A stretch of DNA of 64,000 bases from Polystyrenella longa (GTDB lineage: Bacteria; Planctomycetota; Planctomycetia; Planctomycetales; Planctomycetaceae). A program made the translations under genes and the position numbers. Positions 1 through 64,000 of this stretch are shown here, in pieces. The notes under the pieces were generated by a model. That model was not told the DNA's origin and searched no databases. It saw only the letters and a list, made by a program, of their open reading frames with translations. The stretch is taken from the NCBI RefSeq assembly GCF_007750395.1, contig NZ_CP036281.1, positions 4,611,001-4,675,000 on the forward strand. The letters run 5' to 3'. How positions within the stretch are numbered: position 1 is the first letter of the stretch; each line of letters opens with the position of its first letter.

Positions 1-743
1 ACACGAAGAAAGAGATCCAGGTGCTCTTCACCGCCGAACACGTAAATATGTTTCACCGATTCGGCTGCGATCTGTTCCTGCGTAATCAACATCAGCGTCC
101 GATGGATTTCCGCGAGGATCTTCTGATGCAGTTCAACAGCGCTGGTTTCATCGGGAAGTTGTATTGTTCGAGAAATTTTGACCTTTCGATTTTCAACAAC
201 CGTCAAGTCGAACGAATCGCTCAACATGTTGATCAACAGGCAGGGCTCATCAATACCGCTGGTTAAAGCAAACAGTCGTGCGGCCGCATAAGGTCGTAAC
301 TGAATCTTGGAAGGATGAATACCAGCGGCCTCGGCCGTATTGATAACCTCGGTTTGACCAGCAGAGGAAATCGCAGCAGCAGTAACGTTGAGCGCCCCTT
401 CGTCTGTAGTTCCTGTCGTGATGAAGTCGAGCGTCGACTCTTCCGTAATCGTTGAGGAATCTCGCATCGCCTGATTTGCGACCATCAAAGGAAGCTCGTT
501 GTCGGAGACAACAGGAACCTGCATCTGCAGCAGTTCGACCTGGCTACGGTTCACGCCCAACAAGGTGAAGGCCTTGCCCGCGCGAATCATCTCGACGGCA
601 TCATGTAACGCGGAGCTGACATCTTCATCAGGTTGAAGATACACCGCTTCAACTCGTTCAATGTGCAATTCTTTCCGACGGATGAAACCTACCACCAGAC
701 GGATTTCTTTGCGGTCCCAGTCGACGGCTAACAGACGAGCCAT
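1..743 (-). CDS. pilM: PilM/GspL-like pilus assembly ATPase-fold protein (partial, C-terminus off the left edge)
   Basis: The minus strand is open from an ATG at 743 to the window edge (about 247 codons, no stop seen). The start MARLLAVDWDRKEIRLVVG is an actin-like phosphate-1 strand as in PilM and the cytoplasmic domain of GspL. Later segments such as PYAAARLFAL and VFGGEEHLDLF fit the same ASKHA fold. In the family this protein sits on the cytoplasmic face of the inner membrane and links the pseudopilus base to the assembly ATPase. It lies 192 bp downstream of gspK, where gspL stands in classical type II operons, so I read it as the next operon gene. The rest, and any gspM or gspD after it, is outside the window. 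Confidence 0.75.
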   Translation of the reverse strand, partial: MARLLAVDWDRKEIRLVVGFIRRKELHIERVEAVYLQPDEDVSSALHDAVEMIRAGKAFTLLGVNRSQVELLQMQVPVVSDNELPLMVANQAMRDSSTITEESTLDFITTGTTDEGALNVTAAAISSAGQTEVINTAEAAGIHPSKIQLRPYAAARLFALTSGIDEPCLLINMLSDSFDLTVVENRKVKISRTIQLPDETSAVELHQKILAEIHRTLMLITQEQIAAESVKHIYVFGGEEHLDLFLR

Positions 744-935
744 ATTCAGATCCACCGTAATTTTATCAGAGTATTGTTTTGTATTATAATGAGTCCATCC
801 ATCGTTCTAAAACTCTTCATTGGCAAGCAAAGTTCAAACTGAACAGGACAGGATTCTCAGGCATGACTTATAGGAAATGGTCGGAATGATTCCGGTTTGG
901 GATGATCCGGGGAGGACGGATTCTGGCAGGGTAGG

Positions 936-2579
936 TCAATCGAGTGCTGAGGACGAAGTCGAGCTGGAACCGGCTGATTCAAACTCCGATTCGTCCAGTT
1001 GAGCCCCCAAAAGTTCGGGAGGGAAAGGTTGGCCCTGCATCCGCAGGTCAGTCCATTTTACCACCCGGGGAGAGCCCTGGGTACCGTCGATTATGACTTC
1101 TGCCCGCATCGAGGGGCCAGTTTGATCGTAAAAACCGACAACTTGTGCCTGATAGACATTTCCTCCACACGTGAGATAGGGAATCAACTCCTCCATTTTC
1201 TCCAGCGTAACCGCCTCTTCCAACAATGGCCAGATCGCATGTTGCCGAGATGCAGGATCGGTACTGGACTGATTTTCACGTGCAGATTGAATTGCTTCCA
1301 ACGTTGGATCATCCATTCCCGGAACCGCCTTAAGGACAGGAGCCGGAGCAAGATTCAAGTTCACTTTGCCGATGAGGACTGGCTCCGAATCGACGGTCAG
1401 ATTCGTAAACAATTTTGTTAATTCATCGTCAGGACCACTACCACTCCCACTCAGCGGACTCGCGTAAATCACTTCGTCCTCTTCCCCGATAGCAGGCTTT
1501 TTGATGGTTGTTCCAACTAACGCCAGAAGATTGTTAATCGGAAATTGAACCGGCTTGGAATAATCCATCGTAAGACTATCAACCGGCTGGGCACTGCTAA
1601 AGGCGGCGGGATCACGCTTTTCTGCCGCTTGTCCGTACTGACGGTAAGCCACGATATAATTGGCCCACGCCGCCCCTAAGCTCTCGGTGACTGCAGCATG
1701 TAATTGTTGTAGATCGGCTTGGTTCACATTGATTAAAGGTTCACCTGTCGCATTCTCATTTCGCTCGGCACTGTGAACGGTCAGTAACCAAGTCCAGGGG
1801 AAGGTATTGTCGTCTTCCAGCGATTCAGAACTTTCTTCGTCTGTTTGCAGACTGAGTTCATTCGGATCGGTATAGAAATCGTAGTTAAGATCTTTTCCAT
1901 ACAATATTGATCGATTGACATCGCGAACCAGCAACAGTTCGTCCAATGCCAGTGGCACCCCGTTACGAGCAGAATATGCGGGCGACAGGGCACCGTAATA
2001 TTCAGATTCGGCCCCCTGACTACGAGCCTCTGAATCAGTGTCGATCCAGTCGAGTAAAGCATTAGCGATCGGTTCGGTCATGTGCGGAAGTTGCAGAAGT
2101 GCGTTCACACCTGAGCCCGGTTCGTCCGCTTCCCATTGAGCTACGGCATGCAGGTTGAGTTTGGCCGATTCATTGGAGGGGCCATATTGAAACTTCGCTG
2201 GAGTTGTCGCCTGAGGATTCACTGAGAGAATCGTAAACCGACCACGAAAAAACGAATCCGATTCACCGTAGACCAGAACTCCTTTATAGATTTCTTCCGC
2301 AGCAGTCTCTTCTTCAAAAAACTCCTGCCGCTGTTGATCTGTCTGCGCCGCGAGTGCTTGCACGACTGCGACACCCGACTGAACCAGGTTCTCAGCTTGT
2401 AATTCGTCCCCCCGCATATAGACCGCTTTGTTTTCGGTCATCAAGGCATTCAGAAATCCATAACCGGCGAGACTGATCAATACGATTACCATCATCACGA
2501 TGACAAGAATCATCCCCTGGCGATCGGGAGATTGTGACCGAGTTTCAATTCTCGATGGGTTACTTAAGAGCTTCTTCAT
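936..2579 (-). CDS. gspK: Type II secretion minor pseudopilin GspK-like
   Basis: 547 residues. A short basic leader precedes the hydrophobic helix MILVIVMMVIVLISLAGYG at about 23-41, and the +5 Glu is missing, as is normal for GspK. The body carries two GspK-type hairpin signatures, LINVNQADLQQLHAAV and KVNLNLAPAPVLKAVPG. GspK caps the pseudopilus tip with GspI and GspJ. The ATG overlaps the gspJ stop (ATGA), which implies translational coupling. At 547 residues it is longer than the roughly 320-residue proteobacterial protein. The C-terminus is Ser/Glu rich (ESEFESAGSSSTSSSALD), a feature shared with its neighbours. The GspK call rests on helix type, the INVN/VNLN motifs and last place in a G-H-I-J-K order. 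Confidence 0.85.
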   Translation of the reverse strand: MKKLLSNPSRIETRSQSPDRQGMILVIVMMVIVLISLAGYGFLNALMTENKAVYMRGDELQAENLVQSGVAVVQALAAQTDQQRQEFFEEETAAEEIYKGVLVYGESDSFFRGRFTILSVNPQATTPAKFQYGPSNESAKLNLHAVAQWEADEPGSGVNALLQLPHMTEPIANALLDWIDTDSEARSQGAESEYYGALSPAYSARNGVPLALDELLLVRDVNRSILYGKDLNYDFYTDPNELSLQTDEESSESLEDDNTFPWTWLLTVHSAERNENATGEPLINVNQADLQQLHAAVTESLGAAWANYIVAYRQYGQAAEKRDPAAFSSAQPVDSLTMDYSKPVQFPINNLLALVGTTIKKPAIGEEDEVIYASPLSGSGSGPDDELTKLFTNLTVDSEPVLIGKVNLNLAPAPVLKAVPGMDDPTLEAIQSARENQSSTDPASRQHAIWPLLEEAVTLEKMEELIPYLTCGGNVYQAQVVGFYDQTGPSMRAEVIIDGTQGSPRVVKWTDLRMQGQPFPPELLGAQLDESEFESAGSSSTSSSALD

Positions 2580-3730
2580 TCTGATGCCTCCTCGTCGAAG
2601 TCGTCATCTGAATCCGATGATTGCAAACGAGAGAGAGCAGAACCCGGCTCAGATTCTCCTGAACTGGAACTGGCAGACGAATTCTGAAATGCGGTTTTAA
2701 GAGCGATCACTCGGCGATACTGAGGGAGTTCTTCTTCACCATCGTTCAGCAAGGTCTCCAGGTTTTCTTCGGGATCCAAAGCTTCCTCATCGGCCGCGAT
2801 TTCATCTTCTGTAGGGATCGCACTCTCTTCAACTTCACTTGCATACCGTGCATCGAGTCCTTTTTCGTAATCAAATTCGAGCGAGATTTCGATCAGTACA
2901 GGTAAGGCATTCCTGAACTGAGAATCCCAACTTTCACTCCAGGTTTTGCCGTCGGAATATCGAAACTCGACTTCGATGATTTCCGGAATCCACAAGAACT
3001 GATCGTTGTTGAGATCCGCTGCAAATATTTCATAGGGCTCCATATCGTTCAGCAGACTGTCGCTGAGAAACTTCTGATCGTCGCTGGTCAGTTCGTCTTC
3101 GTCTAACGCGACCTCTTCATCTTCCTCATCGGAATTCAACATTAGGGCCGATTGCCAATCCAGTTCACGCCGAATTAAACCTGTCGGCAGAGAATCGTCC
3201 GAGGAGTATTCCTCTTCAGGTTCCGTAAAGTCATACAGAACAACGCGTAAATCAGGGGCGAAGAATTCCGCTTCTTCCAGTTCGCTACTCAGGCTTCCGC
3301 TCTCTTCTTCATCTTCTTCCCGAGGTGGACGAGGGGGACCGGGTTTGAAGGTATTGATGCGTAGACTGTTACTCGTTCCTGTCAGGCGGTATTGAGGTAA
3401 CGTACTTATTCCTGAAGAGGACGAACTTGAAGAACTCTGAGTGCTCTCCGTGATGGCACCCGCGAGGGCTGCTTTCTGGCTTGTCTCCAACTGCGTCACA
3501 TCGACCAAACCGCTGAGGTCGGTCGAGATTTGATCCAACACTGCCCGGGCTAACCGCGATTCAGCTGCAATCCGCTGGCCGGTATCAAATAAACGGGTAT
3601 AAGACGTGAACAGATTCCACAACCCGGCCATCAAGACGGCGGAGAGCAACAAAGTCATCAGCATCTCGATCAGAGTGAAACCACCCCGTCGATGTGCCGC
3701 TTCTGATATCTTGTTAGCTCGTGTTAACAT
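2576..3730 (-). CDS. gspJ: Type II secretion minor pseudopilin GspJ-like
   Basis: About 384 residues from the ATG at 3730; a GTG at 3751 in frame is also possible, and neither has a clear Shine-Dalgarno. The leader ends at RRGG and is followed by FTLIEMLMTLLLSAVLMAG, a class III signal with Gly -1 and Glu +5 for prepilin peptidase. The residues after the helix (RLARAVLDQISTDLSGLVD) match the GspJ/PulJ pattern. Between the fold elements there are long acidic and serine-rich runs (eight Ser in a row near residue 110, DEEDEEVALDEDE, a Ser/Asp/Glu C-terminus), which make it nearly twice the usual GspJ length. One Asp loop (DLNNDQFLWIPE) could bind calcium. Its stop overlaps the gspK start. Confidence 0.82.
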   Translation of the reverse strand: MLTRANKISEAAHRRGGFTLIEMLMTLLLSAVLMAGLWNLFTSYTRLFDTGQRIAAESRLARAVLDQISTDLSGLVDVTQLETSQKAALAGAITESTQSSSSSSSSGISTLPQYRLTGTSNSLRINTFKPGPPRPPREEDEEESGSLSSELEEAEFFAPDLRVVLYDFTEPEEEYSSDDSLPTGLIRRELDWQSALMLNSDEEDEEVALDEDELTSDDQKFLSDSLLNDMEPYEIFAADLNNDQFLWIPEIIEVEFRYSDGKTWSESWDSQFRNALPVLIEISLEFDYEKGLDARYASEVEESAIPTEDEIAADEEALDPEENLETLLNDGEEELPQYRRVIALKTAFQNSSASSSSGESEPGSALSRLQSSDSDDDFDEEASE

Positions 3731-3818
3731 GGAAATCAATCTACGATTCACGTAGTCGTTAGATGTTATTAGTCTTCGTAAAATCTCGTTTGAAATATTG
3801 GCCGCTAAGGATAAGAAT

Positions 3819-4271
3819 TCAATTATCGAGTTCGCTGAGATAACTGTCGGTGATCTCTTCTCCGTCGCCTGACTCGCTCGAAGAAGTAGACATAATCCAG
3901 CGCACTAATTGGAACCGTTGAGGTCGTAGAAACTTTTCTTCGTCCTGCCAGACTCTGATCGTCAACTTCGTGAGAGGAAGTTTTTCGTCGGGTTCTGTTT
4001 CGACGGCATAGTGCCAATCTTCATTGTCCTCCCAGACCGTATCGTCCGTCGACTCCATCGCTTCCATACCGCTGAGCATGAGATTCATTTTCTGCTCACA
4101 GAATAGCTGGGCTGTCACCATCGATTCAGAAGAGCGGGCGCTGATTCGTCCCAGGTTCGCAAGCTGGTCGAGCACGACCAGACTACCGATCAGAATCGAC
4201 GAAGCGATCAGAACTTCCATCAGGGAAAATCCCCCCCGAGTGTTCTGCATTCGAACTTCTGTGCGTTTCAT
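3819..4271 (-). CDS. gspI: Type II secretion minor pseudopilin GspI-like
   Basis: 150 residues. RGG then FSLMEVLIASSILIGSLVVLDQL gives a prepilin-peptidase site with Glu +5 and one hydrophobic helix. The following ARSSESMVTAQLFCEQKMNLML resembles the GspI/PilV region after the helix, where new pseudopilins often carry AxxLAxxKMxxL. Length is close to the family norm of about 120-150. It lies between gspH and gspJ, as in classical operons, and is thought to act in the tip complex that starts pseudopilus assembly. The C-terminus again ends in a Ser/Glu/Asp stretch (SSSESGDGEEITDSYL). The start could also be the ATG at 4250. Confidence 0.8.
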   Translation of the reverse strand: MKRTEVRMQNTRGGFSLMEVLIASSILIGSLVVLDQLANLGRISARSSESMVTAQLFCEQKMNLMLSGMEAMESTDDTVWEDNEDWHYAVETEPDEKLPLTKLTIRVWQDEEKFLRPQRFQLVRWIMSTSSSESGDGEEITDSYLSELDN

Positions 4272-4381
4272 GATTCAAGTCCAGGATCAGGTTTCACGAA
4301 TGGACGATTGGGAAACGTCGCCCTTCCCTGGCCACTTCCGCCCGTTTTCCTGAACGGGAACGTGAACAAACTCTTTGCAGA

Positions 4382-5173
4382 TTACTCCGCTGGCAAGTTG
4401 ATCTCTTGAGAGGAATTTCCTCCGTCCAGCAAGTCTTCACTGTCTGCGGGATCGCCGTTTTGCGCTTCTTCCGGACTAAGCTTGTGAATTCGCCCAACCG
4501 ATGCCTCGCCCGTCAGACTTCGTAATTGCAGGTCGATGGAATAATTGGGATTCTGTTCCAGAAATATCTGGCCTCCCGTACTTTGACCATTGGGGAAAAA
4601 GATGACCGGTCGCGACCAACCATCGTCATCCATCCAGACTTCTTTAACGTCCTGAGTCGTTTCCTCTTCGATTGAACGACGACGTCGCTTCAAACCAGAA
4701 AAAGCAATTCCGGGAGGCAATTCGGCCAACGTCAATTCTTCCTCATCGTCGCGCCCCAACAGGGGCTCTTCCTCGAATGAGGAGGAGAGCTCTTCTCCAT
4801 AAGGAGAAACGGAAGTATCAGTTTCCATCTCCGAAGAAGAATCTGAAAGCAAGTCCGACTCTTCCTTCATCTCTTGATGCAGTTCCAGCAATCCAGCCGG
4901 GCAGGGAGTAATCTCGTAGATCCCCTTACCCGGTTGAAAGCGGAATTTCTGAGCGACACCGGACTCGATCGCTTTCAAGCGAATCTGAGAAAGCTCATGA
5001 CTCACCTGTTTTGCCGCTGACTCCAATTCAGTTCGCTGTAACGTCGTACGCAAAGAGGGCCATGCCAAAGTGGAAACGACAATAATTAACGATAACACCA
5101 CAAGGACTTCAATTAACGTGAAGCCCTTTCTGCTGTTCGTCGATTTCTCAATTACTTCGTTTCGCTCCGACAC
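4382..5173 (-). CDS. gspH: Type II secretion pseudopilin GspH-like
   Basis: 263 residues from a GTG at 5173 with GAGGA close upstream. The leader MSERNEVIEKSTNSRKG is followed by FTLIEVLVVLSLIIVVSTLAWP, a canonical class III signal. The next segment LESAAKQVSHELSQIRLKAIESG is the GspH/FimT hallmark (an A-x-x-L-x-x-x-L-x-x-A-R-like helix), and a beta-rich region follows. An acidic serine-rich insertion of about 60 residues (DLLSDSSSEMETD, DDEEELT) interrupts the globular part, which makes it longer than usual. It follows gspG by 59 bp in the operon. Confidence 0.82.
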   Translation of the reverse strand: MSERNEVIEKSTNSRKGFTLIEVLVVLSLIIVVSTLAWPSLRTTLQRTELESAAKQVSHELSQIRLKAIESGVAQKFRFQPGKGIYEITPCPAGLLELHQEMKEESDLLSDSSSEMETDTSVSPYGEELSSSFEEEPLLGRDDEEELTLAELPPGIAFSGLKRRRRSIEEETTQDVKEVWMDDDGWSRPVIFFPNGQSTGGQIFLEQNPNYSIDLQLRSLTGEASVGRIHKLSPEEAQNGDPADSEDLLDGGNSSQEINLPAE

Positions 5174-5232
5174 ACTGTCCTCGCTTACATTTCAATTAAG
5201 ATGCACAAGTTAAAGTCACGCGTGACCTTAGA

Positions 5233-5730
5233 TTACTCCAGATCGGAAGCATCCAAGTCTCCGCCTGAGTCTTCACCATCTTTGGAACCTTTGGCACTGG
5301 TGATATCATCTTCGGTGCCATCTTCGCCATCCGGTCCGAAAGACCAGATTGTCGGCTCACGGTCGCCCGCTTCGTATTCGTACTGGAAGTCATTGCCCCA
5401 AGGGTCAGCAGGAATTTCTTCCATGTAAGGGCCTTCCCAGTTGTCGGCGTTCCCAGCTCCTTCGGCATCTTCTGAAGGCTCTTCAACCAGAGCGGCCAGG
5501 CCAATCTCGGTCGAGGGGAAAGTCTTCATGTGATACTGGTAAAGTTCTAGAGCACTCTCGAAACTCTTAACCTGAGTGAAGGTCGCGTCGACATCGGCTT
5601 TTTCACGGGTACCGAGAATACGAGGTCCAACCATGGTTGCCAGCAGCACAATAATGCCAAGCACAACAAGAACTTCGATCAGCGTAAAACCTTTTCGCTG
5701 ACGGGTAGTGCGGTTAATACGTTTTTGCAT
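5233..5730 (-). CDS. gspG: Type II secretion major pseudopilin GspG
   Basis: 165 residues. The leader MQKRINRTTRQRKG is followed by FTLIEVLVVLGIIVLLATMVGP with Glu +5. The globular domain has the family marks FTQVKSFESALELYQYHMKTFPSTEIGLAAL, then the WGNDFQYEY and WSFGPDGEDGTEDDI segments, which in known GspG structures form the calcium-binding C-terminal loop. GspG polymerises into the periplasmic pseudopilus that pushes substrates through the secretin. A ribosome site (AAAGGATC) lies just before the ATG. The tail after the calcium loop is Gly/Asp/Ser rich. Classical GspG is about 140 residues. Confidence 0.93.
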   Translation of the reverse strand: MQKRINRTTRQRKGFTLIEVLVVLGIIVLLATMVGPRILGTREKADVDATFTQVKSFESALELYQYHMKTFPSTEIGLAALVEEPSEDAEGAGNADNWEGPYMEEIPADPWGNDFQYEYEAGDREPTIWSFGPDGEDGTEDDITSAKGSKDGEDSGGDLDASDLE

Positions 5731-5862
5731 CGTATAAGATCCTTTCGAATTTCAAATCTGTATCTGAATTGGTTTTTGTTTTGTTTGTGAATCAGTTTAG
5801 CCCCGATGCCTATTCGCTTCATTGAGACGAATATCGGACCGGACTTTATATTTTTTGCCGTT

Positions 5863-7083
5863 TTAGACGGAAGTACTCGCTTCGATAATAGGCATTAAAA
5901 GTGCTATCAAGATAAACAGAATGATGACCCCCATCAGGATCAACATGATTGGTTCCAGAAGTTTCACCATCGAATCAAGTTTTCGATTGGTCTTGCGATC
6001 GATCCCTTCCGAGATATTGATCAGCACGTTTTCCAGATTGTTCGACTCTTCCGCGATGCGAATCATTGCCATCACGTCATTCGGTATCAGTCCACATTGC
6101 GACAACGGTTTAGACAATGTCTCACCGGAAGTCACGTTCTCGGCCGATTTGGCAATCGCCATGGACAACACTTTACTGCCCGATGAATCCTTACTGATTT
6201 CGAGGGCTCGCAGTAAGGGGACGCCGTTTTGCAACAACGTTCCTAGAACACGAGTGAATCGAGCGACCGCCGAACCCAGAAAGATATTACCAGCAACAGG
6301 AATTTTCAAACGCCAGCGGTCAAACTTCAGTTTGCCGTCATCAGTCGCCATCCATTTTTTAAGTGCAACGACGCCACCAATGAGTGCGACTCCCAGCAGT
6401 ACGCCATACATACTTCCGAGAAAGTCGCTGATGGCAAGCAAAGCCACCGTCGGACCTGGAAGTCCCCCTTTTTTCTCCAATGACTTGAACAATGGTTCGA
6501 ACTTGGGAACCAGAAAAATCAGAATACCCGTAACGGAAATAATGCCGACTACTAGAAGGAAAGCAGGATAAATCATCGCTCCCTTCACTCGAGCTTTCAT
6601 CTCTTCCTGTAATTCCAGAAAGTCGGCCGTTCGTTTGAGAGCATCTTCAAGGAAGGCCCCCTCCGAACCGGCGCGAACCATGCTCACTGTTAGTTCATCA
6701 AAAACATTTGGGTGGCGTCCGACCGCTTCTTCGAGGTTGGAGCCTTCAACCATGCGATCATGAACGTCCGTTAAAACTTCTTTGATATCCGGATTCGTTG
6801 CTTCCTGAGACATCAGCTTGAGCGCTTCCAGAATCGAGACACCATTCACCAACAGATCGGACAGTTGAGTCAGCATCTGTGAAATCACGTCCGCTTTAAT
6901 TCTCTTGGAGAACTTAAAACTGAAGTTAAACGGTGAACTGGCATCTTTCGCATCTTCGACCAGCAATGGAAACAGCGAACGCTCGCTGAGCATGTTCAAT
7001 GCTTCGCGTTTCGAATTCGCTGTGAGCAGACCAGTAATCTGATCACCGCCAGCAGATCTCGCTTTGTAAGCAAACTCAGGCAT
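5863..7083 (-). CDS. gspF: Type II secretion inner-membrane platform protein GspF
   Basis: 406 residues from the ATG of MPEFAYKARSAGGDQ; an in-frame start 14 codons upstream is less likely because GspF/PilC proteins usually begin MPxFxYKA. Two repeated cytoplasmic T2SSF domains, each followed by membrane helices, are visible: LTQLSDLLVNGVSILEALKLM with the TM block AMIYPAFLLVVGIISVTGILIFLVP, then FTRVLGTLLQNGVPLLRALEI with the C-terminal helix PIMLILMGVIILFILIALLMPI. The protein is the rotating platform that GspE acts on. It is separated from gspE by 300 bp without a gene and followed by gspG. Confidence 0.93.
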   Translation of the reverse strand: MPEFAYKARSAGGDQITGLLTANSKREALNMLSERSLFPLLVEDAKDASSPFNFSFKFSKRIKADVISQMLTQLSDLLVNGVSILEALKLMSQEATNPDIKEVLTDVHDRMVEGSNLEEAVGRHPNVFDELTVSMVRAGSEGAFLEDALKRTADFLELQEEMKARVKGAMIYPAFLLVVGIISVTGILIFLVPKFEPLFKSLEKKGGLPGPTVALLAISDFLGSMYGVLLGVALIGGVVALKKWMATDDGKLKFDRWRLKIPVAGNIFLGSAVARFTRVLGTLLQNGVPLLRALEISKDSSGSKVLSMAIAKSAENVTSGETLSKPLSQCGLIPNDVMAMIRIAEESNNLENVLINISEGIDRKTNRKLDSMVKLLEPIMLILMGVIILFILIALLMPIIEASTSV

Positions 7084-7383
7084 GATAGTGAGAGAAAAAG
7101 CTCGTTTTTCAGGTGGGACATTCAACCGTTCGAGACAAGAATCCCGATAGCTAAACGTGGATATAAGGTAGGACCGGAACAGGACTTCCGGGAATATTCA
7201 GGCGGGGTATCAACTCATTTTTCGGATTGTAGATGGGCCGAAAACAGGAGCTAATCGAATTCAAGGTGAGAAATCATCAGGTGGGTCGAGGTATTTTAGC
7301 CGTCCGCTGGCCGATTGCAGAGTCCAAAAATCGCGGTAATTGCTGATTCGACCACATTTTTCTGAATCTGAACCGATTTGTGA
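7084..7383 (-). other. Non-coding gap between gspE and gspF
   Basis: This 300-bp stretch between two co-directional operon genes has no credible reading frame. I see no strong hairpin followed by a T-tract, so read-through from gspE to gspF is possible, but a separate promoter for gspF-K cannot be excluded. Confidence 0.4.
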
Positions 7384-9093
7384 TTAATGGTCCGCTTTCG
7401 CTACGCGAATTACTTCATCGACGGTCGTCCGGCCATCAATGACTTTTCTCCAGGCATTCTGTCGTAAAGTCTTCATACCACCGCGAATAGCGGCTTCTTT
7501 GATTTCAGTCGTGGTCCGCGCTTCCGTTGCCATCTGCTTGACCTCGTCATTCGCCACAAGCAACTCGTAGATACCCGCACGACCAGAGTAACCAGACCCT
7601 CGGCATTCCCGGCATCCGACTGATTTATAAAGGTAACCCGTATTCGCCGCTTCATATTCCTCCCAAGGGAAGTCGGAAGGCATAATGTCTCTGTCGGGTT
7701 CGATTTTTTCCTTACAGTGAGGACATAACCTCCGAACCAGCCGCTGGGCCAGAATCCCTTCCACTGTACTGCTCACCATGAAGGGTTCTACCCCCATGTC
7801 GCCCAGTCTCATGAATACACCGGCGGCATCGTTGGTGTGTAATGTGCTGAAGACAAGGTGACCCGTCAGCGCTGCTTGAATCGCATTCTCTGCCGTTTCC
7901 TGGTCACGAATCTCCCCCACCAGACAGACGTCCGGGTCATGACGGAGAATCGCACGTAAACTGGTAGCGAATGTCAGGCCAACCTTGTGGTGCACCTGAA
8001 TCTGGTTAATCCCTTCCAGTTGATATTCAATCGGGTCTTCTGTCGTGATGATCTTTGTGTCGTCACTCTTAATTTCATTCAGCGCACTGTATAACGTCGT
8101 CGTCTTACCAGAACCGGTTGGCCCTGTAACAAGTACAATACCGTGCGGTTGTTTGATAACTTCACCAAACTGCTGATAAATATCCAGATCCATTCCAATC
8201 CCTTGCAGGGTGAAATTCATCCGGTCTTTGTCGAGCACACGCATGACGACCGATTCACCGTGTAACATTGGAATGATAGAAACACGAATGTCGATCTCTC
8301 GTCCGGAAATTTTCAGTTTGATACGACCGTCCTGCGGAATTCGTTTTTCGGCGATGTTCATCCGCGACATAATTTTGAGTCGACTGGTAATTGCTGCCTG
8401 GAAACGATTGATCTCGGGCGGCATCGGTTGAGTCTGCAAGACCCCATCGATTCGATAGCGAATCTTAATTCCCTTGGCCTGACTCTCAATGTGAATATCA
8501 CTCGTGCCTGAATTAACGGCTTCAATCAGAATTTCATTCACTAACCGAACCACCGAGGCTTCCTGAGCCATCGCGGAATCTTCGGACGAATCAAAATCGA
8601 GGTCTTCCAGAACTTCCAGTCCGCCCGCGTCCTCATCCTTCTGGGCCATCAGCCCTTCGACAGTCTCGGCTCCTACTCCGAAATGTGCCTTAATTAATTT
8701 GATCAGTTCCGTGGGCGCAGCAACGGCCGCTTCAATACTTCGGCCACATTCAGCAGCGATTTGGTCGAGTGAATTGACGTCGAATGGATTTTTGGTCGCG
8801 ATGATGATTGACTGATCATCCGTCTTCCCCACAGGAAAAACTGTGTAGCGGTGAATCACTTTTGGCGAAAAAGTGTGTAACAATTCTGGATCGATTTCGT
8901 AATTAGGAATATCGATGAACGGCATTCCCATCGTCAGCGCAATGGAACGGAGTACTTCTTCTTCTGATTCGAAACCGTACAACCGGGCAAATTCATCCAA
9001 CCGACCATGCTCCGCGAGAGCTTCCCGGGCCAGTTGCAGATGTCGTCCTTCCAGAGGACTAATGTTCGATGAGGTTGATTGAGAAGAGGCCAT
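7384..9093 (-). CDS. gspE: Type II secretion assembly ATPase GspE
   Basis: 569 residues. An N-terminal GspE/MshEN-type domain (about 15-140) precedes the hexameric secretion ATPase core. Walker A GPTGSGKT is at 324-331, the Asp box at about 350-356 (TTEDPIEY), Walker B LVGEIRD at about 391-397 and the His box STLHTND at about 416-422. The tetracysteine zinc motif (CPHC at 457-460, CREC at 494-497) is typical of GspE/PilB rather than PilT. It powers pseudopilus extension from the cytoplasmic face. It is the first gene of locus 1, and divergent from the flippase gene to its right. No clear Shine-Dalgarno precedes the ATG. Confidence 0.95.
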   Translation of the reverse strand: MASSQSTSSNISPLEGRHLQLAREALAEHGRLDEFARLYGFESEEEVLRSIALTMGMPFIDIPNYEIDPELLHTFSPKVIHRYTVFPVGKTDDQSIIIATKNPFDVNSLDQIAAECGRSIEAAVAAPTELIKLIKAHFGVGAETVEGLMAQKDEDAGGLEVLEDLDFDSSEDSAMAQEASVVRLVNEILIEAVNSGTSDIHIESQAKGIKIRYRIDGVLQTQPMPPEINRFQAAITSRLKIMSRMNIAEKRIPQDGRIKLKISGREIDIRVSIIPMLHGESVVMRVLDKDRMNFTLQGIGMDLDIYQQFGEVIKQPHGIVLVTGPTGSGKTTTLYSALNEIKSDDTKIITTEDPIEYQLEGINQIQVHHKVGLTFATSLRAILRHDPDVCLVGEIRDQETAENAIQAALTGHLVFSTLHTNDAAGVFMRLGDMGVEPFMVSSTVEGILAQRLVRRLCPHCKEKIEPDRDIMPSDFPWEEYEAANTGYLYKSVGCRECRGSGYSGRAGIYELLVANDEVKQMATEARTTTEIKEAAIRGGMKTLRQNAWRKVIDGRTTVDEVIRVAKADH

Positions 9094-9829
9094 AGTAGTT
9101 GATCAGTTCAAAGTGGGTTGTGTTGACAACACAGGATGAAGAAACCAGGCGAATACATTCGTTTCGCCGTAGGTCGCCGGAAAAATGCCGATCTCGTCTA
9201 AGCAAATCAGACGGAATATCAGCAGATTCGTTTACCGACAACGATGTATTTCAGGGATAATTGACAGGAGCGACGTTGACAGGAACAACATTGACAGGAG
9301 CAACTACGCATGCCAGCATTCCTCTCGATGACATTCTTCATACGGGAAAAACATCGCAGAGGATAATAGGTGCACATTAAGAAAAGAAGAAGGAGTGCAT
9401 GGTGAGTGCCAGTCGGTCGCTCATGGTTTCCCATAAGCCAATCATGTTTGGTAAAGGAGACCGCAGACAGATCAGGAGGCAATAAAGGCGAGAATGCAAA
9501 TTAAAATCGCCCGAGAGAGGCATCCCGGCTATTTAACCTGCACATCAGGTGGGAGGGAATTCAACCTGTTTTAGACTTCGTTCCCCATATTCAAGTTACG
9601 AAGCCAACAGCCAAACGTCAAGACTTTTGTTCGCTATCGGCCACCGACGTATACGCCAGAACACCTATTATCACCTGAATTAAGAACAAATAGCTCATTC
9701 CGCTATCCCTTCGCTGTTCCTGCAGATTTCCTCCAGCGATCTGGTCGCATTCAGAATGCGCTTTATTATATGCTCTGAAAAGATTTGCCCAGCGACTTTT
9801 TATCTACGCGGGTGATCGTCTTCTCCAGC
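9094..9829. other. Divergent intergenic region, gspE / flippase
   Basis: 736 bp between divergent genes that must hold promoters for both sides. Apart from a 15-bp triple tandem repeat at 9261-9305 I find no convincing element. An 87-codon minus-strand frame covering the repeat (9219-9482) has a Cys/Ser-rich repeat-derived peptide and no gene-like features. Confidence 0.5.
9261..9305. repeat. 15-bp tandem repeat, three copies
   Basis: Three consecutive 15-mers, each beginning TTGACAGGA and differing at a few positions (TTGACAGGAGCGACG, TTGACAGGAACAACA, TTGACAGGAGCAACT). They sit about 170 bp upstream of gspE. Each unit carries TTGACA, a consensus -35 hexamer on the plus strand, though that may be coincidence. 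Confidence 0.8.
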
Positions 9830-10942
9830 ATGTCCCCAAATCCGATCCGGATTGGTTATCGACTTACAGGGTATTTCTGGAAAGAGTTCTTATTCACTGC
9901 GCTGCCCGAGGAAAGAGGAGCTGCACCCATTAAACGGAAACAGTATCTCTATTTAATTGCCGGCTTGCTGGTCTCAGTTGTCTGCCTGATCTATGCGTTA
10001 TATGGCATTGAATTCTCCGAGCTGATAGATGCCTTCGCTCAGGCAAATTATCTATCGCTGCCCATCATGTGGTTTTTCCTGTTTCTTTTTTTCCTGCTCA
10101 AAGGTATTCGATGGAAATGGTTGCTGACCCCTATCGGTGACTACCCACTGAGCAAAGTTGTCCCTCCCATGATGATCGGCTTCATGGGGAACAACATCTA
10201 TCCGGCTCATCTGGGGGATTTCATCCGGGTTTATGTCTTTTCCAAACGGAATAACGTGCCTTACGTGGCAATTCTGTCTGGAATTATATTTGAACGCGTT
10301 CTCGACCTCATCGCGTTACTGGGACTAACTGGCTGTGCCTTGTTCTTTCTGCCTGACGTCGACGAAAACGTGCGCAAAGCCAGCCTGCTATTCGCTGCGG
10401 GCACGGTCATCGGCCTAAGCTTCCTGTACTTGTACGTTTTCTTCACCGTCCCCTTTCTGAAGTTTTGCCGCAAGCTCTTGTTTCTGGCTCCTGTTTCAAT
10501 CCAGGATAAAATTCTGAATCAACTCGAACTGGCGGCAAGTGGATTCAACGTCTTGCGTAACCCGAAACTGCTGATCATATTATTGCTGAATTCGTTTCTG
10601 CAATGGGCCTGCAATGCGACAACAATCTATATCGCACTCTGGGGTTTCGGAGTGGATGTTTCCCCGCTCGCTGCCTGTCTTGTGCTTGGCGTCACTGCGT
10701 TTGGAGTAATGATCCCCTCCTCTCCCGGTTTCTTTGGCGTTATCCAACTCTGCTTCATGGTCAGCCTGGTACCGCTTGGTGTCGCGAAGTCAGACGCTGT
10801 TGCAGCGTCGTTTTATTATCACATCTGCCAGTACGTGCCAGTGACGATCGCCGGTTTCTACTACATGTTTAAAGTTGGGCTGCACATGAAGGACCTAGAA
10901 AATGCAGCAGATGTTGAAACAGAAACGGGAACAGAGACCTGA
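9830..10942 (+). CDS. Lysylphosphatidylglycerol synthase TM-region / UPF0104 flippase-like membrane protein
   Basis: 370 residues from the ATG at 9830; a TTG 45 bp upstream is in frame but less likely. Hydrophobic segments recur through the protein (YLIAGLLVSVVCLIYALYG, IMWFFLFLFFLLKGIRW, LLIILLLNSFLQWAC and others), giving about eight membrane helices. The family marks are GFMGNNIYPAHLGDFIRVYVF, with polar residues in a helix, FERVLDLIALL, and PSSPGFFGVIQ near the C-terminus. The family includes the flippase half of MprF and YbhN-like proteins, which move or modify lipids in the inner membrane. There is no catalytic aminoacyl-transferase domain, so a transport or flippase role is the most I can say. 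Confidence 0.82.
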   Translation: MSPNPIRIGYRLTGYFWKEFLFTALPEERGAAPIKRKQYLYLIAGLLVSVVCLIYALYGIEFSELIDAFAQANYLSLPIMWFFLFLFFLLKGIRWKWLLTPIGDYPLSKVVPPMMIGFMGNNIYPAHLGDFIRVYVFSKRNNVPYVAILSGIIFERVLDLIALLGLTGCALFFLPDVDENVRKASLLFAAGTVIGLSFLYLYVFFTVPFLKFCRKLLFLAPVSIQDKILNQLELAASGFNVLRNPKLLIILLLNSFLQWACNATTIYIALWGFGVDVSPLAACLVLGVTAFGVMIPSSPGFFGVIQLCFMVSLVPLGVAKSDAVAASFYYHICQYVPVTIAGFYYMFKVGLHMKDLENAADVETETGTET

Positions 10943-11030
10943 ACATAGCCAACCGAAATGGACGTAGATAGAATGAAATTCTTCAGCCCATTTCAACCGT
11001 TCTGATCACTTTGCTCTGGCTTCCCCACGC

Positions 11031-12584
11031 ATGACCACTGACTTTCCGGACGCCCTACATGCTCCCCTGTCTCGGGTTCAAACGGCTTTTGACCCCGCTC
11101 TATTTGCCGAACTTTCCGCTGAATGGCGAACCTGTCTGCTGGCGCATTTCGAACGAGTCGCCAACCGTGAGGAAAAAGTTCTCAACTGGGATCCTCCTTA
11201 CGCGAATATCGCGTTGGCTCGTCAATACCTGCAACAGGGCACTCAACACCAAACTGACCAACACCCAGTCGACATGAAGTCCCAAGTCGACTTGGAAGAT
11301 ATTTCCCTTCGCTTTCGCCAATTACTGCAGGCCAGTCTCGATCATGGTCAAAACCTGCATCACCCCAGGTACATTGGTCATCAGGTACCCGCATCCGTTC
11401 CGCTCGCCGGTTTGTTTGATGCCATGGGCGCCGTCACGAACCAGGTCATGGCCATTTACGAAATGGGGCCTTGGGCAACTGCCGTGGAAGGGGCTCTAGT
11501 ACAGGAAATCGGACAACGACTCGGTTTCGCAACCAACTCTTTTTCCGGACTGGTCACCCACGGGGGATCTCTCGCTAACCTGACTGCTCTTCTGACCGCC
11601 CGGAATGTTATGTTAGAGAACAGTTGGACGTCCGGAATGCATTCCCGAACAGACTCACCTGTTATCGTAACACACGAAGCGGCGCATTACGGCATCGCCC
11701 GCGCCGCAGGCATTCTTGGCATCGGTACAGACCACATTCTCAAGGCAGGGCTCGATTCCAGGCATCGACTCGACCCTGTCCAATTAGACCAACTCCTGAC
11801 AGAATTACAGTCGGCCGGAAAAACGGCCATGGCCGTTACCGCCTGTAGCTGTGCCACGCCGGTAGGTGCCTTTGATCCGCTGGAAGAAATCGCAGAGGTC
11901 TGTCAACGACACCAGGTTTGGATGCACGTCGATGCCGCACATGGGGGAGCCGCGATGTTCAGCGATCGACATCGACATCTCCTCAAAGGAATCGAACTTG
12001 CCGACAGCGTGATCTGTGACGCTCATAAAATGATGTTCGTCCCCGCGCTGTGCGCGTTCGTTTTCTATCGAAATCGCGATCACCGGTTCCAGGCGTTCCA
12101 GCAAAGCGCTCCCTATCTGTTCGACCCATCGGCTCCAGGCATGGCCGAGATCGACAGCGGAATGCGAACCGTCGAATGCACGAAACGAGCGGCGGCGATG
12201 GGCCTGTGGGGTCTCTGGTCTCTCTTAGGGGAACAAATCCTGTCCGACATGGTCGATGTCACGTTTGAACTCGGTCAAGTCTTTCATCGAAAATTGACAG
12301 ACGCCCCCGACTTCGAAGTCCTGCATCAACCGGAATGCAACATCGTGGCGTTTCGCTATCTACCAGAAGAAATACGCTCGTCACCACAAGCAGACAAGAG
12401 CGCCTTTCAACGAAAGTTGCGGCATCGCCTGATTGAATCGGGACAGTTCTATATTGTGCAGGCAGAAATTGATGGGTGCGCGGCACTCCGAGTCGCCATT
12501 ATGAACCCCACGACCACCCCCGGCGATCTCGACGACTTACTCGATGCCTTACGCGTGTTGGGCCGGGAATTGTTCACCGCTTAG
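11031..12584 (+). CDS. Group II PLP-dependent amino-acid decarboxylase family protein
   Basis: 517 residues, cytosolic. The PLP phosphate-binding part is THGGSLANLTAL (176-187), the cofactor Asp lies in HVDAAHGG (299-306), and the Schiff-base lysine is K333 in DAHKMM. These are the marks of the glutamate / aromatic-L-amino-acid / diaminobutyrate decarboxylase family. The length fits diaminobutyrate decarboxylase and the Cys-sulfinate or glutamate group better than short E. coli GadB. The substrate cannot be read from the sequence. It begins 88 bp after the flippase gene on the same strand and may be co-transcribed. No obvious Shine-Dalgarno precedes the ATG. Confidence 0.88.
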   Translation: MTTDFPDALHAPLSRVQTAFDPALFAELSAEWRTCLLAHFERVANREEKVLNWDPPYANIALARQYLQQGTQHQTDQHPVDMKSQVDLEDISLRFRQLLQASLDHGQNLHHPRYIGHQVPASVPLAGLFDAMGAVTNQVMAIYEMGPWATAVEGALVQEIGQRLGFATNSFSGLVTHGGSLANLTALLTARNVMLENSWTSGMHSRTDSPVIVTHEAAHYGIARAAGILGIGTDHILKAGLDSRHRLDPVQLDQLLTELQSAGKTAMAVTACSCATPVGAFDPLEEIAEVCQRHQVWMHVDAAHGGAAMFSDRHRHLLKGIELADSVICDAHKMMFVPALCAFVFYRNRDHRFQAFQQSAPYLFDPSAPGMAEIDSGMRTVECTKRAAAMGLWGLWSLLGEQILSDMVDVTFELGQVFHRKLTDAPDFEVLHQPECNIVAFRYLPEEIRSSPQADKSAFQRKLRHRLIESGQFYIVQAEIDGCAALRVAIMNPTTTPGDLDDLLDALRVLGRELFTA

Positions 12585-12633
12585 CCGATTCCAATTGGCC
12601 CGGCACCTTCCCTAATGCAGGTACCCAAAAAAA

Positions 12634-12667
12634 CCAGAACAGGTCGCGATATCGCAACCTGTTCTGG
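12634..12667 (-). terminator. Long palindromic terminator of the Gly-rich lipoprotein gene
   Basis: CCAGAACAGGT pairs perfectly with ACCTGTTCTGG, and the 12 bases between them contain the palindrome GCGATATCGC, so the whole 34-bp unit is self-complementary except for one C/A pair. On the minus strand it is followed by seven T, which fits an intrinsic terminator for the gene at 12754. On the plus side there is no T-tract, although the decarboxylase gene converges on it. Confidence 0.75.
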
Positions 12668-12753
12668 GTGTTGTACTTCATGCTCGCTTGTCAGACTACA
12701 AGGGAATGAGCCTGCCAGTAGGCGTATCCATTCGCGGATACTCCCGGCGGTTC

Positions 12754-13218
12754 TTACTTCCGGAAAAAGTCATCCGGTCCCTTCATGGTGTAATATGGGT
12801 ACCGTACGATGCTGCCCGGTTGATTGCTGGGATATCGCAGGTTGTTCGGTTGTTCGTAGCTGTAGCTGTGATGGTGAGTCGGGTGCCAGGGAGTGCGGCA
12901 AATCATTCCATCGGGTCCACCCGGAGGGCAACCATTTCCATAAGCACCACCCGGAGGGCAGGTCGGACAGGAACCATCACCGTAACCGCCGCCATATTCT
13001 CCGCCGTACTGAGGACCACCGACGCTGGACTGGTGATACAAAGAGACATCCGAGCCATGATCCATAGACGCAGCCATGTAGGCTCCGCCTGTCTGTTGAA
13101 TCCCCTGATTTCCGGCAGCAGGGCTCTGACCGCGGACGATAGATTGGTTCGAGGCACAGCCTGTGCCAAGCATTGCCAGTCCCAACAATGCCATTCCGTA
13201 AACATAACTTGACTTCAT
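12754..13218 (-). CDS. Small Gly/Pro/Tyr-rich lipoprotein
   Basis: 154 residues from the ATG at 13218 (a TTG three codons upstream is also in frame). A lipoprotein signal MKSSYVYGMALLGLAMLGTGC gives lipobox LGTGC with Cys21, and the mature part starts ASNQS. The rest is low complexity: GGEYGGGYGDG, two related CPPGG/Cys-Gly-Pro segments (CPTCPPGGAYGNG, CPPGGPDGMIC) and a His/Tyr stretch HHHSYSYEQ. It has no recognised domain. It should be anchored to the inner or outer membrane. It stands alone on the minus strand with its own terminator. The paired Cys and His residues could bind metal, but that is only a guess. Confidence 0.7.
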   Translation of the reverse strand: MKSSYVYGMALLGLAMLGTGCASNQSIVRGQSPAAGNQGIQQTGGAYMAASMDHGSDVSLYHQSSVGGPQYGGEYGGGYGDGSCPTCPPGGAYGNGCPPGGPDGMICRTPWHPTHHHSYSYEQPNNLRYPSNQPGSIVRYPYYTMKGPDDFFRK

Positions 13219-13591
13219 AACTCTCAATTCCCTTGTTGTTACTGCTGTTCTCGTTTGCGGACGAAACTGGCGAGAGATACGAAGCCGATTTCGTCAGAAT
13301 TAGGAAGCAGCGGATCCGCTCAAATTCCCGCTGATGTTCTCAGACGGAAGGCATTTTTTACGAATTCTTTCGCGCTCTATAATCCTCTATCGGAGCAAAG
13401 CCAGATTAAAACTTAGAAACAACACCCCCGATGCGACCGGATTTACAGTTGCAGGCCATCAACCTTGCAGAATCGATATAATCGCGATAAATTACCAAAA
13501 CGGGCTGTCTTAGTTTGTTCGACCATAAACCCAGAACAAGAAGCGCCCAAGCGATTCAAACTGCCTATTTTTGGACAACGGAGGGTCCCGA
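13219..13591. promoter_or_regulatory. Divergent promoter region, lipoprotein / TIM-barrel isomerase
   Basis: A 373-bp gene-free divergent region. TATAAT at 13477-13482 on the plus strand lies about 110 bp before the isomerase start and is a plausible -10 box, but no good -35 is correctly spaced. The rest shows nothing distinctive. Confidence 0.35.
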
Positions 13592-14335
13592 GTGTTTATA
13601 GCTGCGTCCACACATTGTTTAGGTGACTTAAGTTTCGCCGACGCCTGCCGACAGCTTTCGGAATTGGAATACGACCGCGTCGAAATCTGGATGGATGAGA
13701 ATAGCAATCATCTAAAACCCTCTTATGTAGCGGCGGACCCGGAACGGTTTAATAACCAGTTTCGGGAAATGTCCCGTCTAACCCCGGTTGCCTTCAGCGT
13801 TAATCACGATATCGATCTCGCAACACTGACCGAACTGGCCAAAGCAGCCAAATTGATGCGGTTCACGCAGATTACCGTCCCCGCTGCCCCTCTGGGAACT
13901 CCGTTTAATACTGAGATCGACCGCCTGCGTTCATTCGTTCAGGCAACCTCTATCGAGGGAATCCAGGTCTCTATCAAAACGGAAATCGGCCATCTGACCG
14001 AAGATCCCCGCACTGCAGTCGAACTCTGCCAGTCTGTCAAAGGACTTGGTTTAACTCTCGACCCCAGCCATTACATTTGCGGTCCCCTTGCTGGGAAATC
14101 GCACGACATGGTCTACCCGTACGTCAATCACGTACAACTACGAGATACCTCTCCCAAACAACTCCAGGTGCAGATTGGACTGGGTGAAGTCGATTACAAT
14201 CGATTGATCAGCATGCTCGAGGCACAAGAATACAACCTCGCCCTCTCCGTCGAATTGCTCCCCGACTTGTTGGACAAGGAAGAACGACCTCTCGAGATGC
14301 GAAAAATGCGGATGCTGCTCGACTCTCTGCTGTAA
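13592..14335 (+). CDS. Sugar phosphate isomerase/epimerase-type TIM-barrel protein
   Basis: 247 residues. I choose the GTG at 13592 because GGAGG stands 7 nt before it; a TTG seven codons upstream lacks such a site. The opening ASTHCLGDLSFADACRQLSELEYDRVEIWMDE is the first strand of an AP-endonuclease-2 / xylose-isomerase-like barrel. Further strands carry conserved acidic and His residues: SIKTEIG, LGLTLDPSHYI, YVNHVQLRDT (metal-binding His and Asp) and ALSVELLP. The family isomerises sugars or inositols, or acts as an endonuclease; the exact substrate is unknown. There is no signal peptide, unlike the Tat-exported relative at 40274. Confidence 0.78.
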   Translation: MFIAASTHCLGDLSFADACRQLSELEYDRVEIWMDENSNHLKPSYVAADPERFNNQFREMSRLTPVAFSVNHDIDLATLTELAKAAKLMRFTQITVPAAPLGTPFNTEIDRLRSFVQATSIEGIQVSIKTEIGHLTEDPRTAVELCQSVKGLGLTLDPSHYICGPLAGKSHDMVYPYVNHVQLRDTSPKQLQVQIGLGEVDYNRLISMLEAQEYNLALSVELLPDLLDKEERPLEMRKMRMLLDSLL

Positions 14336-14449
14336 GACGGAAGTCCTGGAGATACCCACCCCAGAGGAGGTTCGTTTAGCGGCTTAAACTCTGCTTTCCA
14401 AAGTCTTTTAAGCCCGAGTTCCACCGCACCTGTTCTGGAAAAAAATCAC

Positions 14450-14959
14450 ATGACCGAAGAAATATTCGATATCGTCAACGAACGAGACGAAGTCATCGGT
14501 CAAGCTCCGCGATCACAGGTTCACGCTGAAAAACTGCTCCACCGGGCCGTGCATGTTTTTGTCTTTAACTCCCAAGGTGAGATGCTGTTACAAAAGCGAA
14601 CCGCCACTAAAGACGAATACCCAAACTGCTACACCTCTTCCGCTTCCGGCCATGTCAGCGCTGGCGAGACCTATGACGAAACTGCCCCCCGAGAACTGGA
14701 AGAAGAACTCGGTATAACGGGCAATCTGCAGAGATTGAAGAAAATCGCGGGTACACCGGAGAACGCATACGAGCATGCTGTTCTCTATCAATTAACTAGC
14801 GACGCCCCCATCACACCCGACCCGGGTGAAATCGCCTCAATTTGTTTCCTTTCTTTGACCGAAACCGACAGACTGGTCGCGAAGTCTCCTGAGGACTTCA
14901 CTCCTCCCTTTTTGCAGCTTTATCGCTGGTATCGGGAACAAGATCATTCGAAGGAATAA
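14450..14959 (+). CDS. Nudix hydrolase (YfcD/isopentenyl-diphosphate-isomerase-like)
   Basis: 169 residues. The Nudix box is complete: GHVSAGETYDETAPRELEEELGI fits GX5EX7REUXEEXGU at about residues 66-88 (given here in pieces GHVSAGE and RELEEELG). The N-terminus EIFDIVNERDEVIGQAPRSQVH and LHRAVHVFVFN are typical of the YfcD group, which hydrolyses nucleoside or other diphosphates; true isopentenyl diphosphate isomerase has the same start but different metal ligands. It is probably a cytosolic house-cleaning enzyme. It sits between the isomerase and LptF/G genes on the same strand with about 100-bp gaps. Confidence 0.85.
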   Translation: MTEEIFDIVNERDEVIGQAPRSQVHAEKLLHRAVHVFVFNSQGEMLLQKRTATKDEYPNCYTSSASGHVSAGETYDETAPRELEEELGITGNLQRLKKIAGTPENAYEHAVLYQLTSDAPITPDPGEIASICFLSLTETDRLVAKSPEDFTPPFLQLYRWYREQDHSKE

Positions 14960-15061
14960 GCGTCAGAGGCTGGGCGCGACTGCCACTTCCATCTTGACTC
15001 AAACCGCCGAAATCCTTATTACGACGACCTTTCCAGATTCTTTCCTCATTGGCAGGATGCC

Positions 15062-16243
15062 ATGCGGTTACTACAGCGATACATTCTAATGGAACTCCTC
15101 CGCGTGTTCGTGCTACTGCTCAGCGGTCTCACGATCATGCTTGTCTTCGTGGGAGTCTTCCGCGAAGCGACCGAGCGAGGTCTGGGACCTGTTCAAGTCC
15201 TGCAGATCATGCCCTATATTATTCCCAGCCTCCTGCCGTTTACGATTCCTGCCACATTCCTGCTGACGGTTTGTGTCGTGTATGGAAGAATGGCGGGCGA
15301 CCTCGAAATTACCGCAGCTAAAGCGGCTGGAATCAACGTCCTTTCGCTACTCTGGCCCTCGTTTATTATGGGAGCCGTACTAAGCCTGTCTGCCCTGCTG
15401 ATGACGGATCAGGTCATTCCCTGGGCCATGCACAACATTCAGAAGCAGGTCACCCTGGCGATGGAGGACATCTTCCTGGATATGCTGCGTTCGCAGGGTA
15501 GCTTTCGAGACCGGGACAGGGGAATATCGATCACCGTGCGCGATGTTCGCGAGAAGACGTTAATCGAACCAACCATTATTTATACGCCCAACAGAAATAC
15601 CCCGATCACGCTACAGGCCACCTCGGCCGAAATCGCCTTTGATCTGGATACTCGGGAGATCATTCTTACCTTCCGGGAACTCCGCGCCGGGCTTCCGAGC
15701 CAATTTTCCCTGTATACGAATGACGATCGGGAGTTTCGGTTCCCGATGCCCGATGCCGTTCGGGACCCGAAACCGCGACACTTAACAATCCGAGATATCC
15801 GCCACAAATCGGATTCTTTAGGGAACGAATACGTCGAGAATCGGGAATGGCTGGAGATTGAATCCGCATTTACGGTCGCCATGGGAGATTTTGATCGCCT
15901 GTTCGACTCGTCCCTCACCAACCACGATGCCCAGGCCGAATACAATGAGGAAGAACTGCGCAAGCTCGATACCGAGGTTTTTTCCCGGTTTTCGATGTCC
16001 AGTTCCTGTATCTTCTTCGCTCTATTAGGCGGACCCTTCTCGATTGCACACGGCCGCAAGCAGTTCCTGACCAACTTCTTCCTCTGCTTTATGCCCGTAT
16101 TACTCCTGTATTACCCGGTTTCGATGCTGATGATGACTCTATCCAAGACTGGTACGGTTAACCCCGTTTGGGCGATGTGGATCGGAAATCTCCTCCTGCT
16201 AATTGCCGCCGTAAGAATTATCCGCAAAGTACTCCAGCATTAA
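15062..16243 (+). CDS. LptF/LptG family permease (YjgP/YjgQ)
   Basis: 393 residues. MRLLQRYILMELLRVFVLLLSGLT is the classical start of the first helix of LptF/LptG. Two further helices follow (IIPSLLPFTIPATFLLTVCVVYG; LLWPSFIMGAVLSLSALLM), then a periplasmic beta-jellyroll (about 120-300), then three C-terminal helices (FFALLGGPFSIAHG and on). LptFG with the LptB ATPase extracts lipopolysaccharide from the inner membrane toward the LptA bridge. Only one permease gene is here. A ribosome site AGGA lies a few bases before the ATG. Whether it is F or G cannot be settled. Confidence 0.88.
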   Translation: MRLLQRYILMELLRVFVLLLSGLTIMLVFVGVFREATERGLGPVQVLQIMPYIIPSLLPFTIPATFLLTVCVVYGRMAGDLEITAAKAAGINVLSLLWPSFIMGAVLSLSALLMTDQVIPWAMHNIQKQVTLAMEDIFLDMLRSQGSFRDRDRGISITVRDVREKTLIEPTIIYTPNRNTPITLQATSAEIAFDLDTREIILTFRELRAGLPSQFSLYTNDDREFRFPMPDAVRDPKPRHLTIRDIRHKSDSLGNEYVENREWLEIESAFTVAMGDFDRLFDSSLTNHDAQAEYNEEELRKLDTEVFSRFSMSSSCIFFALLGGPFSIAHGRKQFLTNFFLCFMPVLLLYYPVSMLMMTLSKTGTVNPVWAMWIGNLLLLIAAVRIIRKVLQH

Positions 16244-16431
16244 GTAAACATAAGAACACTTCCCAACCTACGTTCTTCCGTCTGAAATCGGGACAAAACA
16301 GGTGAAGTCGCTGGAATTTTGGATTTGGCTCGGCTATCATCCTCGTTCGCATGAAATCCGGGGAAGATACGTCAGTATGTTCTTTTCGGTTCTAACTACA
16401 TAACCCTTTAAGCTGACCGTAATGTCGTCCT

Positions 16432-16707
16432 ATGCCTAATATTCGATCTGCCAAAAAGACACTCCGAAAGAACGCCGTCCGTCGCTTGCGAAATCGCATC
16501 CAACGAAGTTCACTGCGTTCCGTCCTCAAAAAATGCCGCGAGGCCGCAGAAGGCACCGATCAGGAAGCGACTCAAGCCGCCTTCCGCTTGGCTGTCAAAC
16601 GCCTGGACCAGGCTGCCGCAAAAAACCTGATCCACAAAAACAAAGCCGCCCGCTTGAAGTCACGACTTTCTAAAATGATTAAAAAGTCGACCCAAGCCTC
16701 CGCCTAA
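16432..16707 (+). CDS. rpsT: 30S ribosomal protein S20
   Basis: 91 residues, the usual length. [22 protein letters not shown] is the conserved N-terminal helix of S20, and the rest is Lys/Arg/Ala-rich helix ([25 protein letters not shown]). S20 binds 16S rRNA early in small-subunit assembly. It is a single-gene unit with 188 bp upstream and its own terminator downstream. Confidence 0.97.
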
Positions 16708-16766
16708 TTGCGGAATCTGCTCCTCGCGAATCGCGACAGCAGATCCCTTAGCGATACAAAACATCA

Positions 16767-16808
16767 AAAGACGCCTGTGACGAATCTTGTTCACAGTCGT
16801 CTTTTTTT
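16767..16808 (+). terminator. Intrinsic terminator after rpsT
   Basis: A 15-bp stem, AAAAGACGCCTGTGA with TCACAGTCGTCTTTT, has a single mismatch and a 10-nt loop and continues into a run of seven T. It lies 60 bp after the rpsT stop. Confidence 0.9.
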
Positions 16809-16915
16809 GCGCCCCTCATTAGCCGCAAGGCAGTATGTCATTCCCTCGCTATAAATAATCTCACTCAACGATCCCAGAGTCCCACCTGAATATTATGGGG
16901 ATTCATACAGCACAC

Positions 16916-16948
16916 AAAAAAAGGGCTGCCCATACGGGAGCAGCCCTT
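16916..16948 (-). terminator. Intrinsic terminator after the DUF1559 gene
   Basis: On the minus strand AAGGGCTGC pairs with GCAGCCCTT over a 10-nt loop and is followed by a T-tract of seven. It lies 46 bp after the DUF1559 stop and closes locus 2. Confidence 0.9.
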
Positions 16949-16993
16949 GGAGATCTCTATTTCCTATGTCGCCTATATCTGAAAAGTCAAGCT

Positions 16994-18097
16994 TTAGTCA
17001 GCAACGAAAGTCTGACCTTCACCGACGTATTGCCCAAACCGAGAGCCATTTGTGGTCAGAGACCTAGTGTAAACTGCTGTATCGACTGCCTCACCCATCG
17101 TTCTGACAGAACCATCACATAGTCCAACAATAACTACACCGGGATGGTTTGAACTTGGTCTCGGTGCCTCGCCAGGCTGGGCTGATTCTCGATTCGCATT
17201 AATTGAGGCATTATCAACGCCAGTGGGAGCATCTTTCAAATCGAATGCAACTGCTCCCTCACCTGGACTCGATCCATTGAGTAAACGAAGGGCTTCTCTG
17301 GTTCCTAGAGCTGGATCAAGGACATCATCATCTGATGCATCCCTCAGGCCAATCGCACCCGTAGCTAATGCAATATTGGGCTTACCAGCACCACCTACAG
17401 CTACAGAAACCCCAAAGGCGATATCGCCAGTTGCAGAAGACCTGAAGTCTCTTGATTGAATGTTCTCTGCAAACATTACAGTATTGGATAGACCATCACC
17501 ATTACTGATATAATCTAATGTCATTGAAGAGACAGGATTCGCCGTGTTAGACGGGCGGAAGAATACACCGGTTCCTCGAGCAATAACACTATCTCCTGAA
17601 TTAATTGCATTATCACGATTCCAATCGATACTTTCTAGTATGAATGAATAATCAGGTGTGCTATTCCCCCAAACATCTGCAGGCATAAACCCTCCGTTGG
17701 CAGCATAACTCAAACCGTAGGGCAGGCCAGTGCTGTTCACGTCATCGGGACAAGTAAAGACCCCCAAGACCAGATTCGTAGGAACGATTCCGGTTTCACG
17801 AACCTCTCTATCCACGGCAGCTTGGTCGACAAATCCCATCAAAGAAATTGGCCATCCAAACTCGGTCCCTCCTATTTCCTGAGCCAAGACAGGTAATTTT
17901 CCGCCGCGGGCACTGGCATAGTTATGAACTGCCAGCGACATGTTCTTCATATTATTGCGACATTGCAGCACTCGAGCAGCCTCGCGTGCGTTCTGCACGG
18001 CGGGGATGAGCAGTGCCATCAGGGTACCGATGATCGAGATAACGACCAGCAGTTCAATCAGAGTAAAACCGCGACGGCGGCGTGACATGATTTTCAT
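16994..18097 (-). CDS. DUF1559 / H-X9-DG pseudopilin-like protein
   Basis: 367 residues. The N-terminus [10 protein letters not shown] then [20 protein letters not shown] is a prepilin-peptidase signal. The block [23 protein letters not shown], and near the C-terminus [15 protein letters not shown] (His, nine residues, Asp-Gly), are the two signatures of the planctomycete-expanded DUF1559 family. The family function is unknown; it is assumed to be an exported pilin-like fibre or surface protein. GGAGAT before the ATG supports the start. An Asp loop [12 protein letters not shown] resembles a calcium site, as in the upstream pseudopilins. It is 513 bp from the giant gspK-like gene, so it may be a separate unit. 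Confidence 0.9.
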
Positions 18098-18610
18098 AAG
18101 AGATCTCCAGTGAGTTACAGGGGATTACGGAAGCCTGTTTACAATTTCAACAGGAATTCACCTGCGATTTCCAGCCGTCCCGAAAAATTCGAACGGGCGG
18201 AAATCAAATTAGGCTTCCTCAATCCAGGGAATTCGTTTTCAGGAACGCCGCTTAAACGATGGCATTCCTGGCCTTTTACAATCCTGCCGCGGGGAGTGGC
18301 CCTGCTCATGCGACTCAAACAAAGCCAGACGAACGTCTGACTATATTTTCAAAATTGACTTTAAATTTCAGAGGAATTTGATTCGACCGTTTCCGGTTCA
18401 CCTCGCGTCCTGAATTCGCTCCTTTTTAGTAGATAAAAAGGCGCATTCCAAGTCGTTAAGCAGGTAAGGCCTGCTTTCAGTTTACCCGTTGAAACAGATT
18501 TCGAGTCTGAATTCGGTAAACGGTGCACAAATTCCAATATCTATTATAAACACATTTCCAGTTACGGGGTTAGGATAAATCAGAGAATTCGGGTTCCAGT
18601 TAAAAATTCA
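18098..18610 (-). other. Non-coding gap before the DUF1559 gene
   Basis: 513 bp between the giant pseudopilin stop and the DUF1559 start with no credible frame. It contains an inverted repeat at 18323-18342. A gap of this size makes a dedicated DUF1559 promoter likely, but I cannot assign -35/-10 boxes with confidence. Confidence 0.45.
18323..18342. promoter_or_regulatory. Inverted repeat, possible operator
   Basis: AGCCAGACG, two bases, CGTCTGACT: nine-base arms with one mismatch, about 225 bp upstream of the DUF1559 ATG. The size and symmetry suit a dimeric repressor, but there is no second copy to support this. Confidence 0.3.
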
Positions 18611-21600
18611 TCATTTGATGTTCAACCGATGCAAAACGAGGTCTGTCCAGTCGAAATCATCGTCTCCAAACCTTAACGTAAACCGGTCATTCGGATCCGA
18701 GGAAAAATCATCCCCCTGCAATGTTTCAAATGCTTTCGACCGGTCGACCACAAACATGCTGCGATAACCAGGCGAATCGTCCAATTTCCCCCCAATCCGG
18801 ATCGACCCATCGCTCTGCTCGGCCGCTTCAAAGAAGTCGACCTGAACAAAGACAAAGAATACATGGCTCCGGTTCGTCGAATTATTCACCATCTTGGCAA
18901 GCAGACGCTGAGGAATGGGATAATCTAAACTGTCAGACGCACTTCCAACTTCAAACAGACGGCGAGTAGGATCGATCGGCAGCTGCCGAAGCATAGTGTG
19001 TTCCATACTTTGATCTCCGTCTTCCACGAAGCTGAAATCGCGGAAAGGACGAGAACCAGGCATTCCAGGCAAATACATGCCAGTCACTGGATCCGGTCCC
19101 GGAGTCACTCCATTCCACACTTGATCGCGAGATTGAATGAACTGAACCCACCAGTCCCGTGCCGCTTCACTGTTGGCATCAGGAAGATAGACACTGTTAT
19201 TCGGAGTCAGGTCGAGCGTAAACAAACGAATTTCATCCATCAACGCCCCAAGGACTTCCGGAGCCCGGACGGTATTCCAATTGATCTTACCCGGAAGACG
19301 GGTGTGATCCGGATCATTTGCGTTGAACGTAATTGTGGGGTCATCAACATTAGAATCGTAACGAGGTATCTCGACATAACCGAACAGTCGATACCAGCGA
19401 TTGGCCGCTAAACCTGTCACAGGATCAAGGAAGAAGTTAACGCCCGCTGTATTCCTTCCGTCCATATGAAGCCCGAGATTGGAACCGCCGAGAATACCGT
19501 CTGTTAATTCCGTCGGATCGTACAACGGCACAGACAATAGCTCGATTGGAGAATAAAAGTCACGATCAAAGTGAGGCTGCCAAATCGTGTAGCCTGTTGA
19601 TAAGTCAGTCGACGCATGAAAGTTCTCTCCACCAATCGTGTTTCTTACCATCGACAGGTCGTTCGAAACATCAACATCATCCGTCAGGGGATCGAATGAG
19701 ACATTAAAGTCGTTTCGGTCCAGTTGTTCTACGCGTTCACGAGACAAAGGACTTCCGGCAGTCAGTTTGCTGATGACATCAGTCCTTACGTCAGCTCCAC
19801 TGTCCAAAATCGCACGCGAATCATCTAAGTCCAGTGTGAAGATGCCGCTGTCTTTTTCAATTTGAAACTTATCTACTTCAACCCAGACGTTGTCAGAGAC
19901 GGCTCCCAGTGAGAGAGAGAGGTCATCCATCTCTGCTGGATCGACTCCACGCATTGTGTTCATACGGCGTTCCAACGTCATCGTGATCGTCGTTAAATCG
20001 GCGACCAGATCTTCGCCCCCCATCAAGGGGTCGTCAGGAATACTCCCCATCAAGTGAGGTTCGGCCGGATCTCCCGACATTCCTGATTGCCCGATCGGTG
20101 TTCCAGTGTTGTCCGTTAGTACGTAATCGTAATCGATAAAGTAAGAAGGATCACTTTGCATTACGCCGGGAATATCGGGTGTATGTGTCGCCAGATCAAG
20201 GAACCGAAAACCATACTGTTTTGGTGCGATAATATTAGCGGGGTCGTTGTCACTGAAGTCGACAGGATTGACCCCGTCTTCGTAGTTAACATCAACCCGC
20301 ATTTCACCGTGCCACTGATCCGGGGTGGCCGCTCCAGGATTAAAGTACGAAGAAGAAAGAATCACATAATGATCTCCAGCAGGAATGACCTGCTCTTTAC
20401 GGATCGTCAAATACTCTTCGTAGATCGTCCCGTTGACGTCATATTCCAGTTTGAGCCGCCAGACACCATTGTCGTGGAGGTCGGTCGTATCGATTCGCGT
20501 ATTAACATCACCAGTCGCGTCAACGTCAACACCATTGTCGAGATTCACAGAGTACGGAACCGTGTTTTTCAATTCGATATAAACGAACTTCTGTCGATCA
20601 ATATCATTCCATTCCGTCGCATTGAGATTAAGCGAACCAGAGGCATTAGGCTGTTGCTCTGTCAGAACGACGTAAGCTTCGTTTAAAACGAGTTCTTGTG
20701 CTTCGAGACCGTAGACCAGATCACGATCACCCCCTTCATTCATATACGGGTTATCGTCCAGTCCCCATCCATTCGAAAGATCAAAGTCGAATTCAAAGAT
20801 GTCGATCACATTATCGCGGTCCATCTGATTAACCGCGTTTATCGCAAATTGGGCAATGTCTGTCTCGTTGATGACCGGATCGATTGCAAAAGGTCCTGTG
20901 ACGTCGTTTCCATGTCCGAGGACATAGAGCAGCACGTAGATATCTCGAGCCATACGTTGACGATCCGTTCGAGCCCAGAATTCCTGCTCCTGTGGAGTCG
21001 AAAACAAACCAGTATAAATGAGATGGCCATCATCATCAGACACCGAGTCATCTCGGTTATTCGCATCTGCAATCCAGGAAGTATCCACCACCGTCGAGTC
21101 CAGAGACTCCGGGTGAGGGGTCAATCGACGCAGGTAAGGGTTACCGTTTGTGTCCAGGTCGACGATATGATTCAAGCTCATTAACCTCTGCAGAAGAGTT
21201 TCTGGTACATCGGTTGGACCGGGAGCCGTCAACTCCACTTCCAACCAGCGTCGTAATGCCAGGCGGAAGGGATCCGCTTCCATCGCTAAATATTCGGCTG
21301 AGTTCGTAAAGTCTAATACAGTCGAGTCGTACGCACTTACTTTGGGAGGGAAGTTGGTTCCACTATCGTATTCCGCAGCACGATTTACACTGGGTGTTGC
21401 GTTACGGGCTTTGATGTCGGAACTGTGGGTGGTCAGGTTTTTGCGAATTTCGGCTGCGCGATTATTCTCGCTCAAGTTCCATGGCATCAACTGAGTTAAA
21501 CGCGATGTCACTGAAGAAAGTTCGCTATCAGAATCAGAAATCTGAAGCGGTCCGTTTTCCGAGATATCAAACTGACTATCCGGGTTCAGTGCCTCCAGCG

Positions 21601-23527
21601 GAGCCCAAATATTGTAATCGGTCTCCATCTCATAGGCTTCGTCAATCAAGGCCTGGGTAATCAGTTCCTCTTCCGGTAATCCGGCGTAGGTATTCTCGTC
21701 GAGATCGTCCCCATTGCCGGGGTCACCGTCCCAGATGGAATAAGACGGGTACGAATAATTCACGTATTTCAGCCACTTCGAAGGCGTATCGGTGCTGAAG
21801 TTCAGCGTCTTGCCATTATTGGGTGACGCGATGGTTTGATAGATGTCCCCCGCCCCTCGCAAGTCGAGCGGATGAACGGCAGTCTCTCCTGAAATTCCGA
21901 CCGGCGTATTGCCGTTGTCGTCATTATTCATCTCCCCGGGTTGAGGATAATCAAGTCGGTCCTGCGAAGCATACAGAGTATCGAAATCGGTAATACCATC
22001 ATCGCCGTATCGACCGAGTACCGTCTCTTCGACATTCCCCGCATTAAACGTCATTTTAACCGAGTTCGCCCACCACCATTCCATGTTGGCCATTTCGAAC
22101 TGGTTAGTCGTGGTATCCGGAGTACGGTTGAAGAAGTCGATGTGGTCCGCTTTCGCTGACGCAATATCGCCTGGGGTGTTGAAGTCGGCATCGGTCGCCG
22201 TGAAGACCCACAGTGGATTAACTTCCGAGGGAGATAATCCCAGATTCGATTTCGAGATGAAATCGGCCAGGGAATCAGCATTGTCGTCACCGAACACGGA
22301 ACCGCCAGTCAGATCCACGACACCATTAATGTTTCCGTGGGCGTTCAGGTTCACTAACCCATCGGCATCTAGAATCGTAATCGCATACATGGGAACAAAG
22401 TAACGAGTTCCGTCAGGTGTTTCCTGAATGGGAAAGTCGAGGTCCATCCAGATCGCTTCCTTGACTCCATCCCCATCCGGGTCCGCATCATAGGAATAGT
22501 AGGGTTGGGTATATTCTTTCCATTCAGCACCATCAACCGGCGGACCGGTGGGGCTGTCGACCAGCACGCGGAAATAAGTTCCCGAATAAAAGACCCACTC
22601 GCCGAAACTGTAAGTATGCGATCCATCGTAAGCTTCCAAAGCCCAGACGCCTTCGCTCCATGTTTCATTAGGATTATTGACAGGATCAAAATCGGGGAAT
22701 GGAAACGGCGTGGAAATTCCTTCAACAGATCCCGAGTTGTAAAAGTAACGATCTGTTACAAAACCACTGCCATCATTTGCTTTGTGTCCTTTATTCGCCC
22801 GCATTGAGAGTGGAGAATAACCAGAATCGTTCATCCAGTCACGAAACAATTTTACTCGTCCAGTACTGTCCTCTCGCAGGACTTCCGGGCGGTGATACGA
22901 CGGTTTTACGACCAGAACGGGGTTGTTATTAGAATCCAGACCGTACCCTCGATAGGCCAGAAAAGTGTTATTGAAGTCGGGAGCGGTATAAGGGGCGTCG
23001 GGGGTGTAGTCAAAGTTGTTATTGAACACCTCAAAGATGCCGCCATTCGCCGCGGGCGAGGCGTTCATCCAGGGTTCCGATGTTCCGTCGTCACTGCCAT
23101 CGTAATTGTTGTCGAAAACTGGCAAACCTGAGTCGAGCATCAGGTTGTAGCCTGTACCCGAATACGGATGCAGGTCGGCTCCAAACATATTTGGAACCAA
23201 TGCGTGTCGACCGCCACTCAGAGCACTATGAGGCAAATCGGCCGGGCCCCCTTTGATGATTTGCTCCAGCGCCCAGTTCATCAGGGCTTCGCGGTCGAAG
23301 TCGGCGACGTTGCGGGCTTTGGCGCGGGGGGTGTTGGCGAAGTATTCGCTGTTGGCCTGTTGTTGTGACGCCATGCTGTAGGCGAAGAACCCAATCACCA
23401 TCATTAAACCGAGTAGCGCCAGCACGACAACGAGTGTCGCTCCTTCTCGGTTGGATGATTTGATCGGACGTGTCTGACAAAGCCCGTGGTCCGTCAGTTC
23501 TCTGCTTTTTTTCATGGTGATAAACAT
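18611..23527 (-). CDS. Giant GspK-like minor pseudopilin (1638 residues)
   Basis: The N-terminus has a 29-residue basic leader ending NREG, then ATLVVVLALLGLMMVIGFFAY, a single helix without Glu +5, which is the GspK type. After the helix comes SEYFANTPRAKARNVADFDREALMNWALEQI. GspK-family core phrases are present: LDADGLVNLNAHGN in the middle and LPGKINWNTVRAPEVLGAL near the C-terminus. The remaining roughly 1500 residues are Asn/Asp-rich and likely beta-rich, with Asp loops such as DADPDGDGVKEAI. It is about five times the size of E. coli GspK. It is last in the G-G-H-I-J-K order of locus 2, so I infer a tip or adhesin-like cap. It resembles the large A member of the Verru_Chthon cassettes. 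GAGGA precedes the first ATG. Confidence 0.78.
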   Translation of the reverse strand: MFITMKKSRELTDHGLCQTRPIKSSNREGATLVVVLALLGLMMVIGFFAYSMASQQQANSEYFANTPRAKARNVADFDREALMNWALEQIIKGGPADLPHSALSGGRHALVPNMFGADLHPYSGTGYNLMLDSGLPVFDNNYDGSDDGTSEPWMNASPAANGGIFEVFNNNFDYTPDAPYTAPDFNNTFLAYRGYGLDSNNNPVLVVKPSYHRPEVLREDSTGRVKLFRDWMNDSGYSPLSMRANKGHKANDGSGFVTDRYFYNSGSVEGISTPFPFPDFDPVNNPNETWSEGVWALEAYDGSHTYSFGEWVFYSGTYFRVLVDSPTGPPVDGAEWKEYTQPYYSYDADPDGDGVKEAIWMDLDFPIQETPDGTRYFVPMYAITILDADGLVNLNAHGNINGVVDLTGGSVFGDDNADSLADFISKSNLGLSPSEVNPLWVFTATDADFNTPGDIASAKADHIDFFNRTPDTTTNQFEMANMEWWWANSVKMTFNAGNVEETVLGRYGDDGITDFDTLYASQDRLDYPQPGEMNNDDNGNTPVGISGETAVHPLDLRGAGDIYQTIASPNNGKTLNFSTDTPSKWLKYVNYSYPSYSIWDGDPGNGDDLDENTYAGLPEEELITQALIDEAYEMETDYNIWAPLEALNPDSQFDISENGPLQISDSDSELSSVTSRLTQLMPWNLSENNRAAEIRKNLTTHSSDIKARNATPSVNRAAEYDSGTNFPPKVSAYDSTVLDFTNSAEYLAMEADPFRLALRRWLEVELTAPGPTDVPETLLQRLMSLNHIVDLDTNGNPYLRRLTPHPESLDSTVVDTSWIADANNRDDSVSDDDGHLIYTGLFSTPQEQEFWARTDRQRMARDIYVLLYVLGHGNDVTGPFAIDPVINETDIAQFAINAVNQMDRDNVIDIFEFDFDLSNGWGLDDNPYMNEGGDRDLVYGLEAQELVLNEAYVVLTEQQPNASGSLNLNATEWNDIDRQKFVYIELKNTVPYSVNLDNGVDVDATGDVNTRIDTTDLHDNGVWRLKLEYDVNGTIYEEYLTIRKEQVIPAGDHYVILSSSYFNPGAATPDQWHGEMRVDVNYEDGVNPVDFSDNDPANIIAPKQYGFRFLDLATHTPDIPGVMQSDPSYFIDYDYVLTDNTGTPIGQSGMSGDPAEPHLMGSIPDDPLMGGEDLVADLTTITMTLERRMNTMRGVDPAEMDDLSLSLGAVSDNVWVEVDKFQIEKDSGIFTLDLDDSRAILDSGADVRTDVISKLTAGSPLSRERVEQLDRNDFNVSFDPLTDDVDVSNDLSMVRNTIGGENFHASTDLSTGYTIWQPHFDRDFYSPIELLSVPLYDPTELTDGILGGSNLGLHMDGRNTAGVNFFLDPVTGLAANRWYRLFGYVEIPRYDSNVDDPTITFNANDPDHTRLPGKINWNTVRAPEVLGALMDEIRLFTLDLTPNNSVYLPDANSEAARDWWVQFIQSRDQVWNGVTPGPDPVTGMYLPGMPGSRPFRDFSFVEDGDQSMEHTMLRQLPIDPTRRLFEVGSASDSLDYPIPQRLLAKMVNNSTNRSHVFFVFVQVDFFEAAEQSDGSIRIGGKLDDSPGYRSMFVVDRSKAFETLQGDDFSSDPNDRFTLRFGDDDFDWTDLVLHRLNIK

Positions 23528-23632
23528 TTGAGTTCATTCCTCTCTGTGGTAGAGAGCCGTGGCCCGAACCGGCTGAAAACTGGTTCGTAAATGGTTGTAT
23601 TTCTGAATCGCAAAGTTGTGCGAGTAATGGTC

Positions 23633-25078
23633 TTAATCAATCAGTGAATGTTGAATCGTCAACTGCCGCGTCCGCTCACTTCGTGTATCCCAATACCGAA
23701 TAGTGATTTGAATCGCGCGAACGGGTGTAGGATTTGTTCCGTCATCGGGGCGATAAGGTGGATCATCATTCACAGTGTCCGATGGAAACAAATCGACAGT
23801 GGGATGCCACGTATCGAAGATATTTCCCGGATACGAAGCTGGCAGCGGAGAATAAGTATCCCGCACTGTGGTAGTGCCATAGGTAAAATCGCCACCCGGC
23901 AATCCGTGGCCAATATCAACGAACGAGTTCAGCTGTTCATCCCATAATTTCACATCGAAACTGAGCACGTTGGTCATCAACAAGTCCTCGAACTGTCGAG
24001 GCCCCCCTTCGCCAGACGTATCAAAGTCATCGATCAACCCATCGTCGTTTGCGTCATCCAAGGTCGTGACATCCAATGGGCTGGACCCCGCAGCCCCCGG
24101 ATAAGTAAACGCGGAATGGGACGTCTCTGCATGGGTAAAGCGGCCAACATAAATCGGGGTCCCCGATTCCTGAATGAATTCCCGCGGCAACCCGGTTCCA
24201 AAGCTGAACCCGAACCGAGTTCGCGGATGCGCGAGCGGATTGGAGATTCCACTTGCAGTATTTTCTAGACTGTTTTGAGCACTTAAAGTCTTGCCAACAC
24301 CATTGAGCGTCAGCTTTGTTCCATCATGAAACGCGGAGATATCGAAGTCGTTCCAGAAGTCTCCGGTCGCATAAGTGGTAAGCGCGTCGACAGTGGCGTC
24401 GTAATCCCCCGTGATCAAATCGGTACTGCCACTAGTCTGCGGTTGGTTCTTGGCTTCTTCAACAGGTTGATACAACAATAAGACACGCCGATATAGGTTT
24501 CCATTCCGTACGAAGTAAGCAACTTCAGCATATCGAGATGCGGTGAGCCCTTCGTTCCCAATCAAGTCCTGCTGAAAATCACTCCAACTGGGTTGATCAA
24601 TATCTAAGTCTTCATCGCTATTTGCCAATGTGGTCGCTTTACCATAAATCAGATTATCAAGATCGGTGTCCGTCACTTGCCCCGAAATATAGCGGTCAAT
24701 CGTCAATTGCAATACATCGTCCGTGTCATCGTTGACGTTGTTATCGGAGATATAAATGTATCCGATTCGTTCGCTGAAATTTCTCAATTCGAAGTCAGTG
24801 TCAGTAGGAACAGGAGCGGTCTCGCCTGCAGCAAAAGGAATCACATTCCGGAATGTGCGTGTTTCCAGATCGCTTTTGAGAATGGTGGTCAGCGTGCGGG
24901 CTTTTTCATCGTTGTTCGAAATGCCGCTCGTCTGGACGATCGTGTCAGTCGCGACACGGAAGACCTGCGCAAAGGCGAACATCATGATGGTCACCAGGAC
25001 GATGGACACCAACAGTTCGACCAGAGTGAAACCACGTCGGGCTGATGTTGTTCTGGTTGTGGCAGTGGTTGAAATCAT
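23633..25078 (-). CDS. GspJ/PilW-like pseudopilin
   Basis: 481 residues. After a Thr-rich leader, RRG then FTLVELLVSIVLVTIMMFAFAQVF gives a canonical prepilin site with Glu +5. The following DEKARTLTTILKSDLETRTFRNVIPF is the GspJ/PilW pattern of a helix leading to a paired-strand domain, and a late FDVKLWDE strand is also family-like. It is more than twice the usual GspJ length. It contains an EF-hand-like loop DANDDGLIDDFD. GAGGAAG lies before the ATG. It corresponds to the C member of Verru_Chthon-type cassettes by position. It probably belongs to the tip complex of the locus 2 pseudopilus. Confidence 0.8.
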   Translation of the reverse strand: MISTTATTRTTSARRGFTLVELLVSIVLVTIMMFAFAQVFRVATDTIVQTSGISNNDEKARTLTTILKSDLETRTFRNVIPFAAGETAPVPTDTDFELRNFSERIGYIYISDNNVNDDTDDVLQLTIDRYISGQVTDTDLDNLIYGKATTLANSDEDLDIDQPSWSDFQQDLIGNEGLTASRYAEVAYFVRNGNLYRRVLLLYQPVEEAKNQPQTSGSTDLITGDYDATVDALTTYATGDFWNDFDISAFHDGTKLTLNGVGKTLSAQNSLENTASGISNPLAHPRTRFGFSFGTGLPREFIQESGTPIYVGRFTHAETSHSAFTYPGAAGSSPLDVTTLDDANDDGLIDDFDTSGEGGPRQFEDLLMTNVLSFDVKLWDEQLNSFVDIGHGLPGGDFTYGTTTVRDTYSPLPASYPGNIFDTWHPTVDLFPSDTVNDDPPYRPDDGTNPTPVRAIQITIRYWDTRSERTRQLTIQHSLID

Positions 25079-25152
25079 CGAATTCTTCCTCGGGCCCCGT
25101 TTTTACTTCTCACGAAATTGGCTGTAACTAAGTCAGTAGGACAGGTGAAACA

Positions 25153-26334
25153 CTAGTCGGTCGTGAATGCTTTCAATGGATACACGTCGATTACATTACG
25201 TACTAACATGAGCTTCGTGCTACTTTTCACCGCGGGTCGGTCAATTGAAACGACGTAAGGGTTGGTCGATTCCACGCTGACAATTTTATACCAGTGGCAT
25301 TTCTCCGCATCGAAAATGAAGTTCCCCACCTTGGGTGGTGGCTCCAGGTCACTGGCGTTGATCTCGGCCACAGCCGAACCAATCGTCAATGTGCTGCCGG
25401 TATAAACTGTTTCCGAATCGGGTTCGAAACTACGGTTGAAAAAGACCACGATATCCGCATTGTTATTTACCTGGGTTCCGTCAATGTACGTTCGACGAAC
25501 CGACATTAACCAACTTAAACGCGGGTCGGAAACTTCCAACTGAACTCGCTCGGGAGAGAACGTACTGGCGACTGGATAAGTGTCTGTGGCGTCGCCATCG
25601 TTATTTCGATCCACTGAATCGAAGGTTTCCGACCAGTGAATTCGATTCGGGCTGCCTGGTTCCACCCCGGTTAGAAATCGATACTCGGCCCCTTTACCGG
25701 TGGAGCTGAATAGAATCGCGCGGGCGCGTACTAGACCGGTCTGATTCCCAACCATGTCGTTAATCCCTGTCAAATCGGCTTTGGGATCAACATCCACATA
25801 TTCATAAGGGGGAACAAACGACTCCACTGCCGCAGTAACGAGGGGCTCCCAGGTATCCGAGGACGTGGTGAACAGGACGGCATCGTCGCGATCACCTGCG
25901 CCAGAAATATCGCGGTCCAGATCGAGCATCGTCAAAGAGGTGTCAAAAGTCTGGCGGGTAATCGTATCCCCATAAAGGTTTTCATTCCCACTTCCAAGAT
26001 CAAGCGCGTCGATATATCCCTGCGGATCAACGACGATATAGCCAGAGACCCCCGGACTGGGAATCGCTCCCGGAAAGGAACCATCATCCCATTGATCGAC
26101 GTAGCCCGGATACATGTCTAACATCGTTTCCACGTTGAATCGTAAGCTGGTCGCTGAAGTCAGATGATGCGCGCGGACGGTGCGCAGGATGGCGGCCGGG
26201 AACATGGTCGCCAGAGCCACCAGCCCAATTCCCATTAAGAGAATGGAGATTAACACTTCAACCAGCGTGGTACCGGTTCGTCCGGTGCGGGCGTGTTGTG
26301 TGTCCGATCGCGTTGTCTGAAATGCGCGAATCAT
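25153..26334 (-). CDS. GspI/PilV-like pseudopilin
   Basis: 393 residues. TGRTG then TTLVEVLISILLMGIGLVALATMFPAA carries the prepilin site (Glu +5) and the PilV-like G-x-x-A-L helix end. The post-helix LRTVRAHHLTSATSLRFNVETMLD fits the GspI/PilV group. The ATG overlaps the previous stop (ATGA), so it is translationally coupled to the GspH-like gene. An Asp loop DRNNDGDATDT is present. The domain is far larger than classical GspI (about 120 residues). Confidence 0.78.
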   Translation of the reverse strand: MIRAFQTTRSDTQHARTGRTGTTLVEVLISILLMGIGLVALATMFPAAILRTVRAHHLTSATSLRFNVETMLDMYPGYVDQWDDGSFPGAIPSPGVSGYIVVDPQGYIDALDLGSGNENLYGDTITRQTFDTSLTMLDLDRDISGAGDRDDAVLFTTSSDTWEPLVTAAVESFVPPYEYVDVDPKADLTGINDMVGNQTGLVRARAILFSSTGKGAEYRFLTGVEPGSPNRIHWSETFDSVDRNNDGDATDTYPVASTFSPERVQLEVSDPRLSWLMSVRRTYIDGTQVNNNADIVVFFNRSFEPDSETVYTGSTLTIGSAVAEINASDLEPPPKVGNFIFDAEKCHWYKIVSVESTNPYVVSIDRPAVKSSTKLMLVRNVIDVYPLKAFTTD

Positions 26335-27326
26335 TCTGTTATTCCCGTTCTGGCTAGTTTGAATGGATCGGTGCCACCGTTGTCCGTATTAATCGGGGGC
26401 GTGCTAATCTGGCCAGTTTGAGTAAAAATGGTCACAAGGGATTCATTCCCTTCTTTGTTTTCATCACCAAAATCGAAGCCCAAGGTGACATCTTCGATCT
26501 CGACGATGGGGAGATGCAGTAACCCTTGAATTGACAGTGGCCCATCGACCGTTCCGAGTGGACTGAACATGATGTCGACGTAGTCTGAATCCGCAAGTGC
26601 TCCCCACGCCAAAGGACGAATGGAAGGACTCTGTAATTCCAACACCGATAAATCGATAAACACACCATCCGGAAAACTGATGGGATCTTCATCCGCCATT
26701 TCGACGGGGGCGAGTGTCACTTCGTGATCGCCTTCGTTAACAAATCCTGCTGAGATATCCATATTTGTCCCTGTCGCATCGCGATATTCCGGAACGATTC
26801 TTAATCGATCTGAAGTTATCGAACTTGAGAGAGTTCCACTTTGGATGTGGTACCACCAATTTCCCAACCGAACCTTTGATTTTTCAGTCAATAGCCCTCT
26901 GTTATAAAGCGAGTTCCAGTTCACACCCGTACCATTTACAACGTCAGCATCTCCCCAAGTGGGAGGGCCCATGCTCGAATCTCGGCGGACTTCAATATCT
27001 CCTGCAGTTTCATTCTCCACGACTTCCAGATACGCCATCGATCTGACCATGTAGTGGCCTTCGACATCTTCGTAATAGAGTCGCAAGCCGCGGGGTTCAT
27101 TCGCGTGGCTCGCCCGGTCGCGGGCACCTTCGAGCGCCGCCTGAATGGTTCGCGCGGCTGATGGAACCCGACTGTTGTCCAACGCCACCGTTAACGTGGA
27201 GACGGTGGCCGCGGTCAAGATTCCCAGAATGAGAATCGCCACCATCAACTCGATCAACGTAAAACCGGAGGCTCTACGTCGCGATATGAAAAAGTGTTCT
27301 AATAGGGGCTGTCGGCAGCTAATCAT
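26331..27326 (-). CDS. GspH/FimT-like pseudopilin
   Basis: 331 residues. I start at the ATG at 27326, one base after the stop of the preceding gene, with GAGG in the end of that gene; a longer frame would overlap it by 119 bp. The leader MISCRQPLLEHFFISRRRASG is followed by FTLIELMVAILILGILTAATVSTL. The next segment SRVPSAARTIQAALEGARDRA is the GspH/FimT hallmark. A beta-rich domain follows, ending with a short Gly/Asp segment. Its place after two GspG-like genes mirrors locus 1. Confidence 0.8.
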   Translation of the reverse strand: MISCRQPLLEHFFISRRRASGFTLIELMVAILILGILTAATVSTLTVALDNSRVPSAARTIQAALEGARDRASHANEPRGLRLYYEDVEGHYMVRSMAYLEVVENETAGDIEVRRDSSMGPPTWGDADVVNGTGVNWNSLYNRGLLTEKSKVRLGNWWYHIQSGTLSSSITSDRLRIVPEYRDATGTNMDISAGFVNEGDHEVTLAPVEMADEDPISFPDGVFIDLSVLELQSPSIRPLAWGALADSDYVDIMFSPLGTVDGPLSIQGLLHLPIVEIEDVTLGFDFGDENKEGNESLVTIFTQTGQISTPPINTDNGGTDPFKLARTGITE

Positions 27327-27327
27327 C

Positions 27328-28383
27328 TTAGTTTCCTCGCGTGCCCTGGTGATTCGTAATGTCGTCATTGATAGGAGAGTTATAAATGTGATCCGCCGAG
27401 GTGGAGTCCGTTTGAGCGGGATCAAACGTGAACCCACCAAAGACAAGTTCGGGCTCTGCCAGAATTGACTCCAACGGCTCCTTCACGCCCAGAGTTTGAT
27501 CCTGTCCTGCAGAGACCACAACCATGGTGTGGTAAGTATCAAAGTGATGTGGCTCGGGAGGAGTAACAGCATCATCAAACGTGAAAGCAAATACACCAGC
27601 CGAATTTAACACGCCCAGTTCACTGGCCGTTGCCTGGCTCAGAATTCCTTTGGGATCGTCTGGATCTGTTTCTAATACGTTATCGGGTTTGTCCGCGGCG
27701 GCAGGAATGTATAAACGTAACAGTAAATTGCCACCGATCAGGTTTGTGCCATCCGGTCTCGTCAGGAATGTTGGCCACAGGTACATCCTCAGAGGATTGC
27801 CCCACCCATCGAGAAACTCTAAACGACCATCACCATCGGTATCGCCAATTTCGTTGCTGCTGAAATCAGTTTCTGCTGCAGTGATACTCAATAGCGGGAC
27901 AGGGTTCTCACCGGCAATCGTGCCTTTCATCAGAAGTTCGTACAGAATTTCCGACGAGAACGCCGCTTCTTCTGCCGATGTTCCGACAGCATTGGCACCA
28001 TTCACGGGATCGTTGTAGCTGGATGGATCCAACAGGTAGTCCATTCCAAAATACTTGCCCATGTAATGTTTATGTACACAAACAGAAATCAGATCATCTT
28101 TGTAGTTCGGTCCGCTGGACCAGTTCCGGGAAAGGTCTTGAATCGTACCCTGGAACCGACCACGTTCTTTGGCTAATCGGAACGCACGTAATCGGTCCTG
28201 GACGAGTTCGTCAATCTTTTTTAGAGTCGCCCGAGTCTGGGTTTCTCTTCCGGAATTCAGAACGTTACCGATCACTACGGTAAAAATACCCATAATCACG
28301 GCCATGATCGTCAGGACGATCATGATTTCGACCAGCGTGAAACCACGTTTTTTCTGTTTGATTGTCACGTCTGCTGTTTTCAT
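27328..28383 (-). CDS. GspG-like pseudopilin with calcium-type loop
   Basis: 351 residues. KKRG then FTLVEIMIVLTIMAVIMGIFTVV with Glu +5 is a prepilin signal; the following ETQTRATLKKIDELVQDRLRAFRLA resembles the GspG alpha1 extension. Near the middle DTDGDGRLEFLDGWGNPLRMY combines an EF-hand-like loop with the D-x-W-G-N-P phrase typical of GspG calcium domains. AGGAAAG lies before the ATG. It is one of two GspG-like genes side by side. It may be the major or an alternative fibre subunit, and at 351 residues it is long for that role. Confidence 0.8.
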   Translation of the reverse strand: MKTADVTIKQKKRGFTLVEIMIVLTIMAVIMGIFTVVIGNVLNSGRETQTRATLKKIDELVQDRLRAFRLAKERGRFQGTIQDLSRNWSSGPNYKDDLISVCVHKHYMGKYFGMDYLLDPSSYNDPVNGANAVGTSAEEAAFSSEILYELLMKGTIAGENPVPLLSITAAETDFSSNEIGDTDGDGRLEFLDGWGNPLRMYLWPTFLTRPDGTNLIGGNLLLRLYIPAAADKPDNVLETDPDDPKGILSQATASELGVLNSAGVFAFTFDDAVTPPEPHHFDTYHTMVVVSAGQDQTLGVKEPLESILAEPELVFGGFTFDPAQTDSTSADHIYNSPINDDITNHQGTRGN

Positions 28384-28428
28384 CTGTCTAAGCTTTCCTG
28401 TAGATCGGATGGGAATCGACCAAGTCGA

Positions 28429-29307
28429 TTACGGTGCCAGTCGTCCCTGATGGAAGTTCGTGATATTGTCTCTTTCACCTTCACGAGCACCACTTAATGC
28501 CGTGCCCGCTGAATTGGAATCGAATACCCCGCCTTGACCATAGATTCCATCGGCACCGGCTGAGATCAGTTGGAAAGTCTGCCCTTTCCAGAACACGTCC
28601 TCAGCAACATTCTGTGAGTACGCTTTCGTCATTCCACTCCCACTGAGTGCCGTTACCGGCGAGTTATATTCATCACTATTGACATACATGATGGGATTTC
28701 CACCGTCTGACAAAGGATCGACCAACATTTTGAATTCGTCATCGAGAGAGGAGTCGCCATTCGTATCCTGTAAAACTAACCGCGAGTTATCGAACTCGTG
28801 GAAGGGACCGACACGGGTTCCACCAGGCTGAAACGGCGCCGTTGGATTTTTGGAAAACCCGTTCGGAATTCGGTCCGATACAGTTCCGGAATCTTTCAGG
28901 ATTCCTCCCAGAAAGAAGACGAGACACTCCGCCCCGTTGAGCGTAATGACATCCGTCGAGTTTCCATTTCCATTGGCATCGAAGACATTTGCATTTCCAA
29001 AATCGTAATTCGGCCAGAACCGTCTAAGGACTGCTCGTTCCGTGTTTGTCCAACCGGTATCCTCTTCTCGCAGAGTAAACGAACTGGGTGGCAAATCATG
29101 GAATTGCATTTTGAAATCGCCCAATGCTTTTTCGAGCGATGATAATTCCGTTTGCACTTCGAGTTCCCGGGCGACGCCTACTGTGGGGAAAACGGCATAG
29201 GTCAGCAGTCCCATCAGGATGAGAATGATCGAAATGACGACGAGTAATTCCACCAGTGTGAAACCGGATCGACGACGGGTGGGGTCGTGGGTGAGGGAAT
29301 GTTGCAT
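28429..29307 (-). CDS. GspG-like pseudopilin
   Basis: 292 residues. RRSG then [26 protein letters not shown] is a prepilin site with Glu +5. The segment ELEVQTELSSLEKALGDFKMQFHDLPPSSF matches the GspG pattern of a helix followed by a Phe-Pro-rich turn. Later Asp/Gly loops (DTNGDSSLDDEF, SAGADGIYGQGG) resemble the GspG C-terminal calcium region; the phrase LISAGADGIYG is typical of planctomycete GspG homologues. GAAGGAG precedes the ATG. It is the first pseudopilin after the platform gene, where a major subunit is normally encoded. Confidence 0.82.
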   Translation of the reverse strand: MQHSLTHDPTRRRSGFTLVELLVVISIILILMGLLTYAVFPTVGVARELEVQTELSSLEKALGDFKMQFHDLPPSSFTLREEDTGWTNTERAVLRRFWPNYDFGNANVFDANGNGNSTDVITLNGAECLVFFLGGILKDSGTVSDRIPNGFSKNPTAPFQPGGTRVGPFHEFDNSRLVLQDTNGDSSLDDEFKMLVDPLSDGGNPIMYVNSDEYNSPVTALSGSGMTKAYSQNVAEDVFWKGQTFQLISAGADGIYGQGGVFDSNSAGTALSGAREGERDNITNFHQGRLAP

Positions 29308-29444
29308 GATTCGTCAACTCCTTCTGTACCGGCCGAGAAGCCTCAGGCACAGGGCGTGCTACTGTTTGTTCGGATGTTAAATTTCACGAGTATGGTGTGA
29401 GTGAACTGTTTCAAAAATCGAATTCGGTGCCCAGACCCTCTATC

Positions 29445-29473
29445 GCTGCGGCAAAGCACCTGCCTGCCGCAGC
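29445..29473 (-). other. Strong hairpin between the platform gene and the first pseudopilin
   Basis: GCTGCGGCA and TGCCGCAGC form a perfect 9-bp GC-rich stem with an 11-nt loop, 26 bp past the GspF-like stop. There is no T-tract on either strand, so it is not a standard terminator. An RNA processing or 3'-end stabilising role inside the operon is possible. Confidence 0.55.
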
Positions 29474-29498
29474 CAGGCGTCTTTCCTCTTCCGATCTC

Positions 29499-30746
29499 TT
29501 AACCGGAGAGACTGTTGATCAATGCAATCATGGGCATGAAGAGGGCAATAACGATCGTTCCCACAATCACCCCTAGAACAACCACCATGATTGGTTCCAG
29601 AATACTAATCAGAGATTCGACGGCGACTTCGACTTCTTCTTCGTAGACGTCCGCCACCTTGTACAACATCGTATCCAGGGCACCGGTCTCTTCGCCGACG
29701 TCAACCATGTTGACCACCATGTCGTCAGTGATCCGGGCTTCACGCAGAGGAATCGCCATAGACTCCCCTTCGCGAATCGCCGCGTAAATATTGTCAAATG
29801 CCCGACGGAAGACGGCATTGCCGGAGGTATCGCGGGCAATAATCAGTGCTTCGAGAATAGGTACACCGGAGGCAATCAACGTCCCCAATGTACGCATCGT
29901 ACGAGCAATGGTTGCTTTTCGCAGAATTCCGCCTAACAGGGGAAACTTCAAACTGAGGAAGTCGCAGATGTACGCTCCCGTTTTGTTCTTCTTTACGATC
30001 TTAATGAACAACCAGAAGGCAATCGGGATCATGGGAATCAGGAACCAGTTATCGACCACCCAGTCACTACAGGAGATCAACATGATCGTCAGCCAGGGAA
30101 GTTCCAGATCGAAGTCGTTAAACAGGTTTTTGAACTCCGGAATAATGAAGTACATAATCCCTGTTACGATGACGATGGCGACGGTGATCACCACGGCCGG
30201 ATAAATCATCGCCCCGATCACTTTTCGTTTCAGCGTCTGGGCTTTCTCTTTGAAGTCGGCCAGACGTTGCAGAATAATCTCAAGAGCACCACCGGCCTCG
30301 CCCGCTTTGACCATGTTGACGTACAGGTTGTCAAACGCTTTGGGTTGTTTGGCCATCGCTTCGGAAAGAGTCGAACCGGATTCGATCTCTTCGACGACAT
30401 CGATCAGTGCGTTCTTCAATGGACCGGGACGGCACTGGCCTTCCAGAATCCGCAGGCTTCGTAGAATAGGAAGACCAGCATCCTGTAATGTTGACAGTTG
30501 ACGTGTAAAAGTCGTTAACTGCTTACCGCGGACACCACCGATGGCGAATGTTTTCTGAGCTTTGTTGCTCTTCTTTTTGGGAGCCGATTTCTTCTTATCC
30601 CGCATTCGTCCTTGTTCGGTAATTTTGGTTATATAGAAGCCCTTCTCCTTAATCGCACGTTGGGCCTCCTGCTCTGTGGCGGCTTCGACGGTGTCTTTGA
30701 CTTCAAGACCAGTGTTGTCCATTGCTTCATACTGAAAAGTCGGCAT
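29499..30746 (-). CDS. PilC/GspF-like inner-membrane platform protein (locus 2)
   Basis: 415 residues, GGAGG 5 nt before the ATG. MPTFQYEAMDNTG is the family start, followed by a basic linker KKKSAPKKKSNKAQ. Two T2SSF repeats are clear: LTTFTRQLSTLQDAGLPILRSLRIL with helix GAMIYPAVVITVAIVIVTGIMYF, and RTMRTLGTLIASGVPILEALII with C-terminal helices PIMVVVLGVIVGTIVIALFMPM. It is the platform that the adjacent ATPases act on. It differs from the locus 1 GspF throughout, so it is an old paralogue and not a recent copy. Confidence 0.93.
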   Translation of the reverse strand: MPTFQYEAMDNTGLEVKDTVEAATEQEAQRAIKEKGFYITKITEQGRMRDKKKSAPKKKSNKAQKTFAIGGVRGKQLTTFTRQLSTLQDAGLPILRSLRILEGQCRPGPLKNALIDVVEEIESGSTLSEAMAKQPKAFDNLYVNMVKAGEAGGALEIILQRLADFKEKAQTLKRKVIGAMIYPAVVITVAIVIVTGIMYFIIPEFKNLFNDFDLELPWLTIMLISCSDWVVDNWFLIPMIPIAFWLFIKIVKKNKTGAYICDFLSLKFPLLGGILRKATIARTMRTLGTLIASGVPILEALIIARDTSGNAVFRRAFDNIYAAIREGESMAIPLREARITDDMVVNMVDVGEETGALDTMLYKVADVYEEEVEVAVESLISILEPIMVVVLGVIVGTIVIALFMPMIALINSLSG

Positions 30747-31205
30747 GCTGCCCTCCGGAGTACTGACTTAGTAACGAGAAACTCGTTATGCAGGAATTGA
30801 ATGAATCTGTTGAATCGTAATTTGAATTGAACTTAGGAATCGCTGATTGCTGACGGCGCTGAATGACATGTTTGAAATGGGTTCGCAGTAGCAAACATCA
30901 TCTATGTACTGTCCACCATTCGATGAGATCGAGTAAGGTGGAAAGAGTCTTTGAATCAGTAATACTGGAAATGAGAGTGACAGATTTTGTCGATGATCAG
31001 TTGCATTACGGAGTTCCACATATTCGAGCGATCATCGATCGCGGAGAAACAAATATTTTCACTGTGGCCCGTATATCATTTAATTTTATAGAACCGCCCA
31101 CTACCCGTTGAAGAAAGAGTCCAACAAAGCAATCCTCGAGCGACTTTTCGATGTGATGGTTATCAAGTTTTGATAAGTATAAAATTAGCTAATCAGGTAT
31201 GTTTG
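30747..31205 (-). other. Non-coding gap, second ATPase to platform gene
   Basis: 459 bp with no credible gene. The only structure I notice is a short AT-rich hairpin at 31160-31176 (TTATCAA, GTT, TTGATAA) just after the ATPase stop, without a T-tract. Confidence 0.4.
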
Positions 31206-32912
31206 TTATTCAATATCTTCCATGACCGTTTCGCGTACGACTTCGTCAATGGTCGTGACGCCATCAAAGATCAGTTTCAATCCCGCTTCTCGCAGAGTGG
31301 TCATCCCCTGCGTACGAGCGTAGTTTCTAATATCATCAACCGAAGCTTCCGAGGTAATCATGTCCCGGACTTCATCGTTGAGGACCATGAATTCATAAAT
31401 ACCACAGCGGCCTTTGTAGCCAGTGTTGTTACAACGCTGACAGCCTTTACCGTAATAGAATTTGTATCGTCGTGCCTGTTCGATTGGTAGTTGCAATTCC
31501 ATCAGCAATTCATCGCTCGGCTCGAACTCGATTCGGCATTCAGTGCAGATTTTTCGCACCAGTCGCTGAGCCAGTATCGCTTCGACGGTCGCCGTAATCA
31601 GGAACGCCGGCACCCCCATATCTCGCAATCGCGTAATCGCACTTGGGGCGTCGTTCGTGTGCAAAGTCGAGAACACAAGGTGACCGGTCAAGGCACTCTG
31701 AACAGCAATCTCTGCCGTTTCATAGTCACGAATCTCACCGATCAGAATTTTGTCTGGATCATGCCGCAGAATAGCTCGTAGAACCGTCGCAAAAGTCACA
31801 TCAATGTCCGGGTTCACCGGCACCTGTACGAGACCATCGATGTCGTATTCGATTGGGTCTTCTGTCGTAATAATTTTTGTTTCGATGTCATTCAACTCGT
31901 TAAGAGCTGAATAGAGTGTGGTTGTTTTTCCGCTTCCGGTCGGGCCTGTCACCAGGACGATCCCGTTCGGTGAATGAATGGCACTACGAAACCGCTTGAG
32001 AGTCGTTGGATCCATACCGATTTTGTCGAGGTCCAATTGAACCACCGTACGGTCCAATACTCGCATAACGACCGCTTCACCAAACAAAGTTGGCAGTACA
32101 CTGACGCGCAGGTCAACCGGGTTACCGGCAACGTTTAATTCAATTCGTCCGTCCTGAGGTAACCGGCGTTCGGCGATATCCAAATCCGCCATAACCTTCA
32201 CCCGAGAAACAAGCGCGTTCGCCAAGTGACGGGGAGGAGGAACCATTTCGTATAACACACCATCAGCACGAACACGGACGCGAAACTCTTCCTCGAAAGG
32301 TTCGAAGTGAATGTCGGAAGCCTGGTCTTTAATGGCCAGGAGCAGAATCATATTGAGCAGCTTACGAATCGGCGCGGCATCGGCCATCTCTTCGGGAGAG
32401 GCCAGGTTGAAGCCACGCATTTCGCCATCCTCAGCATCCGGATCGGCGAAGGCGCTCATCACATCTTCAATACTCTCTTCTTTGTCCGCGTACAGCCGAG
32501 CAATGGCTTCTTCGACTTCAACCGGGCTGGAAACGGCGCCTCTGACTTCATATCCCAGGAAGTTGCGAATGTCATCCAGAGCGGCGACATTTTTAGGGTC
32601 CGCCATTGCGACGGTGAGTACATTATCTCGTAACGAAATGGGAACGATGCTGTATAATTCGGACATCGTTTGCGGAACGAGCTCCAGCACATTCGGTGGA
32701 ATATTGGTCTCGGTCAGCGAGATAACAGGCATGCCCCATTGCTCGGCGAGCGCCTCGGTGATCTGCACCTCGGTGACCAGCCCCATACGTTTGGCAACCT
32801 GACCGAGGACCTCACCGGGGGACTGTTTCTGTTCCTCCAGAATGTCCCACAATTGATCTTCGGTAATGTAACCGAGGTCGACCAGGATTTGACCAATACG
32901 TCGTTGAGCCAT
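31206..32912 (-). CDS. PilB/GspE-type assembly ATPase (locus 2, nearer copy)
   Basis: 568 residues. The N-terminus RRIGQILVDLGYITEDQLWDILEEQ is an MshEN/GspE N-domain. The ATPase core has Walker A GPTGSGKT at 323-330, Asp box TTEDPIEYD, Walker B LIGEIRD, His box STLHTND, and the zinc pairs CTEC and CQRC. This arrangement marks an extension ATPase (PilB or GspE). It is next to the platform gene and is the likeliest motor of the locus 2 pseudopilus. It differs from the ATPases at 7384 and 35236 in the N-domain and the linker. Confidence 0.94.
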   Translation of the reverse strand: MAQRRIGQILVDLGYITEDQLWDILEEQKQSPGEVLGQVAKRMGLVTEVQITEALAEQWGMPVISLTETNIPPNVLELVPQTMSELYSIVPISLRDNVLTVAMADPKNVAALDDIRNFLGYEVRGAVSSPVEVEEAIARLYADKEESIEDVMSAFADPDAEDGEMRGFNLASPEEMADAAPIRKLLNMILLLAIKDQASDIHFEPFEEEFRVRVRADGVLYEMVPPPRHLANALVSRVKVMADLDIAERRLPQDGRIELNVAGNPVDLRVSVLPTLFGEAVVMRVLDRTVVQLDLDKIGMDPTTLKRFRSAIHSPNGIVLVTGPTGSGKTTTLYSALNELNDIETKIITTEDPIEYDIDGLVQVPVNPDIDVTFATVLRAILRHDPDKILIGEIRDYETAEIAVQSALTGHLVFSTLHTNDAPSAITRLRDMGVPAFLITATVEAILAQRLVRKICTECRIEFEPSDELLMELQLPIEQARRYKFYYGKGCQRCNNTGYKGRCGIYEFMVLNDEVRDMITSEASVDDIRNYARTQGMTTLREAGLKLIFDGVTTIDEVVRETVMEDIE

Positions 32913-33159
32913 GGTTGTAAATTTCTACCTGCTGTCCGCGTTTATCTTTAATGCACCGTACTACCAGTCAACAGGACCGGCAGTAGGGACAGGTCGCAAA
33001 ACGAATTGCTTACCAGGTTTAACTACCTGCAATCTCTCGAATGCAGTTATTCAAAAATCTGATCTTTTCCGGCCCGAAGAAATTCTCAGCTGTCTGTGAT
33101 CTGATGTTTCTGTTTTGTATGTTTTCAATCGAGATGACAACCAGCTATTTCGATCAGCA

Positions 33160-34293
33160 TTAATCATCATCGAATTCGTCATCGTCATCATAGTATTCAT
33201 CTCCGCCATCCATGCCATCGTCATCCAACAGTCCCCGCTTCGCCTTGGCGATGCGTTGCTTTAGTTCACCGGGATTGTTCGATTTTATGATGATGTCTTT
33301 CTCGTCGACGATGTCGTTTTTCCATAAATCAAACAGGGCATCATCCAGCAGTTGCATGCCATATTTACGACCAGTCTGAATCATGGAGTTGATTCGGAAC
33401 GTCTTTGCTTCTCGAATCAGGTTCGAGATAGCTGGAGTGACCACCAGCATTTCATATGCGGCAACCAGCCCACCCGTCTTCCGGGGGAGCAATGCCTGAC
33501 TCAAAATACCAATGATCGAAACGGATAACTGTGTACGAATCTGTTCCTGCTGGTGAGTAGGAAATACGTCAATAATTCGGTCGACAGTTCCCTGTGCACC
33601 CGTGGTATGCAAAGTTCCAAAAACAACGTGCCCTGTTTCCGCCGCGGTAATCGCGGAAGAGATGGTATCCAAGTCACGCATCTCCCCGACCAGAATGGCG
33701 TCAGGGTCCATCCTCAAGGCACGGCGAAGTGCTTCAGGAAAATCGGGAACATCGACACCAATTTCACGTTGGTTAATCGTCGACTTTTTATGTTCGTGGT
33801 AGTACTCAATAGGGTCTTCCAACGTGATGATATGATCGTACTTATTGTCGTTCATCCAGTTGATCATACTGGCAAGACTGGTTGTCTTACCGGAACCGGT
33901 CGGCCCCGTCACCAGGAACAAACCACGCGGCCGCTGAATCAATTCTTCAATCGCCGGTGGCAGTCCCAATTGTTCAAACGTCAGGAACTCGTTAGGAATT
34001 CGCCGCAGCACAAGACCGATCTGGCCACGCTGTTTGAACACCGCAACTCGGAAGCGAGCTTTATCTCCGTAAGCGAAACCGAAGTCGGTCCCCCCCACTT
34101 CCTGTAACTCCTGCTGATTCCGTTCCGGAGTGATACTCTTCATCAATCCGACAGTATCTTCCGGAGTCAACACTTTTGTATCGAGCCGCACAATACGCCC
34201 CCCCTGCCTTAAAGCCGGGGGTTGATTTGTCGTGATATGCAAATCGCTTGCTTTGTTGCGGACAACTGTTTCCAGAAGTTTATCAATCTGCAT
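33160..34293 (-). CDS. pilT: PilT-type retraction ATPase
   Basis: 377 residues. MQIDKLLETVVRNKASDLHITTNQPPALR is the PilT start. Walker A GPTGSGKT is at 130-137, Walker B LVGEMRD, the His box GTLHTTGA, and the C-terminal AISNLIREAKTFRIN matches the PilT signature AIRNLIRE with one change. No zinc cysteines are present, as in PilT. PilT disassembles type IV pili, so its presence separates locus 2 from a pure secretion system. A C-terminal tail of about 35 residues is very acidic (DDDDEFDDD), unlike classical PilT (about 345 residues). Confidence 0.94.
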   Translation of the reverse strand: MQIDKLLETVVRNKASDLHITTNQPPALRQGGRIVRLDTKVLTPEDTVGLMKSITPERNQQELQEVGGTDFGFAYGDKARFRVAVFKQRGQIGLVLRRIPNEFLTFEQLGLPPAIEELIQRPRGLFLVTGPTGSGKTTSLASMINWMNDNKYDHIITLEDPIEYYHEHKKSTINQREIGVDVPDFPEALRRALRMDPDAILVGEMRDLDTISSAITAAETGHVVFGTLHTTGAQGTVDRIIDVFPTHQQEQIRTQLSVSIIGILSQALLPRKTGGLVAAYEMLVVTPAISNLIREAKTFRINSMIQTGRKYGMQLLDDALFDLWKNDIVDEKDIIIKSNNPGELKQRIAKAKRGLLDDDGMDGGDEYYDDDDEFDDD

Positions 34294-35235
34294 TGTGTTC
34301 GCCGAAAAACCAGTGTGGTTTCCTGTTTGTGTTGGAAGGTCATTTCAACTTCAAATCGAAACACATAGAGCGAGGCCAGTCGACGAGTTCCACCAATCTT
34401 GATTCATGGACAAACAAGACGTTAACCTGCGATGATTCCTACAGAAGAGTGAAGGTAAGATGAAATGACAATATGATTTGTATATGACAGAGAGTTGTTC
34501 AGAACATTGAAATGATTTCAGAATTGCTGCCAGGCTGAGAGAATCTCAAACTTTTGATAATCAACAAATCTGTTTCAAGGTCTTCTCGAAACCACCCGTT
34601 GTTCAAACTTCACTTGCCAATGAAAGTAAGCTCAAGCACCAGAAGATTTTGCAATAAACCTAGAGTAACCTTTCCAAATCCATCTGACAATTCAATCAGC
34701 TTAAAAACCCCCTGTCATCCGAGACTTGCAATTGTGATCGAAAAACGACGTTATGCGAGTCCAAGTCGGATTAGATCAACAGGAGGAAATTTGAATAATT
34801 TCGACGTGCTGATGTTTAGTGAACTTTAAAGGACGAAGATAAGATTGAGTAACAAGACTGGAATAAGGAATGTTGCCTTTTCGCAACGTGCCTTCATTAT
34901 TCCGCTTCTCCTATCGAAAAATCAAATTCCGGCCCCTTTTGTTCCTCTTCGCTCGAAAAACGTCATTTTGGATTTCGGAGTAACTGGACGCTCTCTCCAG
35001 CTCACAGAGCACCCCATACTTAAAGCGCAGCCCCACACCCATTAAGTGCACACACGAACACACACCCTCACATTGAAGTGCGTGAAGCTCAGCCTGACCT
35101 ACCGCCATCTGAGAATGATCATTCCGAGTTGTTAAGCCGCGGTTCTTTCGCAGATTGCCTGGCCAGTTATCCGTTCAGGCCACAGCTTGGCGGCCGCAGT
35201 GCCTCAATCACTGCTAAAGAGCAATCCCAATAAGA
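34294..35235 (-). other. 942-bp non-coding region upstream of pilT
   Basis: This is the longest gene-free stretch inside locus 2. Frames at 34554-34829 and 34845-35045 are Ser/Lys/Pro-rich, lack ribosome sites and resemble chance. A CA-rich patch lies near 35041-35072. A weak stem (TGGCC with GGCCA) lies near 35160-35190. I see no tRNA, terminator or riboswitch that I would defend. Confidence 0.4.
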
Positions 35236-36933
35236 CTAGTGGCCTCCAGAACGTAGTTTCTCAACTTCGGCCAATGTCGTAAGCCCTTGAACAGCCTTGT
35301 CTTTTGCATCTTCCACTAGCGTTTTCATTCCCGAAAGTCGTGCTTGACGGCGGATGTTTTGCGTCGGCTCACTTCGGAAGGTCATATCGCGGATTGCGGC
35401 GTTCATCAGCATTAATTCAAAAACAGCCCGGCGTCCCCGGTAGCCGGTATGCTGGCAAGTCGAGCATCCCGCCCCGCGGACCATATTGCCGTTGGCGACC
35501 TCTTCAGTGGTAATTTCGTAGGTCTCCATTTCCGCCTTAGTAGGAGTGTACGGTTGTTTGCATTTCTGGCAAACGACTCGAACCAATCGCTGGGCCATGA
35601 CCGCCATAACAGAGGAAGCAACGAGGAATGGCTGAACACCCATATCGGTAAGGCGTGTAATAGAACCGGGCGCATCGTTCGTGTGGAGCGTACTGAAAAC
35701 CAGGTGTCCTGTCAAAGAAGCTTGAATTGCCATGTCTGCTGTCTCGACATCGCGAATTTCCCCGACCAGAATTACATTCGGAGCTTGCCGCAACATCGCC
35801 CGAATGATCCGGTTGAAGTTTAATCCAATTCGAGCTTTAACCTCGACCTGATTGATCCCCGGGAGGTAATACTCGACCGGGTCTTCCGCAGTAATAATCT
35901 TTCGGTCGGGCCGGTTCAGTTCACCCAGGGCGGAATAAAGAGTGGTCGTTTTTCCACTACCCGTTGGGCCAGTCACCAGGAAAATTCCGTTCGGGCGGCG
36001 GATAATATTCTGAAAGGACCTGTAATTATTTTCACTAAACCCTAAGTTGCGAATACCGACCTTAATATTGTCCCGGTCCAAAATACGAAGCACGATGGCC
36101 TGACCGTGGTTGGTGGGCAGAATACTGACACGCAGGTCAAAGTCCTTGTCACCAACAACCGTCTTGATTCGACCGTCCTGACATCGCCGTTTCTCAGAAA
36201 TGTCCATTTTTGCCATGACTTTAACGCGAGAGACAATTGCCCCCAGTAGACGTCGGGGCGGGCTATCCCGTTCGACAAGATGGCCGTCGATCCGGTAGCG
36301 AATCCGTACACGATCCTCAAACGGTTCGATATGGATGTCGCTCGCCCGCAGTTTCACCGCCTCGGTGACGATGAGATTAACCAGCTTAATAAGCGGAGAG
36401 GACTCCTCATCGCGTCCCTCAAGCTGTGTTCTTGTTTCTTCCGTTTCCGTAAAGTCGATCGCCGTTTCTGTGAACTCGCTCAACATGGAGTCGACTGATT
36501 CGGTCTCACTCTGCCCATAATGTCGGTTGATGGTCGCCAAAATTTTACTTTTGGGTGCCAATGCGACGTTAATATCTTTGTTCAGGATGAACCGGAGCTT
36601 GTCGAGAACCTCCAATGCCATCGGGTCACTGATCGCCACCTTTAGCACGTCCCCGTCGAGCTCCAGGGGAACGACTGTATTTTCCCTGGCGACCGATTCC
36701 GGGACCATCTCGACAACCGAAGGAGGTATTTCGACGCCATCCAGCTGTGCATAGTCATAAGCGTAATACGCAGCCTGATATTGGCATACGACGTCCGCAT
36801 CGACGTAGTCGAGGTTTACCAGAGAATCCGACGTAGTGATTCCACTGCTGGAACCGACGGACTCAGCCTCCATCAGCTGCGAGGCACTGATAATATTGTC
36901 AGTTACAAGTTGATCCAGCCATTCTTCGGCCAT
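35236..36933 (-). CDS. PilB/GspE-type assembly ATPase (locus 2, distal copy)
   Basis: 565 residues with GGAGA before the ATG. The N-terminal domain (1-145) is of the GspE/MshEN fold, but opens MAEEWLDQLVTDNIISASQLMEAE, unlike the neighbour. The core has Walker A GPTGSGKT, AEDPVEYY, Walker B LVGEIRD, STLHTND and zinc pairs CQKC and CSTC. It is a complete, apparently active extension ATPase. It is 942 bp upstream of pilT, so it may be a separate transcription unit. Two PilB-type motors beside one PilT and one platform gene is unusual. Confidence 0.93.
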   Translation of the reverse strand: MAEEWLDQLVTDNIISASQLMEAESVGSSSGITTSDSLVNLDYVDADVVCQYQAAYYAYDYAQLDGVEIPPSVVEMVPESVARENTVVPLELDGDVLKVAISDPMALEVLDKLRFILNKDINVALAPKSKILATINRHYGQSETESVDSMLSEFTETAIDFTETEETRTQLEGRDEESSPLIKLVNLIVTEAVKLRASDIHIEPFEDRVRIRYRIDGHLVERDSPPRRLLGAIVSRVKVMAKMDISEKRRCQDGRIKTVVGDKDFDLRVSILPTNHGQAIVLRILDRDNIKVGIRNLGFSENNYRSFQNIIRRPNGIFLVTGPTGSGKTTTLYSALGELNRPDRKIITAEDPVEYYLPGINQVEVKARIGLNFNRIIRAMLRQAPNVILVGEIRDVETADMAIQASLTGHLVFSTLHTNDAPGSITRLTDMGVQPFLVASSVMAVMAQRLVRVVCQKCKQPYTPTKAEMETYEITTEEVANGNMVRGAGCSTCQHTGYRGRRAVFELMLMNAAIRDMTFRSEPTQNIRRQARLSGMKTLVEDAKDKAVQGLTTLAEVEKLRSGGH

Positions 36934-37544
36934 ACGTCGTTTCTCCGCAGGATGCCATACAGTTTGAGGGTACAGATAATCGGTGACGGGAAGTGGGGAT
37001 GCCGTTTCAGCAGAACGATCCGACCGGATAACCTATCTCGATAACCGAAATGAGAGTTCGGTCGAAATGGGCCGGCAGGAATGCATCCAGGTTGAAGAGC
37101 TGATTGTGAGCGAAATGAGCCTGAATTGAAAGTGCTCCCGTAACCTGTTCGAAAGGGTGTCCACCGCGAGTCGCGTTGAAGTGTCGCTGATTTTCAGTGT
37201 CCCAGCAGAGAATGACTGAACTGGATTCTAAAAACCACCCATTAAATTGGGACATGCTTCTAATCTAAGCGATCCCCTGACAGTGATATCGGCAGGTCAC
37301 TTCCAGTCTCGACAAACTTCTTCGATTCCTTCTGAAACCGAGAGGCTAGTGGCTGAAAATGGCAATACGATTCTGCTAGAATTCCGCTTGATGGCCCTTA
37401 GAAGATTATGTGTAACTTAATTCTGGTCCGGAGCTCCCGGACTGTCAAGCGGCCATCCCCCACCGGGAGACCGATTCACCCGGTCTCTCAAAACCGATGT
37501 CTGTTTGTTGGAAATACCCTTCCATCACACGCCAACTTCGTTCA
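36934..37544. other. Divergent region before the distal PilB and tRNA-Ala
   Basis: 611 bp with no credible gene. A hairpin at 37466-37488 (GGAGACCG, seven bases, CGGTCTCT) lies 57 bp before the tRNA. Near 37256-37280 the bases CTTCTAAT and AAGCGATCC recall parts of the palindromic element described elsewhere, but the match is too short to call. Confidence 0.4.
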
Positions 37545-37617
37545 GGGGCGGTAGCTCAGTTGGGAGAGCGCTGCGTTCGCAATGCAGAGGTCGTGGGTTC
37601 GAATCCCATTCGCTCCA
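37545..37617 (+). tRNA. tRNA-Ala, anticodon CGC
   Basis: A 73-nt cloverleaf with acceptor stem GGGGCGG / TCGCTCC (two G-U pairs) and discriminator A. The D arm is GCTC..GAGC, the anticodon stem CTGCG / TGCAG encloses loop TTCGCAA with anticodon CGC, and the T arm is GTGGG TTCGAAT CCCAT. CGC reads the alanine codon GCG. The 3' CCA is not encoded. Confidence 0.95.
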
Positions 37618-37806
37618 ATCTTTTTAGTATATCCTCACCCCGCTGATGAGAAGCGTTTGAGGAACGATTTGGATATCCTCCCCGCATTACACCACCGGAT
37701 TGAGGATGCCATATTCGAGATCGCCGCCGCTCCAGATTCGCTCTTGGGGCACATGCTGAACTTTGGGGCCGGCTGTTCAGCTGATCTGCTCTGCTGCCGT
37801 TCACTA

Positions 37807-39105
37807 TTATCCGATTGCGGACATATCGCTAATGCAACGGAATCCCAGGCAGCGACCCTTCGCCTCGGGGGCACGACCTCGACGATGGGAACTGCGGCAG
37901 AGATCCGCAGGACCAACCCAGCTTCCTCCTCGTTCCGAGCGAACACCCGTTCCAACTGAATTGACAGGATTCTGGAGAGTCGCCTCAGGAGTCGAATAAA
38001 AATCAGGAGAGTACCAGTCCCGGCACCATTCCCAGACATTTCCCGCCATATGATGCAGACCGAATGGGGACATGCCGTTGCTGGAATTCACCGGCTCCAT
38101 CGGAATCGTGACTGCCGTATAAGTGGCAGCAGGAACATGTTGACTGAAACGCATACGCTCTGCCGTAGGTGCTTCATTTCCCCACGGATATTCTTTGAAA
38201 TCCGGGCCGCGAGCCGCATACTCCCACTGGGCTTCGGTGGGAAGAAAGCTTTTGCCGGGCGTCTCCCCTTCAGATCGATAGTCGTTCCAAGGATGACCGT
38301 TGGCCCACAGAGAATATGCATTCGCCCCATACCAGGAGACAAGTATCATCGGCAGATGCTCACAACCCGCGATCGGACGCCACTCCTGATTGTTCTGTTC
38401 AATCAGCTGCTGTTCAATCCGATCGTCCTCATCCGCCAGCACGAACCAATCTAACAGCACCTGCTGATCCACACAGCCAATCGAATTCAGAAATCGACAA
38501 TAGGCGGTTGTGGAGACGGTTTCGACATCAATGAGAAACGCGTCCAATTTCACCCCATGCGGAGGTCGGACATCGCTGTCGTACCCGGGCGAGTCGGTGC
38601 CCACTTCGACCCGGGCGACAGGCACCAGCACGCAACGCATACCATCAGAACGTCGACGGTATTGGAGAAACTGTTGGTCCGTTTTAATTTTCTCCAGCAG
38701 CCTTCCGTCCCCCTCAGATTCCCAGCGACCACTCAATTGGCAGAACGGGTTGTTGATTTCAAGCTGCGGGACGGACTGATGACCTCTCCAAGAAGTCCGT
38801 CGAACTGGTTTACCTGACCCCTGTTGCAGGTAAACGATCTCCGCTAAGTCGGCGATACGAAAATCGCTCCGATTAAAAACCGCGCTGCACGCCCCATTCA
38901 TATGCTCTGATTGAGGAATGGTCACACCAAATCTATCCTCGACTTCGAGGAATAGTTCAGTGGCCTCCAGACTGTCGAAATGGAGATCTTTAAGTAATCG
39001 GCTTTGAGGCCGAGCCTTATCTCTGGGTACGTCAAATTTTTCCGAAAGAACTTCACATATAGAGTTTTCAACCTCGGAAAGGGAGACAGGGTCTGTTATC
39101 GGCAT
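37807..39105 (-). CDS. Acyl carrier protein domain fused to an FGE-sulfatase (SUMF1-like) domain
   Basis: 432 residues, GAGG 7 nt before the ATG. Residues 1-90 form an acyl-carrier-like domain with LLKDLHFDSLEATELFLEVEDRFGV; Ser45 in DSLE would carry phosphopantetheine. After a linker comes an FGE/SUMF1-type domain (about 150-430): VPVARVEVGTD, PMILVSWYGANAYSLW, LPTEAQWEYAARG, PWGNEAP, HHMAGNVWEWCRDWY, RGGSWVGPADLCRSSHRRG and GFRC. The second active-site cysteine of true FGE is not at its expected place after the Cys in LCRSSHR, so sulfatase activation is doubtful; hydroxylation or oxidation of a carrier-bound substrate fits the fusion. It converges on the tRNA gene. No signal peptide. Confidence 0.82.
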   Translation of the reverse strand: MPITDPVSLSEVENSICEVLSEKFDVPRDKARPQSRLLKDLHFDSLEATELFLEVEDRFGVTIPQSEHMNGACSAVFNRSDFRIADLAEIVYLQQGSGKPVRRTSWRGHQSVPQLEINNPFCQLSGRWESEGDGRLLEKIKTDQQFLQYRRRSDGMRCVLVPVARVEVGTDSPGYDSDVRPPHGVKLDAFLIDVETVSTTAYCRFLNSIGCVDQQVLLDWFVLADEDDRIEQQLIEQNNQEWRPIAGCEHLPMILVSWYGANAYSLWANGHPWNDYRSEGETPGKSFLPTEAQWEYAARGPDFKEYPWGNEAPTAERMRFSQHVPAATYTAVTIPMEPVNSSNGMSPFGLHHMAGNVWEWCRDWYSPDFYSTPEATLQNPVNSVGTGVRSERGGSWVGPADLCRSSHRRGRAPEAKGRCLGFRCISDMSAIG

Positions 39106-39168
39106 CGTTCACCTCGGTTATCCATAATCAGACGATGAATGCAGAAGCCACCATTGTTACTTAAGTTG

Positions 39169-40182
39169 TTACTTAACGAGAACTTTTTCCAGAGAATCAC
39201 GATCAATTTTCATCACACCGACCTGATTCTTATTCCACGACTGATGCGGGGCATTTCCGACATAGAGCAACAACTGATCATCCTTCGGATCAATGAAAAG
39301 ATGGGGCGTAACATGGCCAAACTTGTCCGCTGCTTCGCCACTTTTGGGAGCGAATAGACCGTGGTCCGTCCAGACGACGCCATTTGGGCTTTCCGCTAGA
39401 CAGGTTCCCTTGCCCGATTCATAAGTCAGCAGCAGGCGATCTCCGTAACGAACAACATCGATTGCACCGACATTATTTTCCAGCACCGGATTGAGCGGGT
39501 ACTTCTTCCAGTGGATTCCGTCTCGTGAAACGGCGTAACCCACAGCGCGGCGTGACTCTTTCACTTTAGGAACATCCCGGACAGGTGCATGCAGAGGAAA
39601 GTCCTTTCGGCCATCATACCAGAGGTGAAAGAGTCCCCCGTCATAGAGAACGGCAGGACGCCCTACGGAGAGCGAATCCCACTCCCCTTCGGCTCCAGCA
39701 TCAATTACGACACCTTTCAGTTCCCAGTTCTTTCCATCGTCGGAAACGGCCAGGTGAACTCGGTCGATCACATCCCGTGTGGCGCGAGTGTAATACAAGT
39801 AGTAACGCCCATCGACATAGGCGACCGTCGGATCGTTGACATGATTGGCCTCTCCATTGTCGATCACAACTCCTTTGCGATCCCAGGTCGTTCCATCGGT
39901 CGACTCGGCATACAAAACACGGTCATGACCGTCCTTACCCTGGGCACCGTACCACATCTGATAAACGCCCTCGTTAAAAAACACGTGAGGTGCGTAGATA
40001 TTCCCGTCGCCATGAGGAGCCACTTCTAATTCGCCCTCGCCCGTCAGCAGAACCTGAACCGTTCCTATAGTTTCGGCAGCATTCACAGGAGTGGCAGACC
40101 ATGAAGAACCTGCGAGTAAGGTCAGAACAATCACGGCCAATGAAATAAATCCGCAAACTCGATTTAAATTCGATAGGAGCAT
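39169..40182 (-). CDS. Secreted five-bladed beta-propeller, GH43/GH32-like
   Basis: 337 residues from the ATG at 40182; a longer frame starts inside the palindromic element. A signal peptide is clear (CGFISLAVIVLTLLAGSSWSA, cut near VNAAE). Blade-like repeats follow: IYAPHVFFNEGVYQMWYGAQ, HVNDPTVAYVDGRYYLYYTR, SVGRPAVLYDGGLFHLWYDG and AIDVVRYGDRLLLTYES. This DP/RP plus Y-x-M-W-Y pattern is that of glycoside hydrolase clans with five-bladed propellers, so a role on exported or environmental glycans is likely. The catalytic acids are not certain, so it could be a non-catalytic sugar-binding relative. Confidence 0.72.
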   Translation of the reverse strand: MLLSNLNRVCGFISLAVIVLTLLAGSSWSATPVNAAETIGTVQVLLTGEGELEVAPHGDGNIYAPHVFFNEGVYQMWYGAQGKDGHDRVLYAESTDGTTWDRKGVVIDNGEANHVNDPTVAYVDGRYYLYYTRATRDVIDRVHLAVSDDGKNWELKGVVIDAGAEGEWDSLSVGRPAVLYDGGLFHLWYDGRKDFPLHAPVRDVPKVKESRRAVGYAVSRDGIHWKKYPLNPVLENNVGAIDVVRYGDRLLLTYESGKGTCLAESPNGVVWTDHGLFAPKSGEAADKFGHVTPHLFIDPKDDQLLLYVGNAPHQSWNKNQVGVMKIDRDSLEKVLVK

Positions 40183-40278
40183 ATTAGAAGCGATCCTGAA
40201 ATCTTCTGATGGGTTATATATTCCATTATTTTGCAGTCTCAAACACAGTAACAACTAAGTTTCTGAATCAGTTCTAGC
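40183..40278 (-). repeat. Palindromic intergenic element, copy 1
   Basis: An imperfect inverted repeat: TAGAAGCGATCCTGAAA at 40185-40201 against the complement of TTTCTGAATCAGTTCTA at 40260-40276, 13 of 17 paired. The core ACCCATCAGA (minus strand) and GGATCGCTT are shared with the copies at 47449 and 63769. It fills the whole gap between the TIM-barrel gene (stop 40274) and the propeller gene (start 40182). Confidence 0.7.
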
Positions 40279-41221
40279 TTGCAAAACATTTCTCCATTCG
40301 TTGTTCGATGTCTTTCAGCCGTTCCGCGTCGCCACCACGTACCTCGGCCGTTGCCCAGCCAGAATATTCGATATCCCGAAGCGCCTGCATTACAGCGGGC
40401 CAGTCGCAATCACCATCACCCAGTTCGACTCCAAAGCCTTTACCGGTTCCCTCTTCAAACTGCAGTTTGCGGCTGTACTCTTTAATATCGAGTTTGATGA
40501 TGCGTTTGTTCAACGTGCGAATCCAATGTTCCGGCCAACCGAAGCGAACGACATTACCCACATCGAAGTAAGCTCCCGCCATGGGGCTGTCGAGTTCATC
40601 AATGTATCGGGCTTCTTCCATTGGGCTTAAGAGGAAGTTGTTCCAGACGTTTTCTACCAAGACATGAATCCCGGCATCTTCGGCATGAGGAAGGATCTCT
40701 TTCATGGCCGCTTGTGATCGGTCGTAAGCTTCCTGATAGCTGACATCTTTCTGAACTTTACCCAATACGATCAAAACCGAGGTTCCACCATAGGCTTTGG
40801 AATCCTGGACGGACTGAATAACCGATTCGGTACCTTCTTTTCGAATGGCCGGGTCGGGGTGCGTGAGTGTTTTCTGCCAGTGAGTGGAGTTCACCACACC
40901 GTGGATAGGCAATCCACTTTCGTCGCGGGCGGCGATCACTTCTTCAGTTGAAATATCATTCGGTGCGTTCAGTTCGATGCCATCGTAACCGAGGCTCTTG
41001 ACGAGTTTGAATTTATCGAGCAGCGTCTCCCCTTCCTGCACCATTCCGATTTTCACAGCCTTCTTCAGGACAGGGCCGGCCGGCTCAGCTGCTTGGGCAG
41101 TGGAAGACTTCCAACTGAACGAGGATAAAGCGGCGGCAGAGAACGTGGCAAAACCGGCTTGTTTCAGGAATTCACGGCGAGGGAACGGTGACTGGTTGGA
41201 CGGCATGGGATGCACTTTCAT
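40274..41221 (-). CDS. Tat-exported sugar phosphate isomerase/epimerase-like TIM-barrel protein
   Basis: 315 residues. The twin-arginine signal is RREFLKQAGFATFSAAALSSF. The mature barrel has VKIGMVQEGETLLDKFKLVKSLGYDGIELN, GIHVLVENVWNNF, AGAYFDVGNVVRFG, RIIKLDIKEYS and GWATAEVRGGD, with Glu, Asp and His residues expected to bind metal. Such proteins are numerous in planctomycetes and are thought to epimerise or isomerise sugars in the periplasm. It lies upstream of the propeller gene on the same strand and divergent from a Tat-exported Gfo/Idh/MocA gene, which suggests a shared sugar pathway. MPSNQ at 41206 is an alternative start. Confidence 0.85.
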   Translation of the reverse strand: MKVHPMPSNQSPFPRREFLKQAGFATFSAAALSSFSWKSSTAQAAEPAGPVLKKAVKIGMVQEGETLLDKFKLVKSLGYDGIELNAPNDISTEEVIAARDESGLPIHGVVNSTHWQKTLTHPDPAIRKEGTESVIQSVQDSKAYGGTSVLIVLGKVQKDVSYQEAYDRSQAAMKEILPHAEDAGIHVLVENVWNNFLLSPMEEARYIDELDSPMAGAYFDVGNVVRFGWPEHWIRTLNKRIIKLDIKEYSRKLQFEEGTGKGFGVELGDGDCDWPAVMQALRDIEYSGWATAEVRGGDAERLKDIEQRMEKCFAS

Positions 41222-41734
41222 AATCAGGATGCGTTCATAGTCAGAATGCGGGGGCAGTCGAGCAAAGCCGAAAACTTACCCGTGCAAAAATCGCAGGACG
41301 CGATAAATTGTTGTCAGACTCCATAATAGTGGCCATTGGTTGGGATTGAAAATCATCATGTGGCTTTCCTGACGCCGAAAAGACGAATTTGACAGGACAT
41401 TAGTTTCAATCAAAACAGACTCGCATTTGACTACTTTTGTATGGTATTCTGGATGACCACACGAGGAGTCGACCACCTGAAATCAAGGTTATCGCCCCTC
41501 TCCCACCTGATTTTCCCACCTTGAAGAATTGCTCGCCCTGTCCCGTCTGGCGGAGTGCAGCAAACCTGACTGAGCGTGCTGAGGGGAAGCTGATTCTTTC
41601 AGAGACAAATTTGGTCAGACTTCTAATACCTTTTCAGCAGGCCAACTTCTCTTTATCATTAATTGACCACTCAGCCCACGATCTGACTCAGTCCATCAAT
41701 TATCAGAAGCTTGCCTCCACAGGAGATACCATTC
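41222..41734. other. Divergent intergenic region, TIM-barrel / oxidoreductase
   Basis: 513 bp between two divergent Tat-substrate genes. A 140-codon plus-strand frame (41437-41859) overlaps the oxidoreductase start in another frame and is not credible. Promoters for both sides must be here, but I cannot place them. Confidence 0.4.
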
Positions 41735-43039
41735 ATGCCAGGACCAGAGAAAACCAAATCCGGAGAGAACCGTCGGAATTTTCTGAAAACCACGACTGCC
41801 GCAGCGGTAGGTTCCTCACTACTTACTTTGCCCGGACTTCAGTCGGCTGTTTATGCTGATTCTTCCGACATCCTCAAAGTCGGTCTGGTTGGTTGTGGCG
41901 GACGGGGAACGGGTGCGGCTCGTCAGGCGTTGAAGGCAGATGCAGGTGCTCGCCTGGTGGCAATGGCTGATACCTTCAGTGATCGAATCGAGAGTTCACT
42001 GACGAACCTCGGAACTTTCAAAGAAGTAACCGAGCAAATTCAAGTACCCGCCGAAAACAAATTCGACGGATTCGAAGGTTACAAAAACGTCGTGGATATG
42101 TGTGATGTGGTCTTGCTGGCGACTCCTCCTCACTTCCGCCCCGAACACATTAAATACGCGGTCGAAAAAGACAAACACATCTTCGCCGAAAAACCGGTCG
42201 CCGTAGATGCCCCCGGTTGTCGCTCGGTGATGGAGTCCTGCCGAATCGCAAAAGAAAAAGGATTGGCCGTTGTCTCCGGACTTTGCTGGCGATACCACGA
42301 AGGGATGCGTGAAACCTTTAAACGTATTCATGATGGCATGATCGGTGACATCGTCTCGATGCGAGCCAGCTACAACACTCGCGGCCTCTGGAGCCATGAA
42401 CGTCAGCCTGAATGGAGCGACATGGAGTACCAGGTGCGCAACTGGCTGTACTACAACTGGCTCGCCGGAGACCATATCAACGAGCAACATATCCACAGCA
42501 TCGATAAAATGGCGTGGGCCATGCAGGACATCGCTCCCCTCTCTGCAACGGGTACCGGCGGACGCCAGACCCGCACGCAAGAGATTTACGGGAACGTCTA
42601 CGATCACTTTGCGATCGAGTTCGTTTACGACAATGACGTCCGTGGCTACAGTCGTTGCCGCCAACAGGATGGATGTCATGTCGACGTCGATGATCAAATC
42701 GTCGGCACCAAAGGAAAAGTCGACACGATGCGTCACGAGATCAAAGATCACACCGGCAAACGCCTGTGGCGATTTAAAGGCAAATCAGGCAACATGTACG
42801 ATGTGGAACATGAAGAACTGTTCGCCTCGATCCGTTCCGGCAATCCCATCAACAACGGTGAGTACATGACCAAAAGTACGATGATGGCCATTCTTGGCCG
42901 GATGTCGGCCTACACCGGTCAGGAAATCACCTGGGATCAGGGGTGGAATTCCGAAGAAGACCTGACCCCACCCGCCTACGATTGGACTTCACTGGCAGTG
43001 GCTCCGGTCCCCATGCCGGGGGTCACCCCTTTCGTGTAG
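41735..43039 (+). CDS. Tat-exported Gfo/Idh/MocA family oxidoreductase
   Basis: 434 residues from the ATG at 41735 with AGGAGA 8 nt before it; an in-frame TTG 24 bp upstream is not needed. Twin-arginine signal NRRNFLKTTTAAAVGSSLLTLP. The NAD(P)-binding Rossmann motif is VGLVGCGGRGTGAARQAL, and the family motif EKP appears in HIFAEKPVAVD. The C-terminal half (HEAD AGDHINEQHIHSID, GTKGKVDTM) is the substrate and tetramer domain with the conserved His pair. Members oxidise or epimerise sugars or inositols. The cofactor would have to be loaded before Tat export. A strong terminator follows. Confidence 0.92.
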   Translation: MPGPEKTKSGENRRNFLKTTTAAAVGSSLLTLPGLQSAVYADSSDILKVGLVGCGGRGTGAARQALKADAGARLVAMADTFSDRIESSLTNLGTFKEVTEQIQVPAENKFDGFEGYKNVVDMCDVVLLATPPHFRPEHIKYAVEKDKHIFAEKPVAVDAPGCRSVMESCRIAKEKGLAVVSGLCWRYHEGMRETFKRIHDGMIGDIVSMRASYNTRGLWSHERQPEWSDMEYQVRNWLYYNWLAGDHINEQHIHSIDKMAWAMQDIAPLSATGTGGRQTRTQEIYGNVYDHFAIEFVYDNDVRGYSRCRQQDGCHVDVDDQIVGTKGKVDTMRHEIKDHTGKRLWRFKGKSGNMYDVEHEELFASIRSGNPINNGEYMTKSTMMAILGRMSAYTGQEITWDQGWNSEEDLTPPAYDWTSLAVAPVPMPGVTPFV

Positions 43040-43085
43040 TCACAAGGCCTGTATTTTCGGGCAAAACCTAATTAATGTATGTTTC

Positions 43086-43124
43086 AAAACCGGCCTTCCT
43101 GTTTCAAGGAAGGCCGGTTTTTTT
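43086..43124 (+). terminator. Intrinsic terminator after the Gfo/Idh/MocA gene
   Basis: AAACCGGCCTTCCT pairs with AGGAAGGCCGGTTT around a 6-nt loop, a perfect 14-bp stem that continues into a T-tract. It lies 47 bp past the stop. Confidence 0.95.
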
Positions 43125-43527
43125 GTTTCTCCCAGTAATTCTCAAGGGCAACGTGCTAAACCAGGCAACTTAGACCGAGTACAAAGCAGTTCGGCAGCAA
43201 CTTTTTTGCACAAAATCTTGATAATGTTCGTATTGACCTAAAGTTGCGGAAATTCAATAATCCCGCGCGTGATCAGTTCCGACTGGTCCGCTCGACGGCA
43301 ATTTGCGGGATAAAGTCTTCCAAGATTCAAAAACCCGCCGATCTGCCGTCACCAGGATACAAGGATGTATCTCATCACGTTTGGGAATTAATTTCCCGCC
43401 CTGCGGCAGAATATCTTCATCGATCACCTGCAGTGGGACAGTCACAAGGCAACTGTTTTAAGCGTGATGCACTCGACTTAAGCCTAATAGCTCGATACGG
43501 CCAGGGAATGGCTCCTCGGAGAACACC
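43125..43527 (+). other. Leader region before the membrane SDR gene
   Basis: About 400 bp between a terminator and the next start. A 95-codon frame from a TTG at 43244 ends in an ATGA overlap with the downstream ATG; its peptide has no domain, signal or ribosome site, so I do not call it. The region presumably holds the promoter of 43528. Confidence 0.4.
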
Positions 43528-45126
43528 ATGACAGAAACGTCAGTGGACGCGAATTCTTCCGCTACTTTGAAACAGAAACTCTGGTCTCAGTTTTTCAATA
43601 GCTCTTCCACCAAACAGGTCGCGTTACGACTTGCGGTGGACGTGGTTCTGGCGAATACCGCCCTGTTGTGTGCGGCGATTATCTCGCTGACGGCCACGGG
43701 AAAAATTTCACTATCCAGTCCCATCGGATATATTCTGGACCGATTAAACAGCGAACTGCTTGCCAGCGCAGGTTGGTTCTCGTTCTCGGCTGTGGCCGTG
43801 TTCGCCGTCTGTGGTTTATACAAACCCGTTCCCAGTACTAAAGTCTGGAAACGTCTCTCCACTGTCGCCAGTGCCTGCCTCGTCGGATTCATCCTGAGTG
43901 CGGTGGTCGGCAGCATGGTCTTGGAAAGCACCGCGAAGGTTGTGGGTGCCATCGGCATCGCCTGGGCATTTCTCTATTCATTCGTCACAGCCAGCCGGTT
44001 TTCCCGGATGTACGTGGCTCAACGATATCGGGTGGAACCTCGCCGGTCTCACGTCAAAGAAAAAGTCGAAGACGTCCTCGTCGTCGGCGGAGCTGGATAC
44101 ATTGGTTGCATCGCCACTCGCCAACTTCTGGAAGCAGGCTACCGGGTTCGAGTGCTGGACATGCAACTCTTCGGCATTAACGCTCTCAGCGACGTTCTAA
44201 ACCATCCACGACTCGAAGTGATGCAGGGAGACTTCCGAAATGTGGAAGATGTCGTCCGTAGTCTGAAAGGAATGGACGCCGTCGTTCACCTGGCTGCCAT
44301 CGTGGGCGACCCTGCCTGCTCTTACGATTCCGAAACCACCATCGCCGTCAACTACGCCGCCGCGAAAATGATTGCCCAGCTTTCACGGGCCAATGGAATT
44401 TCTCGATTCATCTTCGCTTCAACCTGTAGTGTATACGGGGCGAGTGACGATATCCGCGACGAGCTCTCAGACCTCAATCCGGTTTCACTTTACGCTACCA
44501 CCAAAATCGATGCCGAAAAGGTCCTGCTGGAAGCGGCGGACGGCGTATTCCAACCCACAATTCTGCGATTCGCAACTGCTTATGGTTGGTCTAACCGACC
44601 TCGCTTTGACCTGGTCGCCAACCTGCTACCAGCTCAAGCCGTTACCGAGAAAAAATACCGTGTCTTCAATGGGGAACAATGGCGTCCCTTCGTTCATACC
44701 GTCGACCTGGCTCGTTCCATCGTGATGTCGCTGCAAGCTCCATTGAGCAAAGTCGGTAGCGAAATCTTTAACGTAGGTGACGAAACTCAGAACTACACAC
44801 TGACCCAACTGGGCCAGATCGTCAAAGAGTTGGCCCCAGACGCCGAGTTCGAAGAAATTCGAAACGACGACGACCCCCGGAACTACCGTGTCAATTTCGA
44901 CAAAATCAAGAACCGCCTCGGTTACCGGGCCTCGGTCAAACTGGAAGACGGAATTCAGGAAATCGTGGATGCTGTTCGCAACGGACAAGTCAGCAACTGG
45001 GCTGATCCGATTTACAGTAACCGGCAACACCTGGAAGATCTCGGCTTGAATATTCTCAAATACGAACCTGCCGTGAACGAACACGAGATGCAAATGACCC
45101 AGAGATTCCTCAACAAAGTGGCTTAA
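43528..45126 (+). CDS. Membrane-anchored NAD-dependent epimerase/dehydratase (CapD-like N-domain plus extended SDR)
   Basis: 532 residues. Residues about 30-155 hold four hydrophobic helices (LAVDVVLANTALLCAAIISL; FSFSAVAVFAVCGLY; STVASACLVGFILSAVVGSM; VGAIGIAWAFLYSFVTAS), as in CapD/WbpM polysaccharide enzymes. A cytoplasmic extended SDR domain follows: VVGGAGYIGCIATRQLL binds NAD, MDAVVHLAAIVGDP and ASTCSVYGAS are family marks, and the catalytic pair is in LYATTKIDAEK. It probably modifies a nucleotide sugar for surface polysaccharide. The pairing is unusual because the SDR half resembles soluble UDP-sugar epimerases, not the CapD dehydratase half. It is followed by a second epimerase gene. 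Confidence 0.85.
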   Translation: MTETSVDANSSATLKQKLWSQFFNSSSTKQVALRLAVDVVLANTALLCAAIISLTATGKISLSSPIGYILDRLNSELLASAGWFSFSAVAVFAVCGLYKPVPSTKVWKRLSTVASACLVGFILSAVVGSMVLESTAKVVGAIGIAWAFLYSFVTASRFSRMYVAQRYRVEPRRSHVKEKVEDVLVVGGAGYIGCIATRQLLEAGYRVRVLDMQLFGINALSDVLNHPRLEVMQGDFRNVEDVVRSLKGMDAVVHLAAIVGDPACSYDSETTIAVNYAAAKMIAQLSRANGISRFIFASTCSVYGASDDIRDELSDLNPVSLYATTKIDAEKVLLEAADGVFQPTILRFATAYGWSNRPRFDLVANLLPAQAVTEKKYRVFNGEQWRPFVHTVDLARSIVMSLQAPLSKVGSEIFNVGDETQNYTLTQLGQIVKELAPDAEFEEIRNDDDPRNYRVNFDKIKNRLGYRASVKLEDGIQEIVDAVRNGQVSNWADPIYSNRQHLEDLGLNILKYEPAVNEHEMQMTQRFLNKVA

Positions 45127-45263
45127 CGGTCCCGGAGAGAATTTCTGTTTCCTGGTTGAAAAGGGTAATAACCCTGCACCGGACTTCGTTATAATAAAAA
45201 CAGCCTGTCACCTTCTCCCGGATCGTAGCAGGTTCCAAGTGGCTCAATCCAAGAACTCGAATC

Positions 45264-46301
45264 ATGACTAAATATCTTGTAACTGGCGCAGCTGGATTTA
45301 TCGGTTCTCACGTCTCGATGCAACTACTCGCTCGGGGCGAAGAAGTTGTTGGTCTGGACAATCTGAATGACTACTACGACGTTCAGCTGAAAAAGAATCG
45401 GCTCGCTCGATTCTCCGATAGTCCGAACTTCACTTTGGTCGGTCTCGATCTCGAAGACCGCGAAGGTGTGGCACGTCTGTTCGAAGAAAATCAATTCGAT
45501 GTCGTGATTAATCTGGCTGCTCAAGCCGGTGTGCGGTATTCACTTGAGAATCCACATGCGTACGTCGACAGTAACATCGTCGGCTTTGTGAACATTCTGG
45601 AAGGTTGCCGCCACAACGGAATTAAACATCTGGTTTATGCCTCTTCGAGTTCCGTCTACGGGGCAAATACATCAATGCCGTTCTCGGTCCACGATAACGT
45701 CGACCACCCCCTGAGCTTGTATGCCGCCAGTAAAAAAGCGAATGAACTGATGGCCCATACTTACAGCCATCTCTACGATTTGCCGACAACCGGCCTTCGT
45801 TTTTTCACGGTCTACGGTCCGTGGGGACGTCCCGATATGGCACTCTTCCTGTTTACAAAAGCGATATTGGAAGGGCGGCCGATCGACGTCTTCAACGAAG
45901 GCAAAATGCAGCGGGACTTCACTTATATTGACGACATCGTCGAAGGAGTGATTCGCGTCGCCGATAATACGGCAGCAGAAAACAGAGACTGGAGCAGTTT
46001 CCGACCCGACCCAGGAACCAGCCGCGCTCCCTTCAAAATCTACAACATCGGAAACAATCAGCCAGTCAAGCTGATGTACATGATTGAGACACTCGAAAAA
46101 TGTCTCGGTCAACGAGCTGTCAAGAATATGTTGCCGATGCAACCGGGCGATGTCCCTGCGACTTATGCCGACGTCGAAGACTTGATTGATGATGTCGGCT
46201 TCAAACCAGCGACTTCCATCGAGACGGGCGTCTCCAACTTTGTACAGTGGTACAAAGAATACTTCGACGTCCGCGACATTCCGTCCCGCGCGACCGCCTA
46301 A
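45264..46301 (+). CDS. NAD-dependent epimerase, UDP-glucuronate 4-epimerase-like
   Basis: 345 residues. [17 protein letters not shown] is the NAD-binding start; [19 protein letters not shown] is characteristic of UDP-glucuronate 4-epimerases (CapI/LspL type). [31 protein letters not shown] and the catalytic YAASKKANE follow, then [18 protein letters not shown] and [12 protein letters not shown]. It would interconvert UDP-glucuronate and UDP-galacturonate in the cytosol for polysaccharide synthesis. It lies 137 bp after the membrane SDR gene. Its stop overlaps the convergent argE stop by 4 bp. Confidence 0.92.
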
Positions 46302-47434
46302 TTCGCCTGAAGGCACCAGTGGTCGATCAGTTTGCTGAACATCGCATGTCCTAACTCAAGTTGCTCCAGAGTAATCCACTCGTCGTGAGTATGGGCTTTC
46401 ATGATGTCCCCAGGGCCGAAGACCACTTTTTCGGTCAATTCGTGGAACGCCGCCCCGTCGGTTCCGTAAGAAACCGTATGCGATTCTGACTTCCCGGCGA
46501 GTTTGAGCATTTGCTGAATGAAGTCTGATTGCGGTTCCACATAAAACGAGGAGTTGATCGCATCAGCGTGAAATTCCAAATCGTGGACTTCCGCCAACTG
46601 CCGCACCCGTTCGATTAATTCCATTCCGTCCATTCCCGGCATTGGTCGGAAATAGACAGTGCAAATACTCTGCGGCGGCGTGATATTGCACGCGAGTGTC
46701 TTATCGTTGATGCCGATGTTCCAACTGATCGTCGGCGGTGAGAACTCGTCATTCTGCCAGCGAGGGTCTTCCAAGGTCTCGTCGTGAATGCATTTCATTT
46801 CCGACAGGAATGGAATCATTTTTAAGTTCGCATTCACTCCTTTGTTGGTACTGGAGTGAGCCGCGACACCTCGGGAGATCGCGCGGAATCCGAAGGTGCC
46901 TTTATGAGCGTGGATCACTTCCAGCATTGTCGGTTCACCGATGATCCCCTTCGTTCCATGCTCGACCATTTCGCGGTAGAGATGTGATTGGGCAGCCACG
47001 TTCTTCGCGCCGATGTATCCAACTTCTTCATCGGCAGTGCAGGTGATGTATACCGGTTGCTTTAATTCGGCTGCTTCCACAGTCGCCGCCGCGCTCAACA
47101 TGCAGGCCAGCGAGCCTTTCATATCACAGCTACCGCGACCGTATAGTTTGCCATCCAGAATGGTCGGCTCAAATGGACCGGGGAAGTCGACATACCAGGG
47201 ATCCGCCGGCACGACATCGTTGTGGGCAAAGAAACCCAGACCCCCAAAACCCTCTCCCTTTTTCGCCACCACACATGACTTGGGAACACCGAATAGGTCA
47301 TCGTAGTTAATTCGCTCGGTCACAAAACCGATCTGCTCTAACTGCTCTGAAACGAAATCAGTGACGGCGACATTGGATGAGCGACTCGTCGACTCAAAGG
47401 TGATCAGTTTCTGGGTCAGTTCAAGCGAGTCCAT
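46298..47434 (-). CDS. argE: Acetylornithine deacetylase (M20 family)
   Basis: 378 residues. Metal-site motifs of M20 amidohydrolases are present: [41 protein letters not shown] with the catalytic Glu, and a late [24 protein letters not shown] is typical of ArgE. It would remove the acetyl group from N-acetylornithine in arginine synthesis; succinyl-diaminopimelate desuccinylase is a less likely reading. Its start lies 18 bp after the end of palindromic element copy 2, downstream of exbD on the same strand. Confidence 0.87.
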
Positions 47435-47448
47435 GAGGGAATACCACT

Positions 47449-47541
47449 CTATAAGCGATCCTGAATTTCTCTGATGGGTCTTGCTGAATCTTATTATGTA
47501 GATTCGAGAACAACCATTACCAGGATTCAGGAGAGGATTTG
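47449..47541 (-). repeat. Palindromic intergenic element, copy 2
   Basis: TCCTGAAT at 47460-47467 is inverted as ATTCAGGA at 47525-47532, with a looser TGATGGGT / CCATTA pairing inside and a perfect 6-bp inner stem (GAATCT, AGATTC, minus strand). It has the same ACCCATCAGA core and GGATCGCTT as the copy at 40183. It lies between exbD and argE. Confidence 0.68.
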
Positions 47542-47653
47542 AAATTTCGCAATTTGTCAGTGAAACTGTCTGGTCTGCAACGATGGTGCAAAACCAGTGA
47601 ATTCATTCGGTTTTTATCTTAACCATTCTCAGCCCGAACAGAAACAGCCCCAC

Positions 47654-48058
47654 TCATTTCTGATCGACGGCAAAACTGACATCCGTCAGACCTTGTTCCG
47701 CACAGGCGTGCATCAAGGGTTCGATCAAGCGGAAGGGGACGTCCTTATCGGTTCGAAAACGAACAGCGGTTTCCGGTTCGGTTCGGCTGATAACCTGCAG
47801 AATTTCTGCACGCGGAACAATGCGACCTCCCAGAGAATAGTCTTCATCAACGGAGACGGTGATGATTAGTCGGTTCGGGTGAGCACGTTCCTCTTTCTGT
47901 GCAAGGACCGCCTCGGGAAGCGATACTTCTCGGGAGGTATCGTGCTGAACAAGCTGACTGGTGACCAGAAAAAAGATCACCAGCAGAAAGACAATGTCGA
48001 TCAACGGGGTGACATTGAATTCAAAACCACCTTCTCTTGGACGGACTGGTATCCGCAT
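47654..48058 (-). CDS. exbD: ExbD/TolR-type biopolymer transport protein
   Basis: 134 residues. The single membrane helix is FNVTPLIDIVFLLVIFFLVTS, with the proton-relay Asp in PLIDIVF conserved. The periplasmic domain ends FRLIEPLMHACAEQGLTDVSFAVD, a normal ExbD fold. With ExbB it converts proton-motive force into force on a TonB-type partner. It begins 2 bp after the exbB stop and is last in the group running from the VWA gene. Confidence 0.93.
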   Translation of the reverse strand: MRIPVRPREGGFEFNVTPLIDIVFLLVIFFLVTSQLVQHDTSREVSLPEAVLAQKEERAHPNRLIITVSVDEDYSLGGRIVPRAEILQVISRTEPETAVRFRTDKDVPFRLIEPLMHACAEQGLTDVSFAVDQK

Positions 48059-48060
48059 AC

Positions 48061-48831
48061 CTATTCCTCACCTTGAGAGGAGGGAGTGCGTGCTGCAGAC
48101 TGTCGCTGTTTCAACTGAGCCCGCCGCCAGGTACTGAAGACATGCTCCGACATGAGGGAGGTCTCGGCAACCAGCTCATCAATTCGGTTCCGAAAAATAG
48201 CGAACGAGGCCAATGCCGGTACGGCCACCCCCAGACCCAGCAAGGTCGTCACCAGAGCACGATAAATCCCTGGAGCCAATTCCGATGGCAGTGGGTTTTC
48301 CTGAACCGTAAACTCAAGAAACGCCAGAATCATCCCCCAGACCGTTCCCAGAAGTCCAAGCATCGGCGCGATTGAACTGATCAGTGAGAGGTATTCGATC
48401 TTGCGATAAAGTCGCGATGCCTGTTGGACACTGGCATCTTCCATCGATTTTTCTATGACGGTGTAACCTAAACCGACTTCATTTAAACCGGCCAAAAGCA
48501 AACTCGCCAGGAAACTCGGTTCTTCTCGACAAGCTTGTTTGGCAGGTTCTAACTGGCCAGTTGTGAGATGTTGATGGACCTGCTCTGCCAATCCCATGGG
48601 CATTAAGGTCTTCCGACGAATGGTCAAAGCGTGCTCAACAATAAGGGCAATCATCGCGATGCTCAGTAGCATGATGACGAAACCGATCGTTCCGCCCGCC
48701 TGCACCAGTTCCTCCAATGACAATTGTGGGGCAACCCGCTCGACAGGTTCTTCCTGAGCCAATAAAGAGGAGGGGAACAGTCCCATAGCGAGGAACATCA
48801 TCAGGAACGTGTAGCTGAATTTCCAGTTCAT
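48061..48831 (-). CDS. exbB: MotA/TolQ/ExbB proton channel protein
   Basis: 256 residues from the ATG at 48831, which opens a signal-like MNWKFSYTFLMMFLAMGLF; an ATG at 48858 is also possible. The helices are GGTIGFVIMLLSIAMIALIVEHAL, SLISSIAPMLGLLGTVWGMILAF and IYRALVTTLLGLGVAVPALASFAIF. The GLLGTVWGM and ALVTTLLGLGVAVPA blocks are the ExbB/TolQ signature, including the Thr pair that lines the proton path. An N-terminal signal peptide ahead of the first channel helix occurs in many ExbB of this type. It is coupled to exbD. Confidence 0.93.
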   Translation of the reverse strand: MNWKFSYTFLMMFLAMGLFPSSLLAQEEPVERVAPQLSLEELVQAGGTIGFVIMLLSIAMIALIVEHALTIRRKTLMPMGLAEQVHQHLTTGQLEPAKQACREEPSFLASLLLAGLNEVGLGYTVIEKSMEDASVQQASRLYRKIEYLSLISSIAPMLGLLGTVWGMILAFLEFTVQENPLPSELAPGIYRALVTTLLGLGVAVPALASFAIFRNRIDELVAETSLMSEHVFSTWRRAQLKQRQSAARTPSSQGEE

Positions 48832-48915
48832 ATTTAGCTTCCAGAGGACCGCTTCCATTCAGCAGTCTGGTCGTATTCGTATTTAAATACCGCAAGCAGA
48901 TAATGTGTTTGAGAT

Positions 48916-49998
48916 CTAATCAATCTGAATTCGTTCCCGGGCAGTCTTTCCGGCGGGGCTTTCAGGATACTCTTCTGCCAATTCTCTGTAAACAATCAGC
49001 GCCTGTCGAGAGAGCCCCAATCGAACTAAAGCTTCCGCCGCAAGCAATTGAGCGTCGCTGGAAAGTAGATGATCGACCGCCTGATTCGCCTTCGGCCATA
49101 ACCAGCGGACAGCCGCGTGATCGAACTCCAATTGTTTCGCGTAAGCGGTTGCCAATAAGTAGTAAGGCCCCGCACGGTCCAGATCCTGGAGCGACTCAAT
49201 TCGTGATTCCCACCGTTGCAGTTCGATCTCGGAGAACCGCCCTTCGGCAACGTATTGCCGCCAAATCTGCATCTGAGCAGAACTCTGAATACGATTATTC
49301 GTGTTTCGACTTAATTGATCCAACCTGCGAGAAACCGTTAAGTCCTCCGAGTCCCGAAAGAGCAACCAACTGGCTCCCAGAAGCTGAGCGACCGGGGCGT
49401 TATCCACCAACCAGCGACGGGCGGTTGTTTCCGGCACTTCGCCCGTGAATGCAATCGGGCCAGACTCGGAACCTTCTTCCGGAATTCGCCAGTTCAACGG
49501 AATCAAATGAAAATATCGCGTATCCTCATCACTGGCACTTAAAGCGATGAATCGGTTTCCCGCTTTTTCGTAATCATAAGAGGCGAGCGCCAGTTTAATC
49601 TGTAATGCCAGTAACTCCCGACGCACCCATCCCCGAGGTTCGATCTTGAGGGCTGTTTCCAAGCTACGTTCTGCCTCAGTATATTTTTTCTGTTCATATA
49701 GCTCGACACCCCGCTGATGTTCGGGGCTTTGCTGATAACGCGTTTGCAGAATGTCCTCCGCCGAGAAGTATTGAACCCGCTGGTTCGGCCCGGTGCGAAA
49801 CTGCAATTCCTCCCCGTTGAAATCGACAATTTCTCCGTTGAGTTGCGTCGTTAATCCGGTGTTGGGTTTGCGAATTTCAATCTGATCCGTGAGGGGTGCC
49901 TGGCCTTTTTGTGCCAGCCCCGGTGTCACTATCAGCAGACTCACTAAGAGGACAGCAACCAGCAGACGCAAAATAATAGAGATGTCTTGGCGATGCAT
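48916..49998 (-). CDS. Secreted or periplasmic TPR-type protein
   Basis: 360 residues. The N-terminus has a signal peptide (ILRLLVAVLLVSLLIVTPGLAQ). A short beta region (LNGEIVDFNGEELQFRTG) precedes TPR-like helices: HQRGVELYEQKKYTEAERSLETALKIEP and, near the C-terminus, AEALVRLGLSRQALIVYRELAEEYPESPAGKTARERI. TPR units bind partner proteins. It sits between the VWA and ExbB genes with about 60-bp gaps on one strand, so it is probably a part of the same envelope machine, comparable in position to YbgF/CpoB in the Tol system. It has no enzyme motif. Confidence 0.75.
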   Translation of the reverse strand: MHRQDISIILRLLVAVLLVSLLIVTPGLAQKGQAPLTDQIEIRKPNTGLTTQLNGEIVDFNGEELQFRTGPNQRVQYFSAEDILQTRYQQSPEHQRGVELYEQKKYTEAERSLETALKIEPRGWVRRELLALQIKLALASYDYEKAGNRFIALSASDEDTRYFHLIPLNWRIPEEGSESGPIAFTGEVPETTARRWLVDNAPVAQLLGASWLLFRDSEDLTVSRRLDQLSRNTNNRIQSSAQMQIWRQYVAEGRFSEIELQRWESRIESLQDLDRAGPYYLLATAYAKQLEFDHAAVRWLWPKANQAVDHLLSSDAQLLAAEALVRLGLSRQALIVYRELAEEYPESPAGKTARERIQID

Positions 49999-50057
49999 AA
50001 TTGACGATCTTGAGATGTCGTGTATCGTTGGTGAAGTAACCAGAAGGGAATCCGTTT

Positions 50058-51113
50058 TTAAAAACGGGTGATATCAAAGTATCGGTACAGCCCACCAGTA
50101 TCTGTTGAAAGACGCTGAAGAAAGTTTCGCTCGTGAGTCCCGGTACCGGCGATCTGTGGCCCTTTTCCGAATTCGATACAGTTGATGATCGTTCCTTGAC
50201 TCATTCGCTGAATGCGGCGTAAATCGACGCGAGAGAGTTTCGTGTCCGCGTCGGTAAGAAAATAGATCACATCCGGATGCAGACTAATCGCAAGATCAAG
50301 TGCCTTCAGATGGTCAGTCCCTCGATCGGCACGAGTCTGATCAATGAAATTGCGGGCCTTATTCAAATTGAGTTCGGAGACCGGCAGCATCTTGATCCCT
50401 TTGACTGCATCCTCCTCGGAGCCGAGGGCGCGGGTCGATTCATGATAAAAGATGACCTGAAACTGATGTATTGAAGAGAGCGAATTCAAACTTCGTTTCA
50501 ATTCCGACTTCGCCACCGCCAGCGGTTTGACTTTGGATTCCAGGAACGTCCCACTCATGCTGGAGGAGCGGTCGAGCAGAAAGATCACTTTCTCACCCTG
50601 AGTTCGTATACCCAGAAAGGCGCTTTCTCCAATTCCCAACGGAGCGGTTGTCTGGGGAGGAAGGTCGCCGGACGCTTCCTGCGAAAGTGAGTCGCCACTT
50701 AAAAGGGCTTCTCTACTCAGTCCCGTATCTACAGAAGTTGGAAGTCCTGAGCCCAGAATTGGTTCTGGCTCGTCTAGCGGGGTGACTGTCAACTCTTCCG
50801 GTAGGTTGTCGAACGGATTTACTTCCTCCGGGGTTTCTGCAGCTTCTTGCTCATTCGCTTCGGAACTGGTTGCTTCAGATTCATTTTCGTTCGGTCGCTG
50901 CTCGAACTCGTCTGTTTGAGCCGATTTGATTTCCAAACCGACCTTATTGAAATTCGCCAGCGATCCGTTCCGATTGCCCAATCCCGACTCCGGTGCCCCA
51001 AACCAGTAAAGCAACATCGCCAGGACTAACCCATGCAACAGAATGGACGAAGTCCAACTTTGCAGCAGCGTACGGCCATGAGATTCTGATTTTTCGAAGG
51101 GAGAAGTCGCCAT
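50058..51113 (-). CDS. VWA-domain membrane protein with a TonB-like SxxxH helix
   Basis: 351 residues from the ATG at 51113. A single N-terminal helix, SWTSSILLHGLVLAMLLYWF, contains S-I-L-L-H, the SxxxH pattern that TonB uses to engage ExbB/ExbD. A long acidic, Pro/Glu-rich periplasmic linker (about 55-160) follows. The C-terminus is a von Willebrand A domain: VIFLLDRSSSM (MIDAS DxSxS), RGTDHLKALDLAI with the MIDAS Thr-region, and VIYFLTDAD. There is no TonB C-terminal domain. The layout is helix, stiff linker and terminal domain, as in TonB, with VWA replacing the receptor-binding part. It starts the TPR-exbB-exbD group. Confidence 0.83.
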   Translation of the reverse strand: MATSPFEKSESHGRTLLQSWTSSILLHGLVLAMLLYWFGAPESGLGNRNGSLANFNKVGLEIKSAQTDEFEQRPNENESEATSSEANEQEAAETPEEVNPFDNLPEELTVTPLDEPEPILGSGLPTSVDTGLSREALLSGDSLSQEASGDLPPQTTAPLGIGESAFLGIRTQGEKVIFLLDRSSSMSGTFLESKVKPLAVAKSELKRSLNSLSSIHQFQVIFYHESTRALGSEEDAVKGIKMLPVSELNLNKARNFIDQTRADRGTDHLKALDLAISLHPDVIYFLTDADTKLSRVDLRRIQRMSQGTIINCIEFGKGPQIAGTGTHERNFLQRLSTDTGGLYRYFDITRF

Positions 51114-51315
51114 ACGGTATTCGCCGGAATGAAGAAAGCATGCTTTCAAGTATAAACGTTTATAAGCATGTTTATTGTAGGCGGTTGAAGAGGAACTCGG
51201 AACACTTCTCTTTTGATTCCGTTGTTCTGGTTGAAACTCTACTATGAATAGGTTCTCTACCCTGTGGTCGATCTCAACCTTCAGGCGATATTCCGACTTC
51301 AAGCAGATCCGGCGG

Positions 51316-52497
51316 TCAGCCCTGTTCGTCCTCTTTGCCTAAGCCCAGCAAACGCCGCCAGTTACCACCAGCAGCGGGATCGGCTCCACCGACCAGATTC
51401 GGATCCCCATTAGGTTTTTCAATCTGGCCACCCCGATTCATGGAATTCGGGTCGGAAGGATCCACGCCGAGTCGTTTTAGAATGCGTTCCGCGTTCGCCT
51501 CCAGTTGGCGAATCCGCATTTCATCGCGTCCCAGTTTGGCCCGCTCAACCGCGATAGAGACTTCAGCCAGACGCAGTTTGGTTTCCAACTGCGTTTGCAG
51601 ACTCATTAAAGTTTCCTGCATTGCTTGAGGACTTTGAGCGATTACTTCCCAATTCATGTCCAGCTTGTGGACGGAAGTAATGTAGTTCAGCAGACGGGAA
51701 ATGTATTCATCACGTTCTTCCAGAGCATGTGCGATTTCATTATGCGATGCATTTTGAAGATCAATGTCTTTCAGACCTTCGGGAATCAACGCAGCCATCT
51801 GTTGAAGAATAGCGGCCTCTTTCGATGCGCTGTCTCCACTGATCGACGAGGGCTGAGGTTCCACGGGAACAGCCGGATCATTTCCGGCCATTGAAGGCGA
51901 ACTGGCCTGCGGAGGAACTTCGCCCGTCCCAGACATGAGGCTCTGTTTAATCGAATCCCAATTCGACAAATCACCGTCGAGGGCAAACTTCTCTGCCGGA
52001 TTCTGCTGAGAAACCTCTTCCTGAAACAGGTTGTCGGGGATTTCGACATTGCCATTTTCGAAATCAGGATGCGTCTCTGTTGACTCGTTGGACACAGATG
52101 GCTGAACCTGCGGTGTAATTGCGGGCTCAACGACGACCGGCATCGTGGGAACCATCAACTGCTGTTCGCGCACTGTCTGCGAAAGATGGACGATCAGATC
52201 GCGTACTTCACCAATTTGGACTTCGATGCGGCCGAAAGAATTGTTGGCCTGCAGCGCGTCCCATTGCTCGATGAGACGGTGCAGGTCCTCCTGTATCGGT
52301 TCCTGTTTGGAATTCGATTTCTTCGGTGGAAGCGGTGGAGCTGGCGTCGTCGCGCAATTAATCAAGGCGCGGTCGACCCCCAATCGATGCAGTCGATCAA
52401 GCTGCTCTGCTGCACGTTCTAACCTGGCGGTTAGCGCATCAACAATCGCATCTTTCTCTTCTATCTGTGATTGGAGGAGATCCAGTTCCGAGGACAT
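51316..52497 (-). CDS. Coiled-coil protein, function unknown
   Basis: 393 residues from MSSELDLLQSQIEEKDAIVDALTARLERAAEQLDRL, a heptad-rich start; an ATG 15 codons upstream is possible. The middle is Pro/Gln/Ser-rich and disordered (PAPPLPPKKSNS, VEPAITPQVQPSVS). A second coiled coil lies at about 280-350 (LQTQLETKLRLAEVSIAVERAKLGRDEMRIRQLEANAERIL). The end GGNWRRLLGLGKEDEQ is basic-hydrophobic. No signal or membrane helix, so it is cytosolic. It is 202 bp upstream of the VWA gene on the same strand. I do not recognise the family. Confidence 0.68.
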   Translation of the reverse strand: MSSELDLLQSQIEEKDAIVDALTARLERAAEQLDRLHRLGVDRALINCATTPAPPLPPKKSNSKQEPIQEDLHRLIEQWDALQANNSFGRIEVQIGEVRDLIVHLSQTVREQQLMVPTMPVVVEPAITPQVQPSVSNESTETHPDFENGNVEIPDNLFQEEVSQQNPAEKFALDGDLSNWDSIKQSLMSGTGEVPPQASSPSMAGNDPAVPVEPQPSSISGDSASKEAAILQQMAALIPEGLKDIDLQNASHNEIAHALEERDEYISRLLNYITSVHKLDMNWEVIAQSPQAMQETLMSLQTQLETKLRLAEVSIAVERAKLGRDEMRIRQLEANAERILKRLGVDPSDPNSMNRGGQIEKPNGDPNLVGGADPAAGGNWRRLLGLGKEDEQG

Positions 52498-52673
52498 AAC
52501 CAGGCTTCGTATCGAGGGTGAGTCGCATTCCTCCGTAAACATCCTTCCATCGTGGGGGCCAATCGATGGAATTCAACGGAGTTTCATACCCTGAATCTAG
52601 CTCGGAAATGTGCCTTTCACGCTTAATTGTTAAGGATTCCCGTAACAGACTTTGCCTGATTGGGGCAATCATT

Positions 52674-53636
52674 TTACTTCTTATAAACATCCGGGTTAAC
52701 CACATTATCCGGTTTTTCGCCCTGTAGCACCTGTATGATCTGACGGGTCGCGCGGAGCCGTAAATCCTCCAGAGACTCTTCCGAAATAAACGCGGCATGC
52801 GGAGTCACGATCAGACGTTCCTCTTTCCAGAACGGATCGCTTAAATCGGGAGGTTCCTGTTCAAAGACATCAAGAGCCGCACCCGCAATCTCCTGCTCCT
52901 GAATTGCCTGCTCCAAAGCAGCCGTGTCAACTAATCCGCCCCGTGACGTATTGAGCAGAAAGCTAGTCGGCTTCATCTTCTTAAGTTCTTCTGATCCAAT
53001 AAGATGATTCGTTTCAGGAGTCAGTGGCGAATGCAGGGAAACATAGTCGCTTCGCTTTAATAATTCTTCCAGCGAAACCATCTCACAGTCGAGGCCATGA
53101 TTGTTGCCGGAGGGTGTGTGGGCGATCACTTTCAGGCCAAGTCCAACAGCCCGAGTGAAAACTTCCTGAGCAATACGACCAAACCCGATTAAACCCAATG
53201 TCTGACCCGACAATCGCACGATCGGTGGCTTCAACATGCGTTCGAATTTGCCCGCTTCCATCATCGAATTGAGCTGAACAATTCGGCGATTGCAAGCGAG
53301 GATGAATCCGAGTGTGTGCTCGGCAACTTCAATCACGCAGTAATCAGGTACGTTAGTAACGACCATTCCCAGTTCAGTCGCCCGGGCGACATCGATGTTA
53401 TCGAGCCCGATTCCGTACCTGACCACAGTTTTGCAGTCAGGCGCGCTCTCGATTACTTTACGGGTAACTTGAGCCCAACAGGTGCCAATCGCCTGAACAT
53501 CTTTCGCCAATTCGGCAAGAGAATCCTCGTCGGTTGCGTCTGCAGTGACAAGTTCATACCCGTATTCGCCAAGGAGCTTGCGTTCATTTTCATAATCTTC
53601 CCAGCCCCGATCCGTCAGCAGTACTTTCACAGTCAT
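52674..53636 (-). CDS. D-2-hydroxyacid dehydrogenase (CtBP-like)
   Basis: 320 residues. The NAD-binding motif GLIGFGRIAQEVFTRAVGLGLKVIA is at about 146-170. Catalytic residues are visible in order: Arg in LLNTSRGGLVDTAAL, Glu in ALDVFEQEP and His in VTPHAAFISEES. VRYGIGLDNIDVARATELGMVVTNVPDY is the substrate-domain signature of the C-terminal-binding-protein and phosphoglycerate-dehydrogenase group. It would reduce a 2-keto acid with NAD(P)H or do the reverse. At 320 residues it lacks the ACT-type regulatory domains of long SerA. The substrate is unknown. Confidence 0.88.
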   Translation of the reverse strand: MTVKVLLTDRGWEDYENERKLLGEYGYELVTADATDEDSLAELAKDVQAIGTCWAQVTRKVIESAPDCKTVVRYGIGLDNIDVARATELGMVVTNVPDYCVIEVAEHTLGFILACNRRIVQLNSMMEAGKFERMLKPPIVRLSGQTLGLIGFGRIAQEVFTRAVGLGLKVIAHTPSGNNHGLDCEMVSLEELLKRSDYVSLHSPLTPETNHLIGSEELKKMKPTSFLLNTSRGGLVDTAALEQAIQEQEIAGAALDVFEQEPPDLSDPFWKEERLIVTPHAAFISEESLEDLRLRATRQIIQVLQGEKPDNVVNPDVYKK

Positions 53637-53898
53637 AGTTCCTAATTCTTCCTGATATCGCTGTTTATCCGATGAGGTCTATCTTCAGTGGTTACCGAAG
53701 TCTTTGTTCTACGGACATAATAGAAGGAGACAACCCGGTGGGTCAAACAAGTGAGCCGAGAGGTTGAACTTCAACAATGAGGGTGCCGGGAGGAAAGCGA
53801 GAGGCTATCGTCCGGCTTGGACGAACGGTATAACTGGGCCGCATCCCCAGCCCTTCTCTTTACCAGGCAAAAGCCTCAAACACTCCGAGACTGGACCC

Positions 53899-54186
53899 AT
53901 GACAGCTCCTTCCGCAGAAGAATCGATTCAACTGGACCAGTTCCTGAAACTGATCGGCGCCGTGCCCACCGGCGGTCAGGCCAAAGTGTTGATTCAGGGA
54001 GGCCAGGTCCTGCTGAACGATCAAATTGAAACTCGCCGTCGTAAAAAACTGGTCCCGGGCGACATGATCGAGGTGCTGGGGGAACAATACGTCGTTTCGA
54101 CCGATGCTGAAATGGACGGATCCTCCGATGTCGGTGAAACGCCTGCAGCAGACGAAACCGAGAAGAGCTCTGGTGAAACAGAATAA
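53899..54186 (+). CDS. RNA-binding S4-domain protein (YbcJ-like)
   Basis: 95 residues from the ATG at 53899; a longer frame back to 53764 codes unlike sequence. IQLDQFLKLIGAVPTGGQAKVLIQGGQVLLNDQIETRRRKKLVPGDMIEVLG spans a single S4 domain (the phrases are given here in pieces LDQFLKL, GGQVLLNDQ and RRRKKLVPGD). This resembles YbcJ/RlbA-type RNA-binding proteins. A 30-residue acidic tail (DETEKSSGETE) follows the domain, which YbcJ does not have. It is cytosolic and stands alone. Confidence 0.82.
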   Translation: MTAPSAEESIQLDQFLKLIGAVPTGGQAKVLIQGGQVLLNDQIETRRRKKLVPGDMIEVLGEQYVVSTDAEMDGSSDVGETPAADETEKSSGETE

Positions 54187-54240
54187 GCTTCCCGCTGTTC
54201 TATAACCCGCTCTTCTGTAACATGTCTCAGGCCAGCGGTC

Positions 54241-55422
54241 TTAGCAGAATCCAAGGACGCGCTGAGGGTTCTTCACCATAATCTGGTACAATGTCTCGTC
54301 ACTGACGTCGAGCTTTTTCAGTTCGTCGACGAGAACAGTAGAGCATTGGGTGAAGTCTACCGGGTCGTAACTCCAACCTTCGGAACTGACCTCGTCGGTT
54401 GCGTAGTTCGTATAAACATAGGGAACGGCATCGTGGCTGACCAGAATCTGATTGGCATGCCCACAGTCGATTAGTTTGTGAATCTGGACTGCACTTTTCT
54501 CGGGTTTGTATTTCGAGAGACCGACGCGGTCAAATTGCACGTTGAACCCCAGTTCCGCCAGATGACGGTGGTATTCGTACGCGTTCTCATTCTCGCGGTC
54601 ATCCTTGTTTCCCAAGTGACCAATACAAATTTTGCTCGGATCGGCTTTCATCCGTAAAAAGAGTTCCGCCTCTTCAAGACCCCCACCACTCGTCGTATGA
54701 GTAGTCACAGGAGCCCCTGTTTCGATCGCCGCGATCGCCGCCGCTTCATGCACTCGTCGTTCGCTCGGCCGAAGATAGTTACTGGTAGCAATTTTAATCA
54801 TACCCGCTTTGATGTTGGTGAATTTCTCTCCAAACTCACCGGAGGGATCTTCCATTCCTTCAGAGATTTCCCGAACGAACAAATCGGCCAGTTTGCGAAC
54901 ACCGTCCTGAGAGTAACCCAACTCAATCGCCCACGGATGTTGAGGCGCTGCCGCTTCGCACCAGAAGCCAGTGCTGGCAATAATGTGAACCGGAGTTCGC
55001 TCAGCCAGTTCTTTCATCAACAGCGGGTATCGTCCCACTCGAATGGGAGTACATTCGACAATTGCCCCCGGACCGGTCTTCTCGTTCAATGTTTTGTGGA
55101 ACGCGTCAAGCAATCCTGCCGTGTTGGTCAGCATCTCTTCCCGGATTTCAGCCAATGGCCCAGGTTTCTGTTCGTAAAGTTCAGACCAATCGACTGACGG
55201 AGCATGCTCGTGCATCAGTGTCATTCCGAGTTGATCAACGGGAACAGGCCCCAGTACTGTCTGCGTATTCTTCGCCGGTGTGGCAGCGCGTGCTTTTAAC
55301 GATTGTGCAACGAATGCAGTCGGCAGTAGCGCTGCACCTGCTCCGGATAAAGCCAGTTTTTTTAAGCAATCGCGGCGAGAATTACGAAGTGAGTTATTTG
55401 CAGTGCGAGAATCGTAGGGCAT
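54241..55422 (-). CDS. Tat-exported phosphotriesterase-family hydrolase
   Basis: 393 residues. The Tat signal is SRRDCLKKLALSGAGAALLPTAFVA. The amidohydrolase metal ligands follow in the expected order: LMHEHA (HxH), the carbamylated-Lys candidate in GMIKIATS, THTTSGG, CIGHLGNKDD and LVSHDAVP. This is a complete binuclear PTE-like site. Family members hydrolyse lactones or phosphotriesters; a lactonase role is more probable in a natural setting. It is monocistronic on the minus strand and converges with the S4 gene. Confidence 0.88.
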   Translation of the reverse strand: MPYDSRTANNSLRNSRRDCLKKLALSGAGAALLPTAFVAQSLKARAATPAKNTQTVLGPVPVDQLGMTLMHEHAPSVDWSELYEQKPGPLAEIREEMLTNTAGLLDAFHKTLNEKTGPGAIVECTPIRVGRYPLLMKELAERTPVHIIASTGFWCEAAAPQHPWAIELGYSQDGVRKLADLFVREISEGMEDPSGEFGEKFTNIKAGMIKIATSNYLRPSERRVHEAAAIAAIETGAPVTTHTTSGGGLEEAELFLRMKADPSKICIGHLGNKDDRENENAYEYHRHLAELGFNVQFDRVGLSKYKPEKSAVQIHKLIDCGHANQILVSHDAVPYVYTNYATDEVSSEGWSYDPVDFTQCSTVLVDELKKLDVSDETLYQIMVKNPQRVLGFC

Positions 55423-55551
55423 CAGGGCAATTCCTCTGAGGTGTAATCAGAATAATGTTTTTCTGATTGTAACCCTGTGGCCCTGCTCACGTCATCCAAG
55501 CCGTCCCTGAAAACCAACGGGGAAATCGCAATTTGAGAGGCTTACGGAACT

Positions 55552-56148
55552 CTACTCGAAAGCAGGAGTCGAGAGTGGACTGATCATGGGTCCGTCGGTA
55601 GGCACTTCCCCAGCAGGAAGGGCGAGCAGATCAAATTCTGCAGGCGCTTCACCTTCCTGTTCCTCTTCTAGTATATGAATCACACCCAACAACCGGACCG
55701 GGGAGTCACCCTCAGAATCGCCCCCGGATGTGAGTTCGACCCGGGTCGGTTGCAAGTTTTCAGTAGACCGTTCATGAACGGCGTGCTGAATGGGTGTGAT
55801 TTTGAATTTGTCACTTTTGCTGTTTTCCAAATTCGCCGTATCTGTCGAGCTGGAATTGGAAAAGGAAGCTGACTGAATTTCATCCAACACGTTCTCGTTT
55901 ACTTCGATCTCTGAAGACATCGATTCGGCACGTGAATTCTGAATTTGATGCTGCACCGAATCCAGCGAGTTCACACTTTGCGAATCAGCATCGGCGACGA
56001 TTACAAACAGTAATCCCAAAGCACTACTGAGACCAATTGCTGCGTAAGAGAGCCATGTTTTGGAATAAAAAGAGCGGTTCCATAGCTGAGAGGATAGATT
56101 TTGATCCTCAATTTTTTTCTCAGCCGGCTTCTCGGAGCGTGGGCTCAT
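55552..56148 (-). CDS. Single-pass membrane protein, unknown
   Basis: 198 residues. I take the ATG at 56148 because AGGA stands about 9 nt before it; a TTG at 56190 and an ATG at 56166 are alternatives without one. A basic N-terminus leads to one membrane helix, YAAIGLSSALGLLFVIVADA (about 37-57). The outer part is Ser/Asn/Gln-rich, with little predicted structure until VRLLGVIHILEEEQE near the C-terminus, which ends Pro-rich (PTDGPMISPLSTPAFE). No family is recognised. It precedes the lipoprotein-like gene's 3' side with a 282-bp gap. Confidence 0.6.
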   Translation of the reverse strand: MSPRSEKPAEKKIEDQNLSSQLWNRSFYSKTWLSYAAIGLSSALGLLFVIVADADSQSVNSLDSVQHQIQNSRAESMSSEIEVNENVLDEIQSASFSNSSSTDTANLENSKSDKFKITPIQHAVHERSTENLQPTRVELTSGGDSEGDSPVRLLGVIHILEEEQEGEAPAEFDLLALPAGEVPTDGPMISPLSTPAFE

Positions 56149-56430
56149 GCTGTTTTTTCCTGGCATAACTTCAGCGTTGTCTAATCGCAACGTGGAGAAC
56201 CATTGTGCTGGTTCTGTCTTGATCGTTTATCTCTGACGCTAAAATTATCGGTCTTAACAATCACCTAACATGAGGATTTTACGGATTGCTCCGAAAAAAC
56301 AGATTGGGCAACCAGGGAAGTTCGCACAAAGTTCAGGGCAAAACCAGCGCGCAGAAACAGGGCATAGAGACCAGAAGAAAGTACGATTAGATCTGGTTCA
56401 GGGATCGTGGTGCGGCCTGCAGATAGCGGA

Positions 56431-56754
56431 TTAGGGTTGGACGACCTGGCTATTGCGGTAAATCGTACTGGGAACTCGTGGTCCGGCCGAAGCACTGGGC
56501 AGCGTTCCCTCGAAGGCGCGCTGCTCGGAAGAACGGCGTATGTCCGTACGCTGCTGAGTGTAGCTCGGTGGACGGGTGAAGGTCTCGGGCGCAGCGTCCT
56601 CATCAGGAAACGGGTCGTACCGTTCGATTGAGCGTCTTTCTGACAGCAAATCGGGATTATAAAGCTGGGGCCAGCGAATGTTGGGATTCATACATCCCAG
56701 TGCACTCAGACTGATTCCCATCAATATCCCGAGCTGGAATGCTGTGGAACGCAT
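56431..56754 (-). CDS. Small lipoprotein, unknown
   Basis: 107 residues from the ATG at 56754. MRSTAFQLGILMGISLSALGC is a lipoprotein signal with lipobox SALGC and Cys21. The mature part is polar and Pro/Arg/Ser-rich (NIRWPQLYNPDLLSERRSIERYDPFPDEDAAPET), without a domain I know. A GTG at 56811 extends the frame by 19 codons but would lie almost on the TATAAT, so I prefer the ATG. Confidence 0.6.
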   Translation of the reverse strand: MRSTAFQLGILMGISLSALGCMNPNIRWPQLYNPDLLSERRSIERYDPFPDEDAAPETFTRPPSYTQQRTDIRRSSEQRAFEGTLPSASAGPRVPSTIYRNSQVVQP

Positions 56755-56811
56755 CCAGATAGGCTTTCGAGATAAATAAGAGTTCAGGGTGACAAAATCA
56801 GAAAGTTTCAC

Positions 56812-56822
56812 ATTATAACAGG
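56812..56822 (-). promoter_or_regulatory. Extended -10 box before the small lipoprotein
   Basis: On the minus strand TGTTATAAT reads as an extended -10 (TGn plus TATAAT) about 60 bp upstream of the lipoprotein ATG. There is no good -35, which extended -10 promoters can lack. Confidence 0.35.
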
Positions 56823-57204
56823 GGGTGGGTCACCATCTCATGGGCGAAAATGGTTGTCCTGCGGATACGGTCCGATTTCAAAGCGGCGGAATCTTACCAA
56901 CTGATCTCATACGTGGATACCCCATTGTTGCCAGTGCCAACTGCACTCGAAAGACTTTAAAAAGGCCCTTAAATGGGCGTTTTGTAATTATTTCAACGTG
57001 GCCTTCCTTGGAAGTCGGGGGATCGGTGGCAGTCGATTGCCGCTCCCGATATGATCCGGGAAGAGACGAGGTATTCATGGACCTTCAGGTTCATTTATGT
57101 CGAATGGAATTCTCTCTAACTGATAAAAGTGACTGGTATTCACCGTAAATCTGAGGACTGCCCACATCGAGGCGGAAATCACTGAAAGGCGACGAAGAAC
57201 AACC
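56823..57204. other. Divergent region upstream of purQ
   Basis: About 380 bp without a credible gene. A small GCCC/GGGC hairpin with flanking A and T runs near 56963-56985 is too weak to call a terminator. It must hold the purQ promoter; no purine riboswitch was recognised. Confidence 0.35.
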
Positions 57205-58011
57205 ATGGCTGATCCCCGTGTCTGTGTACTAAGAGCTCCCGGGACCAATTGTGATCTCGAAACCGCGCATGCATTTGAACTGGCGGGCGGCACGGCTGAT
57301 CGTCACCATATTAATCAACTGCTGGCGAATCCCCATTTACTCGAAGAATATCAGGTGCTGTGTATCCCAGGCGGATTCAGTTATGGAGACGATATTGGCG
57401 CCGGAGTAATCTTCTCGCGACAACTCCGCAATCAACTCGGCGACGCCATTCACAAGTTCCTCGAAGGAGACAAACTCGTTCTAGGAATCTGTAACGGATT
57501 TCAGGTCCTGCTAAAATCGGGGATTCTGCCTGGCGGTTCCACCACTTGGCCCCCGGCGGAAGAGTCCGAGCCCGATGCGACCCTGACCTGGAACTTGAAC
57601 GGTCGTTATACCGCCCTCTGGACGCGCCTCAAGGTTGCCTCTTCCAACAACGTCTTTCTGCGAGACATCGATACGATCGAAATGCCCATCGCGCACGCTG
57701 AAGGACGACTGGTCGTTAGAGACGAATCTCTATTACAGCAATGGTCTGATCAACAGCAGATCGCGCTCCAATACACGGGTGAGGCGGATCAACCCGTTTC
57801 CCATGACGTGTTGGCGTACCCTCAAAATCCGAATGGATCGACCGCAAACATCGCTGGTCTGAGCGACCCGAGTGGCCGCGTCCTCGGATTGATGCCTCAT
57901 CCGGAACGATTCCTATTCGCCACCCAGCACCCTCAATGGACGCGATTGCGACTCGAAGGTGAAGGCGCAGGAATGAAGCTCTTCCACAACGCGATTAGCT
58001 ACTTTGCATAG
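57205..58011 (+). CDS. purQ: Phosphoribosylformylglycinamidine synthase glutaminase subunit
   Basis: 268 residues. PRVCVLRAPGTNCDLETAHAFELAGG is the PurQ start. Class I amidotransferase residues are all present: nucleophile Cys in GICNGFQVL and the His/Glu pair in GLMPHPERFLF. CIPGGFSYGDDIGAGVIF is a further PurQ mark. It supplies ammonia to PurL in the fourth step of purine synthesis. PurS and PurL are not next to it here. It is about 40 residues longer than Bacillus PurQ, mainly through the segment after GGSTTWPP. Its 3' end, including the stop, is part of a tandem repeat. Confidence 0.94.
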   Translation: MADPRVCVLRAPGTNCDLETAHAFELAGGTADRHHINQLLANPHLLEEYQVLCIPGGFSYGDDIGAGVIFSRQLRNQLGDAIHKFLEGDKLVLGICNGFQVLLKSGILPGGSTTWPPAEESEPDATLTWNLNGRYTALWTRLKVASSNNVFLRDIDTIEMPIAHAEGRLVVRDESLLQQWSDQQQIALQYTGEADQPVSHDVLAYPQNPNGSTANIAGLSDPSGRVLGLMPHPERFLFATQHPQWTRLRLEGEGAGMKLFHNAISYFA

Positions 58012-58050
58012 ACAGGGACCTTGCATAGACAGCGACTTTGCATAGACGCA
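58004..58050 (+). repeat. 17-bp tandem repeat over the purQ stop
   Basis: Two full 17-mers (TTGCATAGACAGGGACC and TTGCATAGACAGCGACT) and a partial third (TTGCATAGACG) follow directly. The first contains the purQ stop codon, so the gene's last two codons and stop are copied in its trailer. Confidence 0.85.
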
Positions 58051-58086
58051 CAGAAGACATTGTCGGCTGGTTTTTCAAATACAAAA

Positions 58087-58119
58087 AAACCGAACTGTGA
58101 TAACTCCACAGTTCGGTTT
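58087..58119 (-). terminator. Intrinsic terminator between spoVG and purQ
   Basis: AAACCGAACTGTG pairs perfectly with CACAGTTCGGTTT over a 7-nt loop. On the minus strand it runs into TTTTTTT, so it ends the ispE-spoVG unit; on the plus strand it may also help end purQ, though without a long T-tract. Confidence 0.88.
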
Positions 58120-58158
58120 CAAAGGACTCTGAAAACTTCAAAAAGATCAGAGAAACAA

Positions 58159-58806
58159 TTAGACGAGGCCGTTGCCGAAGCCTTCTTCGGATTGTTCGTG
58201 ACGCTCCGCCGTAACCGAGTATGATTTCTGTTCGGAGGAGTTAATGTGGCTGTGGGTAGCCCCTGGTGACTGCGGCGGATCGATCCGATGTGTGCGTTCT
58301 TCTCGTTGAATGACGGTCGATCCATTCGAAGATGACTGATGCGAAGTAGACGGCGTCTGCCGGGAATCGCCAGCCAAGGTCGCAAAGTTTTCCTCATCAA
58401 AATCGTCGTAGGTGCAGATGTAGTTAGGTTCCTGTGATCGAATCTTCTCGCTCTCGAAGTTTTCAACCACGACGGATTGAATCAGCTCCCGACAAGATGA
58501 ATTTATCGGGTGAGCGATATCGGCATATAGCTTTGCTCGACCGTCGGAATCTTTGGTGGCACGCCCCTCATCCAAGTGCACGCCACACTGATTACAGAAC
58601 TGCGCCCGCAGGTGATTCTTCGAATAGCATTTGGGGCAGCGATCGGTCAACTTGCGACTGGGCATCGCAACGAAAGGGCCTTTGGCGCCCTGAATAATTT
58701 TCAAATCCCTAATGACAAACATGCCATCTAACGTGATCGAACAGAATGCCTGTAAGCGATCGTGGGGATCATCCATTAGCTTGATACGTACTTCGGTAAT
58801 ATCCAT
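58159..58806 (-). CDS. spoVG: SpoVG-family protein with an inserted zinc ribbon
   Basis: 215 residues. MDITEVRIKLM, FCSITLDGMFVIRDLKIIQG and GPFVAMPSRK are the SpoVG strands, and YADIAHPINSSCRELIQ is its C-terminal helix. Between them lies an added zinc ribbon with C57, C60, C71 and C74 (CPKC, CNQC). A Ser/His/Gln-rich tail of about 90 residues follows. SpoVG is a site-specific nucleic-acid-binding regulator in firmicutes and others. Here the ribbon replaces the short loop between strand and helix. Its start overlaps the ispE stop by 38 bp, an ispE/spoVG neighbourhood also known from Bacillus. It ends at its own terminator. Confidence 0.9.
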   Translation of the reverse strand: MDITEVRIKLMDDPHDRLQAFCSITLDGMFVIRDLKIIQGAKGPFVAMPSRKLTDRCPKCYSKNHLRAQFCNQCGVHLDEGRATKDSDGRAKLYADIAHPINSSCRELIQSVVVENFESEKIRSQEPNYICTYDDFDEENFATLAGDSRQTPSTSHQSSSNGSTVIQREERTHRIDPPQSPGATHSHINSSEQKSYSVTAERHEQSEEGFGNGLV

Positions 58807-59755
58807 GGTGCATCCTATTGTGGTGAAGTGTAGTCACACAAACACGTGAGAATGGTGCCGTGCGCAATAGAGAGGAAATGGAAGTCGCCTGCCGAAAGGA
58901 TTGGCATATGCCGAAGCAGCAGGAGCCGCTGCCCGTCATGAGAGTGCCCGGTAATGCAAACTTCTGAAACAAAGAAATGAGTTGTTTGAGTTGTGCGTTT
59001 AACTGCTCAGCAGGAATCTGCAAAGCGTTAAACAATAGACGTGCTACTGAATTTGTCTTCCCGGAGGACATAGCCTCTAAGAGAGGCTCAACCGAACGGC
59101 AAGCCTTCTGAGAAGAGAGTTCGCTCCATTTTTTAAATACGGTTGGAGTCGAAAGACCACTTCCCGGTTGGGCGAGAATCACCGGAAAGTTGCCTCGGAT
59201 GGTAACAGGAGTAATGATTTCACCCCGACCACGGCACACAGCTGCCGTCGAAGAATCGATAAAGAAGGGAACATCCGACCCGAGCTGTGCCGCCAGCTGC
59301 GACAGTTCCGCAGTCGAATAATTCAGTCCCCAAAGTTGGTTCAATGCGACCAATGTCGCCGCAGCATCGCTGGACCCACCGCCCAAGCCCGCTTGAACTG
59401 GAATTCGTTTTACTAATTCGATATGGGCGCCTTGGGTGACTCCGGTAGTCTGTTGCAGTAATCGAGCTGCTTTGACGATGAGATTGGACTCGTCCACAGG
59501 AATGGGGGGTGGACTTGAGACGTCTGACTGAAAGAATGGAGAGGAATACCGGCAATCCAACTGAATGGAGGACTCGTCGACGTTCGCATCCGTATTTATC
59601 GTGCGAAACTGCAATGTATCGTGCAAGTCGAGCTTCACCATGACCGTTTCGAGATCATGAAATCCGTCATCCCTTCTGCCTAAAACTTCCAAATGCAAGT
59701 TTAGTTTGGCAGGGGCCCGTGCGAGAATAGACTGTCCATCTGGCCAATGGCACAT
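58769..59755 (-). CDS. ispE: 4-diphosphocytidyl-2-C-methyl-D-erythritol kinase
   Basis: 328 residues from the ATG at 59755, preceded by AGGA; a longer frame is open to 59854 but codes poor sequence. ARAPAKLNLHLEVLGRRDDGFHDLETVM is the conserved start. The GHMP kinase ATP loop is PVQAGLGGGSSDAAATL, and the third motif is TGSGSCCFGI. It phosphorylates CDP-methylerythritol in the MEP isoprenoid pathway. It lies directly upstream of and overlaps spoVG. Confidence 0.94.
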   Translation of the reverse strand: MCHWPDGQSILARAPAKLNLHLEVLGRRDDGFHDLETVMVKLDLHDTLQFRTINTDANVDESSIQLDCRYSSPFFQSDVSSPPPIPVDESNLIVKAARLLQQTTGVTQGAHIELVKRIPVQAGLGGGSSDAAATLVALNQLWGLNYSTAELSQLAAQLGSDVPFFIDSSTAAVCRGRGEIITPVTIRGNFPVILAQPGSGLSTPTVFKKWSELSSQKACRSVEPLLEAMSSGKTNSVARLLFNALQIPAEQLNAQLKQLISLFQKFALPGTLMTGSGSCCFGICQSFRQATSISSLLRTAPFSRVCVTTLHHNRMHHGYYRSTYQANG

Positions 59756-60205
59756 GGGGTCACTTCCTGTGAACCACCAGGCGGCTGTAATACCGGGTGA
59801 AATGAATTGATAAAGATGTGGAGGAGTTAACCGAGCGTCTTGAATTGAATGCAATTCGCTCGGGTTTAACTATTTCGACCATCGATGTGGCAGGGCAGCA
59901 ATAAAAATGAGACGTGTCCGTCCATTTGAGGTGAATGCCCCGTATGGTCATGGTTCATCTTGAAGCTACTCGAAAAATCTCAGTCCGTCAAGGAGTTATT
60001 CTCTCAGTTTGCCCTTGAAATTAGCCTTAAAATCCTCAAACAACTCTGCTTTCGCAAACGTACTAATAGACATGTCAAAACAGCTAAGTCAAGTAGATCA
60101 AAGAAGTGGAACTGATTCCATTTTCATATCATGAGACACATTCTCAATTTGAGGGAATTTATTGAGTCTGCACCATTTCAAATGTTTTCAGGAGGTTTTC
60201 TGAAC
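59756..60205. other. Divergent region, ispE / HtrA protease
   Basis: 450 bp with no credible gene. CTCAATTTGAG at 60143-60153 is an 11-base palindrome about 55 bp before the protease start, possibly an operator. No clear heat-shock element (CIRCE) is visible. Confidence 0.4.
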
Positions 60206-61708
60206 ATGAAACGATATTCAACAATAAAGAAATTCAGCGTGGCACTGGCATTGGGAACGTCCCTCCTGGTAGGAGGCGCCTATGTCATGGCCCAGCGCGA
60301 GGCGGAACCTAAACCCGCTGCGATTGCCACCGTAAAAGAGCTTTCATCTGTATTCCGAGACGTCTCCCAGAACGTCATTCCGAGTATCGTTTCGATTCGA
60401 ACGGAATCAACTCGGCAATTAACCCAACAAAAAATGCCCTTTAATCAAGACGACGTCCCCTTCTTCTTCCGCAACAACCCGGAGTTCAAAAAGTTCTTCG
60501 AGAACCAGAAATCTCCACGTGAACAACGTCAACGCGGTCAGGGTTCCGGCTTCATTATCTCGGATTCCGGACTGGTTATCACCAACAGCCACGTCGTTAA
60601 GGATGCAGACGAAATTGTCGCGTACTTAAACGATGGCCGGGAAATCGAAGCGACTGTCGTGGGAATGGACCCACGTAGCGACGTCGCCGTACTGCAACTG
60701 GCCGAAACTGACAGCCTGATCCCCGCCAAATTGGGGAACAGCGACGAGGTTCAAGTTGGTGACTGGGTACTGGCGATGGGAAGTCCCTTTGGTCTGGAAA
60801 TGACTGTCACTGCCGGAATCATCAGTGCCAAAGGGCGTGGCCCCGGAATTAACGACCGGGAAGACTACCTGCAAACGGATGCAGCCATCAATCCGGGTAA
60901 CAGTGGTGGCCCACTGCTGAACATCAACGGCGAAGTGATCGGCATTAACACGGCGATCTCATCCCGCAGTGGTGGGTACGATGGAATCGGGTTCACCATT
61001 CCGATCAACATGGCGAACTTCTCGATCGATCAGATCGTTGAAAACGGGTCAGTCAAACGAGCATTCCTGGGTGTTGGTATTCAAGAGATGGATCGAAATA
61101 TCCGCAACAGTCTGGGAATTGATGCGAACTACGGAGTCCTGATCTCCAACGTTCAAGCAAAATCTCCGGCGGAAGAATCGGGAATTGTGGCTGGCGATGT
61201 CATTCTCGAATTCAACGGTCAGAAAGTCGATACCCCTCGAAAACTTCAGGGCATCGTCGAAGTTCTTCGTCCAGAAAAAGCCTACTCGATGGTCGTACTT
61301 CGGGACGGTGAGCAGAAATCACTGGAAGTCACTTTGAGTGAAATGCCGGATAGCTTCACAAAGGCATCGTTCGATCCTGACGAAGAGGAACAGGAAGAAG
61401 CCGCCGAAGAAGTTGAACAAGAGGAACTGGCAGGACTCGGAGTTGAAGTTCAGGAACTGAATGCCGAAATCGCAAACCAACTGGGTCTGAAAATGACCAG
61501 CGGTGTTGTGATTACCTCTGTCGACGATGAAGGCCCTGCTGCCGAAGTCGGTTTAACACCCGGTCTCGTGATTGCTCAAGTCGGTTCGACGAAAGTGAAT
61601 TCCGTAGACGAATTAAAAGCGGCACTCGAAGAAGCATCACTTGAAAAAGGAGTTCTTCTCCTGGTGAAAAGCCGTAACGGTGCTCGATTTGTTGCTATCA
61701 AAAAGTAA
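60206..61708 (+). CDS. degP: DegP/HtrA-type periplasmic serine protease with two PDZ domains
   Basis: 500 residues from the ATG at 60206, chosen for AGGAGG 10 nt upstream. Signal peptide MKRYSTIKKFSVALALGTSLLV, cut near AYVMAQ. The trypsin-like domain has the full triad: His in TNSHVVKDADEI, Asp in PRSDVAVLQ and Ser in NPGNSGGPLLN. Two PDZ domains follow (AFLGVGIQEMDRNI..., and AGLGVEVQELNAEIANQLGL...), split by an acidic linker DPDEEEQEEAAEE. It degrades or refolds damaged envelope proteins. It has its own terminator. Confidence 0.95.
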   Translation: MKRYSTIKKFSVALALGTSLLVGGAYVMAQREAEPKPAAIATVKELSSVFRDVSQNVIPSIVSIRTESTRQLTQQKMPFNQDDVPFFFRNNPEFKKFFENQKSPREQRQRGQGSGFIISDSGLVITNSHVVKDADEIVAYLNDGREIEATVVGMDPRSDVAVLQLAETDSLIPAKLGNSDEVQVGDWVLAMGSPFGLEMTVTAGIISAKGRGPGINDREDYLQTDAAINPGNSGGPLLNINGEVIGINTAISSRSGGYDGIGFTIPINMANFSIDQIVENGSVKRAFLGVGIQEMDRNIRNSLGIDANYGVLISNVQAKSPAEESGIVAGDVILEFNGQKVDTPRKLQGIVEVLRPEKAYSMVVLRDGEQKSLEVTLSEMPDSFTKASFDPDEEEQEEAAEEVEQEELAGLGVEVQELNAEIANQLGLKMTSGVVITSVDDEGPAAEVGLTPGLVIAQVGSTKVNSVDELKAALEEASLEKGVLLLVKSRNGARFVAIKK

Positions 61709-61782
61709 GAGGTTCCAACCAGCGACTCCTTGGTTTGCTGGAAGGTTTCTGCTAATGGAATAAGGCAGACTTCTCACTTCGA

Positions 61783-61817
61783 AGCCTTGTCCGCGTAAGC
61801 GGGCAGGGCTTTTTTTG
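61783..61817 (+). terminator. Intrinsic terminator after the HtrA gene
   Basis: AGCCTTGTCCGC pairs with GCGGGCAGGGCT (two G-U) over GTAA and runs into seven T, 75 bp past the stop. Confidence 0.9.
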
Positions 61818-61917
61818 GTAGTTCTGTTTTCCTTGTGGTAACATAGCTACAGGAAAGGGCCAGCTCTTATTCGATTGAATTGTTTATCAACACATTTAAT
61901 TTGAAAAGGCAAGAAAC

Positions 61918-62304
61918 ATGGTGTCCCCCGTACGCGCTTTTGTAATTGCTGTCATTGTCTTAGCGGCAGGGCTATTAATCTACGTTATGACTCGACCGAC
62001 AAAACGCCCCTTAATGGATTGTTATCCCTTATTACGAACTGATCAAAAATTTAATATACAGGATAAACTCAACCATCTTATGACATTTGTCCAAGGCGAT
62101 TCGGTGAACAAAGCGATACGAAGTGCTACCACGCTGGGAGGAATGGGAATTCATGGAGCGCCAGTACTCGATGAATTAAAAGCATTGTCAAACCATCCCG
62201 ATGAAGAAGTTCAAGCGGCAATTCAGCTAGCCATAGAGAAAATTGAAACCGCGATTAAGGCAAACCGCCAACCAGTGAAGGCCCCCCGACCGGAAACGGA
62301 TTAG
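61918..62304 (+). CDS. Membrane-anchored HEAT-like protein, tandem copy 1
   Basis: 128 residues. One N-terminal helix (AFVIAVIVLAAGLLIYVM) anchors a domain LNHLMTFVQGDSVNKAIRSATTLGGMGIHGAPVLDELKAL, which looks like two HEAT repeats (Arg/Lys-rich helices, Gly-Gly-Met-Gly turn). HEAT units bind partners, here outside or inside the inner membrane. AAAAGG lies before the ATG. It has a near-identical stretch in the next gene, so the two arose by duplication. Function unknown. Confidence 0.72.
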   Translation: MVSPVRAFVIAVIVLAAGLLIYVMTRPTKRPLMDCYPLLRTDQKFNIQDKLNHLMTFVQGDSVNKAIRSATTLGGMGIHGAPVLDELKALSNHPDEEVQAAIQLAIEKIETAIKANRQPVKAPRPETD

Positions 62305-62723
62305 TCCCCTGTTCCACTTGATTATTTGAAAGCCGCACCTCTATGAAACGATTCCAGGAATTCATTGGATCGAGTCTCGTCACCATCACGATTGTGCCGC
62401 TGTTAATGGTAGGGATCTCAGCATCCATAGCTGTAATAGAATGGGCCATGCAACCGCAACATAGGCCAATGATTTGTCCAATCCCTGATTCTGATATCAG
62501 AATTTTCGACACTGAAGAATGGAGGCTGAAGAAGCGGATCCATCTCATGGCGCTCGTCAAAGGCGAATCGGTGAATAAAGCGAGACGAAGTGCTACCACG
62601 CTGGGAGGAATGGGGATTGATGCCGCGCCGGTACTCGACGAATTGAAAGCACTACCAGACCATCCTGATGAAGAAGTCCAAGCGGCAATTCTGATAGCCA
62701 TCGGCAAAATCGAAACTGCGATT
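62095..62723 (+). repeat. 162-bp direct duplication in two paralogues
   Basis: 62095-62256 and 62562-62723 have equal length and align without gaps at high identity by eye, including silent differences. Each codes the same HEAT-like segment in the two neighbouring genes. Confidence 0.85.
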
Positions 62724-62786
62724 CATGCTGAGCTACGAAGTGGCTCCGGGCTTGATACTCGTAAGTCAGCCGTGCAAGTCGACTGA
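62343..62786 (+). CDS. Membrane-anchored HEAT-like protein, tandem copy 2
   Basis: 147 residues. The N-terminal helix VTITIVPLLMVGISASIAVIEW differs from copy 1, whereas VKGESVNKARRSATTLGGMGIDAAPVLDELKAL and PDEEVQAAIL match it almost residue for residue. So the domain was duplicated, and the anchors diverged or were replaced. The C-terminus is longer (ELRSGSGLDTRKSA). It converges with the LolA-like gene, whose stop is 13 bp away. Confidence 0.72.
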   Translation: MKRFQEFIGSSLVTITIVPLLMVGISASIAVIEWAMQPQHRPMICPIPDSDIRIFDTEEWRLKKRIHLMALVKGESVNKARRSATTLGGMGIDAAPVLDELKALPDHPDEEVQAAILIAIGKIETAIHAELRSGSGLDTRKSAVQVD

Positions 62787-62798
62787 GCTCAGAACTGC

Positions 62799-63728
62799 TT
62801 AACGATGTGGGAGCGAAACCGGAATGACGGGGGTGCGGCCGATGTCGACGACAGTGTCGGATATGCGAGGAATATCCCATTGACCGGTGTCCGTTTTTGC
62901 CGAGACGGGATTGATTTCGATGGTCGGGAAATCAAGCTTGAAGGCCATTTCCGTTTGTGGCCAATCCAATTGAATATGATGCGGCATCACGACTTGTTGT
63001 GGACCGACAGCCCGGTAGTTTTCCATTGTGGCACTGGCAATGAGTTCCCGCTGGGGACCGTACATTTCGTGGCGATTCACCAAGCCAGTTTGTGCGTTGA
63101 CGATAATACGGCGATAAACCGTTCGCCCCTGAGGATCTGATGTAGAGCTAACCAGGTTGATCGTGGCATCTTCCGGTTTGTAAGTCATCTGGAATCCTGA
63201 CTCGTCAAACGGAACGACTCCCATAATTTCCATCAACCAATCGGGATTGAAGGGAATCGGCAGGTTCTGTTGAGCTGTCGCCAAATTCTGATGAGAGGCG
63301 GTTAAAATTGGTCTCTCTGGTCCTTCATTAGCCCAGAACCAGAATCGCTCGTTGTTGGAGCCTAAGTCCAATTGTCTTCCTATTACTGGGGTCGAGACAA
63401 CCATACGGAATCGTTTCGGAGATTCACAGGCCACAATCGCTTTCAGTTTGACCGGCACGCCACGGGCACTGATGCGGCAACTGACCGAGCGCCAGCCGTT
63501 CACATGTTGGGAGGTCCTGTTGATATGCGAAAAGACTTCTGACTTGGACGAGTTGAAGGTGAAGACGGGTGGCGAGGAATTAAAATTGCCAAACACCATC
63601 TTGCCGCGAGTGGCGCAACCGGCAAGGGGGGCGATGATCACCAGGAGCAGAATTAAGAGCGAACATAACCACCACCGGTGACTTGAAACCGGGCGAGTCG
63701 CAGTAGGGCTGTAGGTGGCTAGATTCAC
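62799..63728 (-). CDS. LolA-like outer-membrane or envelope lipoprotein
   Basis: 309 residues from a GTG at 63728 (GGAAG about 7 nt before). Signal with lipobox PLAGC, Cys38, after WWLCSLLILLLVIIA. The mature part alternates strands of a LolA/LppX-like half-barrel: WRSVSCRISARGVPVKLKAIVAC, RFRMVVSTPVIGRQLDLGSNNERFWFW, RTVYRRIIVNAQTGLVNRHEMYG and VVMPHHIQLDWPQ. The pattern of substrate history (NERFWFW, GLVNRHE) recalls DUF4292/LolA-like proteins that carry lipids or lipoproteins. It lies 40 bp downstream of palindromic element copy 3. Confidence 0.72.
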   Translation of the reverse strand: MNLATYSPTATRPVSSHRWWLCSLLILLLVIIAPLAGCATRGKMVFGNFNSSPPVFTFNSSKSEVFSHINRTSQHVNGWRSVSCRISARGVPVKLKAIVACESPKRFRMVVSTPVIGRQLDLGSNNERFWFWANEGPERPILTASHQNLATAQQNLPIPFNPDWLMEIMGVVPFDESGFQMTYKPEDATINLVSSTSDPQGRTVYRRIIVNAQTGLVNRHEMYGPQRELIASATMENYRAVGPQQVVMPHHIQLDWPQTEMAFKLDFPTIEINPVSAKTDTGQWDIPRISDTVVDIGRTPVIPVSLPHR

Positions 63729-63768
63729 CGGGACGCTTCCATTCGTCTTACGTGAGAATTCAATTCAA

Positions 63769-63863
63769 ATTAGAAGTCGTCTTAAAACCCTCTGATGGGT
63801 CTCTTCGGTTTTGTATAGCAGGCTTGAGGATAGCCACAACCGGGTTTCAGGATGATTTCTAAC
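63769..63863 (-). repeat. Palindromic intergenic element, copy 3
   Basis: ATTAGAAGTCGTCTTAAAACCC at its left end (63769-63790; 22 bases, given here by position with core TTAGAAGTCGTCTTAAAA) is inverted at 63842-63863 with 17 of 22 bases matching. The minus strand could form a long stem with inner hairpins GGCT/AGCC and CGGTT/AACCG. It shares ACCCATCAGA with copies 1 and 2 and lies between two minus-strand genes. Confidence 0.72.
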
Positions 63864-63943
63864 AACAACATCGGCTTCTTGAAGTTTTACTTCTACTTAT
63901 CTTTGTCTCTTGTTAAATTCTTACTGATCGTCTGAGCAAAAGT

Positions 63944-64000
63944 TCAGGCAGCCGCTAGGGATGCTCTCAGTTGATCCTGCATCAGTCTAACTTCTTCCTC
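63944..64000 (-). CDS. C-terminal end of a gene cut by the right edge
   Basis: The last 57 bases on the minus strand read EEEVRLMQDQLRASLAAA and then TGA. The sequence is helical and coiled-coil-like and has no stop in this frame. It is too short to name a family. It lies upstream of the LolA-like gene on the same strand, with palindromic element copy 3 between them. Confidence 0.4.
   Translation of the reverse strand, partial: EEEVRLMQDQLRASLAAA

Follow-up and report, generated by a model that had tools for sequence, protein, structure and literature searches.

The well-characterized force arms that work on ExbBD/TolQR motors are of two kinds only, TonB and TolA. Cryo-EM structures from E. 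coli reveal a Ser-Trp-Pro relay in ExbB/TolQ that contacts Ser16/His20 of TonB (PMC12215075). In June 2025, Williams-Jones et al. (PMC12204202) described a vWA force-transducer family in PVC bacteria, whose genes often lie near a TPR gene, a tolQ-like gene and a pair of tolR-like genes. Members of this family are marked by an SHLS-type N-terminal transmembrane helix (TMH), a disordered linker in which a strand, the motor box, is predicted, and a C-terminal vWA domain; in an AF3 model, the His of the TMH lies on the motor at the site used by TolA and TonB. No phenotype for the vWA system was found in the literature searched; a 2026 review cites PMC12204202 and does not discuss the vWA family, and papers on essential genes in P. 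limnophila and Verrucomicrobium say nothing of the system in their main text.

The locus analyzed here is a member of this published, uncharacterized family, with one exbD instead of two. It has in common with the family the SxxxH/SHLS helix, a linker predicted to be disordered, the C-terminal vWA domain and the TPR, tolQ-like and tolR-like neighbors; it differs in that exbD is single in its genus, whereas most relatives with the operon have two. A preliminary description of the window (the whole 64,000-nucleotide stretch of Polystyrenella longa DNA that was analyzed) had presented the locus as a new envelope system, a claim that has to be given up since the family, its gene neighbors and the AF3 His contact are already in PMC12204202. 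What is added here is quantified conservation, MIDAS invariance, a D-box-like island, partner-side residues, linkage to a LolA-like gene, the single exbD, and a second, phylum-wide SxxxH-vWA lineage.

The four-gene cluster vWA-TPR-ExbB-ExbD occupies positions 51113-47654 on the minus strand of the window, with all four genes placed and ordered as first described. The vWA force-transducer gene (50058-51113; 351 aa, P0001) is followed after 59 bp by a gene for a predicted secreted TPR protein (48916-49998; P0002) with a signal peptide, a small beta domain (residues 38-87) and a TPR superhelix. An exbB/tolQ-like gene (48061-48858) comes next, separated by 2 bp from an exbD/tolR-like gene (47654-48058). 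Both of these gaps agree with the preliminary description; the 85 bp that it gave between the TPR gene and exbB is in fact 84 bp and is obtained from the second possible exbB start (48831) only, the gap to the first exbB ATG being 57 bp. ExbB and ExbD are both over the Pfam cut-offs (MotA_ExbB, 1.7e-27; ExbD, 3.3e-21). Neighboring genes in the window encode an M20 peptidase, epimerases, a 2-hydroxyacid dehydrogenase, a phosphotriesterase-family protein and coiled-coil proteins. Past exbD (47434-47654), where the operon of most relatives continues with another, diverged exbD, the window goes on to the M20 peptidase gene. On the other side of the operon, upstream of vWA at 51316-52542 on the minus strand, is a gene for a 408-aa coiled-coil-like protein with no Pfam family over cut-off, which in a 40-locus sample recurs only in a same-genus locus (L038). 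The plus strand carries, at 43528-46301, a pair of genes for NAD-dependent sugar epimerases/dehydratases, and one of the two products has a hydrophobic N-terminal region.

The N-terminal transmembrane helix of the vWA protein, as modeled by AF2, covers residues 17-38 (51000-51065, minus strand). Its sequence, SWTSSILLHGLVLAMLLYW, contains S23 and H27 of an SxxxH motif (S23-I-L-L-H27; 51033-51047, minus strand), the same motif as S16/H20 of TonB and S18/H22 of TolA. The motif is invariant in 41/41 aligned vWA proteins, most of them ~30% identical to the window's, and S23 and H27 are the sole invariant residues N-terminal to the vWA domain in this alignment. Sequence trimming was anchored on SxxxH, so the alignment is not fully independent, but an untrimmed scan of genome contigs recovered the motif in 77/80 loci and the control rate was 2/425 among unrelated N-terminal membrane or signal helices from the same loci. 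The conservation of SxxxH is therefore settled, and its presence in vWA proteins is not due to chance. At the three loci without it (L134, L152 and L155), the frame that was read has no membrane helix at its N-terminus, and one of them, L134, is truncated close to the end of a contig. Loss of the SxxxH residues in orthologues had been named beforehand as an observation that would count against the original idea, which has survived it. Outside Ser and His, a Leu is present at H+7 in 18/41 of the aligned proteins and there is no conserved Ser at H+11; lower conservation at these SHLS positions has also been reported for Ton (PMC12215075). Immediately after the helix, at alignment column 41, a Cys is present in 27/41 relatives (often as RSC), a conceivable disulfide or lipid site, and the window's protein is without it.

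The linker that follows is acidic, with a net charge of -20 over 122 residues, and has low pLDDT in the AF2 model. It had been called long, acidic and Pro-rich, wording that is right as to charge and mildly overstated as to proline, which makes up ~10% of residues as against 26% in the linker of E. coli TonB. The distance from the His to the MIDAS is near-constant (median 145.5 residues, n = 110). A conserved island is present in the linker at the D-box/motor-box position, residues 55-63 (50925-50951, minus strand), reading FNKVGLEIK here with the consensus FRxVGI, and F/Y-R-x-V-G-I in relatives. It starts 28 residues past the His, compared with 25 past His20 for the TonB D-box (ISVTMVT) and 27 past His22 for the TolA strand. 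A loose xGIxx pattern finds the island in 87/108 relatives, and the distance from the His to the Gly is mostly 27-33 residues; the stricter pattern RxVGI was rejected, since 42 relatives escaped it. By analogy with the TonB D-box (PMC10907165), we infer that the island may bind ExbD; in the AF2 monomer no strand is formed at 55-63.

The vWA domain (residues 163-351; 50061-50627, minus strand) was delimited from the AF2 model and Foldseek. Its Pfam score of 22.2 bits is below the gathering score of 27; it has profile matches to PDB vWA chains. For the AF2 model, 41 sequences from the window and the loci were used; pLDDT exceeds 90 in most of the 163-351 segment, and vWA structures are matched in Foldseek at 1e-11, including inter-alpha-inhibitor heavy chains and BatB (3ibs). 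The MIDAS is intact, as the preliminary description had it. Its five residues, D181, S183 and S185 of DxSxS (50559-50573), Thr266 (50316-50318) and Asp288 (50250-50252), all on the minus strand, are invariant in the 41 aligned proteins, and DxSxSM occurs in 112/112 distinct relatives. Because the MIDAS is invariant, the sequences argue that the vWA domain would hold a ligand via a metal at this site. The adhesion function that the preliminary description gave to the domain goes further than this and was set aside.

On the motor side, the proton-carrying Asp21 of ExbD is conserved in 99/99 sequences. In ExbB, T172 and T205 are present in all ungapped rows. By alignment with TolQ and ExbB of E. 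coli K-12, S66 (ExbB Ser34/TolQ Ser28) and P214 (Pro190/Pro187) are conserved in 62/62. At the position of the relay Trp (ExbB Trp38/TolQ Trp32), at least 59/62 vWA-system ExbBs have V, A, I or L, so that docking cannot match E. coli exactly. Of three other ExbB paralogues in the window's genome, all have P214 and two have S66; these residues are thus not specific to the vWA partner. The Trp is replaced in all three paralogues, and its replacement is likewise not specific to the vWA-linked motor.

Searches were carried out family by family in the window's genome, a single contig of 6.1 Mb with a completeness of 99.95%. TonB_C (PF03544), the receptor Plug and TolB_N had no match in it, with control families positive, and the vWA protein itself had no TonB_C in a Pfam search. 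It had been suggested that proton-motive force is transmitted to the vWA domain and not to a TonB receptor. The absence of a canonical receptor bears out the second half, and the first is supported as a prediction, namely a TonB/TolA-type transducer on ExbBD with a vWA domain in place of the TonB C-terminus. The genome contains six MotA/ExbB loci, one of them (L079) a flagellar-type motA with motB. Another of the six (L080; G000:C1:70000-84000) is a second motor operon, in which genes for a 1149-aa TPR protein and a 416-aa TPR protein related to P0002 are joined by an exbB and a pair of exbD genes; no gene for a transducer lies near it. At G000:C1:2015578-2016444 (L083:6573-7601) there is a second SxxxH-vWA gene, an orphan with the helix STFVH. 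Its lineage (L083, L167-L186) is found across Planctomycetota, with SxxxH in 21/21 and DxSxSM in 20/21, and exbB and two exbD are adjacent in 12/21 loci. It shares the SxxxH helix with the window's vWA protein, but has diverged from it in sequence.

Among 130 good genomes of the order, a vWA homologue was present in 129 (at E ≤ 0.001, a tally that may include some paralogues), and 126 had the TPR protein. By a hand count from best E-values (orthologues at least 196 bits, next tier at most 152), 116 had an ExbB orthologue, often unlinked to the vWA gene. The architecture is genuine and all but universal in the order. Approximately 14/130 genomes have kept the vWA gene with no close ExbB orthologue, which means that a fraction of the vWA proteins must work with a different motor or with no motor. 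Conservation of gene order was the other point on which the original idea could have failed, and it held up. The order vWA-TPR-exbB-exbD(-exbD) occurs in 16/40 loci, in a sample of one or a few loci per genus, the rest having vWA with TPR or alone, and the whole operon is within the fetched stretch in 42/80 loci from genome contigs, some of these stretches being ended by contig ends. Orthologues of unlinked genes usually persist elsewhere in the genome. One genome (G150) has the vWA and TPR genes at 1.05 Mb and exbB at 7.13 Mb, and in another (G148) the genes are at three separate places.

We consider it probable that these genes specify a transducer that spans the envelope and is powered by proton-motive force, comprising an ExbBD motor, docking by SxxxH and a vWA arm that acts on an envelope partner. 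ExbB and ExbD would constitute the inner-membrane motor, on which the vWA protein would dock at ExbB by its SxxxH helix, like TonB and TolA. The periplasmic domains of ExbD may capture the strand past the helix, as with the TonB D-box, and the motor would pull on the acidic, flexible linker of ~110 residues. The vWA domain would then grip a periplasmic or outer-membrane partner through the MIDAS metal, and force would reach that partner, with the TPR protein as a putative dedicated periplasmic partner or adaptor. As a prediction from sequence, motor coupling of the vWA protein is well supported because the motor residues are intact, the ExbB Ser and Pro are kept, SxxxH is invariant and the genes co-occur. 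A role in envelope maintenance is more likely than one in nutrient uptake.

A specific form of this model is that the system replaces Tol-Pal and stabilizes or constricts the outer membrane in budding division, in a lineage that is not known to have FtsZ. The helix motif, the motor and a nearby TPR protein are shared with TolQ-TolR-TolA, the motor has Tol-like homology (TIGR02796, 1.3e-21), the TPR protein has a weak YbgF/CpoB match (7.5e-07), and the vWA gene is near-universal in the order. TolB_N is unmatched in the genome, yet one Pal-like OmpA lipoprotein is present (L165). However, the gene order is other than tolQ-tolR-tolA-tolB-pal and the C-terminal domain is a different one, neither pal nor tolB is linked to the operon, and nothing connects the vWA protein with the OmpA lipoprotein. 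In Foldseek, the TPR model gave a generic match, which assigns no function. Replacement of Tol-Pal is possible, if on balance doubtful.

The vWA protein might instead sit in the ExbB groove as a regulator that gates or localizes the motor and passes no force. Contact through SxxxH has been proposed for TonB to serve localization or signaling and not as a force handle (PMC10907165, PMC12215075). The D-box-like island and the near-constant linker nevertheless fit a tether, and we regard a purely regulatory role as unlikely.

A third possibility concerns a predicted periplasmic LolA/DUF2092-like gene. Neighbor clustering showed that in 25/99 loci it immediately precedes the vWA gene and has the same orientation; profile search found it in 130/130 good genomes, usually in one copy, and at least 61 genomes, from 20 genera, have the two genes side by side, as a comparison of positions by hand showed. 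These findings, and the divergent DUF11 and other secreted-protein genes beyond the LolA-like gene, are what would be said for a role of the vWA motor in the trafficking of outer-membrane lipoproteins or surface proteins, with the LolA-like protein as periplasmic carrier. In the window's genome, however, the gene is ~670 kb from the vWA gene (G000:C1:3993311-3994438; L197:5312-6439), where, at 3.99 Mb, the divergent DUF11 and other secreted-protein genes lie beside it, and its homology to LolA is weak, with 6e-4 as the best value and a probability of 33% in hhalign. A firm LolA identity was sought in several ways and the similarity stayed weak. The main text of PMC12204202 makes no mention of LolA. 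We judge the trafficking role to be decidedly unlikely, and its explicit version, a proton-driven vWA arm that acts on lipoprotein or surface-protein export in partnership with the adjacent LolA-like carrier, to be quite improbable. If true, it would be the first ExbBD-type motor for lipoprotein traffic. We know of no earlier case of such a motor.

Ton-type nutrient uptake by unusual receptors would account for the SxxxH helix and ExbBD, and the helix motif, linker, motor subunits and D-box position are all shared with TonB-ExbB-ExbD. The system differs from it in having no TonB_C and no receptor plug in a 99.95% complete genome in which controls were positive, in lacking the ExbB relay Trp and in its lower linker Pro. 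Canonical Ton receptors are largely refuted as the target, and uptake through unusual ones is very improbable. A Bat-type system (BatA/BatB vWA, TPR protein, MoxR, DUF58), suggested by the vWA domain, the adjacent TPR gene and the BatB structure among the Foldseek matches, was set aside as scarcely credible, with neither MoxR nor DUF58 found in the window neighborhood, an ExbBD motor present, BatA/BatB topology in the membrane unlike that of the window's vWA protein and, to our knowledge, neither ExbBD nor SxxxH among Bat features.

The proposed trans-envelope transducer is directly testable through the invariant S23, H27, MIDAS and ExbD D21, together with Planctopirus limnophila, a tractable relative with a published transposon library (PMC10632474). 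Beside TonB and TolA, the vWA arm would be a third kind. That such an arm is found in nearly every genome of an order, with no Plug or TolB_N found in the window's organism, implies an important proton-powered envelope process.
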